NCBI RefSeq assembly: GCF_014201145.1
Contig: NZ_JACHDP010000001.1
Coordinates: 620,001-684,000, forward strand
Direction of reading: 5' to 3'
Origin: Micromonospora parathelypteridis
Lineage (GTDB): Bacteria; Actinomycetota; Actinomycetes; Mycobacteriales; Micromonosporaceae
Length of the DNA stretch: 64,000 bases
Of this stretch, positions 1 to 64,000 are shown in pieces (position 1 is the first letter of the stretch; every line of letters starts with the position of its first letter). The notes beneath the pieces were generated by a model. The model saw nothing but the letters and a program-made list of their open reading frames with translations. It ran no database searches and was not told the origin of the DNA. Both the position numbers and the translations under genes were made by a program.

Positions 1-91
1 ACCAGAACTCGGCCAACCCGAGCCGGGCGGCGAGCCGGGGCGCGGCCTCCAGCGGTGTCGGCCAGGTTCCGAGGGAAACGGGAGTGATCAT
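1..91 (-). CDS. Pyridoxal-phosphate enzyme of the ACC deaminase / D-cysteine desulfhydrase type (5' end only)
   Basis: The minus strand reads from an ATG at 91 off the left edge, giving about 30 residues. They contain TWPTPLEAAPRLAARLGL, the usual N-terminal signature of PLP enzymes related to D-cysteine desulfhydrase and ACC deaminase, just before the lysine-bearing core. A weak GGAGTGG lies upstream. The gene follows the DUF4185 gene on the same strand after about 45 bases, so they could be cotranscribed. Only the first tenth of the protein is visible, and a tryptophan-synthase-beta or threonine-synthase relative cannot be excluded. Confidence 0.5.
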   Translation of the reverse strand, partial: MITPVSLGTWPTPLEAAPRLAARLGLAEFW

Positions 92-136
92 CCGTGCAGC
101 TAACCACTCCGCTGCCCCGACTTCCGGCACAGCCCG

Positions 137-1291
137 TCAGACGGAGCCGACAAACTGGCTGACGTGGTAGGCGGTGCTGCGACCGTCCGGCGTTCGAGTC
201 CACTTCGAGACCATCAGGTGCAGATCGTCGGCGTCGCGACTCGACCAGGGATGGATGAACCCACCGTAGAGTGCGGGTTCCTGCCAGCTCGTCACCTGGA
301 TCTTCTCCGCCGTCCAAGCTCGGTCGGGTCCGGGAGCGGTCCGGGTGACCACACAGCCGTTCTGGCAGTTCAGGTAGGACATCACCCAGGTCCCGTCACT
401 CAGGCGGCGCACCGACGGCTCACCGAAGCGGCCGGTGAGGATGGGTGTGCAGGGCCGTCCCCAGCCCCAGTTCGTGCCGTTCCAGCCCCACCCCTCGTAC
501 GACTCCGGGTAGAACAGCCGGTCCCACCGGACGCGACGCAGCATCATCGGACCGTCCTGCCGTCCTGACCGCACGGAGAAGACGTAGACGTGGTCGCCGT
601 CGCGCTGCATCGTCCACATCTGGAACGGATCCTTGTTGTCCGGACTGTTCCACCACTTCAGCGGAGTACGGATGAAGTCGTTGCCGTTGTCGGAGAAGGC
701 CAGCCCCGCGTAGCGGGACTTCCACTGCGGCCCGGCCGGGCCGGCGGAGTTCCAGTTCTCGATGCTCATGTAGGAAATGACCTGCCGACCGGTCTCCGGA
801 AAGCTGATGCCGTCGTTGGGGATGACGGTCACCTCGGGAAGACCGTCGATGCCGATGCCGTGGTGGCCGTTGTGCATCAGTTCGGGCGCGCGGCCGTTGC
901 CCGCAACCCGCGCCGCGCTGTCGAAGACCACTCCACCCGGTGCGCCGGGGTGGACGGCGGAACGCAACATGACCGGTGACCGCCAGTCGTTCGGCAGGGG
1001 CGGGCCCTCCGGCCACGGCGTGTCGAAGGTGTCGCCGAAGAGGTAGCCGATCGACCCGTTCTCCAGCACGTAGGGAATGCCCAGATCGGTGCCGGCCACC
1101 CGCCAGCGGCTGTTGGTGTCGAGGTCCGCGCCGGTCAACCGCTTCTTCCACACCGCCGCCTGGGCTGGAGCGGCCGTCGCCAGCACCGAGCCGACGGCAC
1201 CGACCGCGCTGGCTGCGCCTATCGCGGCGGCGCGACCGAGGAGCGAGCGACGACGCATACCCATGGCTGGCCTTCCTGACGCGCTCGTCAT
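137..1291 (-). CDS. Secreted DUF4185-domain protein
   Basis: This 384-residue protein has an N-terminal export signal: MRRRSLLGRAAAIGAA followed by a hydrophobic stretch and an AQA cleavage site, which looks Tat-type. The rest matches the DUF4185 family, with motifs such as YLFGDTFDT, PVMLRS near residues 110-115 and repeated tryptophan/aspartate strands. The family is thought to adopt a beta-propeller-like fold and is often found near glycan-active proteins, but its reaction is unknown. Translation may start at the internal ATG of MGMRRRS rather than ten residues earlier, because that places the twin arginine near the N-terminus. A promoter-like pair lies upstream on the minus strand (1327-1355). 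Confidence 0.8.
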   Translation of the reverse strand: MTSASGRPAMGMRRRSLLGRAAAIGAASAVGAVGSVLATAAPAQAAVWKKRLTGADLDTNSRWRVAGTDLGIPYVLENGSIGYLFGDTFDTPWPEGPPLPNDWRSPVMLRSAVHPGAPGGVVFDSAARVAGNGRAPELMHNGHHGIGIDGLPEVTVIPNDGISFPETGRQVISYMSIENWNSAGPAGPQWKSRYAGLAFSDNGNDFIRTPLKWWNSPDNKDPFQMWTMQRDGDHVYVFSVRSGRQDGPMMLRRVRWDRLFYPESYEGWGWNGTNWGWGRPCTPILTGRFGEPSVRRLSDGTWVMSYLNCQNGCVVTRTAPGPDRAWTAEKIQVTSWQEPALYGGFIHPWSSRDADDLHLMVSKWTRTPDGRSTAYHVSQFVGSV

Positions 1292-1326
1292 GGCCGCGGT
1301 GCGCGGTTGGACATCGGTTGCGGGCG

Positions 1327-1355
1327 AGTAAACCTGCGGCGCTCGTCGATGTCAA
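1327..1355 (-). promoter_or_regulatory. Candidate sigma-70 promoter of the DUF4185 gene
   Basis: On the minus strand TTGACA (complement of 1350-1355) and TTTACT (complement of 1327-1332) are separated by 17 bases, matching a housekeeping promoter. The TTGACA is part of a 9-bp inverted repeat: GATGTCAAT at 1348-1356 pairs with ATTGACATC at 1402-1410. The second arm carries a TTGACA on the plus strand (1403-1408), but I see no convincing plus-strand -10. The repeat could be a regulator site shared with the gene at 1508. Confidence 0.45.
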
Positions 1356-1507
1356 TACCTGCCCGCCTTGAACGATGTCATGAAGAAAATCTTCACAAGA
1401 GATTGACATCAATCACCGTCCTGAAGAAACTCTCAGCATTCGATTTCCCGGTCAGAGGCGGTTGCGCGACGCCACCAGGCTGACCACTCGACCTCGCGAG
1501 GAGCATC

Positions 1508-2950
1508 GTGAGACGTACTCTCCTGGTCCTGCTGGTCGCCCTCGGCACCGCTGCGGCGACCGTCGCGGCGGCGCCGGCTCACGCCGACCCGATCGGCACC
1601 CTGGCCTGCCCGTCCATCCCCGCCAACCGCGACCCGGCGGTGACCCTGGTCGTCTACCGGGTCGCCCGCGCCCACAACGCCAACGACAAGGTGACCCTGT
1701 CCGCGTTCGAGGCGGGCTGGGTCGAGTCACACATGAACAATCTGCCGTGTGGCGACAAGTCGTCGCTCGGGGTGTTCCAGCAGCGCTGGGACTACGGCTG
1801 GGGTACTCCCGAGCAGATCATGGACCCGGTCTACGCCAGCACCCAGTACGTCACCCGGGCAATCGTCTGCGACCGTGACAACCCGGGGTACAGCGCGGGC
1901 CAGGTCGCCCAGTGCGTCCAACGGTCCGGCTTCCCCGACCGGTACGACCAGGTCGCCGCCACCGCCCGGACCCAGCTCAACGAGGCGGCCCGTACCCACG
2001 CCATCGCCGGCGGGTCCGCCACCGACGTCACCGGCGACGGCCGGGACGACATCGTCAGCTTCACCCAGAACGCCCTCGCCGACGTCTACGTCGGCGCCTC
2101 CACCGGTAGCTCCTTCACCGGCACCTCGGCGAAGTGGAACGACTTCTTCTCCATCGGCGGAGAGACCGCCTCCACCGGCGACGTCAACGGCGACGGCCGG
2201 GACGACATCGTCACCTTCGCCCACAGCAACACCGGTGACGTCTACGTCGCGCTCTCCACCGGCATCGCGTTCAGCGGCGGCCAAAAATGGCATGACTGGT
2301 TCGCACCGGGCGCCGAGATCGGCGCGGTCGGCGACGTCAACGGCGACGGGCGTGCCGACATCGTCGCGTTCACCCACAACCCCGCCGGCGACGTCTACGT
2401 CGCGCTGTCCACCGGCACCGGCTTCGGCCCCGGCGTCAAGTGGCACGAGTACTTCAGCCCGTTCGGTGAGTTCCCCGCGCTCGGCGACGTCAACGGTGAC
2501 GGCCGCGACGACCTCATCACCTTCACCCAGGGCCCCGCCACCGCCAGCGATGTCATCGTCGCCCTGTCGAACGGCGGCTCGTTCGGCGCCGCGCAGAAGT
2601 GGCACGACCTGTTCGCCGTCGGCACCGAACTACCCCGCGTCGGTGACATCAACGGCGACGGCAAGGACGACATCGTCACCTTCACCTGCGATCCCAACGC
2701 CGACGTGTACGCCGCCACCTCCACCGGCACCGGCTTCGCCGGGACGACCGTGAAGTGGAACGACTTCTTCTGTCTTGCCGGCGAGTTCCCGTACCTCGGT
2801 GACGCCGACGGAGACGGCAAGGACGACATCATCGTCTTCACCAAGGGCGGCACCAACGACGTCCACGTGGCGCGCTCCACCGGCACTGGCTTCCTCGGCG
2901 CCACCAAATGGCACGACTTCTTCGGCCTCAACGGCGAGACGACGCTGTGA
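1508..2950 (+). CDS. Secreted lysozyme-like protein with FG-GAP propeller repeats
   Basis: This 480-residue protein has a Sec signal peptide (MRRTLLVLLVALGTAAATVAAAPAHA). Residues about 30-165 form a lysozyme/transglycosylase-like head with the pattern FEAGWVESHMNNL and GVFQQRWDYGWGTP. In related actinobacterial peptidoglycan hydrolases the glutamate of VES is the likely catalytic acid and the GVFQQR strand follows it. Residues about 172-480 hold six FG-GAP/VCBS repeats of about 48 residues, each with a calcium-binding loop such as GDVNGDGRDDIV and a KWHDFF-type strand. Such repeats build beta-propellers used for binding. The start has GAGGAGC just upstream. The next gene begins 19 bases after the stop, so the two are probably cotranscribed. 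Confidence 0.8.
   Translation: MRRTLLVLLVALGTAAATVAAAPAHADPIGTLACPSIPANRDPAVTLVVYRVARAHNANDKVTLSAFEAGWVESHMNNLPCGDKSSLGVFQQRWDYGWGTPEQIMDPVYASTQYVTRAIVCDRDNPGYSAGQVAQCVQRSGFPDRYDQVAATARTQLNEAARTHAIAGGSATDVTGDGRDDIVSFTQNALADVYVGASTGSSFTGTSAKWNDFFSIGGETASTGDVNGDGRDDIVTFAHSNTGDVYVALSTGIAFSGGQKWHDWFAPGAEIGAVGDVNGDGRADIVAFTHNPAGDVYVALSTGTGFGPGVKWHEYFSPFGEFPALGDVNGDGRDDLITFTQGPATASDVIVALSNGGSFGAAQKWHDLFAVGTELPRVGDINGDGKDDIVTFTCDPNADVYAATSTGTGFAGTTVKWNDFFCLAGEFPYLGDADGDGKDDIIVFTKGGTNDVHVARSTGTGFLGATKWHDFFGLNGETTL
2026..2947 (+). repeat. FG-GAP repeat block, copy 1 of a large direct duplication
   Basis: This stretch encodes six FG-GAP repeats. It is closely similar at DNA and protein level to 4090-5021 in the next gene: the same repeat order, the same variants (for example TFTQGP..ASDVIVALS in repeat 4 and TFTCD.NADVYAA in repeat 5) and the same tail before the stop. 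It is a duplicated module rather than a mobile element. Confidence 0.8.
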
Positions 2951-2969
2951 CCCACGGATGGGAGACCCG

Positions 2970-5024
2970 ATGCGACTGACCAGGCGCGCGTGCGCCCTCT
3001 TTCTGGCGGCGGCACTCGCCGCCCAGGTCACGGCCGCGCCGGCCAACGCGGCCCGACCCGTGGCACCCGGCTCGCTCACCGCTGATTTCACCCGGGCCGC
3101 CGCCGAGTTCGACGTACCCCGGGACCTGCTGGTCGCCGTCGCCTACGGGGAGTCCCGGCTGGACGGGCACGGAGGTCTCCCCAGCCAGGCCAATGGGTAC
3201 GGGGTCATGCACCTCGTCAGTAACCCCACCCAGCACAGCCTGGAGCGGGCGGCCACGCTCACCGGCGAGCCGATCGACCGCCTGCGCTCGGTCACCGCGG
3301 CCAACGTCCGGGGCGGTGCCGCGGTGCTCCGCGAGCTGGCCGACAACGAAGGACTGACGAGCGGCGCACGCGACCGGCTGTCCGCCTGGTATCCGGTCGT
3401 GGCGCGCTACAGCGCCGCCGTCAACGATTCGACCGCCCGGCTCTACGCCGACCACGTCTACGCCCTGCTGCGCTCCGGTCTCGCGACCGGCTCCGTCCGG
3501 GTCGCGCCGCAACCGGTCCGACCCGAACTCGGCCGCTATGCGGGAGTCGCCCCTGCTGGCGCCGCCGGTCCGAACGCCGCGGCGGCCGTGCCAGAGTACG
3601 CGCCGGCCCGGTGGGTGTCCGCCTACGGCGGCAACTACCAGGCCGGCCGATCGTCACGGATAACCACAGTGGTGGTGCACGTGACCCAGGGGTCGTACGC
3701 CGGCACGGTCAGCTGGTTCCAGAACCCGTCGGCGGGGGTGAGCGCGCACTACGTGGTGAAATCGAGCAACGGTGAGATCACCCAGATGGTGCGCGAGGGA
3801 GACACGGCTTACCACGCACGCTCGGCCAATCCGTACGCGTTGGGCATCGAGCACGAGGGATTCGTGGACAACCCGGCCTGGTTCACCGATGCCATGTACC
3901 GGTCGTCCGCCGCGCTGACCCGTTACCTCTGCGACAAGTACGGGCTGCCGAAGACCCGTGCGGCGATCCGGGGGCACAACGAGATGCCCGGCAACGACCA
4001 CACCGATCCCGGCCCGAACTGGAACTGGAACTACTACATCTCCCTGGTCAACGCCGGCGGCTCGGGAGGCCGATATCTGGCAGGGTCACCGACCGACTTC
4101 ACCGGCGACGGCCGCGACGACATCGTCGCGTTCACCCGTGGATCGCTCAACGACGTGTACGTGTCGGCGTCCACCGGCTCCTCGTTCGCCGGGACGTCGG
4201 TGAAGTGGAACGACTTCTTCGGACTGAACGACGAGACGCTGCTGTCCGGGGACTTCAACGGTGACGGACGCGACGACATCGTGGCGTTCACCCACGGCTC
4301 GCTCGCCGACGTGTACGTGGCACTGTCGAACGGGTCGTCGTTCGCGGGCGCCACGAAGTGGCACGACTGGTTCGCGCCGAATGCCGAGGTCGCCGCGGTG
4401 GGGGACGTGAACGGCGACGGCCGCGACGACATCGTCGCCTTCACCCATGACGGTGCCGGGGACGTGTACGTCGCGCTGTCCGCCGGTTCGTCGTTCGCCG
4501 GAACGGCGCTGAAGTGGCACGAGTACTTCTCGATCGCCGGTGAGTATCCGGCCCTCGGCGACGTCAACGGCGACGGCAGGGACGACATCATCACCTTCAC
4601 CCAGGGCCCGGTCGCCGCGTCGGACGTCATCGTCGCCCTCTCCACGGGAACCTCGTTCGGGGCGGCGCAGACGTGGCACGACGTGTTCGCCGTCGGGACG
4701 GAGCAGCCGCGCGTCGGCGACATCAACGGTGATGGCCGCGACGACATCGTCACGTTCACCTGCGACGCCGACGCCGACGTCTATGCGGCCGTCTCCACCG
4801 GCACCTCGTTCGTCGGCACCACCGTCAAGTGGAACGAGTTCTTCTGCCTGCCCGGCGAGTTTCCCTATCTTGGTGATTACAACGGTGACGGCATGGACGA
4901 CCTCATCGCCTTCACCAAGGGCAGCCTCAACGACGTCTACGTCGGCCTCTCCACTGGCACCAGCTTCCTCGGCGGCGCGAAGTGGCACGACTTCTTCGGT
5001 CTACCCAACGAGACCACCTTCTGA
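2970..5024 (+). CDS. Secreted N-acetylmuramoyl-L-alanine amidase with lysozyme-like head and FG-GAP repeats
   Basis: The ATG at 2970 is preceded by GGGAGA and begins a Sec signal peptide (MRLTRRACALFLAAALAAQVTA); the frame is open further upstream, but that part overlaps the previous gene. The product has 684 residues. Residues about 35-165 resemble a lysozyme-like fold (LLVAVAYGESRLDGHGG). Residues about 215-365 form an Amidase_2 (PGRP-like) domain, with candidate zinc ligands in VVVHVTQGSY and in DHTDPGPNWNW, plus the typical AHYVV and GIEHEGF strands. Residues about 370-684 carry six FG-GAP repeats, paralogous to those of the preceding gene. It probably cleaves the MurNAc-L-alanine bond outside the cell. 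Whether the N-terminal head is active is unclear. Confidence 0.85.
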   Translation: MRLTRRACALFLAAALAAQVTAAPANAARPVAPGSLTADFTRAAAEFDVPRDLLVAVAYGESRLDGHGGLPSQANGYGVMHLVSNPTQHSLERAATLTGEPIDRLRSVTAANVRGGAAVLRELADNEGLTSGARDRLSAWYPVVARYSAAVNDSTARLYADHVYALLRSGLATGSVRVAPQPVRPELGRYAGVAPAGAAGPNAAAAVPEYAPARWVSAYGGNYQAGRSSRITTVVVHVTQGSYAGTVSWFQNPSAGVSAHYVVKSSNGEITQMVREGDTAYHARSANPYALGIEHEGFVDNPAWFTDAMYRSSAALTRYLCDKYGLPKTRAAIRGHNEMPGNDHTDPGPNWNWNYYISLVNAGGSGGRYLAGSPTDFTGDGRDDIVAFTRGSLNDVYVSASTGSSFAGTSVKWNDFFGLNDETLLSGDFNGDGRDDIVAFTHGSLADVYVALSNGSSFAGATKWHDWFAPNAEVAAVGDVNGDGRDDIVAFTHDGAGDVYVALSAGSSFAGTALKWHEYFSIAGEYPALGDVNGDGRDDIITFTQGPVAASDVIVALSTGTSFGAAQTWHDVFAVGTEQPRVGDINGDGRDDIVTFTCDADADVYAAVSTGTSFVGTTVKWNEFFCLPGEFPYLGDYNGDGMDDLIAFTKGSLNDVYVGLSTGTSFLGGAKWHDFFGLPNETTF
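4090..5021 (+). repeat. FG-GAP repeat block, copy 2 of the direct duplication
   Basis: This is the second copy of the six-repeat propeller module described at 2026-2947, attached here to an amidase head. Codon-level similarity is high across all six repeats, which suggests fairly recent duplication or gene conversion. Confidence 0.8.
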
Positions 5025-7310
5025 CCCAGACCGCCGCCGAGATGTTGCCGGTGGGATGGGGAAGTTTCGGTTGAAGACGTTGTCCGGGTCGTACGTGGCC
5101 TTGACCGCGCGCAGTCGGCTGAGGGTGGGCTCGGGCCAGGCGTCCAACAGGCGATCCGGATCGGTGTCGGCCTCGAAACTGAGATACATGCCATCGAGAT
5201 GCGGATACAGCGCGGCCCACAGCTTGTCGAGTCGAGGTCTGCGGTCCGAGACCGTGGCCGCGAGCACGGAGAAGTTCTGCTTCCGGTGTGGGTAGGCGGT
5301 CGCGTCACTGGCGATGTCGTTGACCGCTGCGCCCACGGATCGGAACTGCAGAATCATCACGTCACCGGAACGAATCATGTCTGCCATGAGGTCCGCCGCC
5401 TGCGGTGTGACGTGGTGCAACAGCCCGCTGTGGGTGTCGTTCAACCCCTGACCCCGATGCTGGTCGCCGGGCGGCGCGACGATCGCCGGATACGGCACAA
5501 GCTGCGCCTGCTGGTCGAGAATCGGCCCGATCTCCAGGAACGGGCTCAGAGCCGACTGCGCCGCCTCGATGTCGTCTCCGGCGAAGACGAGGGTGACGTG
5601 GGCCGTCGGCGGGTTACCACGGCGCCCGGGAAAGAGGGACAGGAAACTGCTGAGCTCCCGTGGTGCCTCCTCGACGAGCTGGCCCCAACGCTGAAGCAAC
5701 GGGGCGGTGTCGGTCGCGTCCGCGACGAGCTGGGCGTAGACGACGTTGCCGACCTCGTACGCCTCCAGCTCGATGGCGGTGACGACGCCGAAGTTGCCGC
5801 CGGCGCCACGAACGGCCCAGAACAGGTCGGGGTGATGCTCGCCGTCGACGCGGAGCAGGCGACCATCCGCAGTGACGATCTCGGCGGCGACGATGTGGTC
5901 GATGGTCAGGCCGTACTTGCGGACGAGGTATCCGATGCCGGCGGTGGTGGCCAGGCCACCGACGCCCACGTCACCGTAGTCGCCCGAGCTCATCGCCAGG
6001 CCGTACGGGGCGAGCGCCTGGGCCACGTGCCCCCACCGGGCGCCGGGCTCCAGCCGGATCCGACGGGTCGCCCGGTCGAGCACCTCGACCTTATTCATCC
6101 TCGACATGTCGATGACGACTCCCCCGTCGTTCGTCGACCGGCCGCTGATGCCGTGCCCGCCGCTGCGCACCGACAGGGGTACGTCCTGCGTCCGGCCGTA
6201 CGACACGGCATCGACCACTTCGGCGGCAGTCTGCGGGCGGAGCACCAGCGCTGGTGTTCCGTGCCAGCTGTGGGAGTGGCGGACCCGCTCGTACTCCGGG
6301 TCACCGGGCTCGACGGACCCGGTGGCCAGCGACGTGGGCAGCGCGTCGTAGTCCAGGCCCGGGTGACGCCCGGCCAGCGCGACGGCCGTGCGGACCCGAC
6401 CGGCGCCGCCCCCGCTCCCCGCCCGCTCCTTGGCGACCGCCTCGCGCAGCGCGGGGGCGATCTCCTGCCCGAGGGTCTGGATCAGGCGTGGGTCGTCGCG
6501 GCCGATCAGGAAGGTGCTGAACCCCTCCTCGAGAACCAGCGGAAGGAGCTGGTCGACCCACTGTTGGGGTGGCCCCTGAAGGAAACCACGGCCGCGCGAC
6601 GAGACGTCGACCTTGAACAGGTTGAGCAGCCGCCGGATGTCCCGGGGCTCGCGTCCCGCGACGACGGCCGCCTCGTCGATGAGCCGGTTGGCGGTCACCC
6701 GGTCCGGCGACCGCAGGTATTCCAGCGTGGGAAGCCAGCCGTTGGCCTTCTGGCCGGTCAGTGCCAGCATCTTCGGCTGGTAGGCGCCGAGCCAGATGTC
6801 GATGTCATGTGCCGGCGCGGGGCCGCGCTGCATGGCGGGTACTGGGTAGTACGCCCCGTCCAGCCGCAGCGGCCCGGTGGCGGTGTGGTCCCAGACGCCG
6901 CGTAGGACGTCGATCGCCTCCCGCAGGGCCGCGACCCCCTGCCCTGCGGTCAGCCGACGAGCGCCCATGCCCTCGATCCCGTCCCAGAACGCGCCAGCCC
7001 CGAGGCCCAGTTCGAAACGGCCGTGCGACAACCGGTCCAGGCTCGCCGCGGCTCGGGCCAGCACGGCCGGCGGGCGCAGCGGCAGGCTGAGGACGTTTCC
7101 CGAGATCCGTAGCCGCTCCGTGCGGGCGGCGACCCAGCTCAGCAGGGTCCAGGTGTCGAGGAACTCCGCGTTGTAGGGGTGGTCCTGGAAGGTGACCAGG
7201 TCCAGTCCCGCCGCTTCGGTCAGCTCGGCCAGCGCCACCACCCGGTCCGGGTCCTGCACACTCGGCGTCAGGAAAGACCCAAACCGGAGTTCGTGCCCGT
7301 AATCCGACAT
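5001..7310 (-). CDS. Fusion of luciferase-like monooxygenase and berberine-bridge-type FAD oxidase
   Basis: The protein (about 769 residues from MSDYGHELRFG) joins two redox enzymes. Residues 1 to about 300 match LLM-class flavin/F420 oxidoreductases: LRFGSFLTPS, TFQDHPYN, LGLGAGAFWDGI and DIWLGAYQPKML. Residues about 335-765 match FAD_binding_4 plus a C-terminal BBE segment: PLSVRSGGHGISGRS holds the histidine that usually binds FAD covalently, and YDPDNVFNRNFPIP is the BBE signature. The cysteine of bicovalent relatives appears replaced in SSGDYGDVGVGGL, so a single covalent link is likely. An ATG five codons upstream (7325) is the alternative start; neither has a well-spaced ribosome site. 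The stop lies inside the 3' end of the convergent amidase gene (24-base overlap). The substrate is unknown. Confidence 0.8.
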   Translation of the reverse strand: MSDYGHELRFGSFLTPSVQDPDRVVALAELTEAAGLDLVTFQDHPYNAEFLDTWTLLSWVAARTERLRISGNVLSLPLRPPAVLARAAASLDRLSHGRFELGLGAGAFWDGIEGMGARRLTAGQGVAALREAIDVLRGVWDHTATGPLRLDGAYYPVPAMQRGPAPAHDIDIWLGAYQPKMLALTGQKANGWLPTLEYLRSPDRVTANRLIDEAAVVAGREPRDIRRLLNLFKVDVSSRGRGFLQGPPQQWVDQLLPLVLEEGFSTFLIGRDDPRLIQTLGQEIAPALREAVAKERAGSGGGAGRVRTAVALAGRHPGLDYDALPTSLATGSVEPGDPEYERVRHSHSWHGTPALVLRPQTAAEVVDAVSYGRTQDVPLSVRSGGHGISGRSTNDGGVVIDMSRMNKVEVLDRATRRIRLEPGARWGHVAQALAPYGLAMSSGDYGDVGVGGLATTAGIGYLVRKYGLTIDHIVAAEIVTADGRLLRVDGEHHPDLFWAVRGAGGNFGVVTAIELEAYEVGNVVYAQLVADATDTAPLLQRWGQLVEEAPRELSSFLSLFPGRRGNPPTAHVTLVFAGDDIEAAQSALSPFLEIGPILDQQAQLVPYPAIVAPPGDQHRGQGLNDTHSGLLHHVTPQAADLMADMIRSGDVMILQFRSVGAAVNDIASDATAYPHRKQNFSVLAATVSDRRPRLDKLWAALYPHLDGMYLSFEADTDPDRLLDAWPEPTLSRLRAVKATYDPDNVFNRNFPIPPATSRRRSGSEGGLVG

Positions 7311-7327
7311 CACTCCACCATCCACGC

Positions 7328-7376
7328 GATCATTTGATCAACCGATCATGTTCTGCACCTAACGTTTGTCAGACAA
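7328..7376. promoter_or_regulatory. Palindromic candidate MarR operators between the fusion oxidase and marR
   Basis: Two short perfect palindromes lie between the divergent genes: GATCA-TT-TGATC at 7328-7339 and TTGTC-A-GACAA at 7366-7376. MarR proteins bind palindromes of about this size near their own promoter and that of the divergent target. Which site is bound is not known. Confidence 0.45.
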
Positions 7377-7442
7377 CACATCTTCCAGCCCAATCATTCC
7401 TGGACTGCCCTGATGCTGGATGATGATCAACGTCCCGCCCAC

Positions 7443-7448
7443 TAGCAT
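7443..7448 (+). promoter_or_regulatory. -10-like hexamer for a leaderless marR transcript
   Basis: TAGCAT lies six bases before the ATG at 7455, the spacing expected when transcription starts at the start codon. No Shine-Dalgarno sequence is present. Confidence 0.4.
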
Positions 7449-7454
7449 CGGGAT

Positions 7455-7982
7455 ATGTCCGTGACCGACCCCTGCGAGTTACCGGCCGACCGCAAGCGCG
7501 GTTCGAACTTCGGTTGGTCTCTGGGCATGGTGCTGCGCCGCTGGCACGAGCACGTCGAGGAGCTACTCAAGGACCTGCCGCACGGCAGCCGGGGCTACCA
7601 CATCCTGGCCGTTGTCGTGCACGAGGAAGTGCCCACGCAGGGCGCTCTGGCCGCCCGCCTGGCCATCGACCGCAGCGTTCTGACGTACGTCATCGACGAC
7701 CTGGCGAACGCCGGCCTCATCGAGCGCAAGCCTGATCCCCAGGACCGGCGCGCCCGACGGATCGTGGCCACCGAACGCGGGCGTCAGACGCTCGCCGAGG
7801 CCGAGCGGCGGGTCGCCCACGCTGAGGACCACGTGCTGGGCGGGTTGCCCGAGGAGCAGCGCGATGTCTTTCGCGACCTCGCCGCCCGCGCCGCCGAGGC
7901 GATCCACGCCGCCGAGCCGGCGACGGACCCCTGCGCGGCGGTGCAGAGCGTTCTCCCCCCGACCGAGCAACCGGCCCCGTAA
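7455..7982 (+). CDS. MarR-family transcriptional regulator
   Basis: The 175-residue protein has the winged-helix layout of MarR: an N-terminal dimerisation helix, GALAARLAIDRSVLTYVIDDL as recognition region (residues about 75-95), then a wing with RKPDPQDRRARRIVATERG (the DxRxR signature) and a C-terminal dimerisation helix. It is divergent from the fused monooxygenase/oxidase with two palindromes between them, so it probably represses that gene and itself, perhaps released by an aromatic or phenolic ligand. Confidence 0.88.
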   Translation: MSVTDPCELPADRKRGSNFGWSLGMVLRRWHEHVEELLKDLPHGSRGYHILAVVVHEEVPTQGALAARLAIDRSVLTYVIDDLANAGLIERKPDPQDRRARRIVATERGRQTLAEAERRVAHAEDHVLGGLPEEQRDVFRDLAARAAEAIHAAEPATDPCAAVQSVLPPTEQPAP

Positions 7983-8030
7983 CCACGGGCGGGGTCGAGC
8001 TGAACCCCGGTGCCGGTAGCTTGAAGGGTC

Positions 8031-8741
8031 GTGGCCACCAGCGTCGACGTACGTCAGGAACTTGCCCGCCTCGCCGATCCGCGTCGAGCCGAGGCATTGA
8101 GCCGGTATTTGCAGATGATCCCCGGCGGTTACGGCGAGGGCGACCGGGCCATTGGTGTCTCCGTGCCGGAATTGCGCAGAGTGGCCGCCCGGTACTGGCG
8201 CGACCTCTCGCTGGCTGAGACCACGAAGCTGCTCGGCGATGGCGTGCACGAGGAGCGGCTGACCTCGCTGTTCATCCTGGTGCGAAAGTTCGCCAAGGGC
8301 GACGAGCAGGAGCGGAGTCGGATCTTCGGCATCACCCTCGCCAACACCGGCCGCATCAACAACTGGGACCTGGTGGACTCGTCCGCGCCGTACATCGTCG
8401 GCCCCTGGCTGATCGACAAGGACCGGAGCGTCCTGGATCGGTTGGCCGAGTCGAGCCTCGTGTGGGAGCGGCGCATCGCCATCATGGCGACCTTGGCCTT
8501 CATCAAAGCCGGCGACTTTCAATGGACCTTCCGGCTCAGCGACCGGCTGCTGCACGACCCGCACGACCTCGTCCGGAAGGCGGTGGGCTGGATGCTGCGC
8601 GAGGTGGGCAACCGGGACCGGGACGCGGAGGAGGAGTTCCTGGCCCACCGCTACCGGGTGATGCCACGGGTCATGCTGCGCTACGCGATTGAGAAGTTCG
8701 AACCGCAGCTACGCCGGGAGTACCTGTCCGGCGCCCTCTAG
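8031..8741 (+). CDS. AlkD-like DNA alkylation repair glycosylase
   Basis: This 236-residue all-helical protein of HEAT-like repeats matches the AlkD/DNA alkylation repair family, which excises N3- and N7-alkylated purines without base flipping. Key residues fit AlkD: INNWDLVD provides the tryptophan and the aspartate four residues later, and VGWMLREVG provides the second conserved tryptophan and an arginine. The start is a GTG with a -10-like TAGCTT eight bases upstream. It lies alone, downstream of marR by 48 bases. Confidence 0.9.
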   Translation: MATSVDVRQELARLADPRRAEALSRYLQMIPGGYGEGDRAIGVSVPELRRVAARYWRDLSLAETTKLLGDGVHEERLTSLFILVRKFAKGDEQERSRIFGITLANTGRINNWDLVDSSAPYIVGPWLIDKDRSVLDRLAESSLVWERRIAIMATLAFIKAGDFQWTFRLSDRLLHDPHDLVRKAVGWMLREVGNRDRDAEEEFLAHRYRVMPRVMLRYAIEKFEPQLRREYLSGAL

Positions 8742-8749
8742 GGCTGGTT

Positions 8750-9583
8750 TCAGTGCTTGCGGCCCACCCCGCCGAAGGCGTCGATGTCGACAGGTGTGTC
8801 GACCGCGTCGTCGGGTCGCCACTGCGGGCACGGCACGACGCCGGGCTCCACCAGCTCCAGGCCGCCGAAGAACCCGGCGACCTGGTCCGGCGAGCGAAGC
8901 GTGTACGGGGTGGCCCCGCTGTCGTTGTAGTCGTCCTGCGCCTGCTGCATCTCGGCGCTGATCAGGCTCGTGCCGTCGTTGAGTGAGAGGTAACTGCCAC
9001 TCGGCAGCGACGCCAGCAACTGCCGCGTGATCGAGCGGGCGGTCTCGTAGTCGGGCACGTGGCCCATGACGCCACTGAGGATGAGGCCGATCGGCTGCTG
9101 GAAGTCGAGTGTCTTGCCGGCCTCGGCGATGACCGCGGCAGGATCGTGCAGGTCACCGTCGATGTAGGCGGTCCTGCCTTCGGCCGTGCCGACCAGCAGC
9201 GCACGGGCATGGGCCAGCACCAGCGGGTCACTGTCGACATAGACGATCCGCGCGGCCGGCACGATCCGCTGCGCCACCTCATGGGTGTTGTTGGCCGTGG
9301 GCAGGCCGGTGCCGACGTCGAGGAACTGGCGGACGCCCGCCTCACCGGCGAGGAACTGGATCGAACGGACCAGGAACTGTCGGGAGGCCCGGGCAACGTC
9401 CACGACGCCGGGGAAGACCTGCCGGTACTGATCGCCGGCCTCGCGGTCGACCGCGAAGTTGTCCTTGCCGCCGAGCCAGTAGTTCCAGATCCGGGCCGAA
9501 TGCGGCACCGACGTGTCGATCTTCTGCTCCGCGTCGACCTCGCCAGCCTCGGACCGGCCGGTCGTCTGCGAGTCCATGGTCAC
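8750..9583 (-). CDS. DUF574 S-adenosylmethionine-dependent methyltransferase
   Basis: The protein matches the actinobacterial Methyltransf_19 (DUF574) family along its length: SARIWNYWLGGKDNF near the N-terminus, FLDVGTGLPTANNTHEVAQ as the SAM-binding glycine motif, and IVYVDSDPLVLAHARAL as the acidic loop for the ribose. Substrates of the family are unknown. The GTG at 9583 has AGAGGGG at ideal distance; an ATG two codons later (9577) is the alternative. The longer open frame to 9700 has no ribosome site and a non-family N-terminus. It is divergent from the SARP regulator. Confidence 0.88.
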   Translation of the reverse strand: MTMDSQTTGRSEAGEVDAEQKIDTSVPHSARIWNYWLGGKDNFAVDREAGDQYRQVFPGVVDVARASRQFLVRSIQFLAGEAGVRQFLDVGTGLPTANNTHEVAQRIVPAARIVYVDSDPLVLAHARALLVGTAEGRTAYIDGDLHDPAAVIAEAGKTLDFQQPIGLILSGVMGHVPDYETARSITRQLLASLPSGSYLSLNDGTSLISAEMQQAQDDYNDSGATPYTLRSPDQVAGFFGGLELVEPGVVPCPQWRPDDAVDTPVDIDAFGGVGRKH

Positions 9584-9960
9584 GACGAACCCCTCTTTCG
9601 ACCGCCTACGCGATGTCGTCGCGGGGACAGGCCTCTTGAGGAGGTAGCCGCCCGTGATCGTGATCGTGCAACGGTATAGAAGGCAAAGAATCCGCGCCAC
9701 CCCGAGGAGGAGCCGGGTGACGAATCATCCGGCCAGCACGGTGGCGAGCCTTCGGGTCTCGGTCACCAGCCGACCTATGCCCCGCGCGCCACCACGTCGA
9801 CCAGCCCTGGCACCTCAATGCCGACGGCTGAAGATATCGGTACGTATGAACGGCGTTCACGGGCCACACCGTAGAGCGACGGACCGACATCCCGACTCGG
9901 TGGAGGCCCCCAACCGTCCAGCCGATGAAGCGGGATGGGTCAGGTCCGTACGATCGGGCG
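9584..9960. other. Divergent intergenic region of 377 bases without a gene
   Basis: I find no credible coding sequence here. It contains a perfect palindrome TGAAC-GGC-GTTCA at 9847-9859 and a short CCTC-TT-GAGG. Promoters of the methyltransferase and the SARP gene must lie here. At the right end TACGAT (9949-9954) precedes the SARP start. Confidence 0.6.
9949..9954 (+). promoter_or_regulatory. -10 hexamer for a leaderless SARP transcript
   Basis: TACGAT ends six bases before the ATG at 9961, the spacing of an extended -10 whose transcript starts at the start codon. This also supports 9961 over upstream or downstream starts. Confidence 0.45.
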
Positions 9961-12789
9961 ATGGACCCTGCGGCAGCGCCGCCGGCGATGCGGTACCGAC
10001 TGCTCGGGCCGGTCGAGGTGTGGTCTTCCGCCGGGGATCGGCTGGCCCTCGGCCCGCCCATGCAGGTGCGCCTGCTGGCCATCCTGATGTCGCAGCCGGG
10101 CACCGCTTGGTCCATCGACCAACTCGTCGACGAGCTGTGGCAGGGGCGCCCGCCGAAGACTGCGGCCGGCAACGTGAAGACCTACGTCTGGGCGCTGCGA
10201 CGGGCGTTGCGCCTCCCCGGCTCTCCCGACCCCGCCATCCTCGCGGGGGCCACCGGCTATCGCCTCGTCCTCGATGCGCAGGCGTTGGACAGCGTGGCCT
10301 TCGACGAGCTGACGCAGCGTGGGTATCACGCATTGCGGCAGGACCTCTGGTCGGATGCACTGCGGGCGTTCGAGGCGGCGCTGGCGCTGTGGCGTGGTGA
10401 CCCGTTTGCGGGCATCCCCGGTCAGGGGGTGCTGCTCTCCGTCCGGGCGCGGCTTGAGGAGCAGCGGTCGAGTCTGCAGGAGGAGGTCGCGGATCTCCAA
10501 CTGCGCGCCGGTCGGCACAACGAGCTGATCGAGCCGCTCCGGACCCAGATCGACGGGGATCCGTTACGCGAGCGCCCGTGGGGGCAGCTGATGGTGGCCC
10601 TGGCCCGTGCCGGGCGGCGGGCGGACGCGCTGGCGACGTACCGGCAGCTGCACCGACAACTCTCCGACGAGGTGGGAGTCGAACCCGGTCCCGATCTCCA
10701 ACGACTGCACACCCGGATCCTGCGGGCTGATCGGGAGCTGTCGACATCCGGGGCGCGGCCACCGGAGAAGCCCACGCCGCGGATCGTCCCCCGGCAGTTG
10801 CCGGCCGCGCCGACGTTGTTCACGGGCCGGACCCACGAGCTGGCCCGGCTCACGACGCTGCTGCTCGACGACAGCGGACCGGCCGGCACAGTCGTCGTCA
10901 CTGGCACCGGTGGCGTCGGAAAGACCTGGCTGGCGTTGCGCTGGGCACACGACAACCTGCACCACTTTCCCGACGGGCAACTCCACGTCGACCTGGGCGG
11001 TTTCGGCACCGCGACAGAGGAGGTCTCACCGCCGACCGTCGTCGTACGCTCGCTGCTGCCCGCCCTGGGCGTGAAGCCCCTGGAGATACCCGCCGAACCG
11101 GCAGCCCAGTTCGCCCTCTACCGCAGCCTGACCGCGGATCGACGGCTGCTCGTGCTGCTCGACAACGCACGCGACGCCGAACAGGTGCGACCGCTGCTGC
11201 CCGGGTCGGCCCGCTGTGGCGTCATCGTGACCAGTCGCCACACGCTGCCCGGCCTGGTGGCCGGCGAAGGTGCCCATCCCGTCGCCTTGGACCTGCCCAG
11301 CACCGCCGAAGCGCGCCAGCTGCTCGTACGCCGACTGGGTGCGCAGCGGGCCGCCGCCCAGCCGGCTGCGGTGGACGAGCTGATCAGCCGTACCGCGCGG
11401 TTGCCCCTCGCCCTGTCCATCGTGGCCGCGCGAGCCGCCGCCCGGCCCACGTTCCCACTCCAGGCCATCGCGGACGATCTGGCGGTGAGCCGGGGCGGGC
11501 TCGCCGCCCTGGCCACCGACGACGACGCCACCGACCTGCGCACGGTCCTCTCGTGGTCGTACCGTCTGCTCAGCGCGGACGCGGCCCGGCTGTTCCGGCA
11601 ACTCAGCCTGCATCCTGTCGCCGACATCAGCGCGGCGGCGGCCGCCAGCCTCGCCGGGGCGCCGCCGCACCTGATCCGGCCGGCGCTCGACGAGTTGACT
11701 CGGGCGAACCTGCTGGCCGAGCAGTCCCCCAGCCGCTTCCGCTGTCACGACCTGCTCCGCGCCTACGGGGAGGAGTTGACGGACACACACGACTCGGCGG
11801 CCGACCGCAGAGCTGTCCGGAGGCGCGTGCTCGACCACTATCTGTGTGCCGCGCGTGCAGCGGCGAGGCTGGTCGACACCGACCACCAGCCGCTCGATCC
11901 GTTGCCTTCGACTACCGACGTGTCACAACCGGTGTTTACCGACCACCGATCCGCGCTGGCCTGGTTCACCGTCGAGCAGCGGGTGCTGCTGGCCGCTGTC
12001 GATGACGCGGCCGCCCACTGCTTCGACGCCCACGCGGTGCAGATCGCCCAGGCCCTCACTCCCTTGCTCAGCCGTTCGTCGCAGTGGCACGACCTGGGCG
12101 CCGTCCAGGCCGTCGCGGTCACGGCCGCGCGACGCCGCAACGATCCGCAGGCCGAGGCGTTGGCACACCGGGACCTTGCGCTGGCGCACCTCCAGCTCCG
12201 CCGTTACGGTGCCGCCCGCGGCCACCTGCGCACCGCGATGGCGCGGTACGACACGATCGTTGACCGGCCGGGGCAGGCGAGCATCCACCTGCACCTCGCC
12301 TGGGTGTACGACATCGAGGGCAACCCGCGGGAAGCACTGCCGCATGCCGAGGCGGCGCTGGCCCTGTCCAGCAGCAGCGACGACAAACGCGGCGCGGCTG
12401 CGGCGCTCAACGCGATCGGATGGGGCCACGCCCGGCTGGACGAGCACCTCCGTGCCATCGCCTACTGCGAGCAGGCGCTGGCACTTCATGCCGAGGTCCA
12501 GAACCGGGTGGGCGAGGCACATACCTGGGACAGTCTCGGCTTCGCCCATCAGGGTCTCGGGTCGCACCCGACGGCGGCGGTCTGCTACCGACGCGCCCTC
12601 GCGCTGTACTCCGACGCTCAGGACCAGTGCGGACGGGCCGAGACACTCGTCCGGCTCGGCGACAGCCATCGGGCGGTGGGCGACCACGACACGTCGAAGG
12701 ACCTCTGGGGACAGGCGTTGGCGATCTTCGACCGGCTCGGTCATCCGCAGGCCCAGGAGCTGTCCGAGCGGTTGGCAACCACGCGCTGA
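9961..12789 (+). CDS. AfsR/SARP-family regulator with NB-ARC and TPR domains
   Basis: The 942-residue protein has the AfsR layout. Residues about 10-100 are an OmpR-like winged helix (YRLLGPVEVW, WSIDQLVDELWQG). Residues about 105-255 are the bacterial transcriptional activation domain BTAD (GDPLRERPWGQLMVAL). Residues about 285-560 are an NB-ARC ATPase with P-loop GTGGVGKT near residue 315 and LLVLLDNARDAEQV as Walker B. Residues about 730-940 are TPR-like repeats. Such proteins activate secondary-metabolite or development genes by binding heptameric direct repeats. Its target is unknown, and no biosynthetic cluster is visible beside it. Confidence 0.92.
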   Translation: MDPAAAPPAMRYRLLGPVEVWSSAGDRLALGPPMQVRLLAILMSQPGTAWSIDQLVDELWQGRPPKTAAGNVKTYVWALRRALRLPGSPDPAILAGATGYRLVLDAQALDSVAFDELTQRGYHALRQDLWSDALRAFEAALALWRGDPFAGIPGQGVLLSVRARLEEQRSSLQEEVADLQLRAGRHNELIEPLRTQIDGDPLRERPWGQLMVALARAGRRADALATYRQLHRQLSDEVGVEPGPDLQRLHTRILRADRELSTSGARPPEKPTPRIVPRQLPAAPTLFTGRTHELARLTTLLLDDSGPAGTVVVTGTGGVGKTWLALRWAHDNLHHFPDGQLHVDLGGFGTATEEVSPPTVVVRSLLPALGVKPLEIPAEPAAQFALYRSLTADRRLLVLLDNARDAEQVRPLLPGSARCGVIVTSRHTLPGLVAGEGAHPVALDLPSTAEARQLLVRRLGAQRAAAQPAAVDELISRTARLPLALSIVAARAAARPTFPLQAIADDLAVSRGGLAALATDDDATDLRTVLSWSYRLLSADAARLFRQLSLHPVADISAAAAASLAGAPPHLIRPALDELTRANLLAEQSPSRFRCHDLLRAYGEELTDTHDSAADRRAVRRRVLDHYLCAARAAARLVDTDHQPLDPLPSTTDVSQPVFTDHRSALAWFTVEQRVLLAAVDDAAAHCFDAHAVQIAQALTPLLSRSSQWHDLGAVQAVAVTAARRRNDPQAEALAHRDLALAHLQLRRYGAARGHLRTAMARYDTIVDRPGQASIHLHLAWVYDIEGNPREALPHAEAALALSSSSDDKRGAAAALNAIGWGHARLDEHLRAIAYCEQALALHAEVQNRVGEAHTWDSLGFAHQGLGSHPTAAVCYRRALALYSDAQDQCGRAETLVRLGDSHRAVGDHDTSKDLWGQALAIFDRLGHPQAQELSERLATTR

Positions 12790-12858
12790 GCGTTCCCCGT
12801 GGGCCGCCTCCGGACCGGCATGGACCCGGCATAGACCGGTCGTCGGCAGGCTGGGTGG

Positions 12859-14445
12859 ATGTTGACCACGAAGAGAACCACCTTCTGGCAGCGCAGCGGG
12901 GTTGACCATCGACGCCGCCCGCTCCTCCGCCACCTCTCCGCCGTCGTCGCGGCCCTCGTCGCCCTGTCGCTCAACGCCCCACCGGCGTTCGCGGTCGCCA
13001 CGCCGGCGTCGTCCGGCGGCACCGGTCGGGTCACCGGTTCGGCCGTCGCGAGCACCACCGGCGGGTGGAACGGCCGCATTGACTGGCGGGCGTGCCCGGA
13101 CCAGGCCGACGATCCGGGTACGCGATGCGGCACCCTACGCCTGCCGGTCGACTGGGCCCGGCCGGGAGGGGAAACCTTCGAGCTGGCCCTGGCCCGACGT
13201 CCCGCCGCGGACCCGGCCGCCCGCATCGGTGTCCTGGTCTTCAACCCCGGCGGTCCCGGCCTGTCCGGGGTGGACGTGGCGCTGACGGCCGCCAGCCAGC
13301 TCGGGCCGGACGTGCTGCGCCGCTTCGACATCGTCGGCTTCGATCCCCGGGGTACGGTCCGTAGCGCACCGGTGCGCTGCTCGTCAGCGATGTTGGCCCG
13401 GCACCCCTCCCTGACACCCGCCAACGCGGCGGAGTACGAGCGACTCCGCACCTACAACCGCCAGTTGCGCGAGGACTGCCGCGCTCACAGCGGCCCACTG
13501 TTCGACCACCTCGACAGTGTGAGCGTCGCGCGTGACACGGACGCCATCCGGGCGGCACTCGGTGAGCGGCAGCTCAGCTTCTACGAGTGGTCCTACGGCA
13601 CCCTGATCGGGCAGGCCTACGCCGAACTGTTTCCCGACCGCGTCCGAGCACTGGCCATGGACAGCGTGATGGACCACAGCCAGGGGGTCGGGGGATACTT
13701 CCGCAGCGGGGCGGCCAGTAACGAGGCCCTGTTCCACGAGTTCGTGACCTGGTGCGACCGGACCCCGAGGTGTGCACTGCACGGACGCGACGTGCCGGCG
13801 ATGTACGACCGGCTGACGCGCCGTGCCGATGCCGGCACGTTGGTCGACGCGGGCACCGGCGCCACGCTGACCTGGTTCGAGCTTGGGTTCGCGACATTCG
13901 TCAACTTCTTCGACGCGACCTGGGCCGACCTCGCGAACATGCTTCTCGCGTTGGAGCGGGGCGAGGCCGCTGATCCCCCGCTGGCGTCCCCGATGGTGTC
14001 GGTCGACAGCGACGAGGACCTGACCGAGTACGCCCTACCCGCGTTCTGCCAGGACTGGTCGCTGCCGGTCGACGGGTTCGCCGAGTGGAACCGGTATCTG
14101 GAACTGTCCCGCGCCGCGGCACCGCACCTGCGGGCCTCCCCGCTGGTCGTCCGCTTCGCCGCGATCTGCCTGGGCTGGACGGCGGTCAACCCGCAGCATC
14201 GGCTGCGGGCGCGGACGAGCACCCCGGTGCTGGTGCTCAACGGTCGCTACGATCCCGCCACCCCGTACGACGGGGCGCAGCGGGTGGCGCGCCAACTCGG
14301 CACGCACGGCCGCCTCCTCACCTACGAGGGGTCTGGCCACGCCAGCTACCCCCGCACGGAGTGCACCCGGAGCCGCGTCGAGCGGTACCTGATCGACAGA
14401 GCCCTGCCGCCGGCCGGCGCGAGCTGCCCGACCGCCCCGGCCTGA
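12859..14445 (+). CDS. Secreted alpha/beta hydrolase of the tripeptidyl-aminopeptidase family
   Basis: The 528-residue protein has a long N-region and a hydrophobic signal ending in NAPPAFAVA. The mature part matches the mycelial tripeptidyl aminopeptidase family (peptidase S33-like): LVFNPGGPGLSG oxyanion strand, EWSYGTLIGQAYAELFPDRV with the nucleophile serine, then TPVLVLNGRYDPATPY with the catalytic aspartate and GSGHASY with the histidine in a TAP-like C-terminal domain. It probably trims peptides outside the cell. The start at 12859 follows GGGTGG. The gene ends at a strong hairpin shared with the convergent gene. Confidence 0.88.
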   Translation: MLTTKRTTFWQRSGVDHRRRPLLRHLSAVVAALVALSLNAPPAFAVATPASSGGTGRVTGSAVASTTGGWNGRIDWRACPDQADDPGTRCGTLRLPVDWARPGGETFELALARRPAADPAARIGVLVFNPGGPGLSGVDVALTAASQLGPDVLRRFDIVGFDPRGTVRSAPVRCSSAMLARHPSLTPANAAEYERLRTYNRQLREDCRAHSGPLFDHLDSVSVARDTDAIRAALGERQLSFYEWSYGTLIGQAYAELFPDRVRALAMDSVMDHSQGVGGYFRSGAASNEALFHEFVTWCDRTPRCALHGRDVPAMYDRLTRRADAGTLVDAGTGATLTWFELGFATFVNFFDATWADLANMLLALERGEAADPPLASPMVSVDSDEDLTEYALPAFCQDWSLPVDGFAEWNRYLELSRAAAPHLRASPLVVRFAAICLGWTAVNPQHRLRARTSTPVLVLNGRYDPATPYDGAQRVARQLGTHGRLLTYEGSGHASYPRTECTRSRVERYLIDRALPPAGASCPTAPA

Positions 14446-14448
14446 CAC

Positions 14449-14488
14449 CCGGGTTGGCGCCGAGGCCCCAGCCTCGGCGCCAACCCGG
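14449..14488. terminator. Bidirectional hairpin terminator
   Basis: A perfect 18-bp stem (14449-14466 with 14471-14488) closes a four-base CCCA loop between two convergent genes. It lacks a T-tract, which is common for GC-rich actinomycete terminators. It sits 4 bases after the peptidase stop and 23 bases before the end of the opposite gene. Confidence 0.85.
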
Positions 14489-14510
14489 CAACCACTGCTC
14501 GGCGTACGCC

Positions 14511-15683
14511 TTAATCGCGGGTGCAGCGCCACACCAGTGGCCGGTGCACCTCGTTCTCGTAGACGGCCCCGACCACGGTCAGGCCGTCGTCACTGATCCC
14601 ATCGGCCGTGTACGTGCCCGCTTCGGTCGCTCGGACGTCGGGCCGGCCAGGCAACCTGCGGGATGTGCCGTCCGGGGCGACGACCAGCGGCGCACCGTCG
14701 CCGACCAGCAGGTCGCCGTTGCCGGCGATTCCGGCCGCCCCGGGGAACGGCAACCGGCTAACCGCCCCGGTCGTGAGATCCCACCGAACCGGCAGCATCT
14801 GCACGGCACCGCCCTTCTTGGCTCCGGGGACCATGCCGATCGCCCACTTGCCCTGCGCCGAGTCGACCGAGGCGTGCGAGGAGCCGTCGGGCAACGGGAG
14901 CGCCGTACCCGTCCCCTGGGGCGTCCAACGGTAGGGAAGTTGGCCCATCGTGCCGACGACCGTGCCGTCCTCGGTGATCCCGGAGGCGGTGGATCCCGGC
15001 CGGCCGATCAACCGGTACTCCTGCGGGCGGTCCACCGACCACAGCACGGCGTGGTGCGAGTCGTTGGCGCCCCTGGCGGTGCCGGCGATGTCGCCTCGGC
15101 CGTTGATCGCGTATAGGAGGACCGCGTCGTAGCCGGGCGGGGTGGCCAGGGTGCGCAGCGACCCGTTCCGATAGACCCAGCCGGTGCCGTCGCCGTTGGT
15201 GCCGATCACGTACCCCTCGGCGTTGACCGCGTTCCCGTGCCGCACGGCGGCCGGCAGGACAGATGCCTGGCCGTCGGTCCAGAGCACGACCCGCCCGTCC
15301 TCGTTGCCGGTGCCGATCTCACCGACGATGTGTCGCCCGGTGGGGTCGACGTCGATCGCCACCGCGACCGGTCCGTCAATCGGCTGCGGCAGCCACGACG
15401 CCTCGCAGGTGAGCGACGAGGCCGGGGCGGCCGGCGTGCCCACGGTCGGTGACGCTGCCAGGGCCGGCGGGGCCGGAGCGGGATCTCTGGTGACACCGCC
15501 GAACTGGACGGCGCCCACGACGCCGAGCCCGGCGAGCACCGTCCCCGCGACGGCACCGCCGACGCGGCGACGTCGGCGGCGACGCCGGCCGTCGCGGATC
15601 GCACGACCCACGTCCACCCGCGGCTCGGGAACCGACGCCGAGCGCAGCAGTTCGGTGATTCGCTGGTCATCCAACATCGTCAT
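14511..15683 (-). CDS. Membrane-anchored partner of the SigE sigma factor, with HAF-like extracytoplasmic repeats
   Basis: The 390-residue protein begins with a short cytoplasmic region (LDDQRITELLRSASVPEP) and an arginine cluster, followed by one membrane helix at residues about 41-62. The outer part contains repeated segments such as GRVVLWTDGQ, AVLWSVDRPQEYRLIG and TEDGTVVGTMGQLPYRW, typical of HAF/propeller-like repeats. Its start overlaps the sigma stop by four bases, so they are translationally coupled. It may act as anti-sigma or sensor, but I see no zinc-binding HxxxCxxC anti-sigma motif, so the role is inference. Confidence 0.75.
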   Translation of the reverse strand: MTMLDDQRITELLRSASVPEPRVDVGRAIRDGRRRRRRRRVGGAVAGTVLAGLGVVGAVQFGGVTRDPAPAPPALAASPTVGTPAAPASSLTCEASWLPQPIDGPVAVAIDVDPTGRHIVGEIGTGNEDGRVVLWTDGQASVLPAAVRHGNAVNAEGYVIGTNGDGTGWVYRNGSLRTLATPPGYDAVLLYAINGRGDIAGTARGANDSHHAVLWSVDRPQEYRLIGRPGSTASGITEDGTVVGTMGQLPYRWTPQGTGTALPLPDGSSHASVDSAQGKWAIGMVPGAKKGGAVQMLPVRWDLTTGAVSRLPFPGAAGIAGNGDLLVGDGAPLVVAPDGTSRRLPGRPDVRATEAGTYTADGISDDGLTVVGAVYENEVHRPLVWRCTRD

Positions 15684-16192
15684 TTCGAATTCCTCCCGGC
15701 CATCTCGGTAACGGCGAGCACCTGGCGGATCGCCGTCAGCGCTCGAGCCGTCTGCGACTTCACGTTGCCTTCGGAGCAGCCCATCGCCGCAGCCGTGTCG
15801 GTCAGCGACAGATCACACAGAAACCGCAGGACAAGGACGGTGCGCTGACCGCGGGGAAGATGGGCGAGCGCGTCGACCAGGCTGTCCCGCTCGGCCACCT
15901 CGTCGTGTGGCACCACCGGGCGCTCCGGCTCCGGCGTCGACCCGAACAGCCGGACCTTCGACCAGCTCAGCCGCTTCTCGTCGACGAGCTTGTGCACCAG
16001 CATCCGGTGCACGTACGCGTCGACGTTGTCGGCCCGGCTGACCTTGCGCCAGTTCACGTACAACGCGGTGAGCGTCTGCTGCACCACGTCGTCAGCCAAA
16101 TGGGCATCACCGCACATCAGGAACGCGGTCCGATGCAGGCTCGGCAGTCGCGCGGAGACGTACTCCACGAACTCCCGCTCGGCATCCATCAT
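15680..16192 (-). CDS. SigE-family RNA polymerase sigma-70 factor
   Basis: The 170-residue protein matches the short actinobacterial SigE/ECF family. Region 2 includes FLMCGDAHLADDVVQQTLTA and NVDAYVHRMLVHKLVDEKR. Region 4 includes LPRGQRTVLVLRFLCDLSLT and the helix-turn-helix MGCSEGNVKSQTARALTAIR. GAGGGAG stands five bases before the first ATG. It heads an operon with the coupled membrane protein downstream, a layout typical of a signal-responsive sigma and its partner. Confidence 0.92.
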   Translation of the reverse strand: MMDAEREFVEYVSARLPSLHRTAFLMCGDAHLADDVVQQTLTALYVNWRKVSRADNVDAYVHRMLVHKLVDEKRLSWSKVRLFGSTPEPERPVVPHDEVAERDSLVDALAHLPRGQRTVLVLRFLCDLSLTDTAAAMGCSEGNVKSQTARALTAIRQVLAVTEMAGRNSK

Positions 16193-16413
16193 TGAGGCTC
16201 CCTCCTCCGCAAGCTCGACGGGTCCGGACGACCGTCAGGTTGCGTCGACGCCGAGGTTCGGCGGGATGCCAGATCAGCGCCGGTGACCGTAGCACCGCTG
16301 ACCTCCCGGAGAGCGTTCCGTCCTCGGCGTGCAGAGCAGATCCCACCTGCGAGGGAGTGCCTTCCCCTGTCGGCGGGGGTCGCCCGCGCCGGTGCACCGG
16401 AAGGATCGGGGGT

Positions 16414-17349
16414 ATGACGACATCGGCATCGACCGCGCGCAGGAGCGGGCGAGGCCTGACGTACGCGGTGCTCGGCTGGGCTGTGGCATACGGGGGCGTA
16501 CGTCTGGCGTGGACCATCGGTGGGGCTCCGGAGTTCCGACAGTTCGGGTCGGACCTGCTGGGGTTCACCGGCTGGTGGTCGGTGGCGTTGTGCGTGGCCG
16601 CGGGTGCCGTGGCGGTTGCTCTGGACCGGGTGCCGGGATGGCGACCGGCGCTCGCAGGAGTCGCCTGGGCGGTTGCCGGGGCACTTGTCGCGGCAGCGGC
16701 GATCCTGCTGCCGGAGTTGGTGGGCTTCCTGCTGTTCACGGTCGGCCCGTACTTCGAACCGACAGCGTTCGTCAGCCGGGTCGGTTGTGTCACCGGAGCG
16801 ATCCTGCTCGCCCTTGCCACCGCGCGATATCAGCGGCATACCCGGGGGGACTGTCCGGCCTGCTGCAGGACAGTTCCGCCGGGTACGCGACGCTCAGCAC
16901 CCGCGCGGTGGGCGCGCTGGGCCGCGTACGCCGCGGTAGCCGGGCTTGTCGCCCGCTTCGCGGCCCAGGTCGCGGTGGGCTTCGACAGCCTCACACAGGA
17001 CGCATCGGTGATCGGGTTGGAGATCGGCCTGTTGCTGGCCGGGGTGCTGTTGCCGCTGGCGCTCGTACACCGTTGGGGTGAGGTCTGGCCGGGATGGGTG
17101 CCGCTGCTCGCCGGCCGCACGATCCCTCGGCTGCTGTTGCTGGTGCCCGGCTTCGGACTCGGGGCCGGCATCGTGGCCTACTTCGGCATGGGAATGGTGC
17201 AGTTGATGTCCGGATCGGTCAGCCAGTTCTCCGACGCGTTCCTCTGGGTGGCGATGTCGGCGTACTCCATCCTGGGGCTCGGCCTCGTCGCGGCGTCGAG
17301 CGACTACCACCTGCGCACCCGCAGCGCGTGCGCGACCTGCGGCCGGTGA
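16414..17349 (+). CDS. Multi-pass membrane protein of unknown function
   Basis: From the ATG at 16414 (GGGGG just upstream) the product has 311 residues with about seven or eight hydrophobic helices: for example TYAVLGWAVAYGGVRLAW, WWSVALCVAAGAVAVAL and LLLLVPGFGLGAGIVAYFGM. The middle part has a short cysteine-containing loop (DCPACCRTVPPG) and the end has CATCGR. I recognise no family. It is transcribed away from the sigma operon and ends facing the dehydratase gene. The reading frame is open 222 bases upstream, but that part lacks a membrane-protein composition and overlaps the sigma promoter. Confidence 0.65.
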   Translation: MTTSASTARRSGRGLTYAVLGWAVAYGGVRLAWTIGGAPEFRQFGSDLLGFTGWWSVALCVAAGAVAVALDRVPGWRPALAGVAWAVAGALVAAAAILLPELVGFLLFTVGPYFEPTAFVSRVGCVTGAILLALATARYQRHTRGDCPACCRTVPPGTRRSAPARWARWAAYAAVAGLVARFAAQVAVGFDSLTQDASVIGLEIGLLLAGVLLPLALVHRWGEVWPGWVPLLAGRTIPRLLLLVPGFGLGAGIVAYFGMGMVQLMSGSVSQFSDAFLWVAMSAYSILGLGLVAASSDYHLRTRSACATCGR

Positions 17350-17398
17350 CAGCGCTGTGCGCTCCCCCAGAAGCCGGCCGCAGAGCGTTGCGCGGCGG

Positions 17399-19126
17399 TC
17401 AGTGTGAGTGGCGCGGCACGGCGCTGCCGCTGCCGCCGACGAGGAAGTCGAGATCGGCACCCTCGTCGGCCTGCAGCACGTGCTCGCTGTAGAGCCGCGT
17501 CCATCCTCGGTCGGCCGCCATCGGTGGTGGCTGCCAGGCGGCGCGGCGTTCTGCGAGTTCCACGTCGTCGACCAGGAGGTCCAGTTGCCGAGCCGGGACG
17601 TCGACTCGGACCAGGTCGCCGGTACGCACCAGTGCGAGCGGGCCGCCCACGGACGCCTCCGGCGCCACGTGCAGGACGCAGGTGCCATATCCGGTGCCGC
17701 TCATGCGGGCGTCGGAGATCCGCACCATGTCCGTGATGCCGTCGGCGAGCAGCCGCCGCGGCATGGGCACGTTACCCACCTCCGGGAAGCCGGGGTAGCC
17801 GCGGGGACCGGCGTTTCGCACCACGATCACCGTGTCGGGGGTGACATCGAGGTCCGGATCGTCGGCTGCGACGACGTAGTCCTCGATCCGGTCGAAGACG
17901 AGCGCCACTCCGGTGTGCTTGAGGAGGTGGGGCGAGGCCGCGGAGACCTTCAATACCGCCCCGGACGGCGCGAGTGACCCGCGCAGCACCACGGTGCCCG
18001 AGCCGGCGGGTTGGAACGGTTCGTCCAGGGCGGCGATGACGTCCCGGTTCCAGCACTGGGCTCCGCTGATGTTGTCGGCCACGCTCCTCCCGCTGACGGT
18101 GACGTGGTCCAGGTGCAGCAGCGAGGCGATCTCCTTCATCACCACCGGAACGCCGCCCGCGTAGGCGAAGTCCTCCATCAGGTACGCCCCGGACGGCATC
18201 AGGTTGACGAGCATGGGCACCTCGGCCGTGAGCGTGTCGAAGTCCTCCAGCGACAGCGGGACGCCGAGGCGTCCGGCAATCGCGAGCAGGTGTACGACCG
18301 CATTGGTGGAGCCACCGATCGCGGCGTTGACTCGGATGGCGTTCTCGAACGCATCCCGGGTCAGCACCGTGGACAACCGTTGGTCCTGTTCGACCATGGT
18401 GACGATCCGGCGGCCGGCGGCCTGCGCGAGCGCGTACCTCCGCGAGTCGACCGCCGGCACGGCGGCCGCCCCCGGCAGTTGCACTCCCAACGCCTCGGTC
18501 ACGCAGGCCATCGTGGACGCGGTACCCATGGTCATGCAGTGACCCCGGCTGCGGGACATGCCGACCTCCGCCTCTGAGCAGTCGGCGGCGGTCATCCGAC
18601 CGGCGCGCATCTCCTCGGTGAAGCGCCAGACGACGGTGCCGGATCCGATGTCCTGGCCACGGAACTTCCCGTTGAGCATCGGGCCGCCGGTGATCATCAG
18701 AGTCGGCAGGTCGACGCTCGCCGCGCCCATCAGCAGGCCGGGAGTGGTCTTGTCACAGCCGGAGAGCAGGATCACCCCGTCGAGCGGGTTGGCTCGGACC
18801 GACTCCTCCAACTCCATCGCCAGCAGGTTGCGGTAGAGCATGGTCGTGGGTCGCATGAGGGGCTCGCCCAGGCTCATCGCGGGGAACTCCAGCGGCAGGC
18901 CACCGCTCTCCCACACGCCCCGCTTCACCGATTCGGCCAGGTCGCGCAGGTGGGCGTTGCAGGGTGTCAGCTCCGACCAGGTGGTGGCGATGCCGATCAC
19001 CGGACGCCCGTCGAAGACGTCGTCAGCGAACCCCTGATTGCGCATCCAGGACCGATGGATGAACCCGTTACGGCCCTCCGCACCAAACCACTGCTCGCTG
19101 CGCAATGGCCGATTCGTCGTCGACAT
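17399..19126 (-). CDS. Sugar-acid (pentonate) dehydratase of the IlvD/Edd family
   Basis: The 575-residue protein matches IlvD/Edd iron-sulfur dehydratases of the pentonate branch (xylonate/arabonate type). Cluster cysteines fall in LLSGCDKTTPG, in TAADCSEAEVGM and in SRGHCMTMGTASTM; the last motif is typical of sugar-acid dehydratases rather than of dihydroxyacid dehydratase. It would convert a pentonate into 2-keto-3-deoxypentonate. The ATG at 19126 has GAGAGG seven bases upstream; a GTG two codons earlier is the alternative. It is the last gene of a three-gene operon with a semialdehyde dehydrogenase and an FAH-family enzyme. Confidence 0.88.
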   Translation of the reverse strand: MSTTNRPLRSEQWFGAEGRNGFIHRSWMRNQGFADDVFDGRPVIGIATTWSELTPCNAHLRDLAESVKRGVWESGGLPLEFPAMSLGEPLMRPTTMLYRNLLAMELEESVRANPLDGVILLSGCDKTTPGLLMGAASVDLPTLMITGGPMLNGKFRGQDIGSGTVVWRFTEEMRAGRMTAADCSEAEVGMSRSRGHCMTMGTASTMACVTEALGVQLPGAAAVPAVDSRRYALAQAAGRRIVTMVEQDQRLSTVLTRDAFENAIRVNAAIGGSTNAVVHLLAIAGRLGVPLSLEDFDTLTAEVPMLVNLMPSGAYLMEDFAYAGGVPVVMKEIASLLHLDHVTVSGRSVADNISGAQCWNRDVIAALDEPFQPAGSGTVVLRGSLAPSGAVLKVSAASPHLLKHTGVALVFDRIEDYVVAADDPDLDVTPDTVIVVRNAGPRGYPGFPEVGNVPMPRRLLADGITDMVRISDARMSGTGYGTCVLHVAPEASVGGPLALVRTGDLVRVDVPARQLDLLVDDVELAERRAAWQPPPMAADRGWTRLYSEHVLQADEGADLDFLVGGSGSAVPRHSH

Positions 19127-19167
19127 CAGCACACCTCTCTGTCATCCGTCCGGCCGCGGGGTGACCG

Positions 19168-20685
19168 TCATGCCACCCCTGGTTCCAATTTCCCGTCAAC
19201 TCTGCGGGGAATGGTGTTGTACTCGTCCCGTAGTTCCTCGGGAAGGATCCAAACCGGCGCGTCCTGCCACGCCAGGGGGCGAAGGAATCGCCGGATCGAC
19301 GTGGCGCCCACCGAGGTGTGCACGGCGTTCGTCGACGGCCAGGGCCCACCGTGGTGCTGGGCCCACGACACGCGGACACCCGTGGGATAGCCGTCGAAGA
19401 CGATGCGACCCGAGCGGGCGGCGAGCACGTCGACCAGCCGGCGTACGACAGCTGCGTCGTCGTCCGGTCCACGGTGGATGGAACCGGTCAGCGACGGTGC
19501 GATGGTCGCCAACACCGCGTCGAGTTCGGCGACGTCGTGATACCGGACCACGACCATGAGCGGGCCGAAGCACTCGTCGGCGATCTCGGTGGTCAGATCC
19601 GGCAGACCGATCTCCAGGAGCATCGGTGCGACGGTGTAACCCGCGCCGGTGTCGACCCGGGGCCGCGCCGAGACATGGGCGCCGGCCCGCTCGAACGCGG
19701 CGGCCCGGTCCTCGTACGCGTCACGGATGCGCTCGTTGAGCAGGACCGTACCGCCGGAGGCGGCGACCCTCCCCCGCAGCGTCTCGACCAGGTGGTCAGC
19801 GCCCGGGTCCGACGGGATGAACGCCAGCCCTGGCTTGGTGCACAGTTGACCGCCCGAGCCGGTGAAGGAGGCGAACAGCCCCTCGGCGATCTGGTCGCCC
19901 CGGTCGGTTGCCGCACCGGGCAGGACGACGATCGGGTTCACGCTGCTCAACTCGGCGTAGAGCGGAATGGGATCAGACCGTTCGCCGATGGCCGCCTGGA
20001 TGGCGCGGGCGGCAGCGACGGAGCCGGTCAGGGCGGCCGCGCGGATCACGGGGTGGCGCACCAGCGAGCGGCCCGCCTCCTCCCCGTACACGGTCGCGAT
20101 CACACCATCGGGCCCGCCCATGTCGCGGATGGCCGACTCGATCGCCTCGGCCGAGGCGTGCGATGTCAGAGGGTGGGACGGGTGGGCCTTCAGGACCGTG
20201 GGACAACCCGCGGCGAGCGCGGCGGCGGTGTCGCCGCCGGCGACCGAGAAGGCGAACGGGAAATTGCTCGCCCCGAAGACCGCGACCGGCCCGAGGGGTA
20301 CGAGCATCCGTCGCAGGTCCGGCCCGCGCCCGAGCGGTGTGTCGTCGGCGTGGTCGATGGCCGCCTCGACGTAACCTCCGTCGCGCAGCACGGCGGCGAA
20401 CATCCGGAACTGGACCGCCGCTCGCGTGAGTTCCCCGTCGAGTCGCGCCTGACTCAGCCCGGTCTCCGCCTCCGCGGCCGCGACCAGGTCCACGCGACGG
20501 GACTCCAGGGACGCCGCGATCGCGTCCATCATGTCGGCTCTGCCGAGTCGCCCCAGGCCGGACAGCCACTGTGCGGCCCCGGCCGCCTGGTCGGCAATCG
20601 CCTCCAGCCGAGACTCGTCCGTCTCGGTGAGATCCGTCGCGCGACGTCGGCCGTCGCGCGGATCGACCGTGCTGACCACGTTCAC
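19168..20685 (-). CDS. Alpha-ketoglutaric semialdehyde dehydrogenase (NADP-type aldehyde dehydrogenase)
   Basis: The 505-residue protein fits the KGSADH type III branch of aldehyde dehydrogenases: FGASNFPFAFSVAGGDTAAA, KAHPSHPLTS, ELSSVNPIVVLPGA with the general-base glutamate, and GSGGQLCTKPGL with the catalytic cysteine. It should oxidise 2,5-dioxopentanoate to 2-oxoglutarate, the last step of non-phosphorylative pentose catabolism. The GTG at 20685 overlaps the stop of the upstream gene by four bases (GTGA) and has GAGGAGAG at good distance, so the longer frame to 20748 is not used. Confidence 0.88.
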   Translation of the reverse strand: MNVVSTVDPRDGRRRATDLTETDESRLEAIADQAAGAAQWLSGLGRLGRADMMDAIAASLESRRVDLVAAAEAETGLSQARLDGELTRAAVQFRMFAAVLRDGGYVEAAIDHADDTPLGRGPDLRRMLVPLGPVAVFGASNFPFAFSVAGGDTAAALAAGCPTVLKAHPSHPLTSHASAEAIESAIRDMGGPDGVIATVYGEEAGRSLVRHPVIRAAALTGSVAAARAIQAAIGERSDPIPLYAELSSVNPIVVLPGAATDRGDQIAEGLFASFTGSGGQLCTKPGLAFIPSDPGADHLVETLRGRVAASGGTVLLNERIRDAYEDRAAAFERAGAHVSARPRVDTGAGYTVAPMLLEIGLPDLTTEIADECFGPLMVVVRYHDVAELDAVLATIAPSLTGSIHRGPDDDAAVVRRLVDVLAARSGRIVFDGYPTGVRVSWAQHHGGPWPSTNAVHTSVGATSIRRFLRPLAWQDAPVWILPEELRDEYNTIPRRVDGKLEPGVA

Positions 20686-21893
20686 AGCAGTTCTCTCCTC
20701 GCCAGATTGCTCATGAGATCGCGGACGCCGAACTGCCAGGGCTCGCACTCCTCGGCGTGCCGCACACGATTGACCAGGGTGCCGAGCGCGGGGCAGCTGA
20801 TCCGTACCACGTCGTCGACCTTGTGGGTGAAGCCCTCACCGACGCGGTCACGGTCCTGAATCGGTGCGAACATCGTGCCGAGCATCAGGGCGGCGCCGTC
20901 GGGATAGTGGTGGTGAGGGCCGATCAGCTGCCGCACCAACGCTTCCGGCTCGCGCGACATCTGGGCCATCTCCGAGACGGCCTCCAGTTGGAAGCCGTCC
21001 ACGCCGCGGACCTCCAGACCCACTTCCAGCTCGCGCACCTGCTCCAGGCCGAACCGCTCGTCGAACAGCCTGATCAACGGACCGAGGGCACACGAGGCGT
21101 TGTTGTCCTTCGCCAGGGGAAGCAGGAGCGCCGAGCGGCCCTCGACATCGCGCAGGTTCACGTCGTTGCCGAGGGTGGCGCCGACGACCCGGCCGCTGGA
21201 CTGGACGATGAGCACGACCTCGGGCTCCGGGTTGTTCCAGGTCGACGCGGCGAGCACGCCGACCGGGACGGCGGTACCGACGGCGGAGAGGATCTGCCCC
21301 TTGGTGAAGATCTCGGCGTCCGGCCCGATCCCCACCTCCAGGTACTGACTCCACATGCCCTCGGCGACCAGCAGATCCTTGAGCTTCTCCGCCTCGGCCG
21401 AGCCCGGAGTCAGGCTGTGCAGGTCGGCACCGATGTCGGCGAGCATCCGGCGCCGGAGGTCCGCCGCGAGCGCCAGATCTCCCCGGGCCCGTTCCTCGAT
21501 GACGCGTTCGATCAACGAGACGGGAAAGGTCACGCCGGCGGCCTTGAGCGCCTGGAGGTCGACCGGGGCGAGCAACCAGGGCCGGTTGTGGTCCCGGTTC
21601 GCGGCACCGGTGTTGGCCAGTATCTCCCCGAACCCGCCCACCCGCGGCCCGTCGAGCCCGGCCACCGTCGCGGCCGGATCGGTCAGCTCGCAGATGTCCC
21701 GGACGGTCGGGAACCGGTGACTGAGGTCGATGACCTCGCCGCCTCGAACGGCCACGGGTGCGGGGCCGTCGACGGACGGGTCCCAGATCCGGCCGATCAG
21801 GACGCTGTGGTCGGCGTCGTCCGGCAGTGCCTCGGCACCGGTCCCGAACCAGTGCGCATCGGCGGCCAACCCACGGGGCTGTGGCACCGTCAT
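20682..21893 (-). CDS. FAH-family 2-keto-3-deoxypentonate dehydratase
   Basis: The 403-residue protein matches the fumarylacetoacetate hydrolase family variant found in Weimberg clusters (XylX-like). The metal-binding pattern appears as VGIGPDAEIFTKGQ and PEPEVVLIVQSSGRVVGATL, followed by GNDVNLRDVEGRSALLLPLAK. The expected reaction is dehydration of 2-keto-3-deoxypentonate to 2,5-dioxopentanoate, feeding the next enzyme. It is the first gene of the operon and is divergent from the IclR regulator across an operator-rich spacer. An acylpyruvate-hydrolase role is less likely, given the operon partners. Confidence 0.82.
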   Translation of the reverse strand: MTVPQPRGLAADAHWFGTGAEALPDDADHSVLIGRIWDPSVDGPAPVAVRGGEVIDLSHRFPTVRDICELTDPAATVAGLDGPRVGGFGEILANTGAANRDHNRPWLLAPVDLQALKAAGVTFPVSLIERVIEERARGDLALAADLRRRMLADIGADLHSLTPGSAEAEKLKDLLVAEGMWSQYLEVGIGPDAEIFTKGQILSAVGTAVPVGVLAASTWNNPEPEVVLIVQSSGRVVGATLGNDVNLRDVEGRSALLLPLAKDNNASCALGPLIRLFDERFGLEQVRELEVGLEVRGVDGFQLEAVSEMAQMSREPEALVRQLIGPHHHYPDGAALMLGTMFAPIQDRDRVGEGFTHKVDDVVRISCPALGTLVNRVRHAEECEPWQFGVRDLMSNLARRELL

Positions 21894-21991
21894 GAGCCGC
21901 TCTCCAGGTTCAAGAAGGACCGCTCGTCCCGGGGACGGAGGTCGTAGGCGACGTCCCGGAACTGTTATGCCTCAGAGCCCTCCGGATGAGA

Positions 21992-22070
21992 TTGCAACGA
22001 TCGTAGCGCCATGTGCAACGGTGTCAAGTGGTGGTTGCACATAGCATCAACTACATTGCACATACTGCAA
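21992..22070. promoter_or_regulatory. IclR operator array between the pentonate operon and iclR
   Basis: The spacer carries five TTGCA/TGCAA half-sites. TTGCAAC is at 21992-21998. TGTGCAAC (22012-22019) and GTTGCACA (22034-22041) form an 8-bp inverted repeat with a 14-base spacer. TTGCA-CATAC-TGCAA is a perfect palindrome at 22056-22070. IclR proteins bind such palindromes, often as paired dimers, so this array probably controls both directions. Confidence 0.65.
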
Positions 22071-22111
22071 CGGATGCGATGGTCCTCCGTCGCGCGAGGG
22101 GAGACACCGCC

Positions 22112-22921
22112 TTGGCGCAATCGATTCGTCGCGCGATCGACCTCATCCGTCGATCGGCGGAGCACCCCCTGTCGCTCACGGAGGCGGCAGAGGTGCTCGG
22201 CGTCCACAAGTCCACGGCCCTGCGGATCCTGCAGACGCTGGAATCCGCGCGCTTCGTGCGCCGGACCGGCGCCGGCACCTATGTGCTCGGCAGCGGGGTG
22301 ATCGAGCTGTCCGAGCTTGCGCTCGGATCGATGGACCTACGCCAGTTCGCAGCCGCTCACCTGCGCGCGCTGCAACGCGAGACCAGCCACACCGTGCACC
22401 TGGCGCAACTGACCGGCGATGAGATCATCTACATCGACAAAGTGGACAGTCCAGCGTTCGACGCCGTGAAGCTGCCGTCCCGGGTGGGGCGCGCGGTGTC
22501 GATCTACGCGAGCGCCGTCGGCAAGACGATCCTGGCCTATCTACCTCCGGAGGAACGCGGCCGCCTCCTCTCCCACGTCGTCTTCGAGAGATTCACCAGC
22601 ACCACCTTCGCCGACCACGACTCACTCGAAGCCGAACTCGCCCGTATCCGCAAGAACGGCTGGGCCACCGACGACGGCGAGCATGACGCCTACGTCATGT
22701 GCGTAGCGGCGCCGATCAGAGATTCGCGAGGGCTGGTCGTCGCCGCCGCCTCGATTACGGCGATCGAGGTCATCGCAAGCCTCGACAAACTGAAGAGCAG
22801 CCTTCCGCTCCTGTTGGAGACCGCAGACCGGATCTCGTACGAACTCGGCTACACACCCTCGTCCGCGAGTCCGGACCACTCAGACCACGACGAGACCCCG
22901 GCCAACGATCGAGTCGACTGA
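22112..22921 (+). CDS. IclR-family transcriptional regulator of the pentonate operon
   Basis: The protein (269 residues from the TTG at 22112) has an N-terminal winged helix, SLTEAAEVLGVHKSTALRILQTLES (residues about 20-45), and the C-terminal IclR effector domain with HLAQLTGDEIIYIDKVDSP, SAVGKTILAYLPPEER and VAAPIRDSRGLVVAAASIT. The TTG is preceded by GAGGGGAG at ideal spacing and gives the family-like N-terminus AQSIRRAIDLI; an ATG at 22079 is the alternative but lies only nine bases from the palindrome. It probably represses the divergent operon until a pentonate or keto-acid ligand binds. Confidence 0.88.
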   Translation: MAQSIRRAIDLIRRSAEHPLSLTEAAEVLGVHKSTALRILQTLESARFVRRTGAGTYVLGSGVIELSELALGSMDLRQFAAAHLRALQRETSHTVHLAQLTGDEIIYIDKVDSPAFDAVKLPSRVGRAVSIYASAVGKTILAYLPPEERGRLLSHVVFERFTSTTFADHDSLEAELARIRKNGWATDDGEHDAYVMCVAAPIRDSRGLVVAAASITAIEVIASLDKLKSSLPLLLETADRISYELGYTPSSASPDHSDHDETPANDRVD

Positions 22922-22932
22922 GGGCCTGCCCC

Positions 22933-23496
22933 CTACTGCTGCCCGGGTGCCACGGGCGCGGTCCAGTACCACGTTTCGAGCAGCTTCGGCTGCCCTAGCC
23001 CGTTCACCCTCCCGACGAGGGCGTCGTCGCCACGGACGTATCCGGCGGACTGGGCGACGCCCTGCGAGGGCACGTTGCCCTGCACGATGCCGAGCCGCAG
23101 CCGGGAGAAGCCGAGCTTGTCGTGGCAGAACGCCGTCATCAGCCGCAGAGACCGCGACGCCAGACCCCGGCCGCGGTGTGCCGGGCCGATGGCATACCCC
23201 AACACCCCACTCGCCACATGGAGCGCGACGAGGCCGAGCGGCTCACCGCCGTCGCGCGTCACGGCCAGATCGATGATGCCCTGTGCGCGGCGCCGCCGAA
23301 TTCTGACCAGAAAGGCGTCCGCGTCGAACGGAGAGGGAATGTCGGTGTTCGCGGCCATGTCATCCGCGTCGAACAACTGCCGCATGAACGGTGTATCGGA
23401 GTCAGCCCATTCCCGCAGCACCACCCCCTCCGCTGTCAGGACGAGAGGAGAGCCGGTCGGATCGACCGCTGGCACATCTGTAGATTCACACCCCAC
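22933..23496 (-). CDS. GNAT-family N-acetyltransferase (RimJ/RimL-like)
   Basis: The 187-residue protein shows the GNAT order: an N-terminal strand LTAEGVVLREWADSDTPF, a middle LGLVALHV..GVLGYAIGPAHRGRGLAS with the acetyl-CoA Q/RxxGxG/A loop, and LRLGIVQGNVPSQGVAQSAGY as the C-terminal acceptor-side motif. It resembles ribosomal-protein acetyltransferases of the RimJ/RimL group, but the substrate is unknown. It ends 11 bases from the convergent iclR gene. Confidence 0.85.
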   Translation of the reverse strand: MGCESTDVPAVDPTGSPLVLTAEGVVLREWADSDTPFMRQLFDADDMAANTDIPSPFDADAFLVRIRRRRAQGIIDLAVTRDGGEPLGLVALHVASGVLGYAIGPAHRGRGLASRSLRLMTAFCHDKLGFSRLRLGIVQGNVPSQGVAQSAGYVRGDDALVGRVNGLGQPKLLETWYWTAPVAPGQQ

Positions 23497-23529
23497 ACAA
23501 CATCTTTACACGGGCGTTGCGACATTCTT

Positions 23530-23578
23530 CATCGGGGCACATTTATCGAAGACTTCAATTGAATTTCCGACCCCGATG
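23530..23578. repeat. AT-rich inverted repeat upstream of the GNAT gene
   Basis: CATCGGGG (23530-23537) and CCCCGATG (23571-23578) form an 8-bp inverted repeat around an unusually AT-rich 33-base core with the palindrome TTCAATTGAA (23554-23563). It lies between the VOC gene end and the GNAT start. It could be a regulator site, or a hairpin ending transcription of the VOC gene. Confidence 0.35.
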
Positions 23579-23610
23579 TCTATTTCTGGATAGCTGGCAG
23601 CGCGGTCCGA

Positions 23611-23994
23611 TCAAGCGACGCAGAACTCGTTGCCCTCAGGGTCCTGCATGACAACGTGACCGAGGACGTCGCCGTACCACTCCTCGCGGACCACTGTCGC
23701 GCCGGCGGCAGTCAGCTCGGGCACCCGCTGTCGGATCAGTCGAGCCCGCTCGGCCATGTCCCACGGACCTGGGCCGGCGACCCGGATATCGATGTGCACC
23801 CGATTCTTGGCGGACTTACCCTCGGGCACCCTCAGGAAAGCGATAGCCGGGCCTCGGCCATCAGGGTCGATGATGGACGCGTTGTCTGGCTCGTCGAAGC
23901 CGGGCTCCTGGACGTAGCCCAGCGCCAACGCCCAGAAGCCAGCGATCCGCTGAGGATCGTCGGCATCGAACCCCACGGTCCAGAAGGTCGCCAT
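23611..23994 (-). CDS. VOC-superfamily (glyoxalase-like) protein
   Basis: The 127-residue protein matches the single-domain glyoxalase-like VOC family: FDADDPQRIAGFWALALGY, NRVHIDIRV with a metal-ligand histidine, and a C-terminal VMQDPEGNEFCV with the acidic ligand position. Functions in this family range from lyases to binding proteins, and none can be assigned here. On the minus strand TACGTT lies six bases before the ATG, fitting a leaderless transcript. Confidence 0.85.
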   Translation of the reverse strand: MATFWTVGFDADDPQRIAGFWALALGYVQEPGFDEPDNASIIDPDGRGPAIAFLRVPEGKSAKNRVHIDIRVAGPGPWDMAERARLIRQRVPELTAAGATVVREEWYGDVLGHVVMQDPEGNEFCVA

Positions 23995-24020
23995 GGCACC
24001 AACGTACGCGCAGACGGGAC

Positions 24021-24632
24021 TCAGCCGGCCGACGACCGGTGGCCACCGTGGCTCGCGACCAACGCGTCTGCCACGATTTCGGCGTCAGCCACCGCGACGT
24101 CCGCCGGGTACTCCGGCAGCAGGTCGTCCCAGATGACCAGCCACGACCCGTACAGCTGGGTCTGCCCCTCGGGCCGAGCGAAGAACCACACGTGCAGGTG
24201 CGCGCCACCATCTCCGACTCGGTAGACGTGGGCCCGCGAGACGTGCGGCAACGCCTGGATGTGGCGGACGATGCGAGTGCTCAACAACCCCAGCTCGGCG
24301 GCCAGTTCGTCAGGTAGATCCGCCATGTCGTAGTGGTCACGCGGATACAGCATGAGCACCAGAGGAACGCCCACTCCCGAGATCCGGGCCAGCCGCCAGT
24401 GGTCGTTGAACCAGATCCCTTCGTCCCGGTCGCGGCAGGCGTCACAGTCCGACGGATCCTCACCGTGGCGCGCAGGCTCCGGAAGGACCGGCGGACGCAA
24501 CGGCGCGACGCGCAGTCCGGCTGGATCGAACGGACTGATGTCCCATCCGGTCATGCGCGCCAACGGCAGTCTGCGCTCGCCGTCCGCGGCGGCGACTGCA
24601 TGGTCATAGAACTCGTCCGGTCGCAAAGCCAT
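24021..24632 (-). CDS. HIT-like protein with an altered histidine triad
   Basis: The 203-residue protein has two features of HIT hydrolases/transferases: a CxxC-type pair in SDCDACRDRDEG near residue 65 and a C-terminal GGAHLHVWFFARP near residue 155. The canonical triad is HxHxH; here the third histidine position is tryptophan (HLHVW). The central region PLVLMLYPRDHYDMADLP resembles the HIT strand before the triad. A -10-like TAGTCT on the minus strand (24640-24645) lies seven bases before the start. It may hydrolyse nucleotide conjugates, but the changed triad leaves activity uncertain. Confidence 0.65.
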   Translation of the reverse strand: MALRPDEFYDHAVAAADGERRLPLARMTGWDISPFDPAGLRVAPLRPPVLPEPARHGEDPSDCDACRDRDEGIWFNDHWRLARISGVGVPLVLMLYPRDHYDMADLPDELAAELGLLSTRIVRHIQALPHVSRAHVYRVGDGGAHLHVWFFARPEGQTQLYGSWLVIWDDLLPEYPADVAVADAEIVADALVASHGGHRSSAG

Positions 24633-24726
24633 GCGGCGAAGACTAGTCCGACAAGAATCTGGCCGGTAAAGCAGTTCCCGGCCGTAAGGGAGTGGGTCCC
24701 ACCCTCAACTGCCGACGGGCCGCGGC

Positions 24727-25272
24727 TCAGCCGCAGGCAATCTCCGCCCCGGCCTCGTCCTCGGTGGGCCGCTTCAACACCTGAATCTCGTCCACCCCGG
24801 CCAGGTCTCGGACAGGTACCAGGACAGCGCAGTCGAACACCCGGCCCTTCGTCCTGAGCCGGAACGACTCAGGCATCGCTTCCAGCGAGCCTGCCTCGAG
24901 CAGATCGGGACGGTCCTTGAAGAGCTTCCGGTAGTTCTCCCACGCCTGTTCCCGGCTCTCGAACTTGCGCTCCACCGGCTCCAGGGCGTCGAGCGCCGAC
25001 TCGACAGCGGCCTTCTGCTCGGGGGTCGCGTCCCGCTCCAGGAAGACGTTGACGGCGTACTCGTGCGGCTGGGGCCGTGTCACGGCAAGGGTTACCGCCG
25101 TCGCGGCGAGCGCGCCGACGATTGCCGCCACCCCGCCCACGATCACCAGCGGAATCCACTGCCTCTTGCGGGGAGCGGGCGGCTCAGGCACGGCGGGCGA
25201 CGTGGACGTCGCGGGCGGGCTCTCCGCAGGGAGCGGCTCAGGCAGGGACGAAAAGGAGTGCGGCTCTGACAC
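24727..25272 (-). CDS. Single-pass membrane protein with an FtsX-like extracellular domain
   Basis: The 181-residue product starts at a GTG. A proline-rich cytoplasmic tail is followed by one membrane helix (WIPLVIVGGVAAIVGALAA, residues about 40-65), then an outer domain like the extracellular loop of cell-division FtsX: VNVFLERDATPEQKAAVESAL, FESREQAWENYRKLFKDRPDLLE and MPESFRLRTKG. In FtsEX that domain docks murein hydrolases. Here the rest of the FtsX permease is absent and no FtsE is adjacent. A role in binding a peptidoglycan enzyme is plausible but unproven. Confidence 0.75.
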   Translation of the reverse strand: MSEPHSFSSLPEPLPAESPPATSTSPAVPEPPAPRKRQWIPLVIVGGVAAIVGALAATAVTLAVTRPQPHEYAVNVFLERDATPEQKAAVESALDALEPVERKFESREQAWENYRKLFKDRPDLLEAGSLEAMPESFRLRTKGRVFDCAVLVPVRDLAGVDEIQVLKRPTEDEAGAEIACG

Positions 25273-25328
25273 GGCGCACAGTAAAGCAGCACCTGCGGTT
25301 CCGCGTGGTGCCCTCGACCGTGTGGTCC

Positions 25329-25556
25329 TCAGCGCTGGCCGCGTGGCGCAGACGCCACCTGCTCCCCTCGGCCGCCGCCACCCGAGCGCTTGAGCAGCAC
25401 CGCCCCACCCGCGACGAAGGCGATACTGAGCACCACCCCGACGAGATTGCCCTCGGGCAGGCTGCCGAAGAACATCAGAATGCCCACGATGATTGCCACT
25501 CCGCCGAGGAGTCGCATGACGTAGCCGCCGACGGACTTGACTCGTTCATTCGCCAT
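25329..25556 (-). CDS. Small two-helix membrane protein
   Basis: From the ATG at 25556 (MANERVKSVGG) the product has 75 residues. It contains two hydrophobic helices (YVMRLLGGVAIIVGILMFFG and LVGVVLSIAFVAGGAVLL) and a glycine/arginine-rich tail. The frame extends to 25619 but the extra residues do not look like a membrane protein start. No family is recognised. Confidence 0.55.
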   Translation of the reverse strand: MANERVKSVGGYVMRLLGGVAIIVGILMFFGSLPEGNLVGVVLSIAFVAGGAVLLKRSGGGGRGEQVASAPRGQR

Positions 25557-25626
25557 GGTCTTTCTTGTGCCCGACGCCCGCGCACCCCAAACGACGTCGG
25601 CCGCGGCCTGCCGGAGCATCTCGGCG

Positions 25627-25971
25627 CTACTCTGCTCGCCGACCCGGAGCGCGCGAGCCGTACGCCGGGCCGAACACCACCAGCAGCGCCAGGTCCTCGG
25701 TCACCTCGTCGAACCGGTGCTCCTCGCCAGCCGGCACGAAGATCACCGAACCCGGGCCCACCTCGGCCGCGCCGTCCGGGGTCACGATCCGGGCCCGCCC
25801 CGCAGTGACCACGTAGATCTCATCCTCGGTGTGCGGGCTCTGCTCGTCGAGACCGCCCGCCGGGATGCAGTAAGTCCCCACCGACAGGTCCGGCACTCTC
25901 AGGTGTTCGACCCAGTCGTTGGCCGCCCCGGCGGGTGCGGCCCACCGGCCCGCGCCATCGATGATCAGCAT
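25627..25971 (-). CDS. Cupin-domain protein
   Basis: The 114-residue protein has a single conserved beta-barrel: PHTEDEIYVVTAGRARIVTPDG corresponds to cupin motif 1 (with glutamate and an N-terminal histidine as metal ligands) and GSVIFVPAGEEHRFDEVTEDL to motif 2 with its histidine. The ligand is unknown. A -10-like TAGGCT (minus strand, 25978-25983) lies six bases before the ATG, fitting a leaderless transcript. Confidence 0.82.
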   Translation of the reverse strand: MLIIDGAGRWAAPAGAANDWVEHLRVPDLSVGTYCIPAGGLDEQSPHTEDEIYVVTAGRARIVTPDGAAEVGPGSVIFVPAGEEHRFDEVTEDLALLVVFGPAYGSRAPGRRAE

Positions 25972-26044
25972 GGCGGAAGCCTAGAGCCTGTGCCGAAGCC
26001 GATGCCAGGTGTGAGCTGGCCTGAGGATCGTCACGTGTCGGACG

Positions 26045-26773
26045 TCAGTGGTCGGCGTCGTCGAACGCCGCACGCGGTTCGAGATGCTGGCCCAGCGCGT
26101 ACTCCTCGGCGAAGCCGGCCGTGCCCAGCGCTTCGACCGCGGCCGCCCGCACGGCGGCCAGGTCGGCCGCGTCGTCGGGATCCGGCACCTGGCCCAGCGC
26201 CGCGAACGCGGTGTCCGTGACGGCGACCATCCGCGCTGCCCGCGCCTGGTCGCCCTCAGCCGACGCGAGCGCGGCATCCGCCAGACAGACATAGGGTACG
26301 AAGTCCGCCCAGCCGTGCTGGAAGACCCGCTCGCGGCTCACGGCGAACAACTCCCTCGCCACCTTGAGATTGCCGAGACCCAGCTCGCAGAACCCAAGGT
26401 TGTGCGTCTCCGAGTTGACGGCCCTGGGCTGGCCCAGAGCCTCATTGAGCGCGATGCTCTCCTGGTAGAGCTCCCGCGCTCGGGTCAGGTCGCCGGACAT
26501 CCGTGCCACGGCGGCCAGCACGTGCCGGGGCCGCTCCTCCAGGCTCCGATCGCCGGAGCGCAGTGCCACTGCGAGCGCCTCCCGAGCGCGCGCCTCACCG
26601 GCAGACAGGTCGCCCCGGCGGATGGCGACCCGGGCGAGGCTGTAGCGGGCTTCCACCTCTCCCGCCGGGTCGCTGGCCGCCGATGCCCGGACGATCTCAG
26701 CCTCGCTCATCCGCACCACCGCGTCGGTCTCGCCTCGACGAAAGGCCGAGCGAACATCGTCGCTGAAACTCAC
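26045..26773 (-). CDS. Tetratricopeptide-repeat protein
   Basis: From the GTG at 26773, which has GGAGGGG seven bases upstream, the product has 242 residues made of helical repeats: VEARYSLARVAIRRGDLSAG, RHVLAAVARMSGDLTRAREL and HNLGFCELGLGNLKVAREL are typical TPR pairs. There is no DNA-binding or catalytic domain; similar segments occur as C-terminal parts of large LuxR/SARP regulators. It lies 43 bases after the GNAT gene on the same strand and may be cotranscribed. The larger open frame to 27112 overlaps that gene and is not used. Confidence 0.7.
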   Translation of the reverse strand: MSFSDDVRSAFRRGETDAVVRMSEAEIVRASAASDPAGEVEARYSLARVAIRRGDLSAGEARAREALAVALRSGDRSLEERPRHVLAAVARMSGDLTRARELYQESIALNEALGQPRAVNSETHNLGFCELGLGNLKVARELFAVSRERVFQHGWADFVPYVCLADAALASAEGDQARAARMVAVTDTAFAALGQVPDPDDAADLAAVRAAAVEALGTAGFAEEYALGQHLEPRAAFDDADH

Positions 26774-26816
26774 CTCTGGTCCCCTCCCTGACGAACGCTT
26801 CGTGCTGGAAGCTTCC

Positions 26817-27578
26817 TCACGCTTCGAACACGGTCCAGCTCTCCACGAGACGGAACCCCATCGACTCGTAGAGTGGCCTGGCCATCGCGCTGGTGTGCAG
26901 GTAGGCGGCGTCGGCGCCGGCCGCGATGCCATCGCGCACCACGGCTTCCGTGACCAACCGGCCCAGGCCACGACCTCGCGCGGACGGAACCACGGCGATG
27001 TTGAACACTCCCACCACGCCGGCGGTGCGCATCCCGAGCCCAGTGCCGACGGGCCGACCGGACAACTCGGCCAGATAGCCGGTGATGGGATCGGCGTCGA
27101 GCACCCCACCACCCATCAATGGCCCGAAGGCGTCCTCGGGAGCTTCGAAGCCTCCAGCAAGAGTCTCGGTGTAAAGGTCAGCCTCCGCCGCGCCGACCTG
27201 GCGGACCAGTTCCCGCTGCGCTGTGTCAGCCCGGAACACGATCTCGCCCGCAGCGCAGGCCAGCAGCGGCAGATCACTGCGCTTGAGTAGCCCGTGCCGG
27301 GCCGCGAGGTCGACGACTCCAGCGTTCACTTCACCCCGAACCATGATCGACCAATGCGCGGTCTGCCTACCGACCTCGAACGCCAACTCGTCGAGCGACC
27401 CGAGATCCGGCTCCAGCGTCGTGTCGTAGGCCACGTTCAGCGTCGCCACACCAGCGTGGGTCACCGCCGCACGGACGGTACCCCGCTCGGCGTACCAGCC
27501 CTTCGGAGTGACCCCGCAGAGAACCTCGATGGCGTCGAAGTACGCCGCCGCCATCCGGTCGGCGGTGCTGGTGCCCAT
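26817..27578 (-). CDS. GNAT-family N-acetyltransferase
   Basis: The ATG at 27578 has a strong GAGGAGG five bases upstream and gives 253 residues. The C-terminal half (residues about 130-250) holds the GNAT fold: GYLAELSGRPVGTGLG, VGVFNIAVVPSARGRGLGRLVTEAVVRDG with the acetyl-CoA pyrophosphate loop, and YLHTSAMARPLYESMGFRLVESW. The N-terminal half (residues 1-120) is a second, degenerate GNAT-like or family-specific domain. The substrate is unknown. Confidence 0.82.
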   Translation of the reverse strand: MGTSTADRMAAAYFDAIEVLCGVTPKGWYAERGTVRAAVTHAGVATLNVAYDTTLEPDLGSLDELAFEVGRQTAHWSIMVRGEVNAGVVDLAARHGLLKRSDLPLLACAAGEIVFRADTAQRELVRQVGAAEADLYTETLAGGFEAPEDAFGPLMGGGVLDADPITGYLAELSGRPVGTGLGMRTAGVVGVFNIAVVPSARGRGLGRLVTEAVVRDGIAAGADAAYLHTSAMARPLYESMGFRLVESWTVFEA

Positions 27579-27951
27579 AACAACCTCCTCATGTTCGCCA
27601 CAGCCCGACCCAGGCGACGTGACAAGCACTGACCTGAAACATTTGAGCTGCGGCCGACGCTGCCGTCGCCGCTTCCGGTGCGACGGAACTGCGGGTGCGA
27701 GCCGTCCGACATCTGCATAAATGCTTTCGTCTAGAATATCGGGACTCTTTATCCACAGGCAGCCGGGTATGGGCAGATGTGGTTTTCGGAAGCTTCAACC
27801 TGTCCGGACGTGTAGCCACCCTGACGGATCTCGGCCCGGGCGGCTCGGGCCGCATTGACAATTTTCGCGACCACGAATTCCACAGTGGTAAGCGGCGCCT
27901 CACGCGCCGGAGGCCCGGTAGATTTCGCAGTCAGACGAAAGCGGGGGTGGC
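27579..27951. other. Intergenic region of 373 bases without a clear gene
   Basis: The region between the divergent GNAT and VanZ genes has lower GC in its middle (around 27,715-27,790) and no open frame with family similarity. A TTGACA and a TAGATT occur before the VanZ gene but not at a standard spacing from each other. It may hold both promoters; I see nothing else firm. Confidence 0.5.
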
Positions 27952-28563
27952 ATGGTCGACGGATGGCACGGTTGGGTCGGCACGTTCACTGGCGTCGTAC
28001 TCATCACGGTGGCCGTACTGCCGTTTGCCGTTCTCGCGGCGTGGGCTCTGGCGCGTCGCCGCAGGGTCACCGGCACCACGCTGGCGTGGCGAAAGTCGCT
28101 GGCCGAGGTCGGCATCGTCTATGGGACAGTGCCGTGGGTTTGGATGATCATGTTGCCGGGCGACCAGGCCGGCGCAGTCCCCGGTCGGGTGAGCCTGGTG
28201 CCGCTGCGGGATCTGTTCACGATCCTCGCCGACGGCGAGCCGCTGAGGGCGACGGTGCAGGTGGTCGGCAATCTACTGGTGTTCGCGGCGCTGGGGTTCC
28301 TCGCCCCGCTGCGGTTCGCGGCGCTCGCGTCGGTACCGCGGATCCTGATGCTCGCGGCGGGCTGCTCGGTCCTGGTCGAGGCCGCGCAGTACGTCCTGCG
28401 GCTGGACCGGGTGTCCTCCGTGGACGACGTGCTGCTCAATGCCGTCGGCGCCGGGCTGGCCGCGCTGGCGTCGCGCCGCTGGTGGCGTACCACCGCCAGC
28501 GTCTCGTCAGATCAACCTCGAACGGCCCCGGCACCGGTTCTGCAGACGCCAGACGTCCCCTGA
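27952..28563 (+). CDS. VanZ-family membrane protein
   Basis: The 203-residue protein has about five hydrophobic helices and the VanZ-like pattern: PWVWMIMLPG, RVSLVPLRDLF, VVGNLLVFAALGFLAPLRF and LVEAAQYVLRLDRVSSVDDVLLNAVGAGLA. The last block, with a glutamine/aspartate-rich loop before a glycine helix, is the most characteristic part. VanZ confers teicoplanin resistance in enterococci, but most actinobacterial homologues have unknown roles. It is convergent with the PadR-linked membrane gene. Confidence 0.85.
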   Translation: MVDGWHGWVGTFTGVVLITVAVLPFAVLAAWALARRRRVTGTTLAWRKSLAEVGIVYGTVPWVWMIMLPGDQAGAVPGRVSLVPLRDLFTILADGEPLRATVQVVGNLLVFAALGFLAPLRFAALASVPRILMLAAGCSVLVEAAQYVLRLDRVSSVDDVLLNAVGAGLAALASRRWWRTTASVSSDQPRTAPAPVLQTPDVP

Positions 28564-28569
28564 GCGGCG

Positions 28570-29046
28570 TCAGCCGGCCAGATCGTCGCCTGCGCCGTGC
28601 CTGCGACGATCGCTCGCGCCTTGCAGGATGGCCGCGACGACGGCGGCCACCACCGAGAGAAGTGTGAGCAGCAACGCCGGCGCCACGACGCCTGCAATGT
28701 CTTCGCCGGTTCCCCGCGCCAGCACCATGACCGTGGCGATCCCCGCCACCATCAGGCCGCCGACGGCCAGCGCGAGGTACTTGACGATCCTGTAGACGTT
28801 GGTTGCGTTCCTGGCCATGGTCCACCTCGCAAGGTCCGTCGCGCGCTCCCGGATGATGCCCGCGAACGTTTCGGTGAAGATCCAGAGGATGAGGGCGCCA
28901 TGTCCGCGGCCCTCGGTTCCGGCCCGTTCACGGCAGAGGTCGGTGAACGTCTGCTCCATGCTGTCGGCGAAGCGTTCGCGGTACGGCCTCGGGTAGAGAC
29001 CGAGCAGCCTTCGGTACCAGCGCCGATATCGCGTCTGTCCGTCCAT
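28570..29046 (-). CDS. PadR-linked membrane protein
   Basis: The 158-residue protein begins with RRLLGLYPRPYRERFADSMEQTF, the short amphipathic motif seen at the start of many membrane proteins encoded beside PadR regulators. Two or three hydrophobic helices follow (ALILWIFTETFAGII, YLALAVGGLMVAGIATVMVL, ALLLTLLSVVAAVVAAIL). It starts two bases after the padR stop and must share its operon. It may be a membrane stress or transport component under PadR control. Confidence 0.75.
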   Translation of the reverse strand: MDGQTRYRRWYRRLLGLYPRPYRERFADSMEQTFTDLCRERAGTEGRGHGALILWIFTETFAGIIRERATDLARWTMARNATNVYRIVKYLALAVGGLMVAGIATVMVLARGTGEDIAGVVAPALLLTLLSVVAAVVAAILQGASDRRRHGAGDDLAG

Positions 29047-29048
29047 GG

Positions 29049-29405
29049 TCAGGCACCCATCGCCTTGGGTATGAGGGATCGCTCGTGGGCAACCGCGACG
29101 ACCTGGCGGTATCGCTGCAACTCCGCCGCGAGGGTCTGTTGACCGAGCGCGGTGATGCCGTAGTAGACGCGGCGCTCATCGTCCAGGCTCGGGTCGATCT
29201 TCTTGTCGCTTTCGCGGATCAAGCCCGCTTCGGTCATCCGGCGGATCGAGCCATAAAGCGTTCCGGGCCCCATCCTGACCTTCCCCCCGGAGTCGGACTC
29301 GACCTGTTTCATGATCCCGTAGCCATGGCGTTCCTGGGTCGAGAGCACGAGCAGGATGTGCAGCACCGCGGGGGTGAGGGGCCCGCCGGATCTGGTACTC
29401 GCCAT
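29049..29405 (-). CDS. PadR-family transcriptional regulator
   Basis: The 118-residue protein is a short PadR repressor: LTPAVLHILLVLSTQERHGYGIMKQV begins the winged helix, MGPGTLYGSIRRMTEAGLI is the recognition helix, and DERRVYYGITALGQQTL is the wing. A C-terminal helix serves dimerisation. A perfect 19-bp palindrome lies 10 bases upstream of the start, a likely autoregulatory operator. It is coupled to a membrane protein gene. Confidence 0.92.
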   Translation of the reverse strand: MASTRSGGPLTPAVLHILLVLSTQERHGYGIMKQVESDSGGKVRMGPGTLYGSIRRMTEAGLIRESDKKIDPSLDDERRVYYGITALGQQTLAAELQRYRQVVAVAHERSLIPKAMGA

Positions 29406-29415
29406 GAACCGAAAC

Positions 29416-29434
29416 TATATCCGTGACGGATATA
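29416..29434. promoter_or_regulatory. Perfect 19-bp palindrome, candidate PadR operator
   Basis: TATATCCGT-G-ACGGATATA is a perfect 9+1+9 palindrome, AT-rich against a GC-rich background, placed 10-30 bases before the padR start. PadR repressors bind operators of this type overlapping their own promoter. Confidence 0.75.
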
Positions 29435-29664
29435 CGTCAAGCGGAATGCTCCGGTCTTCGCGGGTGACGCGCGCTAGCAGTCGCAGGCCCGTCGTCTCGA
29501 CTCACCACCTGCACGTGGACGACCTCACTTCAACGAGCCACGGCCGGCGGTGTGCGGCGGCGCCTACCGCCACCCCTCTGTGGGATGTCCTCCCCCGGTC
29601 GAGGGAGTACATCCTGGCGCGTCGGCTCTTAACGTAGCCGCAGATGCCCACGGGAGGGACAGAG

Positions 29665-30465
29665 ATGGCAGCGACAGGCACGCCGGTGGTGTTCGTCCAT
29701 GGCATGTTCCTGCACGCCGCGTCGTGGGCCAGTTGGGTCGAGCTGTTCCGGACGGCGGGATATGACCCGGCAACTCCAGGCTGGCCGGGTGAGCCGGGCA
29801 CAGTCGCAGAAGCGCGGCAAGAGCCTGACCGGGTCGCAGGCATCGGCATCGACGACATCGTCGCGCACTACGCACAGATCATCGGCACCCTCGGCAAACG
29901 GCCAATCGTCATCGGCCACTCGACCGGCGCCCTGGTCGCACAGCGCCTCCTCGATCAGGACCTCGCAGCGGCGGCGGTGGCGCTGCAACCTCCACCGATC
30001 AAAGGTGTGGCCAACCTCGCGCCATCGAGCATTCCCGTGGGCTGGCCCCTGCTCCGCAACCCGGCCAACCGACGGAGGGCGCTGTCGCTGACCGCACGAC
30101 AGTTCCGCTACAGCCACGGCAATGCGCTCACCACGACCGCATCCGACCAGTTGTACCGGCAGTGGGCCATCCCATCACCCGGCAGGCCGGTCTTCGAGCT
30201 GGTGTCCGCGAATCTCTCCCGACGCTCACCAGCCACGATCGACACCGCCAACCCGGCCCGGGGGCCTCTGCTCATGATCGCCGGCGGCAGAGACCACAGT
30301 GCACACAAAGGCGTCGTCAAGGCCACGGTCAAGCGATACCTCGCTTCGCCAGCGGTCACCGACTACCAGGAGTTCCCCGACCGGGGGCACTCGATGCCGA
30401 TCGACGGCGGCTGGCGCGAGATCGCCGACGCCACACTGGCCTGGATGCGACAGCACCTCGGGTAA
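29665..30465 (+). CDS. Alpha/beta hydrolase
   Basis: From the ATG at 29665 (GGGAGGGA upstream) the product has 266 residues. VVFVHGMFLHAASW is the oxyanion strand, VIGHSTGALVAQRLL holds the nucleophile serine, IAGGRDHSAHKG the aspartate region and FPDRGHSMPIDGGW the histidine. No signal peptide is present, so it acts in the cytoplasm. The substrate is unknown; the family includes esterases and dehalogenase-like enzymes. Confidence 0.85.
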   Translation: MAATGTPVVFVHGMFLHAASWASWVELFRTAGYDPATPGWPGEPGTVAEARQEPDRVAGIGIDDIVAHYAQIIGTLGKRPIVIGHSTGALVAQRLLDQDLAAAAVALQPPPIKGVANLAPSSIPVGWPLLRNPANRRRALSLTARQFRYSHGNALTTTASDQLYRQWAIPSPGRPVFELVSANLSRRSPATIDTANPARGPLLMIAGGRDHSAHKGVVKATVKRYLASPAVTDYQEFPDRGHSMPIDGGWREIADATLAWMRQHLG

Positions 30466-30567
30466 CCGCCGTCTCCGCCGTGGGGCCACCTTCAGTCGTC
30501 GGCGACAGCCGGCGCCGCTATGGTCGCCGCGCCGGTATGGCAGGCGGTCGGCATGATGGCGGGACGC

Positions 30568-30585
30568 CTGGGCCTACAGGCCCAG
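30568..30585 (-). terminator. Short hairpin at the end of the ABM-domain gene
   Basis: CTGGGCC and GGCCCAG form a 7-bp stem around a TACA loop overlapping the stop codon region of the minus-strand gene, in the space between convergent genes. No T-tract follows. Confidence 0.35.
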
Positions 30586-30912
30586 ACCTCCCAACACGGT
30601 CACTTCCTGGCTGGTGAACTCGCCCGTGAGCATCGGCATCGCCTTGCCGATTGCCGCCTTGGTTTCGGGCAGCTGCAGGGAGGCGTCGTGCTTCTCCTTG
30701 CTCTGCCACACCTCACTCACCCAGATCGTGACGTCGTCGGTGTCCGAGACGCTCACGACATACAGGTCGCATCCGGCCTCGCGCAGGCCATCAACGCCGC
30801 TCAGCAGGATGTCCACGACGTCATCCCGGTGACCCGGCGTGGTCTTCATCGATCCGATGTAGCCGTACGACACAGCAACTCCCTGATGCGGCGGCAGGCT
30901 GATCACGCTCAT
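30574..30912 (-). CDS. Antibiotic-biosynthesis-monooxygenase (ABM) domain protein
   Basis: The 112-residue protein matches the ABM/ferredoxin-like barrel family: GYIGSMKTTPGHRDDVVDIL begins the fold, CDLYVVSVSDTDDVTIWVSEVWQSKEKHDASL is the central strand-helix with the conserved glutamate and tryptophan, and MLTGEFTSQEVTVLGG ends it. Relatives are cofactor-free quinol monooxygenases (YgiN-like) or uncharacterised. It stands alone. Confidence 0.82.
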   Translation of the reverse strand: MSVISLPPHQGVAVSYGYIGSMKTTPGHRDDVVDILLSGVDGLREAGCDLYVVSVSDTDDVTIWVSEVWQSKEKHDASLQLPETKAAIGKAMPMLTGEFTSQEVTVLGGLGL

Positions 30913-31124
30913 ACGAGCGACGGAGAGCGGATTTCCGCGGTTCCGAGCTTACCGAGCAGTCCACGAGTGCGCCGCAGACGACGACATGCATGACGGGATT
31001 GGAGCACAGGGATAGGACAAGCTCGCTCCAGGCTCACTGGTGTTAGGATCGAGCTTCATCGATTCCACTTCGTGTGTCGCATGCGATCGACAGAACGCAT
31101 CGACAACCTACCGACGGGGAAATC

Positions 31125-32423
31125 ATGACGAGCCGAAACCAAGAACACCGTGCGCTCTGGTCACGCATCATTCCCGCAACCGTCGCGCTCGGCTCGCTGG
31201 TCGCAACCACTATGGCCGGGCCGACGCCCGCCGTGGCGGCGATCTTCGGCACCGGCACCGCCAATCCGGTGGTCACCTGGGACCTCAACGCCCAGACGGC
31301 GATCTGGGACGTCGCGGCTCAGCAACCGAATGAGCAGGTGCGCAGCTTCGCCATGGTGAGCGGAGCCGTCTACGACGCGCTGAACGCGATCGCCGGCACC
31401 CCGTACCAGCCGTACCTCGTCGCACCGTCGTCACGCGGGACCGAGTCGGCGGACGCTGCCGTCGCCGCCGCCGCCCACGACGTACTCGCCGCTCTCTTCC
31501 CCGCGCAGCAGGAGCGGCTTCGAGCACAGTACGACGCAGCTCTCGCCGCGATCCCCGACGGGCCGTCGAAGCAGGGCGGCAAACGGGTCGGGGCACGAGC
31601 CGCGGCTGCGATGGTCACCGCGCGGCAGGACGACGGCGCGTTCGGGGACCAGCAGTGGCGCAACGGGACACTGCCCGGCCAGTGGCGACCCACGCCGCCG
31701 CTGTTCCTGTCTCAGGGAGCATGGACCGGACACATGCGGCCGTTCCTCATGCCGCGGGTGTCGATGTTCCGCTCCCCCGAGCCGCCACGACTGACCAGCA
31801 AGGCGTACGCCCGCGACCTCAACGAGGTGAAGGAGGTCGGCTCGGCGACGAGCACCGTGCGCACCGCGGACCAGACCGAGGCCGCGATCTGGTGGCACGA
31901 CCGGCGATCCGCCTCCTGGGAGATCAAGCGGCAGCTCGCCACCAGCCAACGGCTGGACGCCCTGCAGACCGCCCGCTTCTTCGCGATGACCGACCTCATC
32001 GTCGCCGACTCGGGAGTGGCGTGCTTCAGCCAGAAGGACTTCTGGAGCTACTGGCGTCCGGTCACGGCGATCCCACTGGCCGACACGGACGGCAACCCGA
32101 GGACGGCCGCCGACCCCGGCTGGCAGTCGTTGCTGGTCACGCCGCCCTTCCCTGAGTATCCCTCCGGCCACGCCTGCGGCACCGGCGCGCGGATGTCGCT
32201 GTACCGGTACTTCTTCGGCCGCGACGACATCGCCTTCAGTGGGTCCAGCGTCGACTCCGGCACGACTCGGCACTTCACCAGCTTCTCGCAAGCGCTCGAC
32301 GAGCTCATCGGCGCGCGGGTCTGGGGCGGCGTCCACTTCCGCACCGCCGACGTCGAGGGAGCGAAGCTCGGTGCGGAGGTCTACCGCTACACGGTCCGGC
32401 ACTACTTCCGCCCTCTGCGGTAG
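31125..32423 (+). CDS. Secreted vanadium-dependent haloperoxidase / PAP2-family protein
   Basis: The ATG at 31125 has GGGGA at good spacing and gives 432 residues with a signal region ending in PAVAA. The vanadate pocket of haloperoxidases is visible: QKDFWSYWRPVTAI provides the first lysine/arginine, EYPSGHACGTGARM the SGH motif, and RVWGGVHFRTADVEGAKLG the last arginine and the vanadate-linked histidine. The family oxidises halides with hydrogen peroxide, or acts as phosphatase in related PAP2 proteins. Halide preference cannot be told from sequence. No partner genes are evident. Confidence 0.87.
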   Translation: MTSRNQEHRALWSRIIPATVALGSLVATTMAGPTPAVAAIFGTGTANPVVTWDLNAQTAIWDVAAQQPNEQVRSFAMVSGAVYDALNAIAGTPYQPYLVAPSSRGTESADAAVAAAAHDVLAALFPAQQERLRAQYDAALAAIPDGPSKQGGKRVGARAAAAMVTARQDDGAFGDQQWRNGTLPGQWRPTPPLFLSQGAWTGHMRPFLMPRVSMFRSPEPPRLTSKAYARDLNEVKEVGSATSTVRTADQTEAAIWWHDRRSASWEIKRQLATSQRLDALQTARFFAMTDLIVADSGVACFSQKDFWSYWRPVTAIPLADTDGNPRTAADPGWQSLLVTPPFPEYPSGHACGTGARMSLYRYFFGRDDIAFSGSSVDSGTTRHFTSFSQALDELIGARVWGGVHFRTADVEGAKLGAEVYRYTVRHYFRPLR

Positions 32424-32585
32424 CCCGCCGGCCTCACCTGCCCGAATGGGATTCTCGGCAGACACGGGCGGAATCCTGACCGGGCGGTGCAACCCCGGGG
32501 CGCGAAGCCCGCGTCGTACGGCCGTGACAGTCAGTGCAGAGAACGAGAACAGAGCCGTGCTGGTCCGCGGAGAGGAACGACCCGG

Positions 32586-33077
32586 GTGAGGCGGGCCGAC
32601 GAGGACGACTTCCACGACTTCGTGGCGTGCCGGATGGATCGCTGGCGACGCAGTGCGTTCCTGCTCTGTCAGGACTGGCACACCGCCGACGACGTCGTGT
32701 CGGCCACGGTGGCGAAGCTCTACCGGAACTGGCGCCGAGCGGGTCAGGCGGACAACCGTGACGCGTACGCCCAGCGGGTCCTGACCCGCGCCTGGCTCGA
32801 CGAGCGGCGCCGGCCCTGGAAGCGGCGGGAACAGGCGAGCGCGACGCTGCCGGACGTGGCCGCGGCGGTCCCGGAAACGGTCACCGACCGTGAAGGGCTC
32901 GCCGCGTTGCTGCGATCCCTCGCCCCGAAGCAGCGGGCGGTGCTCGTGCTCCGCTACTACCTGGACTGTTCGGTCGAGGAGACCGCGCGGATCCTCGGCG
33001 TCTCCACCGGCACCGTCAAGAGTCAGTCGGCACGCGGGCTGGCCAACCTGCGCACCGTCGTCACCGGCCAGTCTTGA
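32586..33077 (+). CDS. SigE-family RNA polymerase sigma-70 factor
   Basis: From the GTG at 32586 (AGAGGAAC upstream) the product has 163 residues. Region 2 contains FLLCQDWHTADDVVSATVAKLY and DNRDAYAQRVLTRAWLDERR; region 4 contains LAPKQRAVLVLRYYLDCSVE and the helix-turn-helix LGVSTGTVKSQSARGLANLR. It is the second sigma of this family in the window and again precedes a single-pass membrane protein, 14 bases downstream. The frame is open further upstream but lacks similarity there. Confidence 0.9.
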   Translation: MRRADEDDFHDFVACRMDRWRRSAFLLCQDWHTADDVVSATVAKLYRNWRRAGQADNRDAYAQRVLTRAWLDERRRPWKRREQASATLPDVAAAVPETVTDREGLAALLRSLAPKQRAVLVLRYYLDCSVEETARILGVSTGTVKSQSARGLANLRTVVTGQS

Positions 33078-33091
33078 GAAAGAGGCAGCAG

Positions 33092-33949
33092 ATGGGTCAC
33101 CAGTTGTTCGACGAGTTGATCGGGACGCCACCGCCGCCCCAGGTCGATGTGGAGGACATCGTCCGGCGCGAACGGCGCGCGAGCAGTGTCCGGCTGATCG
33201 GGGGCCCGCTGGCCGCCCTCCTGGCGCTGGTGGTCGGCGTCGGTGTCGCCGTACGCGATCAGGGGCCAGGCCCGGCTCCGGGCCCGCCGCTGGCCGCGCC
33301 CACCCCCACGGCCGCGGACACCGGGTTCCGCCTGGTCTTCGACACCGACGAGAGCGCCGAGGCCAGCGCGAGCCGACTCAGCGCGGAGTTCGAAGCCGCG
33401 CTGCGTGAGGTGGTGCCCGGGTCGACGTGGTTCTGGATCCCCGACCACGTCGGCGAGGCCCGCAAGCCGGACGGGCGGCCGCCGGTGTTCACCCACCACG
33501 GCCGGGACGACATGGTCAGCGGTGGATCCGGCGTGTCGTACCGGGGACGGAGAGGCCCGCTGGGCGTGTCGATCTCTCCGGACGTCTTCGAGTCGAAGCC
33601 GACCGACCGGCCCGGCGACCCCTTCAAGCGCGACGAGCCCGCCGGACACCACTGGCCGTGCGAGCTGCCGGCGGGCTACCCGGGCGACCAGCGGTACGAC
33701 CGCGTCTGCGTGGAGGGGACCACCCCCGGCGGTCTCCGGATGAAGACCGAGACGCTGACCGGAAAGCGGGGTGGGAGCGTGCAGCACATCGTCACGATCC
33801 AACTGCCCGGCAACCGGGTGTTCAACGCGAGCGTCAGCAACATGGTGGGGGTCGACGAGCAGGCCGTCGCCGCGCAGCCGGAGCCCCCGCTCTCCGCAGA
33901 GCAACTCAGCGCCCTCGCCGTTCGGGTCGCCGAGCGGATCAGGGCCTGA
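33092..33949 (+). CDS. Single-pass membrane partner of the second SigE factor
   Basis: The ATG at 33092 (AGAGG six bases upstream) gives 285 residues. The N-terminus MGHQLFDELIGTPPPPQVDVEDIV is a short cytoplasmic segment with a basic stretch, followed by one helix (GGPLAALLALVVGVGVAV, residues about 42-60). The outer part is rich in proline and charged residues, with a single structured segment (HIVTIQLPGNRVFNASVSN). It probably controls or senses for the sigma factor, but no known anti-sigma domain is recognisable. Confidence 0.7.
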   Translation: MGHQLFDELIGTPPPPQVDVEDIVRRERRASSVRLIGGPLAALLALVVGVGVAVRDQGPGPAPGPPLAAPTPTAADTGFRLVFDTDESAEASASRLSAEFEAALREVVPGSTWFWIPDHVGEARKPDGRPPVFTHHGRDDMVSGGSGVSYRGRRGPLGVSISPDVFESKPTDRPGDPFKRDEPAGHHWPCELPAGYPGDQRYDRVCVEGTTPGGLRMKTETLTGKRGGSVQHIVTIQLPGNRVFNASVSNMVGVDEQAVAAQPEPPLSAEQLSALAVRVAERIRA

Positions 33950-34045
33950 CGGTCAAGGCGGTTCGCAACGGGCGGCGGGGCTGGGACGGGGTCAAGCGAT
34001 CCAGTCCTGCTTCGCCGCCCGGACCCGTCTGTCAGGTCACCCGTG

Positions 34046-34534
34046 TCAGAGCAGCCCGCGTCGGGCCATGAAAGCCCGCAACGTCTCGGCATCCTCGGCG
34101 GTCATCAACCAGCGCGGGATCACGGTCGCCGGGTTCCGACCGACGTACACGATCCAGAAATCCGGGGTGTCCCCTACCTGGGCGACCCCGTCCCAGGCGA
34201 TGCCGCCGGACTCCGAGCCGCTGCGCATCATGATGTTGTCATCGGTGATGTCGTAGGCGCCCTCGACCGCGTAGCCACTGGAGCGGCGTCGGGCGCGAAA
34301 CCGCACCCACGGCAGGTACAGCATCGACAGCAGACCGCCCACGACCAACGTCATCCACAGCGACGTGGTCCGCTCGCCCCACGCGAACCCCCGCGAGACG
34401 ACGAAACCGATCGCCCCGACCGCCGCCAGCGCCGCGCCGATGTAGCTGAACCTGCGCAGCCGAACGCTGCCGAGCACCGCGGCCACGCGGCCTGGGTAGG
34501 CGGGATCGGCGGGGACGTCAAAACGGATGTGCAC
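34046..34534 (-). CDS. YcxB-like membrane protein
   Basis: The 162-residue protein has two membrane helices (FSYIGAALAAVGAIGFVV and SLWMTLVVGGLLSMLYLPWV) followed by a PH-like C-terminal domain, as in YcxB: YDITDDNIMMRSGSESGGIAWDGVAQVGDTPDFWIVYVG, then VIPRWLMTAEDAETLRAFM. The start is a GTG with a -10-like TATCGT (minus strand, 34541-34546) six bases upstream, fitting a leaderless transcript. Function is unknown. Confidence 0.78.
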   Translation of the reverse strand: MHIRFDVPADPAYPGRVAAVLGSVRLRRFSYIGAALAAVGAIGFVVSRGFAWGERTTSLWMTLVVGGLLSMLYLPWVRFRARRRSSGYAVEGAYDITDDNIMMRSGSESGGIAWDGVAQVGDTPDFWIVYVGRNPATVIPRWLMTAEDAETLRAFMARRGLL

Positions 34535-34697
34535 GCCAGAACGATAGTGCCCCCATCCGCCCCTGGCAGCGCCTGACTCCCGCCCCCGGGCCGAATGGTC
34601 GAGCGCCGTCCGTCGTCAGCGGCAGATGCGGCGCCGGCTGATCTTGATCACGACAGCTCGCACGATGGCTCGGCGCGCATGAGGAAGACTGGCTGGC

Positions 34698-35288
34698 ATG
34701 GCTGACTTGAGCGATGCGAAGGCTGCGCTGCACCACTACCTCCAGGAGACTCGCCAGGACCTGGTCTGGAAGCTCGACGGGCTGAGCGAACGCGAAGCCA
34801 GACTGCCCCGCACCGCGACGGGCAACAACCTGTTGGGAGTCCTCAAGCACTGCCTCAACGTCGAAGCCGGCTACTTCGGGCCCACCTTTGGACGCGAGTT
34901 CCCGGCGCCCGAGGAACTGGTCCCCATGCAGGCGTACGAGGAGGACCCGCAGGCAGACTGGTACGCAGGTGAGGGCGAGACGAAGGATGGGCTGATCGAG
35001 CTGTACCGCCGTGTCGGGGTGTTCGCGGATCAGACGATCGACCAGCTACCGCTCGACGCGCCGGGGCGGGTGCCGTGGTGGCGGCCAGGCGGGCAGGACG
35101 TGACGCTGCAAAGGATCATCATCCACGTGACCACCGACCTCGCCCGTCACGCCGGCCACGCCGACATCATGCGCGAGCAGCACGACACGGCGATCGGCCT
35201 GCGGCGGGAGAGCACGAACATCCCCGACGACTACGACTGGCCGGCGTACGTCGCCAAGCTGACGAAGCTGGCTGACCGCTTCGCCTGA
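34698..35288 (+). CDS. DinB/DUF664-family protein
   Basis: The 196-residue four-helix protein matches the DinB/DUF664 group: LHHYLQETRQDLVWKLDGLSE, NLLGVLKHCLNVEAGYFG with the first metal-ligand histidine, and HVTTDLARHAGHADIMRE with two further histidines. These spaced histidines form a metal site used by thiol-dependent transferases; the substrate is unknown. It starts 163 bases from the divergent YcxB-like gene. Confidence 0.85.
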   Translation: MADLSDAKAALHHYLQETRQDLVWKLDGLSEREARLPRTATGNNLLGVLKHCLNVEAGYFGPTFGREFPAPEELVPMQAYEEDPQADWYAGEGETKDGLIELYRRVGVFADQTIDQLPLDAPGRVPWWRPGGQDVTLQRIIIHVTTDLARHAGHADIMREQHDTAIGLRRESTNIPDDYDWPAYVAKLTKLADRFA

Positions 35289-35343
35289 AGCTTCCTGCCG
35301 AAGACCCGTCGCGATCGCCGAGATCGTCGACGCGAGTGGAAGG

Positions 35344-37941
35344 TCACGATAGGAGTTCGACGTAACCGTCGCTCCCGTGCACACGGATCCGCTGCCCATC
35401 GGCGATCAGCCGGGTGGCGTCCAGGACACTGACGACGGCTGGCAGGCCGTACTCCCGTGCGATCACCGCGCCGTGTGTCATCAGCCCTCCGACCTCCGTC
35501 ACCAGGCCTGCGATGCCGACGAAGAGGGGAGTCCAGCTCGGGTCCGTGTGGGCCGTGACGAGGATGTCACCCGGTTCGAGATCGGCCTGGGCCATGTCCA
35601 GGATGACGCGGGCGCGCCCTTCGACGGTCCCGGCGGAGACCGGTAGGCCGATCAGGGCACCGGTCGGCACGTCCTCACGCCGGTACGCCCCGGTGATGGC
35701 CTCGCCGTCGGAGGTCAGCACCCGGGGCGGGGTGAGCGCGTGGTACGACCGGAACGCGTCCCTGCGCTGCTGGATGAGCTTGTCATCCATCTGCTTCGAA
35801 CGCACGACGTCGTGGAACTCCTGGAAGGTGAGGTAGAAGACGTCCTCCGTCGTGGAGAGCACGTTGGCCTGCACGAGGCGCTCGGCTTCCTCGAGCAAGG
35901 CCAACTTGTAGATGAGGTAGCGGCTGACGATGCCGTACTTCGGGTACTCCCGGTAGCCGATGAAGGTCCGGACGCGGTCGATCATCCGCTTGGTCTCGTC
36001 GGCCTTCCGCTCCCCGTCCGGCAGTGCCCGCAGGCGTTCGAGCACCTCCTGCGTCTTCTTCTGCGCCTCCTGCCGCCCTTGCTCGAAGCGCCGCTTGGCG
36101 GCGCCCGGCTCGAAGGTCCGGACGTTGTCGAGGATCACGGGCACGAGCGTGGCCGGGCGTTCGCGCCAACGCGGCCTCGTGATGTCGATCTCGCCGACGC
36201 AGCGCATGCCGTACCGGTCGAGGTAGGCCTCGATGGCGTCGCGCGCTTCGGTCCCGCCCGCGAGCTTCGGCAGCTCGTCCAGGAAGTCGTCGTCCTCGAC
36301 GCACTCCAGGAACCGCACCACCTCCGGATGCGGGCGGATCACGTCCGCGACGTCGAGCAGCGCCAGTCCCATCTCGGACGTGACGTTGCCGGGGGCCGAC
36401 AGCGTGAGGGTGTCGGCGGCGTTCTTCTCGCCAAGCCACTCCCCCAGCCGTTCGTTGAGCCATGAGGTGGCGTCCATCCCCGCCATGATCGCCTGCATGT
36501 TCACCGGGTCACCGAGGACCCGTTTGTGCTCCTGAAAGGCTTCCAGCAGGAAGTCGAACAGCGCCGGTCCGGTCTTCGTCCGGATGTCGCGCCGCAGGGC
36601 GGCGATGGACGCCTGACTGCGCTCGATCAACGCGGTGACGATGGCCGGATCGGTCTCGAGCGGGGCCGGCGCACCGCCGGCCGGCGGCCCGCCGGGACCG
36701 CTGTCCGGGAGCGCCGGGACGAAGTCGTGGCGATCGAGGATGGTGTCCAGCGCGTCCCTGGTCAGCGGATCAGTCCTCCCCGCCATCTCCAGGAAGCCGG
36801 CGCGGCTCGCGGGCGAGCCCAGGAGCCGGGTGGCGTCGACGAAGAGCCTCCCACCGGCCTCGTGCATCGGCGCCATGGCCGTCAGCCGCCACATGGAGAG
36901 CCCGAGTGGCTTCATGGGGTCGGTCATCATCTGCTGGTGACCAACGGAGAGGTAGACGTGGTTCTCCCGGTCGCCGGCTGCGGGAATGGGGAACAGCGTG
37001 GTGATCGGGCGACTCTGCACGATCTGGAAGTCATCGTCGACCAGGCACCATTCGATGTCCTGCGGGCTGCCGAAGTGCGCCTCGATCCGCCGCCCGAGCC
37101 GCACGAGCCGAACGACCTGCGCATCGGTCAGCGCCGGCTGCTCCTGCCGCTGCGGGTCGATCGTCACCTCCTGCGTTCCGCCGGTCGGCAGGGCGTGGAC
37201 GGCACGCTGTTTGGCGGCGACCGCCCTGTCGACGACCTCGCCGTCGCGCACCTTGAAGACGTCCGGGTTCACCCGGCCGGAGACCAGGGCCTCACCGAGG
37301 CCGAAGCTGGCGTCAACGGTGGCGACCTTCCGGTTGCCGGTGACGGGGTCGGCGGTGAACAGGATGCCGGCCGCGTCCGAGAGGACCATCCGCTGCACGA
37401 CCACGGCCATGTGGGCGGTCCGGTGGTCGACGCCGTTTCGCAGGCGGTAGATCACGGCGCGCTCGGTGAACAGGGATGCCCAGCACCGGCTGACGTGCTG
37501 GAGGATCGCCGCCGGGCCCACGACGTTCAGGTACGTGGTCTGCTGGCCTGCGAAGGAGGCCGTCGGCGTGTCCTCTGCCGTTGCGCTGGATCGCACGGCG
37601 TAGGCGGCCTGCTCGCCGAGCTGGCCGAGCGCGCGGGTGATCGCCGAAGCGAGATCGTCCGGGATGGTGATCCCTTCGATGGTCCGGCGGATCTCCGCGC
37701 TGAGCGTGCGGATCGTCTCCCGGTCATCCGGGTTCAGCCGCGACAACTGATCGAGCCGCTCGTCGATCGAGGGCGCTTCCGCCATGATCCGCCGGAAGGC
37801 GGCCGTCGTGACGCAGAAGCCGGCCGGTACGCGGATGCCTTCGATCCGGGACAGCCCGCCCAGGTTCGCGGCCTTGCCGCCAACGACCGCGACCAGCGTC
37901 TCGTCGACCTCTTGAAGATCCAACACGGACTGCTCGATCAT
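35344..37941 (-). CDS. rph: Rifampin phosphotransferase
   Basis: The protein has 865 residues from the ATG at 37941, which has GGAGG seven bases upstream; characterised Rph enzymes are about 867 residues. The N-terminal ATP-grasp domain shows VGGKAANLGGLSRIEGIRVP, AYAVRSSATAEDTPTASFAG and FTADPVTGNRK (residues 20-330). A central antibiotic-binding region follows. The C-terminal swivel domain has GGLMTHGAVIAREYGLPAV with the phosphorylated histidine at about residue 823, close to position 825 of the Listeria enzyme. It transfers the beta-phosphate of ATP to the ansa-chain hydroxyl of rifamycins, giving AMP and phosphate. A rifamycin-associated element lies upstream. It could be mistaken for PEP synthase, but length and motif spacing favour Rph. 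Confidence 0.9.
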   Translation of the reverse strand: MIEQSVLDLQEVDETLVAVVGGKAANLGGLSRIEGIRVPAGFCVTTAAFRRIMAEAPSIDERLDQLSRLNPDDRETIRTLSAEIRRTIEGITIPDDLASAITRALGQLGEQAAYAVRSSATAEDTPTASFAGQQTTYLNVVGPAAILQHVSRCWASLFTERAVIYRLRNGVDHRTAHMAVVVQRMVLSDAAGILFTADPVTGNRKVATVDASFGLGEALVSGRVNPDVFKVRDGEVVDRAVAAKQRAVHALPTGGTQEVTIDPQRQEQPALTDAQVVRLVRLGRRIEAHFGSPQDIEWCLVDDDFQIVQSRPITTLFPIPAAGDRENHVYLSVGHQQMMTDPMKPLGLSMWRLTAMAPMHEAGGRLFVDATRLLGSPASRAGFLEMAGRTDPLTRDALDTILDRHDFVPALPDSGPGGPPAGGAPAPLETDPAIVTALIERSQASIAALRRDIRTKTGPALFDFLLEAFQEHKRVLGDPVNMQAIMAGMDATSWLNERLGEWLGEKNAADTLTLSAPGNVTSEMGLALLDVADVIRPHPEVVRFLECVEDDDFLDELPKLAGGTEARDAIEAYLDRYGMRCVGEIDITRPRWRERPATLVPVILDNVRTFEPGAAKRRFEQGRQEAQKKTQEVLERLRALPDGERKADETKRMIDRVRTFIGYREYPKYGIVSRYLIYKLALLEEAERLVQANVLSTTEDVFYLTFQEFHDVVRSKQMDDKLIQQRRDAFRSYHALTPPRVLTSDGEAITGAYRREDVPTGALIGLPVSAGTVEGRARVILDMAQADLEPGDILVTAHTDPSWTPLFVGIAGLVTEVGGLMTHGAVIAREYGLPAVVSVLDATRLIADGQRIRVHGSDGYVELLS

Positions 37942-38059
37942 CGGGATACCTCCGCGGCAACCGTGCTCAGTTGTGCTGCGTTGGCCGAAAGCACACCCAC
38001 GTCGTACCCCCGTTTTTTCGTCGGTGCCGTTTACGGCCGCCGATTCTGCGGCATGACCC

Positions 38060-38078
38060 GGGCCTTGCCGCAAGCCCC
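38060..38078 (-). promoter_or_regulatory. Rifamycin-associated element (RAE) upstream of rph
   Basis: The 19-bp imperfect palindrome GGGCCTTGCCGCAAGCCCC (perfect core CTTGC-C-GCAAG) lies 119 bases before the rph start. Read on the minus strand, it agrees with the consensus I recall for the RAE found upstream of rifamycin-inactivating genes in actinomycetes, which mediates rifamycin-induced expression. The match is from memory and should be checked against the published consensus. Confidence 0.8.
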
Positions 38079-38301
38079 CGGTGCGCTATATGTTAGAAGT
38101 GGCAGGGAGACGGATCTTCGTGCCTTTTCTTTTTGTCCTTCTTCCGCCGCCGGCGGAGGTCCTCCGGCCGCCTGGGGCGTGCCGGGTCGCCTCCTGCGGA
38201 TTGCGGACCCCCACGGCCGGCACAGCGCCCCGCAGTCCCGGACGCCGGTGACTTCGGCCGCGTCGCCAGCCGCAGGATACGACGAGAAGGGTCACGGGCC
38301 C

Positions 38302-39708
38302 GTGCTGCTGAGTTGGCTGCTCGCCTCAACCGACGAACGCCCGGATGCGATCCGGATCGACGATCGGGCGGTGTCCTGGGTGGAGTTGCGGCGGCTCGCC
38401 GCTGCCGTGGCCGACGACCTGCGTGGCGTGGACCGCGTCGCGGTGGACGCGACGGCTAGTCTGCCAACGGTGGTCGGTGTCGTCGGCGCGCTGCTGGCCG
38501 GGTCGGCGGTGGTGCCGGTGCCGCCGGACGCCGGGCCCATGGAACGTGAGCACATCCTGCGCGACTCGGCCGCCGGGGCGATGCTCGTGTCGGCGGACGA
38601 CGAGCGCCGGGATACACCCGAGGGGCTGCCGCTCATTCGGATCGATCTGGCGCGACTCTCGGACACCAGTCATCCGGAGCCGGATCCGGCTGGCATCGCG
38701 CTGATTCTCTACACCAGCGGCACCACCGGCGCGCCGAAGGGCGTGACGCTCTCCCGCCGAGCCATCGCCGCCTGCCTCGACGGGCTCGCCGCGGCGTGGG
38801 AGTGGACGCCGGAGGACCTGCTCGTGCACGGCCTGCCGCTCTTCCACGTCCACGGCCTGGTGCTCGGCGTGCTCGGCCCTCTGCGAGTGGGTGGTCGGCT
38901 GCACCACGTGGGTCAGCCCCGCCCCGAGCGGTATGCGGCCGCGAACGGCTCCCTGTATTTCGGCGTCCCCACCATCTGGTCCCGGGTGGCCGCCGACACG
39001 ACCTCGGCCCGGGCACTGCGCGCCGCGCGGCTGCTGGTGTCGGGCAGCGCGGCTCTGCCCACGACGGTCTTCGCCGACCTGGCCGGGCTCACCGGTCACC
39101 AGATCGTCGAGCGCTACGGGATGACCGAAACGTTGATCACCGTGAGCGCCAGCGCTGCCGGACCCCGCCGCCCGGGCGCCGTCGGGCTGCCGCTACCGGG
39201 GGTACGGACCCGCGTGGTGGACGAACGGGGCCGCTCGGTGCCCACCGACGGGGTGGCGATCGGCGAGCTGGAGGTCTGCGGCCCGACGCTCTTCGACGGG
39301 TACCTGAAACGGCCCGACGCTGATGCGGCTGCCCGCACCGCGGACGGATGGTTCCGCACCGGGGACGTGGCCACGATCGGGCCGGACGGCTGGCATCGCA
39401 TCGTCGGCCGGGCGGCCACCGACCTGATCAAGAGCGGCGGCTACCGGATCGGCGCCGGGGAGGTCGAGGACGCGCTACTGGCGCATCCCGGTGTCCGGGA
39501 GGCCGCGGTGGTGGGCACGCCCCATCCCGACCTCGGTCAGCAGGTGACGGCGTACGTGGTGGGTGACGGCATCCACGAGGCGGAACTGATCGACTTCGTG
39601 GCCCGGCAGTTGTCGACACACAAGCGTCCCCGGCAGGTGCGGCTCGTCGAGGCCCTTCCCCGCAACGCTCTCGGCAAGGTGCAGAAGAGTCGGCTCACCG
39701 CGGAGTGA
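38302..39708 (+). CDS. matB: Malonyl-CoA synthetase (MatB-like acyl-CoA synthetase)
   Basis: From the GTG at 38302 the product has 468 residues, the size of Streptomyces MatB. It matches that enzyme closely in adenylation motifs: LYTSGTTGAPKGVTLSRRA (P-loop), HGLPLFHVHGLVLGVLGPLR, ERYGMTETLITVS, YLKRPDADAAARTADGWFRTGD and VGRAATDLIKSGGYRIGAGEVE, with the C-terminal RNALGKVQKSRL holding the catalytic lysine. MatB forms malonyl-CoA (and methylmalonyl-CoA) from the acid, CoA and ATP. It ends 37 bases from the convergent tctA. The long open frame upstream is an antisense artefact of rph. Confidence 0.85.
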   Translation: MLLSWLLASTDERPDAIRIDDRAVSWVELRRLAAAVADDLRGVDRVAVDATASLPTVVGVVGALLAGSAVVPVPPDAGPMEREHILRDSAAGAMLVSADDERRDTPEGLPLIRIDLARLSDTSHPEPDPAGIALILYTSGTTGAPKGVTLSRRAIAACLDGLAAAWEWTPEDLLVHGLPLFHVHGLVLGVLGPLRVGGRLHHVGQPRPERYAAANGSLYFGVPTIWSRVAADTTSARALRAARLLVSGSAALPTTVFADLAGLTGHQIVERYGMTETLITVSASAAGPRRPGAVGLPLPGVRTRVVDERGRSVPTDGVAIGELEVCGPTLFDGYLKRPDADAAARTADGWFRTGDVATIGPDGWHRIVGRAATDLIKSGGYRIGAGEVEDALLAHPGVREAAVVGTPHPDLGQQVTAYVVGDGIHEAELIDFVARQLSTHKRPRQVRLVEALPRNALGKVQKSRLTAE

Positions 39709-39745
39709 CCGGTCCCCGTCCAGGACACGGGGACCTCACCGTTTC

Positions 39746-41251
39746 CTACTCCTCCTCGGCGAACACGACCTCGCGTCGCCGGTGGATCGCCGGGACGACG
39801 GCGAGGACGAGCGCTGCCACGGCCAGGGCCAGGAGCACTGCGGAGATCGGTCGGGTCAGGAAGACCGACGGGTCGCCGCGGGAAATGATGAGCGCTCGCC
39901 GCAGGTTCTCCTCCAGCAGGGGCCCGAGGACGAAGCCGAGCAGCAGCGGCGCCGGCTCGCAGCCGCACTTGATCAGGATGTAGCCCAGGATCCCGAAGAA
40001 CGCGATCGCGTAGACGTCGAACGGGTTGAACTTCAGGGAGTACGTGCCGATCGCGGCGAACAGGATGATCATCGGGAACAACACCTGGTACGGGATACGC
40101 AGCATCCGCACCCAGAGGCCGATCAGTGGCAGGTTCAGCAGCAGGAGCAGCACGTTGCCGATCCACATCGACGCGATCAGGCCCCAGAACAGCGCCGGTT
40201 CGTCGTTGATGACGTTCGGGCCGGGGGTGATGCCGTGGACGATGAACGCGCCGACCATCAGCGCCATCACCGGATGGGCCGGCAGACCCAGCGTGAGCAG
40301 CGGGATGAACGACGTCTGTGCGGCGGCGTTGTTCGCCGACTCCGGGCCGGCGACACCCTCGATCGCCCCTTTTCCGAATTCCTGCGGCCGTTTCGAGATC
40401 CGCTTCTCGACCGCGTACGAGGTGAACGAGGCCAGCACGTGACCGCCGCCGGGCAGGACGCCGAGCGCGGCACCGAGACCGGTGCCCCGCAGGATCGGGC
40501 CGACGATCCGGCGCCGGTCCTCGCGTGTAGGCCAGAGGTTCCGCACCTTGCTGACGATCGCCGTGCGGGTCTGTTCGTTCTCCAGGTTGCGTAGGATCTC
40601 GGCCACCCCGAACATGCCGACGGCGACCGACACGAAGTCGATGCCGCCGTACAGCTCGCGCTGGTCGAGCACGAACCGGGGCGTGCCGGTGTAGATGTCC
40701 TGCCCGACCGTGCCGAGCAGCACACCGAGCGCGATCATCGCCAGCGCCTTGAGCGCGGTGCCTCGCGCCAGCGAGATCGACACGATCAGGCCGAGCAGCA
40801 CCAGCGAGAAGTACTCGGCCGGGCCGAACTTCAACGCGACGCGGGCCAGCGGTGGGGCCGCGACGGCCAACGCGACGGTGGCCACCGTACCCGCGATGAA
40901 GGACCCGATCGCGGCGGTGGCCAAAGCCGCGCCAGCCCGGCCCTGTCGGGCCATCTCGTGCCCGTCCAGCGCGGTGACCGCCGCTGAGGACTCACCGGGC
41001 AGATTGATCAGGATGGCGGTCGTCGAGCCGCCGTACTGGGCGCCGTAATAGATTCCCGCCAGCATGATCAGCGCCGTCACCGGCTCGAAGCTGAACGTGA
41101 TCGGCAGCAGCATCGCCACCGTCGCAGTGGGCCCGATGCCAGGCAGCACGCCGACCGCCGTCCCGAGCAGCACACCCACGAAGCAGTAGAGGACGTTCTG
41201 GATCAGGAAGGCGGTCGAAAAGCCCAGCGCGAGGTTGTCGAGGAGTTCCAT
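39746..41251 (-). CDS. tctA: Tripartite tricarboxylate transporter large membrane subunit (TctA)
   Basis: The 501-residue protein has about 12 membrane helices and the TctA signature GVLPGIGPTATVAMLLPITF near residue 40, followed by the paired motif GGSTTAILINLPGESSAAVT and later LGVLPGGGHVLASFTSY. It moves the carboxylate across the membrane with TctB, using the binding protein TctC. The ATG at 41251 lies inside the 3' end of tctB (22-base overlap). It is the last gene of the tctCBA operon. Confidence 0.9.
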   Translation of the reverse strand: MELLDNLALGFSTAFLIQNVLYCFVGVLLGTAVGVLPGIGPTATVAMLLPITFSFEPVTALIMLAGIYYGAQYGGSTTAILINLPGESSAAVTALDGHEMARQGRAGAALATAAIGSFIAGTVATVALAVAAPPLARVALKFGPAEYFSLVLLGLIVSISLARGTALKALAMIALGVLLGTVGQDIYTGTPRFVLDQRELYGGIDFVSVAVGMFGVAEILRNLENEQTRTAIVSKVRNLWPTREDRRRIVGPILRGTGLGAALGVLPGGGHVLASFTSYAVEKRISKRPQEFGKGAIEGVAGPESANNAAAQTSFIPLLTLGLPAHPVMALMVGAFIVHGITPGPNVINDEPALFWGLIASMWIGNVLLLLLNLPLIGLWVRMLRIPYQVLFPMIILFAAIGTYSLKFNPFDVYAIAFFGILGYILIKCGCEPAPLLLGFVLGPLLEENLRRALIISRGDPSVFLTRPISAVLLALAVAALVLAVVPAIHRRREVVFAEEE

Positions 41252-41271
41252 GTTCCAATCCGGCCGACGCG

Positions 41272-41751
41272 TCAGAACCCGAGCCACGGACCCCAGAGCG
41301 GGATCCGTAGCTGAAGTCCGACGATGAAGATGAGCGTGCTGGCCACGGTCAGTCCGGCGGTTACGGCAACAGCCGTGAGCAGCCGTACGCGGGAGCTGGC
41401 CAGCGTGGTGAGCAGTGCGGTCACCGCCGACGTCGGCACGAATCCGAGACGCCGGACAGTGAATCCGAAGAACAGGACCGCGAGCGCGATGACGGCGACC
41501 GCCCGCCAGGGGACCGGCCCGAAGGAGACCACCTCGCCGGCGATGAGGCCCTTGATGACGATCGCCAGGCCCAGGGTGGCCACCACCCCGCCGACCAGCA
41601 GCGGGAAGGCGCCGGGGCCCATCCGCAGTGGGCTGCCCAACTCGTAGTTGAGCGACCCCACCACGAACGCGCCACCGATCAGAACGAAGACTCCACCGGC
41701 GAGGACGTCCGGGAAGGACCGGCGGCGCTCCACGTCAGGAGACCTTGACAC
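41272..41751 (-). CDS. tctB: Tripartite tricarboxylate transporter small membrane subunit (TctB)
   Basis: The 159-residue protein has four hydrophobic helices: VLAGGVFVLIGGAFVVGSL, GAFPLLVGGVVATLGLAIVIKG, WRAVAVIALAVLFFGFTV, and a C-terminal pair ending in LRIPLWGPWLGF. The LRMGPGAFP loop after helix 1 is characteristic of TctB. Its GTG start lies 17 bases inside the end of tctC, which indicates translational coupling. Confidence 0.88.
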   Translation of the reverse strand: MSRSPDVERRRSFPDVLAGGVFVLIGGAFVVGSLNYELGSPLRMGPGAFPLLVGGVVATLGLAIVIKGLIAGEVVSFGPVPWRAVAVIALAVLFFGFTVRRLGFVPTSAVTALLTTLASSRVRLLTAVAVTAGLTVASTLIFIVGLQLRIPLWGPWLGF

Positions 41752-42757
41752 CGGCGTCGGCGATGACCTTTGACCAGGTGCCGAGCTGCTCTTCGAGCTT
41801 GGCCCGGTGTGCCTGCGGGGTCGCGGCCTCGGCCTGGACCGGCGCGGTGCCGAGCTTGGCCATCTGATCGATGACCTTCTGGTCGGCCAGTGCCACCTTC
41901 AGAGCCTCGGACAGCTTCTGAACGATCTCTGCGGGCGTGTCGGCCGGAACGTAGAGCCCGTGCCACACGCTCACCGTGAGTTGAGGCAGCCCCGCCTCGG
42001 CCGTGGTGGGCAGGTCGGGAAGACTCTTCACCCGCTCCGGCGTGGTGACCGCGTACGCCTTCACCTCGCCCGCCGCGATCTGGCCGCTGGTGTTGGTCGT
42101 CTGGTCACACATGAAGTCGACCTGGCCGCCGACGAGGTCGGTCAGCGCGGGGCCCGTGCCCTGGTACGGGACCTCCTGAAGCTTGACGCCGGCGGCGGTC
42201 TGGAACAGCAGGCCGCACAGGTGGGACGCGGCGCCGATGCCGGCGTTGGCCAGCGTGACCTTGTTGGCGTTCGCCTTCACGTAGGTCACGAGCTCCTGAA
42301 GCGTCGTCGGCGCGAAGTCCTTTCGGGCGACAACCGTCATCGGCACCTCGGTGACCAGCCCGACCGTCTCGAAGTCCTCAAGCGGCTTGTAGCCCAGTTT
42401 CTGGTAGAGGGCGGGCGCCGTTGACATGCCGATGTGGTGCATGAGCACGGTGTAGCCGTCTGGCTCGGCCTGCGCGACCTCGCCGGCGCCGACCGTGCCG
42501 CCCGCACCCTCGACGTTCTGGACGACGATTTTGCCGCCGAGCTTTGCGGCCATCGGCTCGGCGATCATGCGGGTGACGGTGTCCGTCGGGCCGCCCGCAC
42601 TGAACGGCACGACGAACGTGATGTTCTGGTCCGGGTAGCCGCTGGCGTCACCTCCGCCGGTGGCGCCTCCGTTGCCGGAACACGCGGCGAGGAGCGTAGC
42701 GAGGCCGATCGCGGCGCTCATCCGCACGACGGCCCGGTACCTGCTGGTCGTTTCCAT
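41735..42757 (-). CDS. tctC: Tripartite tricarboxylate transporter binding lipoprotein (TctC)
   Basis: The 340-residue protein has a lipoprotein signal with lipobox LLAAC near residue 26. The mature part matches TctC/Bug receptors: ITFVVPFSAGGPTDTVTR, VEGAGGTVGAGEVAQAEPDGYTVL, LANAGIGAASHLCG, EVPYQGTGPALTDLVGGQVDF and LPDLPTTAEAGLP. Such receptors bind carboxylates through two water molecules rather than basic side chains, so the ligand cannot be read from sequence. The neighbouring matB suggests malonate or a related dicarboxylate. It is the first gene of tctCBA. Confidence 0.9.
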   Translation of the reverse strand: METTSRYRAVVRMSAAIGLATLLAACSGNGGATGGGDASGYPDQNITFVVPFSAGGPTDTVTRMIAEPMAAKLGGKIVVQNVEGAGGTVGAGEVAQAEPDGYTVLMHHIGMSTAPALYQKLGYKPLEDFETVGLVTEVPMTVVARKDFAPTTLQELVTYVKANANKVTLANAGIGAASHLCGLLFQTAAGVKLQEVPYQGTGPALTDLVGGQVDFMCDQTTNTSGQIAAGEVKAYAVTTPERVKSLPDLPTTAEAGLPQLTVSVWHGLYVPADTPAEIVQKLSEALKVALADQKVIDQMAKLGTAPVQAEAATPQAHRAKLEEQLGTWSKVIADAGVKVS

Positions 42758-42836
42758 GTTGCGGCCTCCTCCTCAGCGCATCCACGTTGGTCGACTAGTG
42801 CGCGGCCTCAGTCTCGGCTGGCGGGGGCGCGGATGG

Positions 42837-42884
42837 TGTCAGATAAATCCCAAGGAACGCGCCGGATGTCAGCGGAATCCCAAG
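42837..42884. repeat. 30-bp-period direct repeat in the tct/TctDE spacer, candidate response-regulator site
   Basis: Two copies of TGTCAGnnnAATCCCAAG occur at 42837-42854 and 42867-42884, exactly 30 bp apart (three helical turns). They lie between the divergent tctCBA operon and the two-component system, 80-130 bases upstream of tctC. Direct repeats at helical spacing are typical of OmpR-type regulators. Confidence 0.6.
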
Positions 42885-42918
42885 AACTGAGGGGATAACG
42901 GGGTGTCGGCCCTGGGCG

Positions 42919-42924
42919 TACAAT
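42919..42924 (+). promoter_or_regulatory. -10 hexamer for a leaderless response-regulator transcript
   Basis: TACAAT ends eight bases before the ATG at 42933. With no Shine-Dalgarno sequence near, this fits transcription starting at or next to the start codon, and it supports 42933 as the start. Confidence 0.45.
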
Positions 42925-42932
42925 CCGCCACT

Positions 42933-43616
42933 ATGCGGATCACCGTCATCGAGGACGACGACCGCGTGGCGCGGGGTCTGGTGACCGTCCTTGCCCAGGC
43001 GGGCTTCGAGGTTCACCGCATCGCCACCGCCGCGGAGGCAGTGCGCGCCGTCCCAGCCGATGTGGTCCTCGTCGACCTGGGTCTGCCCGACGGAGACGGG
43101 CTCGACGTGATCCGCAAGCTGCGTGACCGCCCGGAGACGGCCGTCATCGCCGTGACGGCACGAGCCGAGGAGCACGAGCGGGTCCGTGGCTTGCGCGCCG
43201 GTGCGGACGACTACATCGTGAAGCCGTTCGGCGTCTCGGAGTTGCTGGCCCGGATTGACGCCGTGCTGCGCCGCACCCGGGTGGCTCGGGCGCTGTCCCA
43301 TCCGGACGGGCAGCTCGTCCTCGGCCCGATGCGAATCGGCGTCGGCACCCGCGAGGTCACCGTCGAGGGCACGCCCGTGACGCTGACCCGCAAGGAGTTC
43401 GAGCTGCTCCTGCTGCTGGGCCGGCGGGCGCCGAATGTGGTGAGCCGCGACGTCATCCTCGACCAGATCTGGGGCGCCACCTGGGAGTCATCGAGCCGCA
43501 CGCTGGACACCCACATCGCGGCGTTGCGGCAGAAGCTCGGGCCCGCTGTGCTCATCCGCACGATCCACGGGGTCGGCTATCGGCTCCTGGCCGATCAACC
43601 GGAGCTGATTGGCTGA
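42933..43616 (+). CDS. TctD-like OmpR-family response regulator
   Basis: The 227-residue protein has a receiver domain (ITVIEDDDRVARGLV; VVLVDLGLPDGDG with the phosphorylated aspartate; VTARAEEHERVRGLRAGADDYIVKPF) and a winged-helix domain (TLTRKEFELLLLLGRRAPNVVSRDVI; SSRTLDTHIAALRQKLG; IRTIHGVGYRL). It is divergent from tctCBA with direct repeats between them and is followed six bases later by its kinase, so it probably controls the transporter. Confidence 0.9.
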   Translation: MRITVIEDDDRVARGLVTVLAQAGFEVHRIATAAEAVRAVPADVVLVDLGLPDGDGLDVIRKLRDRPETAVIAVTARAEEHERVRGLRAGADDYIVKPFGVSELLARIDAVLRRTRVARALSHPDGQLVLGPMRIGVGTREVTVEGTPVTLTRKEFELLLLLGRRAPNVVSRDVILDQIWGATWESSSRTLDTHIAALRQKLGPAVLIRTIHGVGYRLLADQPELIG

Positions 43617-43622
43617 CGCGCC

Positions 43623-45104
43623 GTGCATCGTCGCCTGCTCGTCGTCCTGGTGCCCCTGGCGGTGCTGCTCGTCGCGGCGCTCGGGGTGCCGCTCAGCGTC
43701 ACCGTGGCCGAGCGGGAGATGCAGGAGACCTACGTCGACCGGCTCGGCGACGTCGGCCGCTTCGCGTCGCTGGCCGAGACCGCGATGTCGACCGGACGGA
43801 CCGAGGCGCTCCACCAGGAACTGACGCGCTACCACCGGCTGTATGGCATCCCGGTCGCGGTGATCGACCCGTCGGGCAAGGTGCTGCTCGGGTCGGCCAG
43901 CGCCTACCAGGACGCGGCTGCCGCCGAGCCGGCGTTGTCCCGGATCGTGACTGCCGCGCTGGCCGGGGCGCGGTCCGAACCGTCCGGGGAGTGGGCGCCG
44001 TGGGGAGACTCCGCCCTCGTGGTGGCCGAGCCGGTGGGCCGGGACAGTGAGGTCGTCGGCGCCGTCGTGACGATCTCCGACCTGTCGAGGACGCGCGAGC
44101 GCATCCTCGTACGCTGGGCCCGGCTCGCCGGGCTCGGGCTGTTGCCGTTGATCGCGCTGGTAGCTGTCGCGTGGCCGGTTTCGGCCTGGGTGCTGCGGCC
44201 GGTGTGGAGGCTGGACGCGGCGACCTCGCGGATCTCCAAGGGTGACCTGACGATCCGCGCCGACGCCGAGGCCGGGCCGATCGAGCTGCGGCGGCTGGCC
44301 GGGTCGTTCAACGCCATGATGGACGCCGTCGAGAACGCCGCGCAGCGGCAGCGGGCATTCGTCTCCGATGCTTCGCACCAGTTGCGCAACCCGTTGACCA
44401 GCCTCCGGCTGGCGGTGGAGAGCCTTGAGGCACACCTGCGGCCGGAGGGCAACGGGCAGCAGGTGTACGACGTCGCCGTCGACGAGCTGAAGGCGATGCA
44501 GCGGTTGCTGAACTCGCTGCAGGCCAGTGCGCGGATGGAGAGCATGCGGACGGCGTCGCCGGTGGAACTCGACGACGTACTGACGACCAGAGTCGAGCGT
44601 TGGCGGGCGTTGACGGCGACGGCGGGGCAGACGCTGGCGGTCGACGTGCCACCGGGATTGCGGCTGCTGGAGCCTCCTGGCGGATTGGGCAGCATCCTGG
44701 ACGAGCTGATCAGCAACGCGTTACGGCTGTCGGACGCGCAGGTGGTGCAGGTGACCGCCCGCAGCGTCCCCGGTGCCGCGACCGCCGGGGACGGCACCGA
44801 CTCCGCGGCCGGAGGCATGGTCACCATCACCGTCCGCGACAATGGCCAGGGGATCGACGTCGCCGAGAGGGCCCAGGCGGTACGGCGGTTCTGGCGGTCG
44901 CCGCGGCACCAGAACGTGCCCGGCACCGGCCTGGGACTGGCGATCTGCGCCGACCTGGTCCTTGGGGCCGGGGGCGAGCTGCGGCTGGAGCGGGGCCTGC
45001 CGCGTCCGGACGGTTCGGGGTACGGGTTGGCCGCGGTGATCGCGTTGCCGGTCGTTCCGCGAGTGGCGTCGTCGCCGGACGCCCCGGCTCGATGGCCGGC
45101 CTGA
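43623..45104 (+). CDS. TctE-like sensor histidine kinase
   Basis: The 493-residue protein starts at a GTG. It has an N-terminal helix, an outer domain of about 130 residues, a second helix (LAGLGLLPLIALVAVAWPVSAWVL), a HAMP-like linker, and a kinase core: VSDASHQLRNPLTSLRLAVE with the phospho-accepting histidine near residue 256, then ILDELISNALRLSD, DNGQGIDVAERAQAV and GTGLGLAICADL for ATP binding. With the preceding regulator it forms a two-component system probably sensing the transported carboxylate. Confidence 0.9.
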   Translation: MHRRLLVVLVPLAVLLVAALGVPLSVTVAEREMQETYVDRLGDVGRFASLAETAMSTGRTEALHQELTRYHRLYGIPVAVIDPSGKVLLGSASAYQDAAAAEPALSRIVTAALAGARSEPSGEWAPWGDSALVVAEPVGRDSEVVGAVVTISDLSRTRERILVRWARLAGLGLLPLIALVAVAWPVSAWVLRPVWRLDAATSRISKGDLTIRADAEAGPIELRRLAGSFNAMMDAVENAAQRQRAFVSDASHQLRNPLTSLRLAVESLEAHLRPEGNGQQVYDVAVDELKAMQRLLNSLQASARMESMRTASPVELDDVLTTRVERWRALTATAGQTLAVDVPPGLRLLEPPGGLGSILDELISNALRLSDAQVVQVTARSVPGAATAGDGTDSAAGGMVTITVRDNGQGIDVAERAQAVRRFWRSPRHQNVPGTGLGLAICADLVLGAGGELRLERGLPRPDGSGYGLAAVIALPVVPRVASSPDAPARWPA

Positions 45105-45143
45105 GGACCCGAGCCTGGATGCCCCCGTTTTCGCTCCTGAAGG

Positions 45144-46100
45144 TCAGCGCTTGCGGTCACGGAACCATTCGGCCGCGCCTGGATGCAGCGGGATCGATGC
45201 GGTGGAGATCCCGGTACGCACGTTGATCTGCCACGCTTCGGGGATGGCTTCGGCGTCGTCGCGACTTTGGGAGGCGATCGTCCCGGTGTGCCGGAAGATG
45301 GTGTCGGTGATGGCGTAGACCAGGTCGTCGGGCAGGTCGTTACGCGCGAGAAGCACGTTCGGCACAGCGACGGTACGGGTGGCCGGGACGCCGGCGTAGG
45401 CAGTCGCGGGAATCGTGGCCGGGGCATAGGGACCCGGGTACGCCGTGAAGAGCGCCTCTGCCTGCGCGTCCAACGGGATCAGCCGGATGGGGTGCCGCTG
45501 CGCCAGTTCCGCGATGGCAGGTGTCGGAACGCCGGTCAGGGAGAACATCGCGTCGATCACACCGTCGCGCAGTTTCCCCGCCGATTCGGCCTGGCTGAGG
45601 AAGCGACCGTCGGCGTTCACCGGGCCGAGCTGCAGAACCCGCAGCGACGTGAACTCCGTTCCCGAGTCGCGGGCACCGAGGGATACGCGCTTGCCCTCGA
45701 GATCCCGGAACCCACTGATCGCCGAATCCGCCATGACCACGAGGTGGAGGTGACTGTCGTAGAGCCGGCACACCGCCGAAAGGCCCTCGGGCGCGCTGCC
45801 GTCCGCCGTGATCAGCGCGTCCAGGCTGGTCAGCCCAAGGTGCACCTCGCCGGCTCGCAGCATCCGGATGTTGTCGGTGGACGCGCCGCTCGGCACCGTG
45901 GTCACCGCGGCGCCCGGCACATGCTCGGAGATGTGTTCGGCCAGGGCACCGCCGATGCGCCGATACACGGCTCCCGCTGGCCCGGTGGCCAGTCGTAGGT
46001 GGACCTTGTCGACCTCGGGCTGCCGGGAACACCCGGCAAGCATCCCCCCGGCGGCCAGAAGCACCGCCCGCCGGCTGATCCCTGCCTCCAGCGGCACCAT
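45144..46100 (-). CDS. TAXI-family TRAP transporter binding lipoprotein
   Basis: From the ATG at 46100 the product has 318 residues with a lipoprotein/Tat-like signal (RRAVLLAAGGMLAGCS). The rest matches TAXI receptors: LRLATGPAGAVYRRIGGALAEHIS, VTTVPSGASTDNIRMLRAGEVHLGLT, GKRVSLGARDSGTEFTSLRVL and the C-terminal SIPLHPGAAEWFRDR. No TRAP membrane subunits are nearby. It is convergent with the TctE-like kinase. TATCAT on the minus strand (46107-46112) six bases upstream fits a leaderless start, so the open frame to 46367 is not used. Confidence 0.85.
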   Translation of the reverse strand: MVPLEAGISRRAVLLAAGGMLAGCSRQPEVDKVHLRLATGPAGAVYRRIGGALAEHISEHVPGAAVTTVPSGASTDNIRMLRAGEVHLGLTSLDALITADGSAPEGLSAVCRLYDSHLHLVVMADSAISGFRDLEGKRVSLGARDSGTEFTSLRVLQLGPVNADGRFLSQAESAGKLRDGVIDAMFSLTGVPTPAIAELAQRHPIRLIPLDAQAEALFTAYPGPYAPATIPATAYAGVPATRTVAVPNVLLARNDLPDDLVYAITDTIFRHTGTIASQSRDDAEAIPEAWQINVRTGISTASIPLHPGAAEWFRDRKR

Positions 46101-46308
46101 GCCGAAATGATACGGACGGCGTCGACGATCGCCGATGACCTCAGGTGCGACGCACAGCCGACATCGCCCGAGCCGCCCGGCGCGCCAGCCGCGGATCGTA
46201 CGACCTGATCGATGCCGCGACCAGGGGCATCCGGGCAACCCGACATCCCCGGATGCTCTTGGCATCGGAGGGTCTAGGACGCCTTGCCGCGTCAGGGATC
46301 GTGCCCGG

Positions 46309-46827
46309 TCACGGCGCGAACGCGGAGGGCAGGCCGAGTTCGGCCCTGGCGACCTCGATGAACCCACGCTCGGCCGCCCAGAGGGCGTCGAACCGCTCGG
46401 CCGGCAATGCGTCGACGCTGTTGCCCGCCCGAACAGCCGCCAGAAGCCTGGCCTGGCGCACCAACTCCGACGAACCGCTCACCACCTCGGGTCGCCCGGC
46501 CACCAGCCGGAGCGCGGTCTTGGTGCTCTCCAACCGCTCCCGGTAGCGGCTGCCCTCGTCGTCGAAGAACGGCATGAGGTCACCCGGATCGCGCGGGCGC
46601 GGCACCGCGGTGATGCGGGCGGCCGGGTTGAGGACGAAGGCCACGTACTCCCGGGCCGCGCCGATGAACTCGATGTACGCGTTCAGCCGGATGTCACGCC
46701 ACTGTCGGTCCTGGTCGCGGCGCCACAGCCGGTCCTGAGCCCGGACGGTGAGCCATCCGCCGATCAGGACCGCCAGCATCGTCGTCGCAGCGGTGACACC
46801 CGCCTGGATCAGACTCACCGGCACCAT
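46309..46827 (-). CDS. Membrane-anchored protein of unknown function
   Basis: The 172-residue protein has one N-terminal membrane helix (LIQAGVTAATTMLAVLIGGWL) followed by a basic helix-rich cytoplasmic domain (RAQDRLWRRDQDRQWRDIRLNAYIEFIGAAREY). Similar short proteins with an RxxxxxLxAYxxFL-type helix are common in actinobacteria, with no assigned role. Upstream sequence is slightly AT-rich. Confidence 0.65.
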   Translation of the reverse strand: MVPVSLIQAGVTAATTMLAVLIGGWLTVRAQDRLWRRDQDRQWRDIRLNAYIEFIGAAREYVAFVLNPAARITAVPRPRDPGDLMPFFDDEGSRYRERLESTKTALRLVAGRPEVVSGSSELVRQARLLAAVRAGNSVDALPAERFDALWAAERGFIEVARAELGLPSAFAP

Positions 46828-46948
46828 CCCATGTTGATTTTTAACTCACCATACCGATCGTTGTCGCCGCCGCAGGAGGTCGAGCAGCGGCCCTGAGCCG
46901 GCAACTGCCGCAGGGGTGGCTCCGGAAGGGGCGGACGTGCCCGTACCA

Positions 46949-46986
46949 GATAAGGCAGGGTGAGCGAAGCGCCCACCCTGCCTATC
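46949..46986 (-). terminator. Hairpin terminator of the alpha/beta hydrolase gene
   Basis: GGCAGGGTG (46954-46962) and CACCCTGCC (46974-46982) form a perfect 9-bp stem, extended by GATA/TATC around a bulged A, with an 11-base loop. It begins 16 bases past the stop of the minus-strand hydrolase gene. Confidence 0.7.
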
Positions 46987-47002
46987 GGGTCTTGCCGGAA
47001 CG

Positions 47003-47719
47003 TCAGCCGCTCACGCCCCGGACCGCCTCGATGATCGTCTCGGCGACCTCGCTCGGCCGTGACACCGCCATCGCGTGCGAGGCGCCGGCGACCTCGCGCT
47101 GACCCCGAGGGCCGGCCCGCTCGGCCATGAACCGATGCGCGGCGACCGGGATGTTCATGTCGCCGTCCCCCAGGACGAACCAACTGGGCAGCGATCGCCA
47201 GGCCGGGTCGCCGGTGAGTTTGTCGCCCAGGGCCTGCTCGGTGATCGGCCGCTGGGTCCGGGCCATGAGCGCGGCGGCGTCCGCCGACACGTCCGCGGCG
47301 AACTGCGCATGGTAGGCGTCCTGGCCGATCGCCACCTCGTTGCCACCGCTCGACAGCGGGTACTGGACCAGCGTGTCGGCGAGCGTGCTGCCGGGGAATT
47401 TCCCGGACAGCGACAGCGCGGATTCGCCGGTGTCCGGGGCGAAGGCGTTGACGTACACCAGGGCCTGCACCAGTGTTTCGCCAGCGGCGGCCTGCGTGAT
47501 CACCATGCCGGCATATGAATGGCCGACGAGGATCACCGGGCCGCCGATCCCGCGCATCACGTCCCGCACGTACGCGGCGTCGCCTGCGACGCTCCGCAGC
47601 GGGTTGGCGGCGGCCACCACGTCGTACGCGGCACCCAGCCGGTCGATCACACCGTTCCAGCTCGCCGACTCGGCGAACGCTCCGTGCACCAGGACGATGG
47701 TGGGCTGCGGATCGGGCAT
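47003..47719 (-). CDS. Alpha/beta hydrolase (EstB/salicylate-esterase-like)
   Basis: The 238-residue protein has TIVLVHGAFAESASWNGVI as oxyanion strand, PVILVGHSYAGMVITQAA with the nucleophile serine near residue 87, WFVLGDGDMNIPVAAHRFMAERA with the aspartate region and VAGASHAMAVSRP with the histidine. The pattern GAFAxSxSW...GHSYAG is typical of cytoplasmic esterases close to methyl-salicylate esterases and haloperoxidase-like hydrolases. A terminator hairpin follows. Confidence 0.87.
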   Translation of the reverse strand: MPDPQPTIVLVHGAFAESASWNGVIDRLGAAYDVVAAANPLRSVAGDAAYVRDVMRGIGGPVILVGHSYAGMVITQAAAGETLVQALVYVNAFAPDTGESALSLSGKFPGSTLADTLVQYPLSSGGNEVAIGQDAYHAQFAADVSADAAALMARTQRPITEQALGDKLTGDPAWRSLPSWFVLGDGDMNIPVAAHRFMAERAGPRGQREVAGASHAMAVSRPSEVAETIIEAVRGVSG

Positions 47720-47815
47720 GACACGAACTCCCTTGCTCCGTGGCGCTGTTCACCCTCCGGCCGCGCCGGTGCGCCTGAATACCCCTTACGCGAGGGTGAA
47801 ACATGCCGGTCCTCG

Positions 47816-50173
47816 TCACTCGGTTCGCAGTGCCACCGCGACCCTCGTCTTCGCCGCCCAGCCGGCGGGCAGCAGTGCACCGACCACGGCGATGACCAGC
47901 CCGGCGAGACCGAAGACCAGCAGATCGAACGAGCCGTACACGTCGAGGACCGAGTCGGGCAGGCGGAAGCCGACGCTGCTCGACATCTCCGTGATGACCG
48001 TGCGTTGCAGCAACACGCCGACCGCCGCACCGATCGCGCCGCCGGCCAGGCCGGTGACCACGACCGAGGCGATGACCATCGCCGTGGTTTGCCGGGGGGT
48101 CATCCCGAGCGCCTTGTGCACGCCCAGGTCGTGGACGCGTTCCCGGGTTTCCAGGACGACCGTGTTCATCACGCCGAGGCCGGCGACGACCATCAGCATG
48201 AGGCTGAGCAGTCCGGTCAGCGCGTTGACGATAATGATCATTTCGTCGGGTTGGTGGTTGAGGCGGTCGGCCGCCGCGCCGACCGGCTCCAGTGCGGTCG
48301 TCAACGCCTTGGCGTACGCCCCGGAGTCGGTGCCGGAATCGACGCTGACGTAGTACATCGACGGCGCCAGCTCCGGCTCGGCCGCGCGCAGAGTCGCGAT
48401 GTCGGTGACGACCTGCATCCCGTCGTCGTCGGTGTTGAACGCCTCACCGACGATCTTGACGGTGATGTCGACGCCGTTGTCGGTCAGCACGATGCTGTCG
48501 CCCACCTGTTTGCCCGCCGCGGTCAGGAACGGGGTCGAGACGACGATCTGCCCCGGCCCGGTCAGCCAGGTGCCCGACACCATTCGGTAGTAGCGCGCCG
48601 AGTCAGGCCCGGTGACGGCAACCGCGTCGAGCTCGCCGACGATCCCACCAGCGGTGATCTCGCTGCGGGCCACGCCCATGTACCCGCCGGTGCCCGCCTG
48701 GCCGGCGATCACCTTCTCGATCGCGGCCGGATCGCCGAACGGCTGCGGCTCTCGTCGACCCGGCCGCGGCTCGCCGGGCGCCATCCGGTGCGGCGCCCCG
48801 ACCTGGACGTCGGCGATGTCCTCGACCTCCTGGACCCGGTTGAGTGACGTGCCGAGCCCAACCGCGAAGGTGACTGCGGCCGCACCGAACGCGATCGCGG
48901 CGACGACACTGACCGCTCGTACCGGCCGGGCGAAGGGATGCGCCAAGCCGAGCGTCACCGGCCGGGAGATCGGCAACCGACTGGTCATGCGGGCCGCCCA
49001 CTGACCGCGCCCGGGTCGAGGCGTACGGCCGACGGCGAGCGCGTCGACGCTGCGCAACCGGCCGGCCCGGGCGGAGGCGGCCAGGGCGGTCACCGCCACG
49101 ATGGTGAGCGCGCCGCCGACCACGACCGCGTCGACCCAGAGCGCGACCCCGTTGTCGTTCGTGCCGTAGAGCTGGTTGGTCCGCGCGAGGATCGGCATGG
49201 TCAGCAGGTTGCCGGCGACCACACCGAGCGCCGCACCGACCGTGGCCGGGATGAGCGCCTGGCCCACGTACGCCCGGACCACCTGAGCCGGCGTGAAACC
49301 GAGCGCCTTGAGGATGCCGATCCGGCGGGTGGCGGTGGAAACCGCGCCGGCGATCACGTTACCGATGATCAGCACCGCCATGACCACGCCCAGCATGCCG
49401 AACGCGATCAGGAACGGCACCAGCAGGAGGGTCTCGCCGGTCGCCTCCCGGCGGACATCGAGCCACGACGACGCGGTGGCGAGCGCGGCGGCGGGGACGG
49501 TCGCCTCCACCGCGGTCCGGCCGGCCTGGACCTGCTCGGCCGTGCCGGCCTCGGTGAAGCGGTAGAGCATCTGGTACGTCCGGGGACCATCGGTTCCGGC
49601 CCAGGAGGCGAGCTGCGCCGGGGTGGTCCAGGCGTCGGCGGTCTGGCTGGCCGATCGGGCGATCCCGACGACGGTCACCGATGGGCTGCCCGGCGCGTCG
49701 GACACCGTCCACTGCTGCCCGACCATCTGCGGTGGCAACTGCAGGCGACCCCCCGTGGCCAGCACGATCTCCCCGGGGTCGGTCGCCCAGCGGCCTTCGA
49801 CGACGATGACCCGGTCGACCGCGCCGCCCGCGTCGGCACGCCCGACGACGTTCGCCGGCGGTATCGGATTGCCCGCCGGGCTGGTCAGGTTCAACTGCGC
49901 GTTCGGGAACGGTCCCGCCGCCGCGGCAACCCCTGCGGCGCTCGCTGATGCGGCCAACTGCGCCTCGGTGACCGCAACGGCGTCGAACTGAGCGGTGAGG
50001 TGCGCGCCCTGCTGCTGGCTGAAGGCCCGGTCGAAGGGTCCCTGGGAGGCCACCATCAGCGAACCGCCGAGGACGGCCGAGGTCACCGCGATCATCACGA
50101 CCAGGCCGACCACGATCGTCTGGACGCGTCGCCGGCCGACCCCGGCCCGGACCACCCGAGCCAACGCGCTCAT
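47816..50173 (-). CDS. MacB/FtsX-type ABC transporter permease with two FtsX modules
   Basis: The 785-residue protein has two FtsX-type modules: helices near residues 17-38, 245-275, 300-320 and 345-370, then again near 420-445 and 655-780. Large extracellular domains follow the first helix of each module. The start at 50173 overlaps the ATPase stop by four bases. It probably exports a lipid, peptide or antibiotic, or transmits a mechanical signal. The open frame to 50242 is inside the ATPase gene and is not used. Confidence 0.87.
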   Translation of the reverse strand: MSALARVVRAGVGRRRVQTIVVGLVVMIAVTSAVLGGSLMVASQGPFDRAFSQQQGAHLTAQFDAVAVTEAQLAASASAAGVAAAAGPFPNAQLNLTSPAGNPIPPANVVGRADAGGAVDRVIVVEGRWATDPGEIVLATGGRLQLPPQMVGQQWTVSDAPGSPSVTVVGIARSASQTADAWTTPAQLASWAGTDGPRTYQMLYRFTEAGTAEQVQAGRTAVEATVPAAALATASSWLDVRREATGETLLLVPFLIAFGMLGVVMAVLIIGNVIAGAVSTATRRIGILKALGFTPAQVVRAYVGQALIPATVGAALGVVAGNLLTMPILARTNQLYGTNDNGVALWVDAVVVGGALTIVAVTALAASARAGRLRSVDALAVGRTPRPGRGQWAARMTSRLPISRPVTLGLAHPFARPVRAVSVVAAIAFGAAAVTFAVGLGTSLNRVQEVEDIADVQVGAPHRMAPGEPRPGRREPQPFGDPAAIEKVIAGQAGTGGYMGVARSEITAGGIVGELDAVAVTGPDSARYYRMVSGTWLTGPGQIVVSTPFLTAAGKQVGDSIVLTDNGVDITVKIVGEAFNTDDDGMQVVTDIATLRAAEPELAPSMYYVSVDSGTDSGAYAKALTTALEPVGAAADRLNHQPDEMIIIVNALTGLLSLMLMVVAGLGVMNTVVLETRERVHDLGVHKALGMTPRQTTAMVIASVVVTGLAGGAIGAAVGVLLQRTVITEMSSSVGFRLPDSVLDVYGSFDLLVFGLAGLVIAVVGALLPAGWAAKTRVAVALRTE

Positions 50174-50862
50174 CGGACCTGCTCCATCGCGGTATCCGCG
50201 GCGACCTGCCCGTCGAGGAGCTGAACGGTCCGGGTCGCGCACGTCTCGGCGAGGGCCAGGTCGTGGGTGACCACAACGATGGTCTGGCCGTCGGCGTGCA
50301 GCTCGGTCAGCAGCCGCATGACCTCCTCGCCGGAGGCGGTGTCCAGGGCCCCGGTCGGCTCGTCGGCCAACAGCAGCGCCGGCCGGTTCATCAGCGCGCG
50401 GGCGACCGCGACCCGCTGCCGTTCACCGCCGGAAAGCCTCCCCGGGTACGCGCCGGAGTGCCGGGCGACGCCGAGCCGGCCGAGCAGCTCCGTGGCCCGG
50501 CGCTGGGCGGTGCCGCGGCCCATCCCGGCCAGCTGCGCCGGCAGCATGACGTTGTCGGCGACGGTCAGGTCGTCGAGCAGGTTGAAGAACTGGAACACCA
50601 GACCGATCCGGGCCCTCCGGTAGCGGGCGGAGGCCGCTTCGCCGAGCTGGTCGACCCGGACCCCGTCGACGGTGACCGTGCCGGTGCTCGGCCGGTCCAG
50701 CCCAGCCACCAGGTTGAGCATCGTCGACTTGCCGCTGCCGGACGGACCGAGGATCGCCACCGCCTCGCCGGCCGCGACGCTCAACGACACCTCACGCAGC
50801 GCCGGCGGCCCTTCGTCGTACCGGCGTGTCACCTCATGCAGTTCGATCAGCGGTGTGGGCAT
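50170..50862 (-). CDS. MacB-type ABC transporter ATP-binding protein
   Basis: The 230-residue protein has all NBD motifs: Walker [12 protein letters not shown] (residues about 39-49), Q-loop in [18 protein letters not shown], signature [15 protein letters not shown], Walker [13 protein letters not shown] and the H-loop VVTHD. The FFNLLDDLT sequence after the Q-loop is typical of LolD/MacB-type ATPases. It is coupled to the permease and divergent from a two-component system that probably controls it. Confidence 0.92.
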
Positions 50863-51068
50863 GTCCCCGTCTCCTCAGGTGGTCGTTGAGCTGGCCACGC
50901 TGACGCTAGGAGCGAGTACGAGCCGGACACATCGGCAGCGGGAGGCATCTTCGGTACCTCATCGGGATGATCGTTGGCGGCGTCATCCCTGCGAGGTAGG
51001 CGTGCGATGTAGCGTCGCCGCTCTTGAGGCCGATAGCACCGGCCCGGCCCGGCGACGAGAATGAGCCG

Positions 51069-52391
51069 ATGACGGGGCGTGCGGTGTTCATCCGGCTGTG
51101 GGCCGGCATCCGGTCCCTGGCCCGTCCGGTCGGCCAACTGCCGCCGTTGTCGCGCCGGGGGCAGCTGTTCGACGCGCTCGTGGCGCTCGGGCTCGGTCTC
51201 GTCGCGATCGAGGCGGGCGTCAACGACCGGCCGTCGCCGGACCGGATCGAGTTCAGCCGGGGCGAACCCCTGCCGGGCCACCTGGTGCCACCGCGGCCAC
51301 CCGACCCGGTGTGGCCGCCCTTCCTGCCCGTCGAGGATGACGGGACCGGCTGGACGGCGGCCCTGCTCATCCTGGTCGTGCTGCCGCTGCTGTTCCGCCG
51401 CCGGTACCCGTTGGGGGTGCTCTGGGTCGTGCTGGCCACCGCCGTGCTGGTCAACGACAACCCGGCCGCGCTGCGGCTGTCCTTCTTCGCGTGCGTCGTC
51501 GCCGGCTACAGCGCCGCGGTCTTCAGCCCGTACAAGATTCTGGCGTTGGCCAGCCTGCCGGCGGCCGCGATTCTCCACGCCGGGCTGCAGTCGGACGCCA
51601 GCTCGGTGTCCGACAGCTCCGTGCCGTTCCTGATCCTGCTTCCGATCGCGGTGGCGGCCGAGGGGCTACGCCGGTGGAAGCAGCACGCCGACGAGGGCCG
51701 CGCGCGGATGTCGGCCATGGAGCACGAGCAGATCGAGGCGCTGCGCCGGGCGACGGAGTTCGAACGGGCCCGGATCGCCCGGGAGTTGCACGACGTGGTG
51801 ACGCACAACGTCAGCGTGATGGTGATCCAGGCCGGCGCCGCCCGCAAGGTCATGGGGTCCAGGCCCGAGGACGCACGGGCAGCGCTGCTCGCGGTCGAAG
51901 CCGGCGGCCGCGCGGCGATGACCGAGCTGCGACACGTGATGGGGCTGCTCACGATGAACGGCGACGTGATCGGACCGGAGGGCGAAACCGATCTGGCGCC
52001 GCAGCCAGGGCTCGACGGGTTGGACGCGCTGGTGCAGCGGATCCGCGACTCCGGGGTCGAGGTCGAGCTCGTCGTGCGTGGGCAGCGTGGACCTCTGCCG
52101 TCCGGCATCGAGCTGACCGTGTACCGGTTGGTGCAGGAGGCGTTGACGAACACCGTCAAACACGCGACCGGCGCGTCCGTACGCGTGCTCGTTGAGTACG
52201 CCGGAGACCACCTGCGGGTGGAGGTGACCGACACCGGCGGCCGAGCCGGCGCGACCGCCGGTACCGGCACCGGGCGAGGGTTGATCGGTCTGCGCGAGCG
52301 GCTCTCGGTCTACGGCGGCACCCTGCAGGCGGGCCCCCGGCTCACCGGCGGGTACCGTGTCCAGGCCTTTATCCCGGTGGATCAGTCATGA
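51069..52391 (+). CDS. NarL-type sensor histidine kinase
   Basis: The 440-residue protein (ATG at 51069) has several N-terminal membrane helices including WTAALLILVVLPLLF, LGVLWVVLATAVLV and LALASLPAAAIL, then HisKA_3: ERARIARELHDVVTHNVSVMVIQAGA with the phospho-accepting histidine, and HATPase motifs LVQEALTNTVKHA and GTGRGLIGLRERLSVYGG. It is divergent from the ABC transporter and precedes its response regulator by 88 bases. Confidence 0.9.
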   Translation: MTGRAVFIRLWAGIRSLARPVGQLPPLSRRGQLFDALVALGLGLVAIEAGVNDRPSPDRIEFSRGEPLPGHLVPPRPPDPVWPPFLPVEDDGTGWTAALLILVVLPLLFRRRYPLGVLWVVLATAVLVNDNPAALRLSFFACVVAGYSAAVFSPYKILALASLPAAAILHAGLQSDASSVSDSSVPFLILLPIAVAAEGLRRWKQHADEGRARMSAMEHEQIEALRRATEFERARIARELHDVVTHNVSVMVIQAGAARKVMGSRPEDARAALLAVEAGGRAAMTELRHVMGLLTMNGDVIGPEGETDLAPQPGLDGLDALVQRIRDSGVEVELVVRGQRGPLPSGIELTVYRLVQEALTNTVKHATGASVRVLVEYAGDHLRVEVTDTGGRAGATAGTGTGRGLIGLRERLSVYGGTLQAGPRLTGGYRVQAFIPVDQS

Positions 52392-52479
52392 TCGCGGGCA
52401 GGGCCGGCAGGGCAGCCAGCACGGGCGGGGCGGGCACCGCGGGCGACGGCCGGACGGGCACACCGATGGAGGGCACGGC

Positions 52480-53139
52480 ATGACCGCAGCGCTGCGAGTG
52501 GTGGTCGCCGACGACCAGGCGTTAGTCCGAGCCGGGTTCCGGATGATCCTTACGGCCGACGGGATCGACGTGGTCGCCGAGGCGACGACCGGAGTCGAGG
52601 CCGTCGACGCGGTCCATCGGCACCGACCCGACGTGGTGCTGATGGACATCCGGATGCCCGACATGGATGGCCTCGCGGCCGCCCGCCAGATCCTCACCGG
52701 CGTTGGCGAGGCGCCCCGCATCATCATGCTCACGACCTTCGACCTCGACCAGTACGTGTACGCGGCGCTGACCGCCGGGGCCAGCGGCTTCCTGCTCAAG
52801 GACGTCACCCCGGAGCAGTTGGTGGCCGCCGTCCGGCTGGTCCGCTCCGGCGACGCGCTGCTGGCACCGGCGATCACTCGGCGGCTCGTGCAACGGTTCG
52901 CCCAACACGACACCGACCCGCCGGCGATCCACCGGGACCTGAGCGCCCTCACCCCGCGTGAGCTGGAGGTGCTGGGCCTGCTGGCCCACGGCCTGAGCAA
53001 CGCCGAGCTCGCCGGCCGCCTGCACCTGTCGGAGGCGACCGTGAAGACACACGTCGCCCGGATTCTGGCCAAGCTGGGACTGCGCGACCGGGTCCAGGCT
53101 GTCGTCGTCGCGTACCGGACCGGCCTGGTCAGCCCCTGA
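52480..53139 (+). CDS. NarL/LuxR-type response regulator
   Basis: The ATG at 52480 has GGAGGG seven bases upstream and gives 219 residues. The receiver domain shows VVVADDQALVRAGFR, DVVLMDIRMPDMDGLAA with the phospho-accepting aspartate and GFLLKDVTPEQL; the output domain shows LTPRELEVLGLLAHGLSNAELAGRLHLSEATVKTHVARI. It pairs with the preceding kinase and probably regulates the divergent ABC exporter. Confidence 0.92.
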   Translation: MTAALRVVVADDQALVRAGFRMILTADGIDVVAEATTGVEAVDAVHRHRPDVVLMDIRMPDMDGLAAARQILTGVGEAPRIIMLTTFDLDQYVYAALTAGASGFLLKDVTPEQLVAAVRLVRSGDALLAPAITRRLVQRFAQHDTDPPAIHRDLSALTPRELEVLGLLAHGLSNAELAGRLHLSEATVKTHVARILAKLGLRDRVQAVVVAYRTGLVSP

Positions 53140-53179
53140 TCGCGCTCGCCCGGACCTGACAGCCTTTCGGGTCGAGGCC

Positions 53180-53659
53180 TCAGGCGGGCTTCGGTCGGGA
53201 TCGCAGGCGACGCATCTGGGTGTGGCTGAGGTCATCAGCTCGCTGCATATGGCGGGTGATCACCTCAAGCTCCTCCTCGGTGTGGTCGTCGAGGATTGCC
53301 TGCCAGGACTGGCCGAGGTCGTCCCAGACCGCGGTGACACGCTCGAGGCGGTCTGGCACCGGGGTGACCAGCACCCGGCGCCTGTCCTCCTGGTCGGGCG
53401 TGCGTCTCACGTAGCCACCACGTTCGAGCCGATCGACGAGGCGGGTCGCCGATCCTGTGGTGAGGCCGGTCATGTCGGCGATCTCTCGCACCGTGCGGGG
53501 CGCGGGCGCCGCCGAGAGCAGGCTCAGAAACTGCACGTCGGTCGGGTGTAACCCGAGGTGGTCGGCGATGGCCTGGTTGAACAGCACGTACGAGGCCAGA
53601 TAGCGGCGGGACGCCATCGACAACTCCTCGTACAACCGGGTCCGACGCGTCGCAGCCAT
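53180..53659 (-). CDS. MarR-family transcriptional regulator
   Basis: The protein shows the MarR fold: DVQFLSLLSAAPAPRTVREIADMTGLTTGSATRLVDRL for helix-turn-helix, and RRTPDQEDRRRVLVTPVPDR for the wing. The start is taken at 53659 (MAATRRTRLYEE) because a palindrome CAACTAGTTG at 53673-53682 lies just upstream and would be inside the gene if the 53701 start were used; 53665 is also possible. It is divergent from an NmrA-like gene with three palindromes between them. Confidence 0.85.
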   Translation of the reverse strand: MAATRRTRLYEELSMASRRYLASYVLFNQAIADHLGLHPTDVQFLSLLSAAPAPRTVREIADMTGLTTGSATRLVDRLERGGYVRRTPDQEDRRRVLVTPVPDRLERVTAVWDDLGQSWQAILDDHTEEELEVITRHMQRADDLSHTQMRRLRSRPKPA

Positions 53660-53672
53660 CCGCATCCCATCC

Positions 53673-53737
53673 CAACTAGTTGCGCCGCGCAGCGATTCCA
53701 CCTAACCTGCTGCGTGACGCAGTTAATGCGTAACGCA
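53673..53737. promoter_or_regulatory. Three palindromes between marR and the NmrA-like gene
   Basis: CAACTAGTTG at 53673-53682, CTGCGT-G-ACGCAG at 53710-53722 and TGCGT-A-ACGCA at 53727-53737 are perfect palindromes; the last two share the core TGCGTnACGCA and their centres are 16 bp apart. They probably bind the MarR regulator and control both promoters. Confidence 0.65.
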
Positions 53738-53761
53738 GCTATTCTACCTCCTGGAGAACTC

Positions 53762-54649
53762 ATGCTCACCGTTGCCGTCACCGGAGCCACCGGCGCCCAG
53801 GGCGGGGCGACCGCACGCGCGCTGCTGAAGGCCGGCCACCGGGTACGCGCACTCACCCGCCAGCCCGCCTCACCGGCCGCCGAGGCCCTGTGGAACATCG
53901 GCGCCGAGGTGCGCCAAGCCGACTTTGACGATCGCGTTTCCCTCGACACCGCGCTCGCCGGATCCGACTCGCTGTTCGCGGTCACCACGCCGTTCGGCAC
54001 CGACCTCGCCACCGAGGTCCGGCAAGGCAAGGCTCTTGTCGACGCCGCGGCAGCCGCTGACCTCAGCCACATCGTGCTGACCACCGCCGCGCACGCCGAC
54101 CGCGGCACCGGCGTCCCGCACTACGAGAGCAAGCACCTGGTTGAGCAGCACCTCCGCACCTCCGGCGTGCCCTGGACGGTCATCGCGCCGGCGGCATTCA
54201 TGGACAACTACGCCACCGGCTGGACCCTCGACGGTCTGCGTACGGGCACATTCGCCTGGCCAATGCCGGTCGACCGGCCACTCACCCTCATCCCGGCGGC
54301 CGACATCGGCGCGTTCGCCGCGCTCGTCCTACAGCGCCCCGGCGAGTTCGCCAGCCGTCGCCTCGACATCGCCTCCGACGAGCGCACCCCCGCCCAGATC
54401 GCCGAAATCCTCGCCGGTGCCGTCGGCCTCGCGATCACCCACCAGCAGGTGCCCCTGGCCCAGGTCCGACAGCGGTCCGCCGACCTGGCGGCCATGTTCG
54501 GCTACTTCACCACCGTCGGCCTGGACGTGGACGTCGCCGCGCTGCGCCGCGACTACCCGGAGGTCGGCTGGCACAGCTTCGCCGACTGGGCAACTGCCCA
54601 GGACTGGCCCACGCTGCTGTCCGCCGCGACCACGGACCGCCGCCACTGA
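53762..54649 (+). CDS. NmrA-family NAD(P)-binding protein
   Basis: The ATG at 53762 has GGAG seven bases upstream and gives 295 residues. The N-terminus VAVTGATGAQGGATARALL is the glycine-rich NAD(P)-binding loop of NmrA/atypical SDR proteins. IVLTTAAHADRGTGVPHYESKHLVEQHL follows the family pattern, with the usual tyrosine-x3-lysine replaced by Y-E-S-K, and the C-terminal region has LAAMFGYFTTVGLDVDVAALRRDYP. It is probably a quinone- or redox-sensing reductase controlled by the divergent MarR. Confidence 0.87.
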   Translation: MLTVAVTGATGAQGGATARALLKAGHRVRALTRQPASPAAEALWNIGAEVRQADFDDRVSLDTALAGSDSLFAVTTPFGTDLATEVRQGKALVDAAAAADLSHIVLTTAAHADRGTGVPHYESKHLVEQHLRTSGVPWTVIAPAAFMDNYATGWTLDGLRTGTFAWPMPVDRPLTLIPAADIGAFAALVLQRPGEFASRRLDIASDERTPAQIAEILAGAVGLAITHQQVPLAQVRQRSADLAAMFGYFTTVGLDVDVAALRRDYPEVGWHSFADWATAQDWPTLLSAATTDRRH

Positions 54650-54745
54650 AAGCCGTCCACCCCACCGGCCGACCCTGGTGATGAGTTCTCGCGCCCGCAC
54701 CCGTCACACCTAGGACAGGACACGACGAGACGGAAGGATGACGTG

Positions 54746-55744
54746 ATGAGTGCGGACACGCGGCTGCAGGAGCTGGGCGTGAGCGGGATGGGCGAGGTCG
54801 ACGAGCCGGCGTTCTCAGGGCTGGCGCAGCGGCACCGGCGGGAGCTGCACGTGCACTGCTACCGGATGCTCGGGTCGTTCGAAGACGCCGAGGACACCGT
54901 GCAGGAGACGTTCCTCCGAGCCTGGCGGCGGCGGGAGACCTTCGAGGGGCGGTCGACGTTCCGGGCCTGGCTGTACCGGATCGCCACCAACGCCTGCCTG
55001 GACCTGCTCGCCAAGCGCCGTCCGGAGCCCGCGACCGGTGGCGAGGTGCTGTGGCTGCAGCCCTACCCGGACCGGCTGCTCGACGAGCTGCCCGCAGGCG
55101 ACGCGGACGAGCCGGAGGCCCTCGCCGTCGCGCGGGAGACGATCGAGCTGGCGTACCTGGTCGCGGTCCAGCACCTCGCGCCGCGCCCGCGGGCCGTGCT
55201 GATCCTGCGGGACGTGCTCGGCTGGCCAGCGAAGGACGTCGCGGAGATCCTCGGGGACTCCGTCAACTCGGTGAACAGCGCGCTGCAGCGGGCTCGCGCC
55301 GGCATGCGGGAGCACCTGCCCGCCGAGCGGCAGGACTGGACCGGAGGTGAGGAGGACGCCGGCACGCGCGACCTGGTGCGCCGCTTCACCGATGCGAGCG
55401 TGGCCAAGGACATCGACGGGCTTGCCGCCATGCTGCGGGACGACGTCCGCTGCTCGATGCCGCCCACGCCGGGCCTGCAGATCGGCCGCGACGCGGTGGT
55501 GAACGACTGGGTCGCCGACGGCTTCGCGGACCTGGGGCACCTGCGCGCCATCGCCACCTCCGTGAACCGGCAGCCCGCCGTGGCCTTCTATCTCTGGCGG
55601 AAGGAGGAGGGCGCGTACCTGCCGCTGACGATCGACGCCCTGCGCATTACCGGCGGGGCGATCACCGAGATCCTCACGTTCCACGACGACCAGTTCCCGC
55701 GGCTCGGACTGCCCGCGCGGCTGCCGGCGAACGGCACGGAGTAG
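54746..55744 (+). CDS. ECF sigma factor with C-terminal SnoaL-like domain
   Basis: The 332-residue protein has sigma region 2 (HCYRMLGSFEDAEDTVQETFLRAWRRR; FRAWLYRIATNACLDLLAKRR) and region 4 (LAPRPRAVLILRDVLGWPAKDVAEILGDSVNSVNSALQRARAG), then a SnoaL-like domain (residues about 205-325: RFTDASVAKDIDGLAAMLRDDVRCSMPP). Sigma factors with this tail sense through it rather than through a separate anti-sigma factor. GGAAGG stands eight bases before the ATG at 54746. The DUF6069 gene follows after five bases. Confidence 0.9.
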   Translation: MSADTRLQELGVSGMGEVDEPAFSGLAQRHRRELHVHCYRMLGSFEDAEDTVQETFLRAWRRRETFEGRSTFRAWLYRIATNACLDLLAKRRPEPATGGEVLWLQPYPDRLLDELPAGDADEPEALAVARETIELAYLVAVQHLAPRPRAVLILRDVLGWPAKDVAEILGDSVNSVNSALQRARAGMREHLPAERQDWTGGEEDAGTRDLVRRFTDASVAKDIDGLAAMLRDDVRCSMPPTPGLQIGRDAVVNDWVADGFADLGHLRAIATSVNRQPAVAFYLWRKEEGAYLPLTIDALRITGGAITEILTFHDDQFPRLGLPARLPANGTE

Positions 55745-55749
55745 TCCCG

Positions 55750-56226
55750 GTGGCGCGCGACATGAACAGCATCGATGACACCGGGGTCGTCGCCGGCCCG
55801 GCGTCGGGCCAGACCCGGCGCACCCATCGACTTCGCAGGCTCGCCGGCACCGGCCTCGTGGCCACACTCGCCGCGATCGTGGCCACCACCCTCGCCGCTG
55901 CGCTCGCCCAGGCCGTTGGCGTCGACTTCGAGGTACCCGATGGTGGAGAGGCGATCCCGTTGCCCGGGTTCGCCGTGGTGACCGGCTTCTTCTCGGTCGT
56001 GGGCATCGTCATCGCCGGCGCTCTTCTCCGGTGGAGCGCTCGCCCCGCCCAGCGATTCGTGTGGACGGCGGTGTCGCTGACCGTGATCTCGTTGGTCCCG
56101 CCCCTCCTCTCCGGGGCGGACACCGCCACCATCACCGCCCTGATCGGGCTACACCTCGTCCCCGCAGCAATCATGATCCCCACCCTGGCGCGGAGCCTCG
56201 TGCAGGTCACGAGCAGAATTCCTTGA
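55750..56226 (+). CDS. DUF6069-family membrane protein
   Basis: The 158-residue protein starts at a GTG five bases after the sigma stop. It has four hydrophobic helices (GLVATLAAIVATTLAAALAQAV, FAVVTGFFSVVGIVIAGALL, FVWTAVSLTVISLVPPLL, ITALIGLHLVPAAIMIPTLA), as in DUF6069 proteins commonly encoded next to ECF sigma factors. Function unknown; probably cotranscribed with the sigma gene. Confidence 0.8.
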   Translation: MARDMNSIDDTGVVAGPASGQTRRTHRLRRLAGTGLVATLAAIVATTLAAALAQAVGVDFEVPDGGEAIPLPGFAVVTGFFSVVGIVIAGALLRWSARPAQRFVWTAVSLTVISLVPPLLSGADTATITALIGLHLVPAAIMIPTLARSLVQVTSRIP

Positions 56227-56236
56227 CACATGTCGA

Positions 56237-56250
56237 TGTTAACGCCAACA
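56237..56250. promoter_or_regulatory. Palindromic operator-like site upstream of the GH43 gene
   Basis: TGTT-AACGCC-AACA is an imperfect palindrome with GTTAACGC, resembling LacI-type operators seen before secreted glycosidase genes. A TTGACA at 56223-56228 lies just upstream, though no -10 at proper spacing is clear. Confidence 0.35.
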
Positions 56251-56376
56251 CTATGACCGCTACCCGGGCACAACGCCACCGTCACGTTTCCCGGCCCGCT
56301 CGCGCTCCTCCCCCGGCGGGGTGTGTCAGCCGCCCGCGGTGGCGTTGCGGTCGCTCACACACCTCACGGAGGACAG

Positions 56377-57861
56377 ATGCCGCTGCCACTCCCCGGAACC
56401 GACCCGGCCACCCCCCGAACCCGTGGGCACCTGCGGTCGGTTGTGGCAGCGGTGTTGGTGCTGCTCGCCCTGTCGGCTGGCCTGCCAGCGGCCGGGCCGG
56501 CGCAGGCCGCACCGGCCGTCAACTACACCAATCCGCTGGTGAACCAGCGGGCCGACCCGCACATCTTCCGGCACACCGACGGCTACTACTACCTGACCGC
56601 CACGGTGCCGCAGTACGACCGGATCGTCCTGCGACGGGCGACCACCCTGCAGGGGCTGGCGACGGCGGCGGAGTCGACGATCTGGTACCGGCACACCAGC
56701 GGAGAGATGGGCGCTCACATCTGGGCGCCGGAGATTCATTTCATCAACAACCGGTGGTACATCTACTTCGCGGCGGGCCGGACCGACGACGTGTGGCGGA
56801 TCCGGATGTACGCGCTGGAGAACGTCAGCGCGAATCCGCTGACCGGTTCGTGGACCGAACGCGGACGGATCACGACACCCTGGGACACCTTCAGCCTGGA
56901 CGCCTCGACCTTCGTCGCGAACGGGGTGCGCTATCTAACCTGGGCACAGCAGGAGCCGGGCATCTCCAACAACTCCAACGTCTACATCGCCCGAATGGGT
57001 GCCAACCCCTGGCAGATCACGGGCACCGTGACCCGGCTCGTCGTGCCGACGTACGACTGGGAGACCCGCGGCTACCGGGTTGCCGAGGGACCGGCGGTGG
57101 TCCAGCGCAACGGTCGCATCTTTCTGACCTACTCGGCCAGCGCCACCGACGCCAACTACTGCCTGGGGATGCTGAGCGCCTCCAGCACCGCGAACCTGCT
57201 CGACGCCGCCTCCTGGAGCAAGAGCCCCAACCCGGTGTTCGTCAGCAACGCGGCCACCAGCCAGTACGGCCCCGGCCACAACTCGTTCACCGTCTCCGAG
57301 GACGGGCAGAGCGACATCCTGGTCTATCACGACCGCAACTACCGCGACATCACCGGCGATCCCCTCAACGATCCGAACCGGCGGACCAGGATCCAGAAGT
57401 TGTACTGGAACGCCGACGGCACTCCGAATTTCGGCATCCCGGTGCCCGACGGTGCCACACCGGTTCGGCTGCGTTCGCATGACCTGGCCAGCAGCTACAT
57501 CCGGCACTACGACTACCGGGCCCGAGTCGAGCCGAACGTGACAAGTCTGGCGGACTCGCAGTTCCGGATCGTCAGCGGCTTGGCCGGTGGCGCAACGGTG
57601 TCGCTGGAGTCGACCAACTTCCCCGGGTACTACCTGCGCCATCGGGGCTTCGCCCTGTACGTCGAGAAGAACGACGGCTCGGCCCTCTTCGGCGGCGATG
57701 CGAGCTTCCGTCGCCAGACCGGCCTTGCCGACAGCGCCGGGCTGTCCCTGGAGTCGCAGAACTTCCCGGGCCGATATGTACGCCACCGCGACGGACTGCT
57801 CTACGTGGAGGCGGTCAGTTCGAGCGCCGACCGCGGCTCGGCCACCTTCCACCTGGAATAG
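56377..57861 (+). CDS. Secreted GH43 arabinofuranosidase with AbfB domain
   Basis: The ATG at 56377 has GGAGG five bases upstream and gives 494 residues with a signal ending in PAQAAPAV. The five-bladed GH43 propeller shows TNPLVNQRADPHIFRHTDGYYYLTAT with the catalytic aspartate, GAHIWAPEIHFINNRWYIYFAAG, and RVAEGPAVVQRNGRIFLTYSAS with the general-acid glutamate. Residues about 365-494 form an AbfB (CBM42) arabinose-binding domain with repeated SLESTNFPGYYLRH and SLESQNFPGRYVRH. It releases L-arabinose from arabinan or arabinoxylan side chains outside the cell. It is convergent with a Tat-exported esterase. Confidence 0.9.
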   Translation: MPLPLPGTDPATPRTRGHLRSVVAAVLVLLALSAGLPAAGPAQAAPAVNYTNPLVNQRADPHIFRHTDGYYYLTATVPQYDRIVLRRATTLQGLATAAESTIWYRHTSGEMGAHIWAPEIHFINNRWYIYFAAGRTDDVWRIRMYALENVSANPLTGSWTERGRITTPWDTFSLDASTFVANGVRYLTWAQQEPGISNNSNVYIARMGANPWQITGTVTRLVVPTYDWETRGYRVAEGPAVVQRNGRIFLTYSASATDANYCLGMLSASSTANLLDAASWSKSPNPVFVSNAATSQYGPGHNSFTVSEDGQSDILVYHDRNYRDITGDPLNDPNRRTRIQKLYWNADGTPNFGIPVPDGATPVRLRSHDLASSYIRHYDYRARVEPNVTSLADSQFRIVSGLAGGATVSLESTNFPGYYLRHRGFALYVEKNDGSALFGGDASFRRQTGLADSAGLSLESQNFPGRYVRHRDGLLYVEAVSSSADRGSATFHLE

Positions 57862-57884
57862 CCGCCCACCGGGTGGACAATGGA

Positions 57885-59150
57885 TCACCGACGACGGCGG
57901 GCCATCCACTGCCAGATGTGGATGCCGTTGAGGCTCGGATCGTTACGGGCCACGTAGATCCAGGACCAGTGGCCGGGGAACTGGTAGCCGTTCCAGACGA
58001 CATGGTCGTACAGACTGATCAGCGATCCCGGGATGAGGTCATGGGCGTGGATCGTGTTGGTCTCGGGTGGCACGGTGTCGTCGTCGCGGGAGGCGACCAG
58101 CCAGGTCGGGGTGTGGATCTTCGCCAGCTCCGCGTCGGTGATCAGCGGCGGGCCGTCCCCGCCGAGCGGTTCGACGACGCCGCAGATCGGCACTGACGCG
58201 GCGAACAGGTCGGGATAGGCAACGGTCATCTCCAGGGACATGTAGCCGCCGTTGCTACAACCGGCCACGTAGATCCGGTCGGGGTCGACACGCTTCCGGC
58301 GTACGAGGTCCTGAACGATCTCGCGGATCAGCGGGGCGAACCGTGGGCCGTCCTCCATCCAGTAGGAGGTGCTCTGCGGGGCGACGACGTACGCGCCGGA
58401 GAAGATCCGCTGCGCCTGCGGAGTGGCGAAGCCTAGCGCCCCGCGGTTGGCGCGCAGCGTGGTCTCGTTGTCGTAGTAGTCGTCGGGCAGCGAGGCGCCC
58501 TCGCCGCCGCCGTGCAGCCAGACGATCAGCGGCAGCCGACCGCGCTGGGGCGAGTGGTCGGGCGAGTACAGCCGGTATTTCAGGCCCGAGCCCGAGGCGT
58601 GGTAGCTGAAGGCGTCCACCTCGGGGTTCGACAGCCGTGTCTGCACGAAGCGCGTGATGGTGACCGGCGAGCCGTGGCGTCGGACGATCGGGGTGTTCTG
58701 CGTGATGGTGTAGACGAGGTCCAGCTGGACGTTGCGGCCTCTGCTCAGGATGTAGCCGAGGGTGCCGCCACCGGGTTGACCTTCGGCGTAGCTCAACTCC
58801 AGCACGATGTTCCCGTGCCGGTCGAGCCGGGCCGCGGTCACCGTACGGTCCAGGTCGTACTCGCTGAAGATCTGATCGTCGGGAGCGATCGGGATCGGGC
58901 TGGTCGCCTTGGCATGCACGCTGAACGTGCCGGGGGTCAGCCCGGCCGGGTCGATCGGCCCGAGCCGGCCGGTGTCGAGGGTGACCGAGGTGACCTGCTC
59001 GCCGCCGTCGAGCGTTCTCGCGTCGAGAGTGAAGCTCACGCTGGTGGGATGGTGGCCACCGGCGTGGGCGGCGAGGCCGGGCAGGGCCAGGCCGATGGCG
59101 GCGCCGGCCCCACCGGCCAGGACAGTGCGACGAGTGACAGACGTGGACAT
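57885..59150 (-). CDS. Tat-exported esterase of the prolyl-oligopeptidase-like family
   Basis: The 421-residue protein has a twin-arginine signal (TRRTVLAGGAGAAIGLALPGLAAHA). An N-terminal Ig-like domain (residues about 36-165) precedes the hydrolase: LPLIVWLHGGGEGA oxyanion strand, IYVAGCSNGGYMSLEMTVAYPD with the nucleophile serine near residue 300, WLVASRDDDTVPPETN with the aspartate and a C-terminal PGHWSWI with the histidine. It resembles esterases acting on plant-wall or polyester substrates. A 10-bp inverted repeat lies upstream of the start. Confidence 0.85.
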   Translation of the reverse strand: MSTSVTRRTVLAGGAGAAIGLALPGLAAHAGGHHPTSVSFTLDARTLDGGEQVTSVTLDTGRLGPIDPAGLTPGTFSVHAKATSPIPIAPDDQIFSEYDLDRTVTAARLDRHGNIVLELSYAEGQPGGGTLGYILSRGRNVQLDLVYTITQNTPIVRRHGSPVTITRFVQTRLSNPEVDAFSYHASGSGLKYRLYSPDHSPQRGRLPLIVWLHGGGEGASLPDDYYDNETTLRANRGALGFATPQAQRIFSGAYVVAPQSTSYWMEDGPRFAPLIREIVQDLVRRKRVDPDRIYVAGCSNGGYMSLEMTVAYPDLFAASVPICGVVEPLGGDGPPLITDAELAKIHTPTWLVASRDDDTVPPETNTIHAHDLIPGSLISLYDHVVWNGYQFPGHWSWIYVARNDPSLNGIHIWQWMARRRR

Positions 59151-59167
59151 GCGGGCCCCCGTACCTG

Positions 59168-59203
59168 GCTACGTTGATGCTCATCGATGCACCTCAACGT
59201 AGC
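59168..59203. promoter_or_regulatory. 10-bp inverted repeat upstream of the esterase, candidate operator
   Basis: GCTACGTTGA (59168-59177) and TCAACGTAGC (59194-59203) are perfect inverted repeats with a 16-base spacer whose centre is near ATCGAT. The site starts 18 bases before the ATG of the esterase, where a repressor would block initiation. Confidence 0.6.
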
Positions 59204-59339
59204 GTCGCGGAGATCCGCTGGCAACACGGAAGGAAGGCCGCCGCCGCTCGCCGCCGCTCCGAAAGCCGCCGAAGCCCGGGTCTGAACCGCCTGTCGTCTC
59301 CACCGCCGAAGCCCCGGTGCGCCCGGCGGCCTTTCGTGG

Positions 59340-60233
59340 TCAGGCCGCGACGGCCGCCCGGACGTCATCGTTGGCGTCGCGCAGGCGCGCGGCGGCCTCC
59401 TCGGCGGTGCAGTTCGCGAGCAGCAGCACGATGGCCGTCTTGGCGTGCCCGTGGGCCGCCGCGAGCGCCCGCGTGGCGGTGTCGAGATCGGTGTCGGCGG
59501 CCTCGGCGACGATCCGACGCGCCCGATCGACGAGCTTCTCGTTGGTGGCGTTCATATCCACCATCAGGTTGCCGTAGACCTTGCCGAGCCGGGCCATCGT
59601 GGCGGTCGAGATCATGTTGCAGACGAGCTTCTCCGCGGTGCCGGCCTTGAGCCGGGTGGAGCCGGTGAGCACCTCGGGTCCGGTGGGCACCTCGACGGCG
59701 ACGTCGGCGTACCGGCTGATCACCGCGTCGGAGTTGCAGGCGACGGAGACGGTCGCCGCTCCGAGCGCGCGGGCGTGAGCCAACCCGCCGACCACATACG
59801 GGGTACGGCCGCTGGCGGCGAGCCCGACCACCGTGTCGCGGGCGGTCAGGCCGATCGCGTCGAGGTCGGCGACGGCGCCGGCCGGGTCGTCCTCCGCGCC
59901 CTCGACGGCGACGCCGAAGGCTCCCGCCCCGCCGGCGAGCAGACCGACGACCCGGCCGCGCGGCGTGCCGAAGGTGGGTGGGATCTCGACCGCGTCGAGC
60001 ATGCCGATCCGGCCGCTGGTGCCGGCACCGAGATAGATCAGCCTTCCGCCCTGGCGCAGCGACGCCACGACGACGTCGACGGCCGCCGCGATGTCCGGCA
60101 CGGCCCGACGGACGGCCTGCGCGACCGAGCGGTCCTCATCGTTCATCGCGAGGAGAAGTTCGGTGGGGGACATCTGGTCGAGGTCAGTGGTCTTCTCGTT
60201 GCGGGTCTCGGTGCCGAGGGTGCTGAGGTCCAC
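59340..60233 (-). CDS. murQ: N-acetylmuramic acid 6-phosphate etherase
   Basis: From the GTG at 60233 (GAGAGGAAC upstream) the product has 297 residues, the usual MurQ length. It shows LIYLGAGTSGRIGMLDAVEI with the SIS-domain phosphate loop, the conserved acidic residues of the active site, and VCNMISTATMARLGKVYGNLMVDM with the family signature. MurQ cleaves the lactyl ether of MurNAc-6-phosphate to GlcNAc-6-phosphate and D-lactate. It is divergent from a sodium:solute symporter; the longer open frame to 60590 crosses the promoter region and is not used. Confidence 0.93.
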   Translation of the reverse strand: MDLSTLGTETRNEKTTDLDQMSPTELLLAMNDEDRSVAQAVRRAVPDIAAAVDVVVASLRQGGRLIYLGAGTSGRIGMLDAVEIPPTFGTPRGRVVGLLAGGAGAFGVAVEGAEDDPAGAVADLDAIGLTARDTVVGLAASGRTPYVVGGLAHARALGAATVSVACNSDAVISRYADVAVEVPTGPEVLTGSTRLKAGTAEKLVCNMISTATMARLGKVYGNLMVDMNATNEKLVDRARRIVAEAADTDLDTATRALAAAHGHAKTAIVLLLANCTAEEAAARLRDANDDVRAAVAA

Positions 60234-60622
60234 GGGTTGTTCGTTCCTCTCGCTGGTGTTCAGTCGCCGGCCGGCGGGCGGTGGCTCGCCGGTGCGGTCG
60301 ACGTCGAGCGCGTGCTCGCGGCGGCCAGGCTGAGGGCAGGTGGGGACGGGCGCCGGCGATCCGGCAGAACTACGGCGGCAACGCGCCGTTTCGACCGCGC
60401 CAGCCTCGGCCGCACGGTGTGATGGTGTGCGCCCAGAATGTCGCTTCGGGCCGCTCCCGGTGCCGACTCGCGGCCGCCGGGCACGTTCTGCTGGGCCACC
60501 GTTCCCCCATATCAGCAGGCTGGGACCACAGCGTAACCAGCCCAGACCGGCAGTGGCAAAAAGTTTCGCGTTACCCTTGGCCAACGTCACTTATTGACAG
60601 CCCCGCTGGTTGGGAGTTAGCC
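60234..60622. other. Divergent promoter region of murQ and the symporter (389 bases)
   Basis: No credible gene is present. Near the symporter end the sequence becomes less GC-rich (around 60,555-60,600), with an 8-bp palindrome TTGGCCAA at 60577-60584, an AAAAAGTTTCGCG stretch and a TTGACA at 60594-60599 that has no -10 at usual distance. I cannot assign an operator with confidence. Confidence 0.5.
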
Positions 60623-62188
60623 ATGCGTCAACTCGACCTTGTCGTGATCGTGCTGTACCTGGTTGTGATCGCCGTCGTCGGACTGCGTCTGTCCGGCAAG
60701 CAGAAATCCGCCAAGGACTACTTCGTGGGCGAGGGTCGGCTGCCGTGGTGGACCGTCTCGTTCTCCGTGGTCGCCACCGAGACCAGCGTCCTGACCGTGA
60801 TCAGCGTGCCCGGTGGCGCGTACAGCGGTCAGGGCTTCGGCAACGTCGAGCTGGCCCTGGGCTACGTCATCGGTCGCGTCGTCGTGGCCGCCGTGCTCAT
60901 CCCGCTCTACAAACGGGGTGGCTTCGTCAGCGCCTACCAGTACCTCGGTGAGCGGTTCGGCCTGAAAGTCCAGGGTCTGGCGTCGGTCACGTTCGTCTTC
61001 ACCCGCCTGCTCGCCGAGGGCGTACGGCTGTTCGCCTCGGCCATCCCCATCAAGCTGCTCCTCGACGAGTTCGGCCTGAACGTCGGCTACCAGGCCATCA
61101 TCATCGTTCTCACGCTCATCACGGTGGTCTACACCTACCTCGGTGGCATCAAGGCGGTCATCTGGACCGACGCCATCCAGATGGGCCTCTACCTGGGCGG
61201 GGCGATCCTGGCCATCGCGGTGCTCAGCCACGCCGTCGGCTTCGACGGCTACTCGCAGGCGCTGGACGCCGGCAAGTTCCAGCTCTTCGACACCAACTTC
61301 ACGCTCGCGCACGTGCTCACCAGCCCGTTCGCCCTGCCGACCGCGATCATCGGCGGCGCGATCTTCGCGATGGCCAGCCACGGGTCGGACCAGCTGATCG
61401 TCCAGCGCATCCTGTCCACCCGCACGCTGCGCGAGGGCCAGAAGGCGATGATCTCCTCGGGCATCTTCGTGGTCATCCAGTTCGCGGCGTTCTCCCTGGT
61501 CGGTGCGCTGCTGTGGTCGTACAACAAGGGTCAGACCTTCAAGGAACTCGGCCTGGCGAGCAGCGACAACCTCTACCCGAGCTTCATCCTGCACGCCCTG
61601 CCGGTGGGCATCTCGGGTCTGCTGGTGGCCGGCATCCTCGGCGCCGCGATGGGTTCGCTGTCGTCGGCGCTGAACTCGATGTCGAACTCCACCGTCGCCG
61701 ACTTCATCCACAGCTTCTTCAAGACGGTCCCGTCGGATGACGTGATGCTCCGGCTCGCCCGGGTGATGACCCTGGTCTGGGCGGTGCTGATGGCGATCTT
61801 CGCCTGCGCGTTCAGCTCAAGCACCGGAAACGTCTACCTGACCGGCCTGACCATCGCCGGCTACACCTACGGGGCGCTGCTCGGGGCCTTCCTGCTCGGC
61901 CGTCTCGTCAAGCGGGCCAACCAGGTCGACGCGGTGATCGCCTTCCTCGTCACCGTGGCGGTGATGACCTACATCGTCCGCTACGTCAAGATCGATGTGA
62001 CGACGGCCGGGACCACCACCGCCACCGCCATCGCCGCGCAGTGGCTGGTGCCGATCGGCGTCCTGATCACCCTGCTCGTCGGTACGGTGTCGAGCCGGTT
62101 CCACCCGGCCCCGGAGACGCCGTACGACCATGGACGCACCGACGAGGTCGACGACGACGCTGCGGCGGCGCCCGCCGGCCGGGCGTGA
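60623..62188 (+). CDS. Sodium:solute symporter, candidate importer of MurNAc or anhydro-MurNAc
   Basis: The ATG at 60623 has GGGAG seven bases upstream and gives 521 residues with about 13-14 helices of the sodium:solute symporter fold (SSS). Motifs include AKDYFVGEGRLPWWTVSFSV, TETSVLTVISVPG, LGGIKAVIWTDAIQM and GAAMGSLSSALNSMSNSTVADF, the last near the sodium site. Its position between murQ and anmK suggests uptake of a cell-wall amino sugar, but SSS proteins also carry sialic acid, proline, glucose or lactate. It is followed by anmK after 11 bases. Confidence 0.88.
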   Translation: MRQLDLVVIVLYLVVIAVVGLRLSGKQKSAKDYFVGEGRLPWWTVSFSVVATETSVLTVISVPGGAYSGQGFGNVELALGYVIGRVVVAAVLIPLYKRGGFVSAYQYLGERFGLKVQGLASVTFVFTRLLAEGVRLFASAIPIKLLLDEFGLNVGYQAIIIVLTLITVVYTYLGGIKAVIWTDAIQMGLYLGGAILAIAVLSHAVGFDGYSQALDAGKFQLFDTNFTLAHVLTSPFALPTAIIGGAIFAMASHGSDQLIVQRILSTRTLREGQKAMISSGIFVVIQFAAFSLVGALLWSYNKGQTFKELGLASSDNLYPSFILHALPVGISGLLVAGILGAAMGSLSSALNSMSNSTVADFIHSFFKTVPSDDVMLRLARVMTLVWAVLMAIFACAFSSSTGNVYLTGLTIAGYTYGALLGAFLLGRLVKRANQVDAVIAFLVTVAVMTYIVRYVKIDVTTAGTTTATAIAAQWLVPIGVLITLLVGTVSSRFHPAPETPYDHGRTDEVDDDAAAAPAGRA

Positions 62189-62199
62189 AGGAGGACCTG

Positions 62200-63396
62200 A
62201 TGCGCGTGATCGGCCTGATGTCCGGAACCTCCTACGACGGCATCGAAGCCGCCGCGGCCGAGTTCGACCTGAGCGGCGACACCCTGCGGATGCGACCGCT
62301 GGGCCGGCTCAGCCACCCGTACCCCGAGCGGCTGCGCACCCAGATCGCCGCCGCCCTGCCGCCCGCCCCGACCACCACCGAGGCGATCTGCGTGCTGGAC
62401 ACCGGCATCGGCCAGGCCTTCGCCGAGGCCGGCGTGCGGGCCCTCGCGGAGCTGTGCGACGGCCACGCCGACCTGGTCGTCTCGCACGGCCAGACCATGC
62501 ACCACTGGGTCGAGGCCGGCGTGGTCCGCGGCACTCTCCAGCTGGGTCAGCCGGCCTGGATCGCGGAGGCCACCGGCCTTCCGGTCGTGGCCGACCTGCG
62601 CAGCCGCGACGTCGCCGCCGGCGGCCAGGGCGCCCCCCTGGTCGCCCTCTTCGACGCGTTGCTGCTGCGTGGCCTGCCCGGCGTACCCGCCGCCCTGAAC
62701 CTGGGTGGCATCGCCAACATCACCGTCGTCGCACCGGACGCGGACCCCCTCGCGTTCGACACCGGGCCGGCCAACGCGCTCCTCGACGCCGCCGTTCGTC
62801 ACTTCAGCGGGGGCGCCGAGGAGTACGACCGGGACGGGCGCGGAGCCGCAGCCGGGCAGGTGAACCCGGTCCTGCTGCGGCGGCTGCTCGACGAGCCGTA
62901 CTACCAGCTACCTGGCCCGAAGAGCACCGGGAAGGAGCTGTTCCACCTCCCCTACCTGCTCGCCGCCCTCGCCGCCGCGCCCACGCCGGATCCGCGGGAC
63001 GTGCTGGCCACGCTCACCCGACTGACGGCGGTCACGGTCGCGGGCGCCTGCCGCGACCACGGCGTCACCCGGCTCGTCGTCTCCGGCGGCGGCGCGCACA
63101 ACCCGACGCTGATGCGCATGATCGCCGACGAGCTGCCGGACGTCCACCTGTCGTCCAGCGACGACCTGGGCGTCGCATCGGACGCCAAGGAGGCGCTGGC
63201 CTTCGCGCTGCTGGGCTACCTGACCGTGCACGGGCTGCCGGGCGCCCTGCCCTCGGGCACCGGCGCGCGGCACGCCTCGGTGCTCGGCAGCATCACACCC
63301 GGCCGGCAGCCGCTGCGGCTGCCGGATCCGGTCGGCACCGCTCCGCACCGACTGCTGATCGCCGGCCAGCCCTCCGTGCCGCCGGTGGCCGGCTGA
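62200..63396 (+). CDS. anmK: Anhydro-N-acetylmuramic acid kinase
   Basis: The ATG at 62200 has AGGAGG five bases upstream and gives 398 residues. It matches AnmK: VIGLMSGTSYDGIEAAAAEF (ATP-binding start), VVSHGQTMHHW, NLGGIANITVVAPD, LAFDTGPANALLDAAVRH with the likely catalytic aspartate, and LVVSGGGAHNPTLMRMIADEL. It opens the 1,6-anhydro ring and phosphorylates to MurNAc-6-phosphate, the substrate of MurQ. It is probably cotranscribed with the symporter and the next gene. Confidence 0.93.
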   Translation: MRVIGLMSGTSYDGIEAAAAEFDLSGDTLRMRPLGRLSHPYPERLRTQIAAALPPAPTTTEAICVLDTGIGQAFAEAGVRALAELCDGHADLVVSHGQTMHHWVEAGVVRGTLQLGQPAWIAEATGLPVVADLRSRDVAAGGQGAPLVALFDALLLRGLPGVPAALNLGGIANITVVAPDADPLAFDTGPANALLDAAVRHFSGGAEEYDRDGRGAAAGQVNPVLLRRLLDEPYYQLPGPKSTGKELFHLPYLLAALAAAPTPDPRDVLATLTRLTAVTVAGACRDHGVTRLVVSGGGAHNPTLMRMIADELPDVHLSSSDDLGVASDAKEALAFALLGYLTVHGLPGALPSGTGARHASVLGSITPGRQPLRLPDPVGTAPHRLLIAGQPSVPPVAG

Positions 63397-63421
63397 CCAC
63401 GTTCCCGGGGAGGACCCACCG

Positions 63422-64000
63422 ATGAGACCCGTCGTAGGAGTACCCACGCCGACCGCGGCCGACGTCCACGCCCGCGAGGTTGCCGAGCTGCTGCGCTCGC
63501 GCATCCAGGATCCGACCCGGGCCAGCAACGAGCTGCCCCGGAGGCTGGCGGCGGCGCACGACGCCTCGCCGTACCTGTTCGAGCCGCAGGCCGTGGTGCG
63601 CGCCGCCTCGGCGGCCGAGGTCGGGGCGCTGATGGCCGGGGCCCGGGAGGCTGGCGTGCCGCTGACCCTGCGCGGCGGCGGCACCAGCCTCGCCGGGCAG
63701 GCCGGCGGTGCGGGCGTGCTGGTGGACGTCCGCACCGACTGGCGGCACGCCGAGGTCCTCGACGACGGCCGCCGCATCCGGCTCCAGCCGGGCCTGACGA
63801 TCCGGCAGGCCAACGCTCGGCTCGCCCGCTACCGACGCCGGCTCGGCCCGGACCCGGCCAGCGAAGCCGCCTGCACGGTGGGTGGCATGGTGGCCAACAA
63901 CTCCAGCGGGATGACCTGCGGCACCACCGACAACGCGTACCGCACCATGGAGTCGCTGCGCTTCGTCCTCCCGTCCGGAACCGTCGTCGACTCCGCCGCG
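63422..64000 (+). CDS. FAD-linked D-lactate-dehydrogenase-like protein (5' part, cut by the window end)
   Basis: The ATG at 63422 has GGGGAGG eight bases upstream. The 193 visible residues carry the PCMH FAD-binding domain: VPLTLRGGGTSLAGQAGG, IRLQPGLTIRQANARLARYRR and CTVGGMVANNSSGMTCGT. These match FAD-linked oxidases such as Dld/GlcD and the larger FAD plus iron-sulfur D-2-hydroxyacid dehydrogenases. Its position 25 bases after anmK suggests that it oxidises the D-lactate released by MurQ to pyruvate. The C-terminal half is outside the window, so the presence of an iron-sulfur domain is unknown. Confidence 0.75.
   Translation, partial: MRPVVGVPTPTAADVHAREVAELLRSRIQDPTRASNELPRRLAAAHDASPYLFEPQAVVRAASAAEVGALMAGAREAGVPLTLRGGGTSLAGQAGGAGVLVDVRTDWRHAEVLDDGRRIRLQPGLTIRQANARLARYRRRLGPDPASEAACTVGGMVANNSSGMTCGTTDNAYRTMESLRFVLPSGTVVDSAA

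What the first reader, a model, noticed from the sequence alone, without database searches (positions are those of the whole stretch)
35344..38078. Rifampin phosphotransferase with a rifamycin-associated element
The near-full-length match of Rph and the 19-bp RAE-like palindrome 119 bases upstream indicate an inducible rifamycin-resistance gene in an environmental actinomycete.
Basis: partly seen in the sequence, partly recalled or inferred. Interest (0 to 1): 0.75.

Follow-up and report, generated by a model that had tools for sequence, protein, structure and literature searches.

The report
Rifamycin-resistance gene with two-way promoter
An actinobacterium carries a rifampin-inactivating enzyme gene whose 19-letter control element looks like the centre of a symmetric two-way promoter, with a stop-signal-like hairpin on the side facing away from the gene; this gives a concrete, testable lead on how bacteria sense rifamycins.

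Summary
Window 35344-37941 (-) encodes an 865-aa rifampin phosphotransferase (NCBIfam equivalog, 1621 bits; key residues kept). The 19-bp palindrome lies 118 bp upstream. The genome has one other exact copy, in front of helR; relatives carry it before helR, rox-type monooxygenase, rph, glycosyltransferase and arr genes. Gene and element are a new member of a known kind.

What goes beyond the finding is the anatomy. In 127 of 133 distinct element copies, collected with the 19-bp pattern alone, both flanks carry a -10-like hexamer at exactly the same distance from the dyad centre. The antisense one is followed, at its expected start site, by a hairpin, often with a T-run behind it: 85 of 128 against 7 for shuffled sequence, with locus-specific complementarity. 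In Xanthomonadaceae arr loci the hairpin letters differ but place and shape are kept (11 of 11). So the element looks like the shared core of a divergent promoter pair whose antisense side makes a roughly 30-nt terminated RNA. Transcription and induction were not measured. How rifamycin is sensed (polymerase competition or an unknown dimeric regulator) stays open. I found no description of this anatomy in the papers held; the three defining papers were not readable.

The parts
35344..37941 (-). rph, rifampin phosphotransferase, 865 aa, ATG start at 37941
   Evidence: NF041857 1621.5 bits; PDB 5hv1/5fbs full length; PPDK_N and PEP-utilizers domains
35473..35475 (-). codon of the predicted catalytic histidine, His823 (GGLMTHG), equivalent to His825 of the Listeria enzyme
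38060..38078 (-). rifamycin-associated element, 19-bp palindrome; holds TTGCGG (-) and TTGCCG (+), the overlapping -35-like hexamers of two divergent promoters
   Evidence: arms conserved even when left free
38043..38048 (-). sense -10-like hexamer CAGAAT of the rph promoter, at the conserved distance from the dyad centre
   Evidence: 128 of 133 loci
38089..38094 (+). antisense -10-like hexamer TATGTT, here 1 bp closer to the dyad than the standard distance
   Evidence: 129 of 133 loci at the standard distance
38101..38124 (+). terminator-like hairpin at the expected start of the antisense RNA
   Evidence: fold -13.2 kcal/mol, z -1.88; family evidence; not called by the strict scanner
38125..38135 (+). 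T-rich run behind the hairpin (TTTTCTTTTTG)
38302..39708 (+). divergent acyl-CoA synthetase gene (PRK07787-like; GTG start chosen by eye), about 165 bp beyond the hairpin; probably not part of the system

Best explanation
The locus is a rifamycin-resistance unit: Rph (family function) phosphorylates and inactivates rifamycins, and the element puts rph under rifamycin control together with helR, the other gene of this genome that has it. The element is the shared core of two back-to-back promoters. The sense promoter (-10 CAGAAT) reads rph; the antisense promoter (-10 TATGTT) reads away from it and runs at once into a terminator hairpin, giving an RNA of about 30 nt. As both promoters overlap at the element, I expect them to compete. 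Shown by sequence: gene, element, both hexamers, hairpin, their fixed spacing and conservation. Inferred: that both promoters fire, that the antisense RNA ends at the hairpin, and that rifamycin shifts use to the sense side. On how rifamycin is sensed I lean, without a real margin, to RNA polymerase itself (about 0.4); a dedicated dimeric regulator is as likely (about 0.4).
For: Rph identity. Same element at helR in the own genome. Element upstream of known rifamycin-resistance families: 45 helR, 30 FAD monooxygenase, 15 rph, 12 glycosyltransferase, 7 arr and 2 MFS of 133. Symmetric hexamers: A at 22 and T at 26 bp from the centre, sense 128, antisense 129, both 127 of 133, median of other distances 2; both in 45/45 helR, 28/30 monooxygenase, 14/15 rph, 12/12 glycosyltransferase, 6/7 arr; the set was gathered with the 19-bp pattern only. 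A pattern with hexamers and core required and arms free hits 138 of 393 genomes of the class, reversed control 0; a version with one base too many in the antisense-side spacer (and two more required bases) hits 0 of 393. Antisense hairpin: score at least 6 in 85 of 128 (one shuffle per locus: 7) and in 43 of 69 of a second set (shuffled 3); own arms pair better than swapped arms, 5.32 against 4.13 (sd 0.12, 0 of 300) and 5.45 against 4.13. Xanthomonadaceae arr: antisense hexamer and hairpin with T-rich tail in 11 of 11, with different stem letters. In mycobacteria the element is reported to overlap the -35 region of the mapped downstream helD promoter (review).
Against: No transcript was measured. 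A strict promoter/terminator scan of the region found nothing on either strand, and Rfam has no match. The antisense hexamer is not closer to TATAAT than the sense one (mean 3.44 against 3.90; better in 11, equal in 44, worse in 73 of 128), so antisense dominance is not supported by letters. About a third of loci lack a clear hairpin (43 of 128 below score 6; 45 listed below 5 with the somewhat stricter scoring). In the Xanthomonadaceae set of 16 the swap test shows no excess (own 4.5, swapped 4.71, sd 0.40; its scoring misses short loops and the stems are nearly alike), and the 5 non-arr loci have no such hairpin; in 4 of those 5 the sense hexamer also lacks its second-position A. A polymerase arrested by rifamycin on the antisense side should block, not free, the sense side, so simple competition has a sign problem. 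A published upstream sense promoter P1 in mycobacteria has no conserved counterpart in my profile.
Confidence: 0.7

Rival explanations
1. A dedicated dimeric regulator binds the palindrome and switches both promoters; rifamycin, or a consequence of its action, is its signal. The antisense promoter and terminator are side products of a symmetric operator.
For: The outer arms, which no -35 hexamer needs, stay 91-100% conserved when the search leaves them free (positions 0-2, 4, 14, 16-18; 69 loci). A review and a 2026 paper consider an unknown transcription factor. The 19-bp hexamer spacing is long for an unaided promoter (recalled knowledge).
Against: No gene family other than the target recurs much near the element: at most 8 of 114 named loci, and at most 2 of 11 Xanthomonadaceae arr loci, within the stretches held. 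The same element sits in another phylum, where the regulator would have to be present too. It does not explain why the antisense hexamer and the hairpin are kept.
Confidence: 0.4
2. RNA polymerase is the sensor through promoter competition, as in the convergent two-promoter system of Bacillus subtilis, but in a back-to-back layout.
For: Two -10-like hexamers with fixed geometry around one element; precedent in B. subtilis; the module persists in Xanthomonadaceae, where polymerase is a factor sure to be present; no linked regulator found.
Against: Sign problem of an arrested polymerase on the overlapping site; in B. subtilis a deletion that brings the promoters into steric conflict abolished the response; the arms are conserved beyond the hexamers; antisense hexamer not stronger by letters.
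Confidence: 0.4
3. The symmetric A/T positions and the inverted repeat are further contacts of one large protein complex on DNA, not promoters and a terminator.
For: The flanks are conserved at DNA level; transcription is unproven; the strict scan is negative.
Against: The conserved positions are the second and sixth of a hexamer, as in -10 elements, with different letters on the two sides. The repeat sits where the antisense RNA would start, is followed by T, keeps pairing through paired changes in actinobacteria, and has different letters in Xanthomonadaceae. In two loci the antisense side reads into a plausible gene (L136 AraC-like, L018 methyltransferase-like; names by eye).
Confidence: 0.1
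4. The protein is an ordinary phosphoenolpyruvate synthase and the palindrome a chance match.
For: The fold family is shared and several models named phosphoenolpyruvate synthase also match.
Against: Equivalog score, C-terminal histidine, rifampin-site residues, and an element shared with helR and with other rifamycin genes. The genome's other relative lies elsewhere, matches at 34-57% identity in pieces, and has no element copy near it.
Confidence: 0.02

Closest known systems
Rifampin phosphotransferase (Rph; Listeria monocytogenes RPH-Lm, PDB 5fbs/5hv1)
   Same: Full-length match, domain order with C-terminal swivel histidine, ATP-site and rifampin-site residues kept
   Different: Nothing notable; five named actinobacterial copies are 74-84% identical over at least 99% of the length
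Rifamycin-associated element (RAE) of Actinobacteria
   Same: 19-bp palindrome upstream of rifamycin-resistance genes; overlaps a -35 region as reported for mycobacterial helD P2
   Different: Described in the papers I could read as a 19-bp palindrome of unknown mechanism; here it is the centre of a symmetric divergent module with a terminator-like antisense side, and it also occurs in 15 of 119 Xanthomonadaceae genomes
Bacillus subtilis helD/pps dual-promoter rifampicin alarm
   Same: Sense and antisense promoter in front of helD and of an rph-type gene
   Different: There the promoters are convergent, 39 bp between starts, without the element; here they are divergent, overlap at a palindrome, and the antisense RNA would have an immediate terminator
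MerR-type promoters
   Same: Palindrome and 19-bp spacing (abstract of PMC1526738 in the listing)
   Different: There the palindrome lies inside the spacer; here its centre lies over the -35 hexamers

Membership tests
Rifampin phosphotransferase | Passes curated equivalog NF041857 | tested here: met
   1621.5 bits, cut-off 999; the narrower NF000283 (RPH_KJ151292) is not reached, 1407.7 against 1700
Rifampin phosphotransferase | ATP-grasp domain first, phosphohistidine domain last | tested here: met
   PPDK_N 18-315, PEP-utilizers 789-859
Rifampin phosphotransferase | Residues Lys22, Arg117, Thr136, Gln336/337, Thr523, Arg666, Glu667, Lys670, His825 of RPH-Lm | tested here: met
   Read by eye off the alignment, motif positions; roles from passages of PMC4844700
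Rifampin phosphotransferase | Phosphorylates rifampin, confers resistance | not testable with these tools
   Needs enzyme and MIC assays
Rifamycin-associated element | 19-bp palindrome with the published consensus | tested here: inconclusive
   Pattern taken from the window and recalled; published letters not readable; recurrence before the known gene families supports identity
Rifamycin-associated element | Upstream of rifamycin-resistance genes | tested here: met
   rph and helR in the own genome; 111 of 133 loci assigned to six gene families
Rifamycin-associated element | Required for induction by rifamycins | not testable with these tools
   Reported for M. abscessus helD in a review
B. 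subtilis convergent dual-promoter alarm | Two convergent promoters in front of the gene | tested here: not met
   The hexamers point away from each other
MerR-type regulated promoter | Palindrome within the spacer between -35 and -10 | tested here: not met
   Centre 22 bp from the conserved A of each -10-like hexamer, over the TTG hexamers

The most novel reading that the evidence does not exclude
The RAE is not just an operator: it is the core of a self-contained divergent promoter pair in which a futile antisense promoter, stopped by a terminator that begins at its first transcribed bases, reports whether RNA polymerase is working; rifamycin changes that cycle and hands the shared site to the sense promoter. 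This would be a second, independently built, polymerase-based rifamycin sensor, spread between actinobacteria, Xanthomonadaceae and perhaps Chloroflexota.
Probability: 0.33. Interest if true: 0.85.

Novelty: new variant of a known kind. Interest (0 to 1): 0.6.

Why it matters
How the RAE senses rifamycins is stated as unsolved in a 2022 review and in a January 2026 paper. A conserved antisense -10 and an immediate terminator-like hairpin, in front of five families of resistance genes, turn a vague 'unknown factor' into two concrete models that a few reporter and in vitro transcription tests can separate. The Xanthomonadaceae copies suggest that the control module travels with resistance genes between phyla.

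Tried and rejected
RAE as an RNA structure in the 5' leader: with the predicted starts on both sides it lies upstream of both transcripts, so it would be in neither RNA (inference). A sense promoter using the TATAGC box upstream of the element: its sixth base is C in 95% of loci, while the antisense reading has its two hallmark bases in 98 and 97%. Regulator linked to the element: no widely recurring neighbour family (first gave clusters that overlap the target genes as shadow frames, which one search excluded). Antisense promoter stronger by consensus: not supported. MAFFT alignment for covariation: the 3' arms did not align because loops vary, so arms were paired locus by locus. Whole 48-nt antisense leaders fold better than shuffles only mildly (mean z -1.12, 42 of 128 below -2; sense leaders +0.43, 4 of 128). 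The GU over AC excess (68:37 and 47:25) is weak, since the 5' arm may be conserved for other reasons. Rows dropped: occurrences with less than 100 bp of flank and one duplicate (134 to 133); five rows that miss a hexamer at the exact distance, while the own rph copy was kept, before n=128; one of 70 before n=69; one row (L018).

Full report
Observation. The minus strand holds GGGGCTTGCGGCAAGGCCC at 38060-38078. The gene most likely starts at the ATG 37941, seven bases behind GGAGG, and encodes 865 residues; the longer TTG start of the ORF list is an extension. In the whole 7.01-Mb genome the exact element occurs twice, here and 109 kb away at 549111. The second copy stands before a gene whose first 481 codons, the part held, pass the HelR model (NF041254, 828 bits, cut-off 750).

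Gene. The protein passes the equivalog for rifamycin-inactivating phosphotransferase (1621.5 bits, cut-off 999), but not the narrower model NF000283 (1407.7 of 1700). It aligns end to end with solved Listeria Rph. The residues that a structural study names for ATP handling, rifampin-phosphate contacts and catalysis (passages of PMC4844700) are kept in the alignment, among them His823 for His825. The genome has one other relative, matched in pieces at 34-57% identity. The one rpoB found has the rifampicin-region motif [33 protein letters not shown]; from memory it lacks the commonest resistance changes, so the polymerase is probably sensitive.

Element across genomes. With up to one mismatch, 280 of 354 genomes of the family have it, against 17 with a reversed-control hit. 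From all loci fetched by then I kept 133 distinct exact copies with 100 bp on both sides. The first long open frame behind 111 of them falls in six clusters: 45 helR, 30 FAD-dependent monooxygenase (rox type), 15 rph, 12 glycosyltransferase, 7 arr, 2 MFS transporter (helR and rph by comparison with the own-genome genes, the other names by eye from translations). The other 22 include contig ends, misread frames, reversed copies and evident chance matches such as L022 and L085.

A module larger than 19 bp. Conservation runs from about -34 to +45 around the element. Measured from the dyad centre, an A at 22 and a T at 26 bp, the second and sixth base of a hexamer, are present on the sense side in 128, on the antisense side in 129 and on both in 127 of 133 loci; the median for other distances is 2. 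Sense hexamers are mostly CAGAAT or CACAAT, antisense ones mostly TACGTT, TAAGTT or TATGTT. Of the six misses, one is the window's own rph copy, whose antisense hexamer is 1 bp nearer the dyad; one (L011) has a longer sense spacer; two (L022, L085) are probable chance matches; two (L053, L105) are proteobacterial. A pattern that requires both hexamers and the core but leaves the arms free matched 138 of 393 genomes of the class, reversed control 0. A version with one base too many in the antisense-side spacer, and two more required bases, matched 0 of 393, an unplanned negative control. From I took 70 places, the 30 returned as loci and 40 picked from the capped list, one per genome; all 70 have the standard spacing. 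In the 69 with enough flank the arms are still conserved: G 96, 99, 99%, C 100%, and on the right G 100%, C 99, 99, 91%. So the arms matter beyond any -35 hexamer. In that set 39 genes are helR, 15 rox type, 5 rph, 2 glycosyltransferase and 8 unassigned; one of the 8 (L185) looks like an ABC-transporter ATPase.

Antisense hairpin. Where the antisense promoter would start its RNA, that strand carries an inverted repeat such as TGGCAAGGAG-loop-CTCCTTGCC followed by T. Stems of at least 8 pairs occur in 81 of 128 loci, against 20.9 for dinucleotide shuffles and 5 on the sense side; T count in the eight bases behind is 3.6 against 1.7. A second scoring gives 85 of 128 (one shuffle per locus: 7) and, in the free-arm set, 43 of 69 (shuffled 3). 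Stem position 3 reads CG in 47, AT in 24 and GC in 5 of 85. Own arms pair better than arms exchanged between loci: 5.32 against 4.13 (sd 0.12; none of 300 permutations; 119 loci after removing near copies) and 5.45 against 4.13 (66 loci); the sense side scores 0.93 and 1.30. In the window the hairpin is 38101-38124, -13.2 kcal/mol, z -1.88, followed by TTTTCTTTTTG. Results against: the strict scanner found no promoter or terminator in the region, Rfam has no match, the longer 48-nt leader folds only mildly better than shuffles (mean z -1.12), and 45 of 128 loci are listed with a score below 5.

Other phyla. By their titles ten named loci are not actinobacterial; eight of them (without L022 and L085) were checked again. 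Five of the eight (L040, L048, L052, L069, L114) have both hexamers at the standard distances, L053 and L089 one, L105 neither. In the family of L114 (Vulcaniibacterium, Xanthomonadaceae) 15 of 119 genomes have an exact element, centre included, reversed control 1 of 119; of 200 genomes of its phylum only the centre has it. Of the 15 loci, ten stand before arr, four before rox-type genes and one before an rph-like gene. In the ten arr loci plus L048 the antisense hexamer is TAAATT at the standard distance in 11 of 11, and a hairpin with a T-rich tail follows in 11 of 11 (z -1.4 to -4.6), with stem letters of GGGAGGCGC type unlike the actinobacterial ones. Against: the five rox- and rph-type loci have no such hairpin; in four of them the sense hexamer lacks its second-position A; and the swap test on these 16 loci shows no excess (own 4.5, swapped 4.71, sd 0.40), where the scoring misses short loops and the stems are nearly alike. 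No gene family other than the target is shared by more than 2 of the 11 arr loci, nor by more than 8 of 114 named loci, within the stretches held.

Reading. The simplest account is a divergent promoter pair sharing the element, with an antisense transcript of about 30 nt that is little more than its own terminator. This agrees with a review's statement that the element overlaps the -35 region of the downstream helD promoter mapped in mycobacteria (section 9 of PMC10719064). It does not reproduce the upstream sense promoter P1 named there. The 2026 B. subtilis work (abstract, passages, sections 48 and 49 of PMC12802891) shows that a sense/antisense pair can sense rifampicin; that pair is convergent and lacks the element, so this is analogy, not membership. 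Rifamycin sensing here may rest on polymerase competition or on an unknown dimeric regulator; the conserved arms favour the second, while the conserved antisense side, the cross-phylum spread and the absence of a linked regulator favour the first.

Print. Searches in the open-access library (listings), passages of PMC8655204 and PMC7283461 and term look-ups in three further papers gave no description of an antisense promoter, a symmetric -10 pair or a terminator at the RAE. The three primary papers on RAE and HelR are not held, so this is not proof of novelty.

Verdict. Gene and element: new member of a known kind. The divergent, terminator-bearing architecture of the element: a new variant, well supported as sequence anatomy, untested as function. 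Host: kinship tables (354 genomes in the family, 159 others in the genus) and genome size suggest Micromonospora; this is inference.

Noticed in passing
window 38089-38094: The window's rph copy is the only one of 133 whose antisense hexamer lies 1 bp nearer the dyad (spacer 18 instead of 19); effect unknown.
   Followed up: partly
L185, L017, L137: Elements stand before an ABC-transporter ATPase (L185) and before MFS transporters (L017, L137; names by eye), possible extra members of the rifamycin response.
   Followed up: no
L066:1486-1504 and 2006-2024: Two divergently oriented elements about 500 bp apart in one Streptomyces locus: one before helR, the other before a frame that was not assigned.
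   Followed up: no
L040, L052, L069, L089: Element copies in contigs labelled Chloroflexi or Chloroflexota, before rox- or rph-type genes; these are metagenome-assembled, so mis-binning is possible.
   Followed up: partly
L136 and L018: Loci without hairpin where the antisense side reads into an AraC-like regulator or a methyltransferase-like gene; names by eye.
   Followed up: partly
window 34698-35288 (+): Gene with a mycothiol-S-transferase/DinB domain, convergent with rph.
   Followed up: no
window 39746-46367: Genes that look by eye like a tripartite tricarboxylate transporter (TctA, TctB, TctC), a two-component pair and a TAXI-type binding protein.
   Followed up: no
sense leader, positions +38 to +69 from element start, profile of the 133 loci: The 5' leader of the resistance genes has a weaker conserved stretch (about GGCCGAGGCCAGAACCTGCGGAAATGGGAG) shared between different genes; function unknown.
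   Followed up: no
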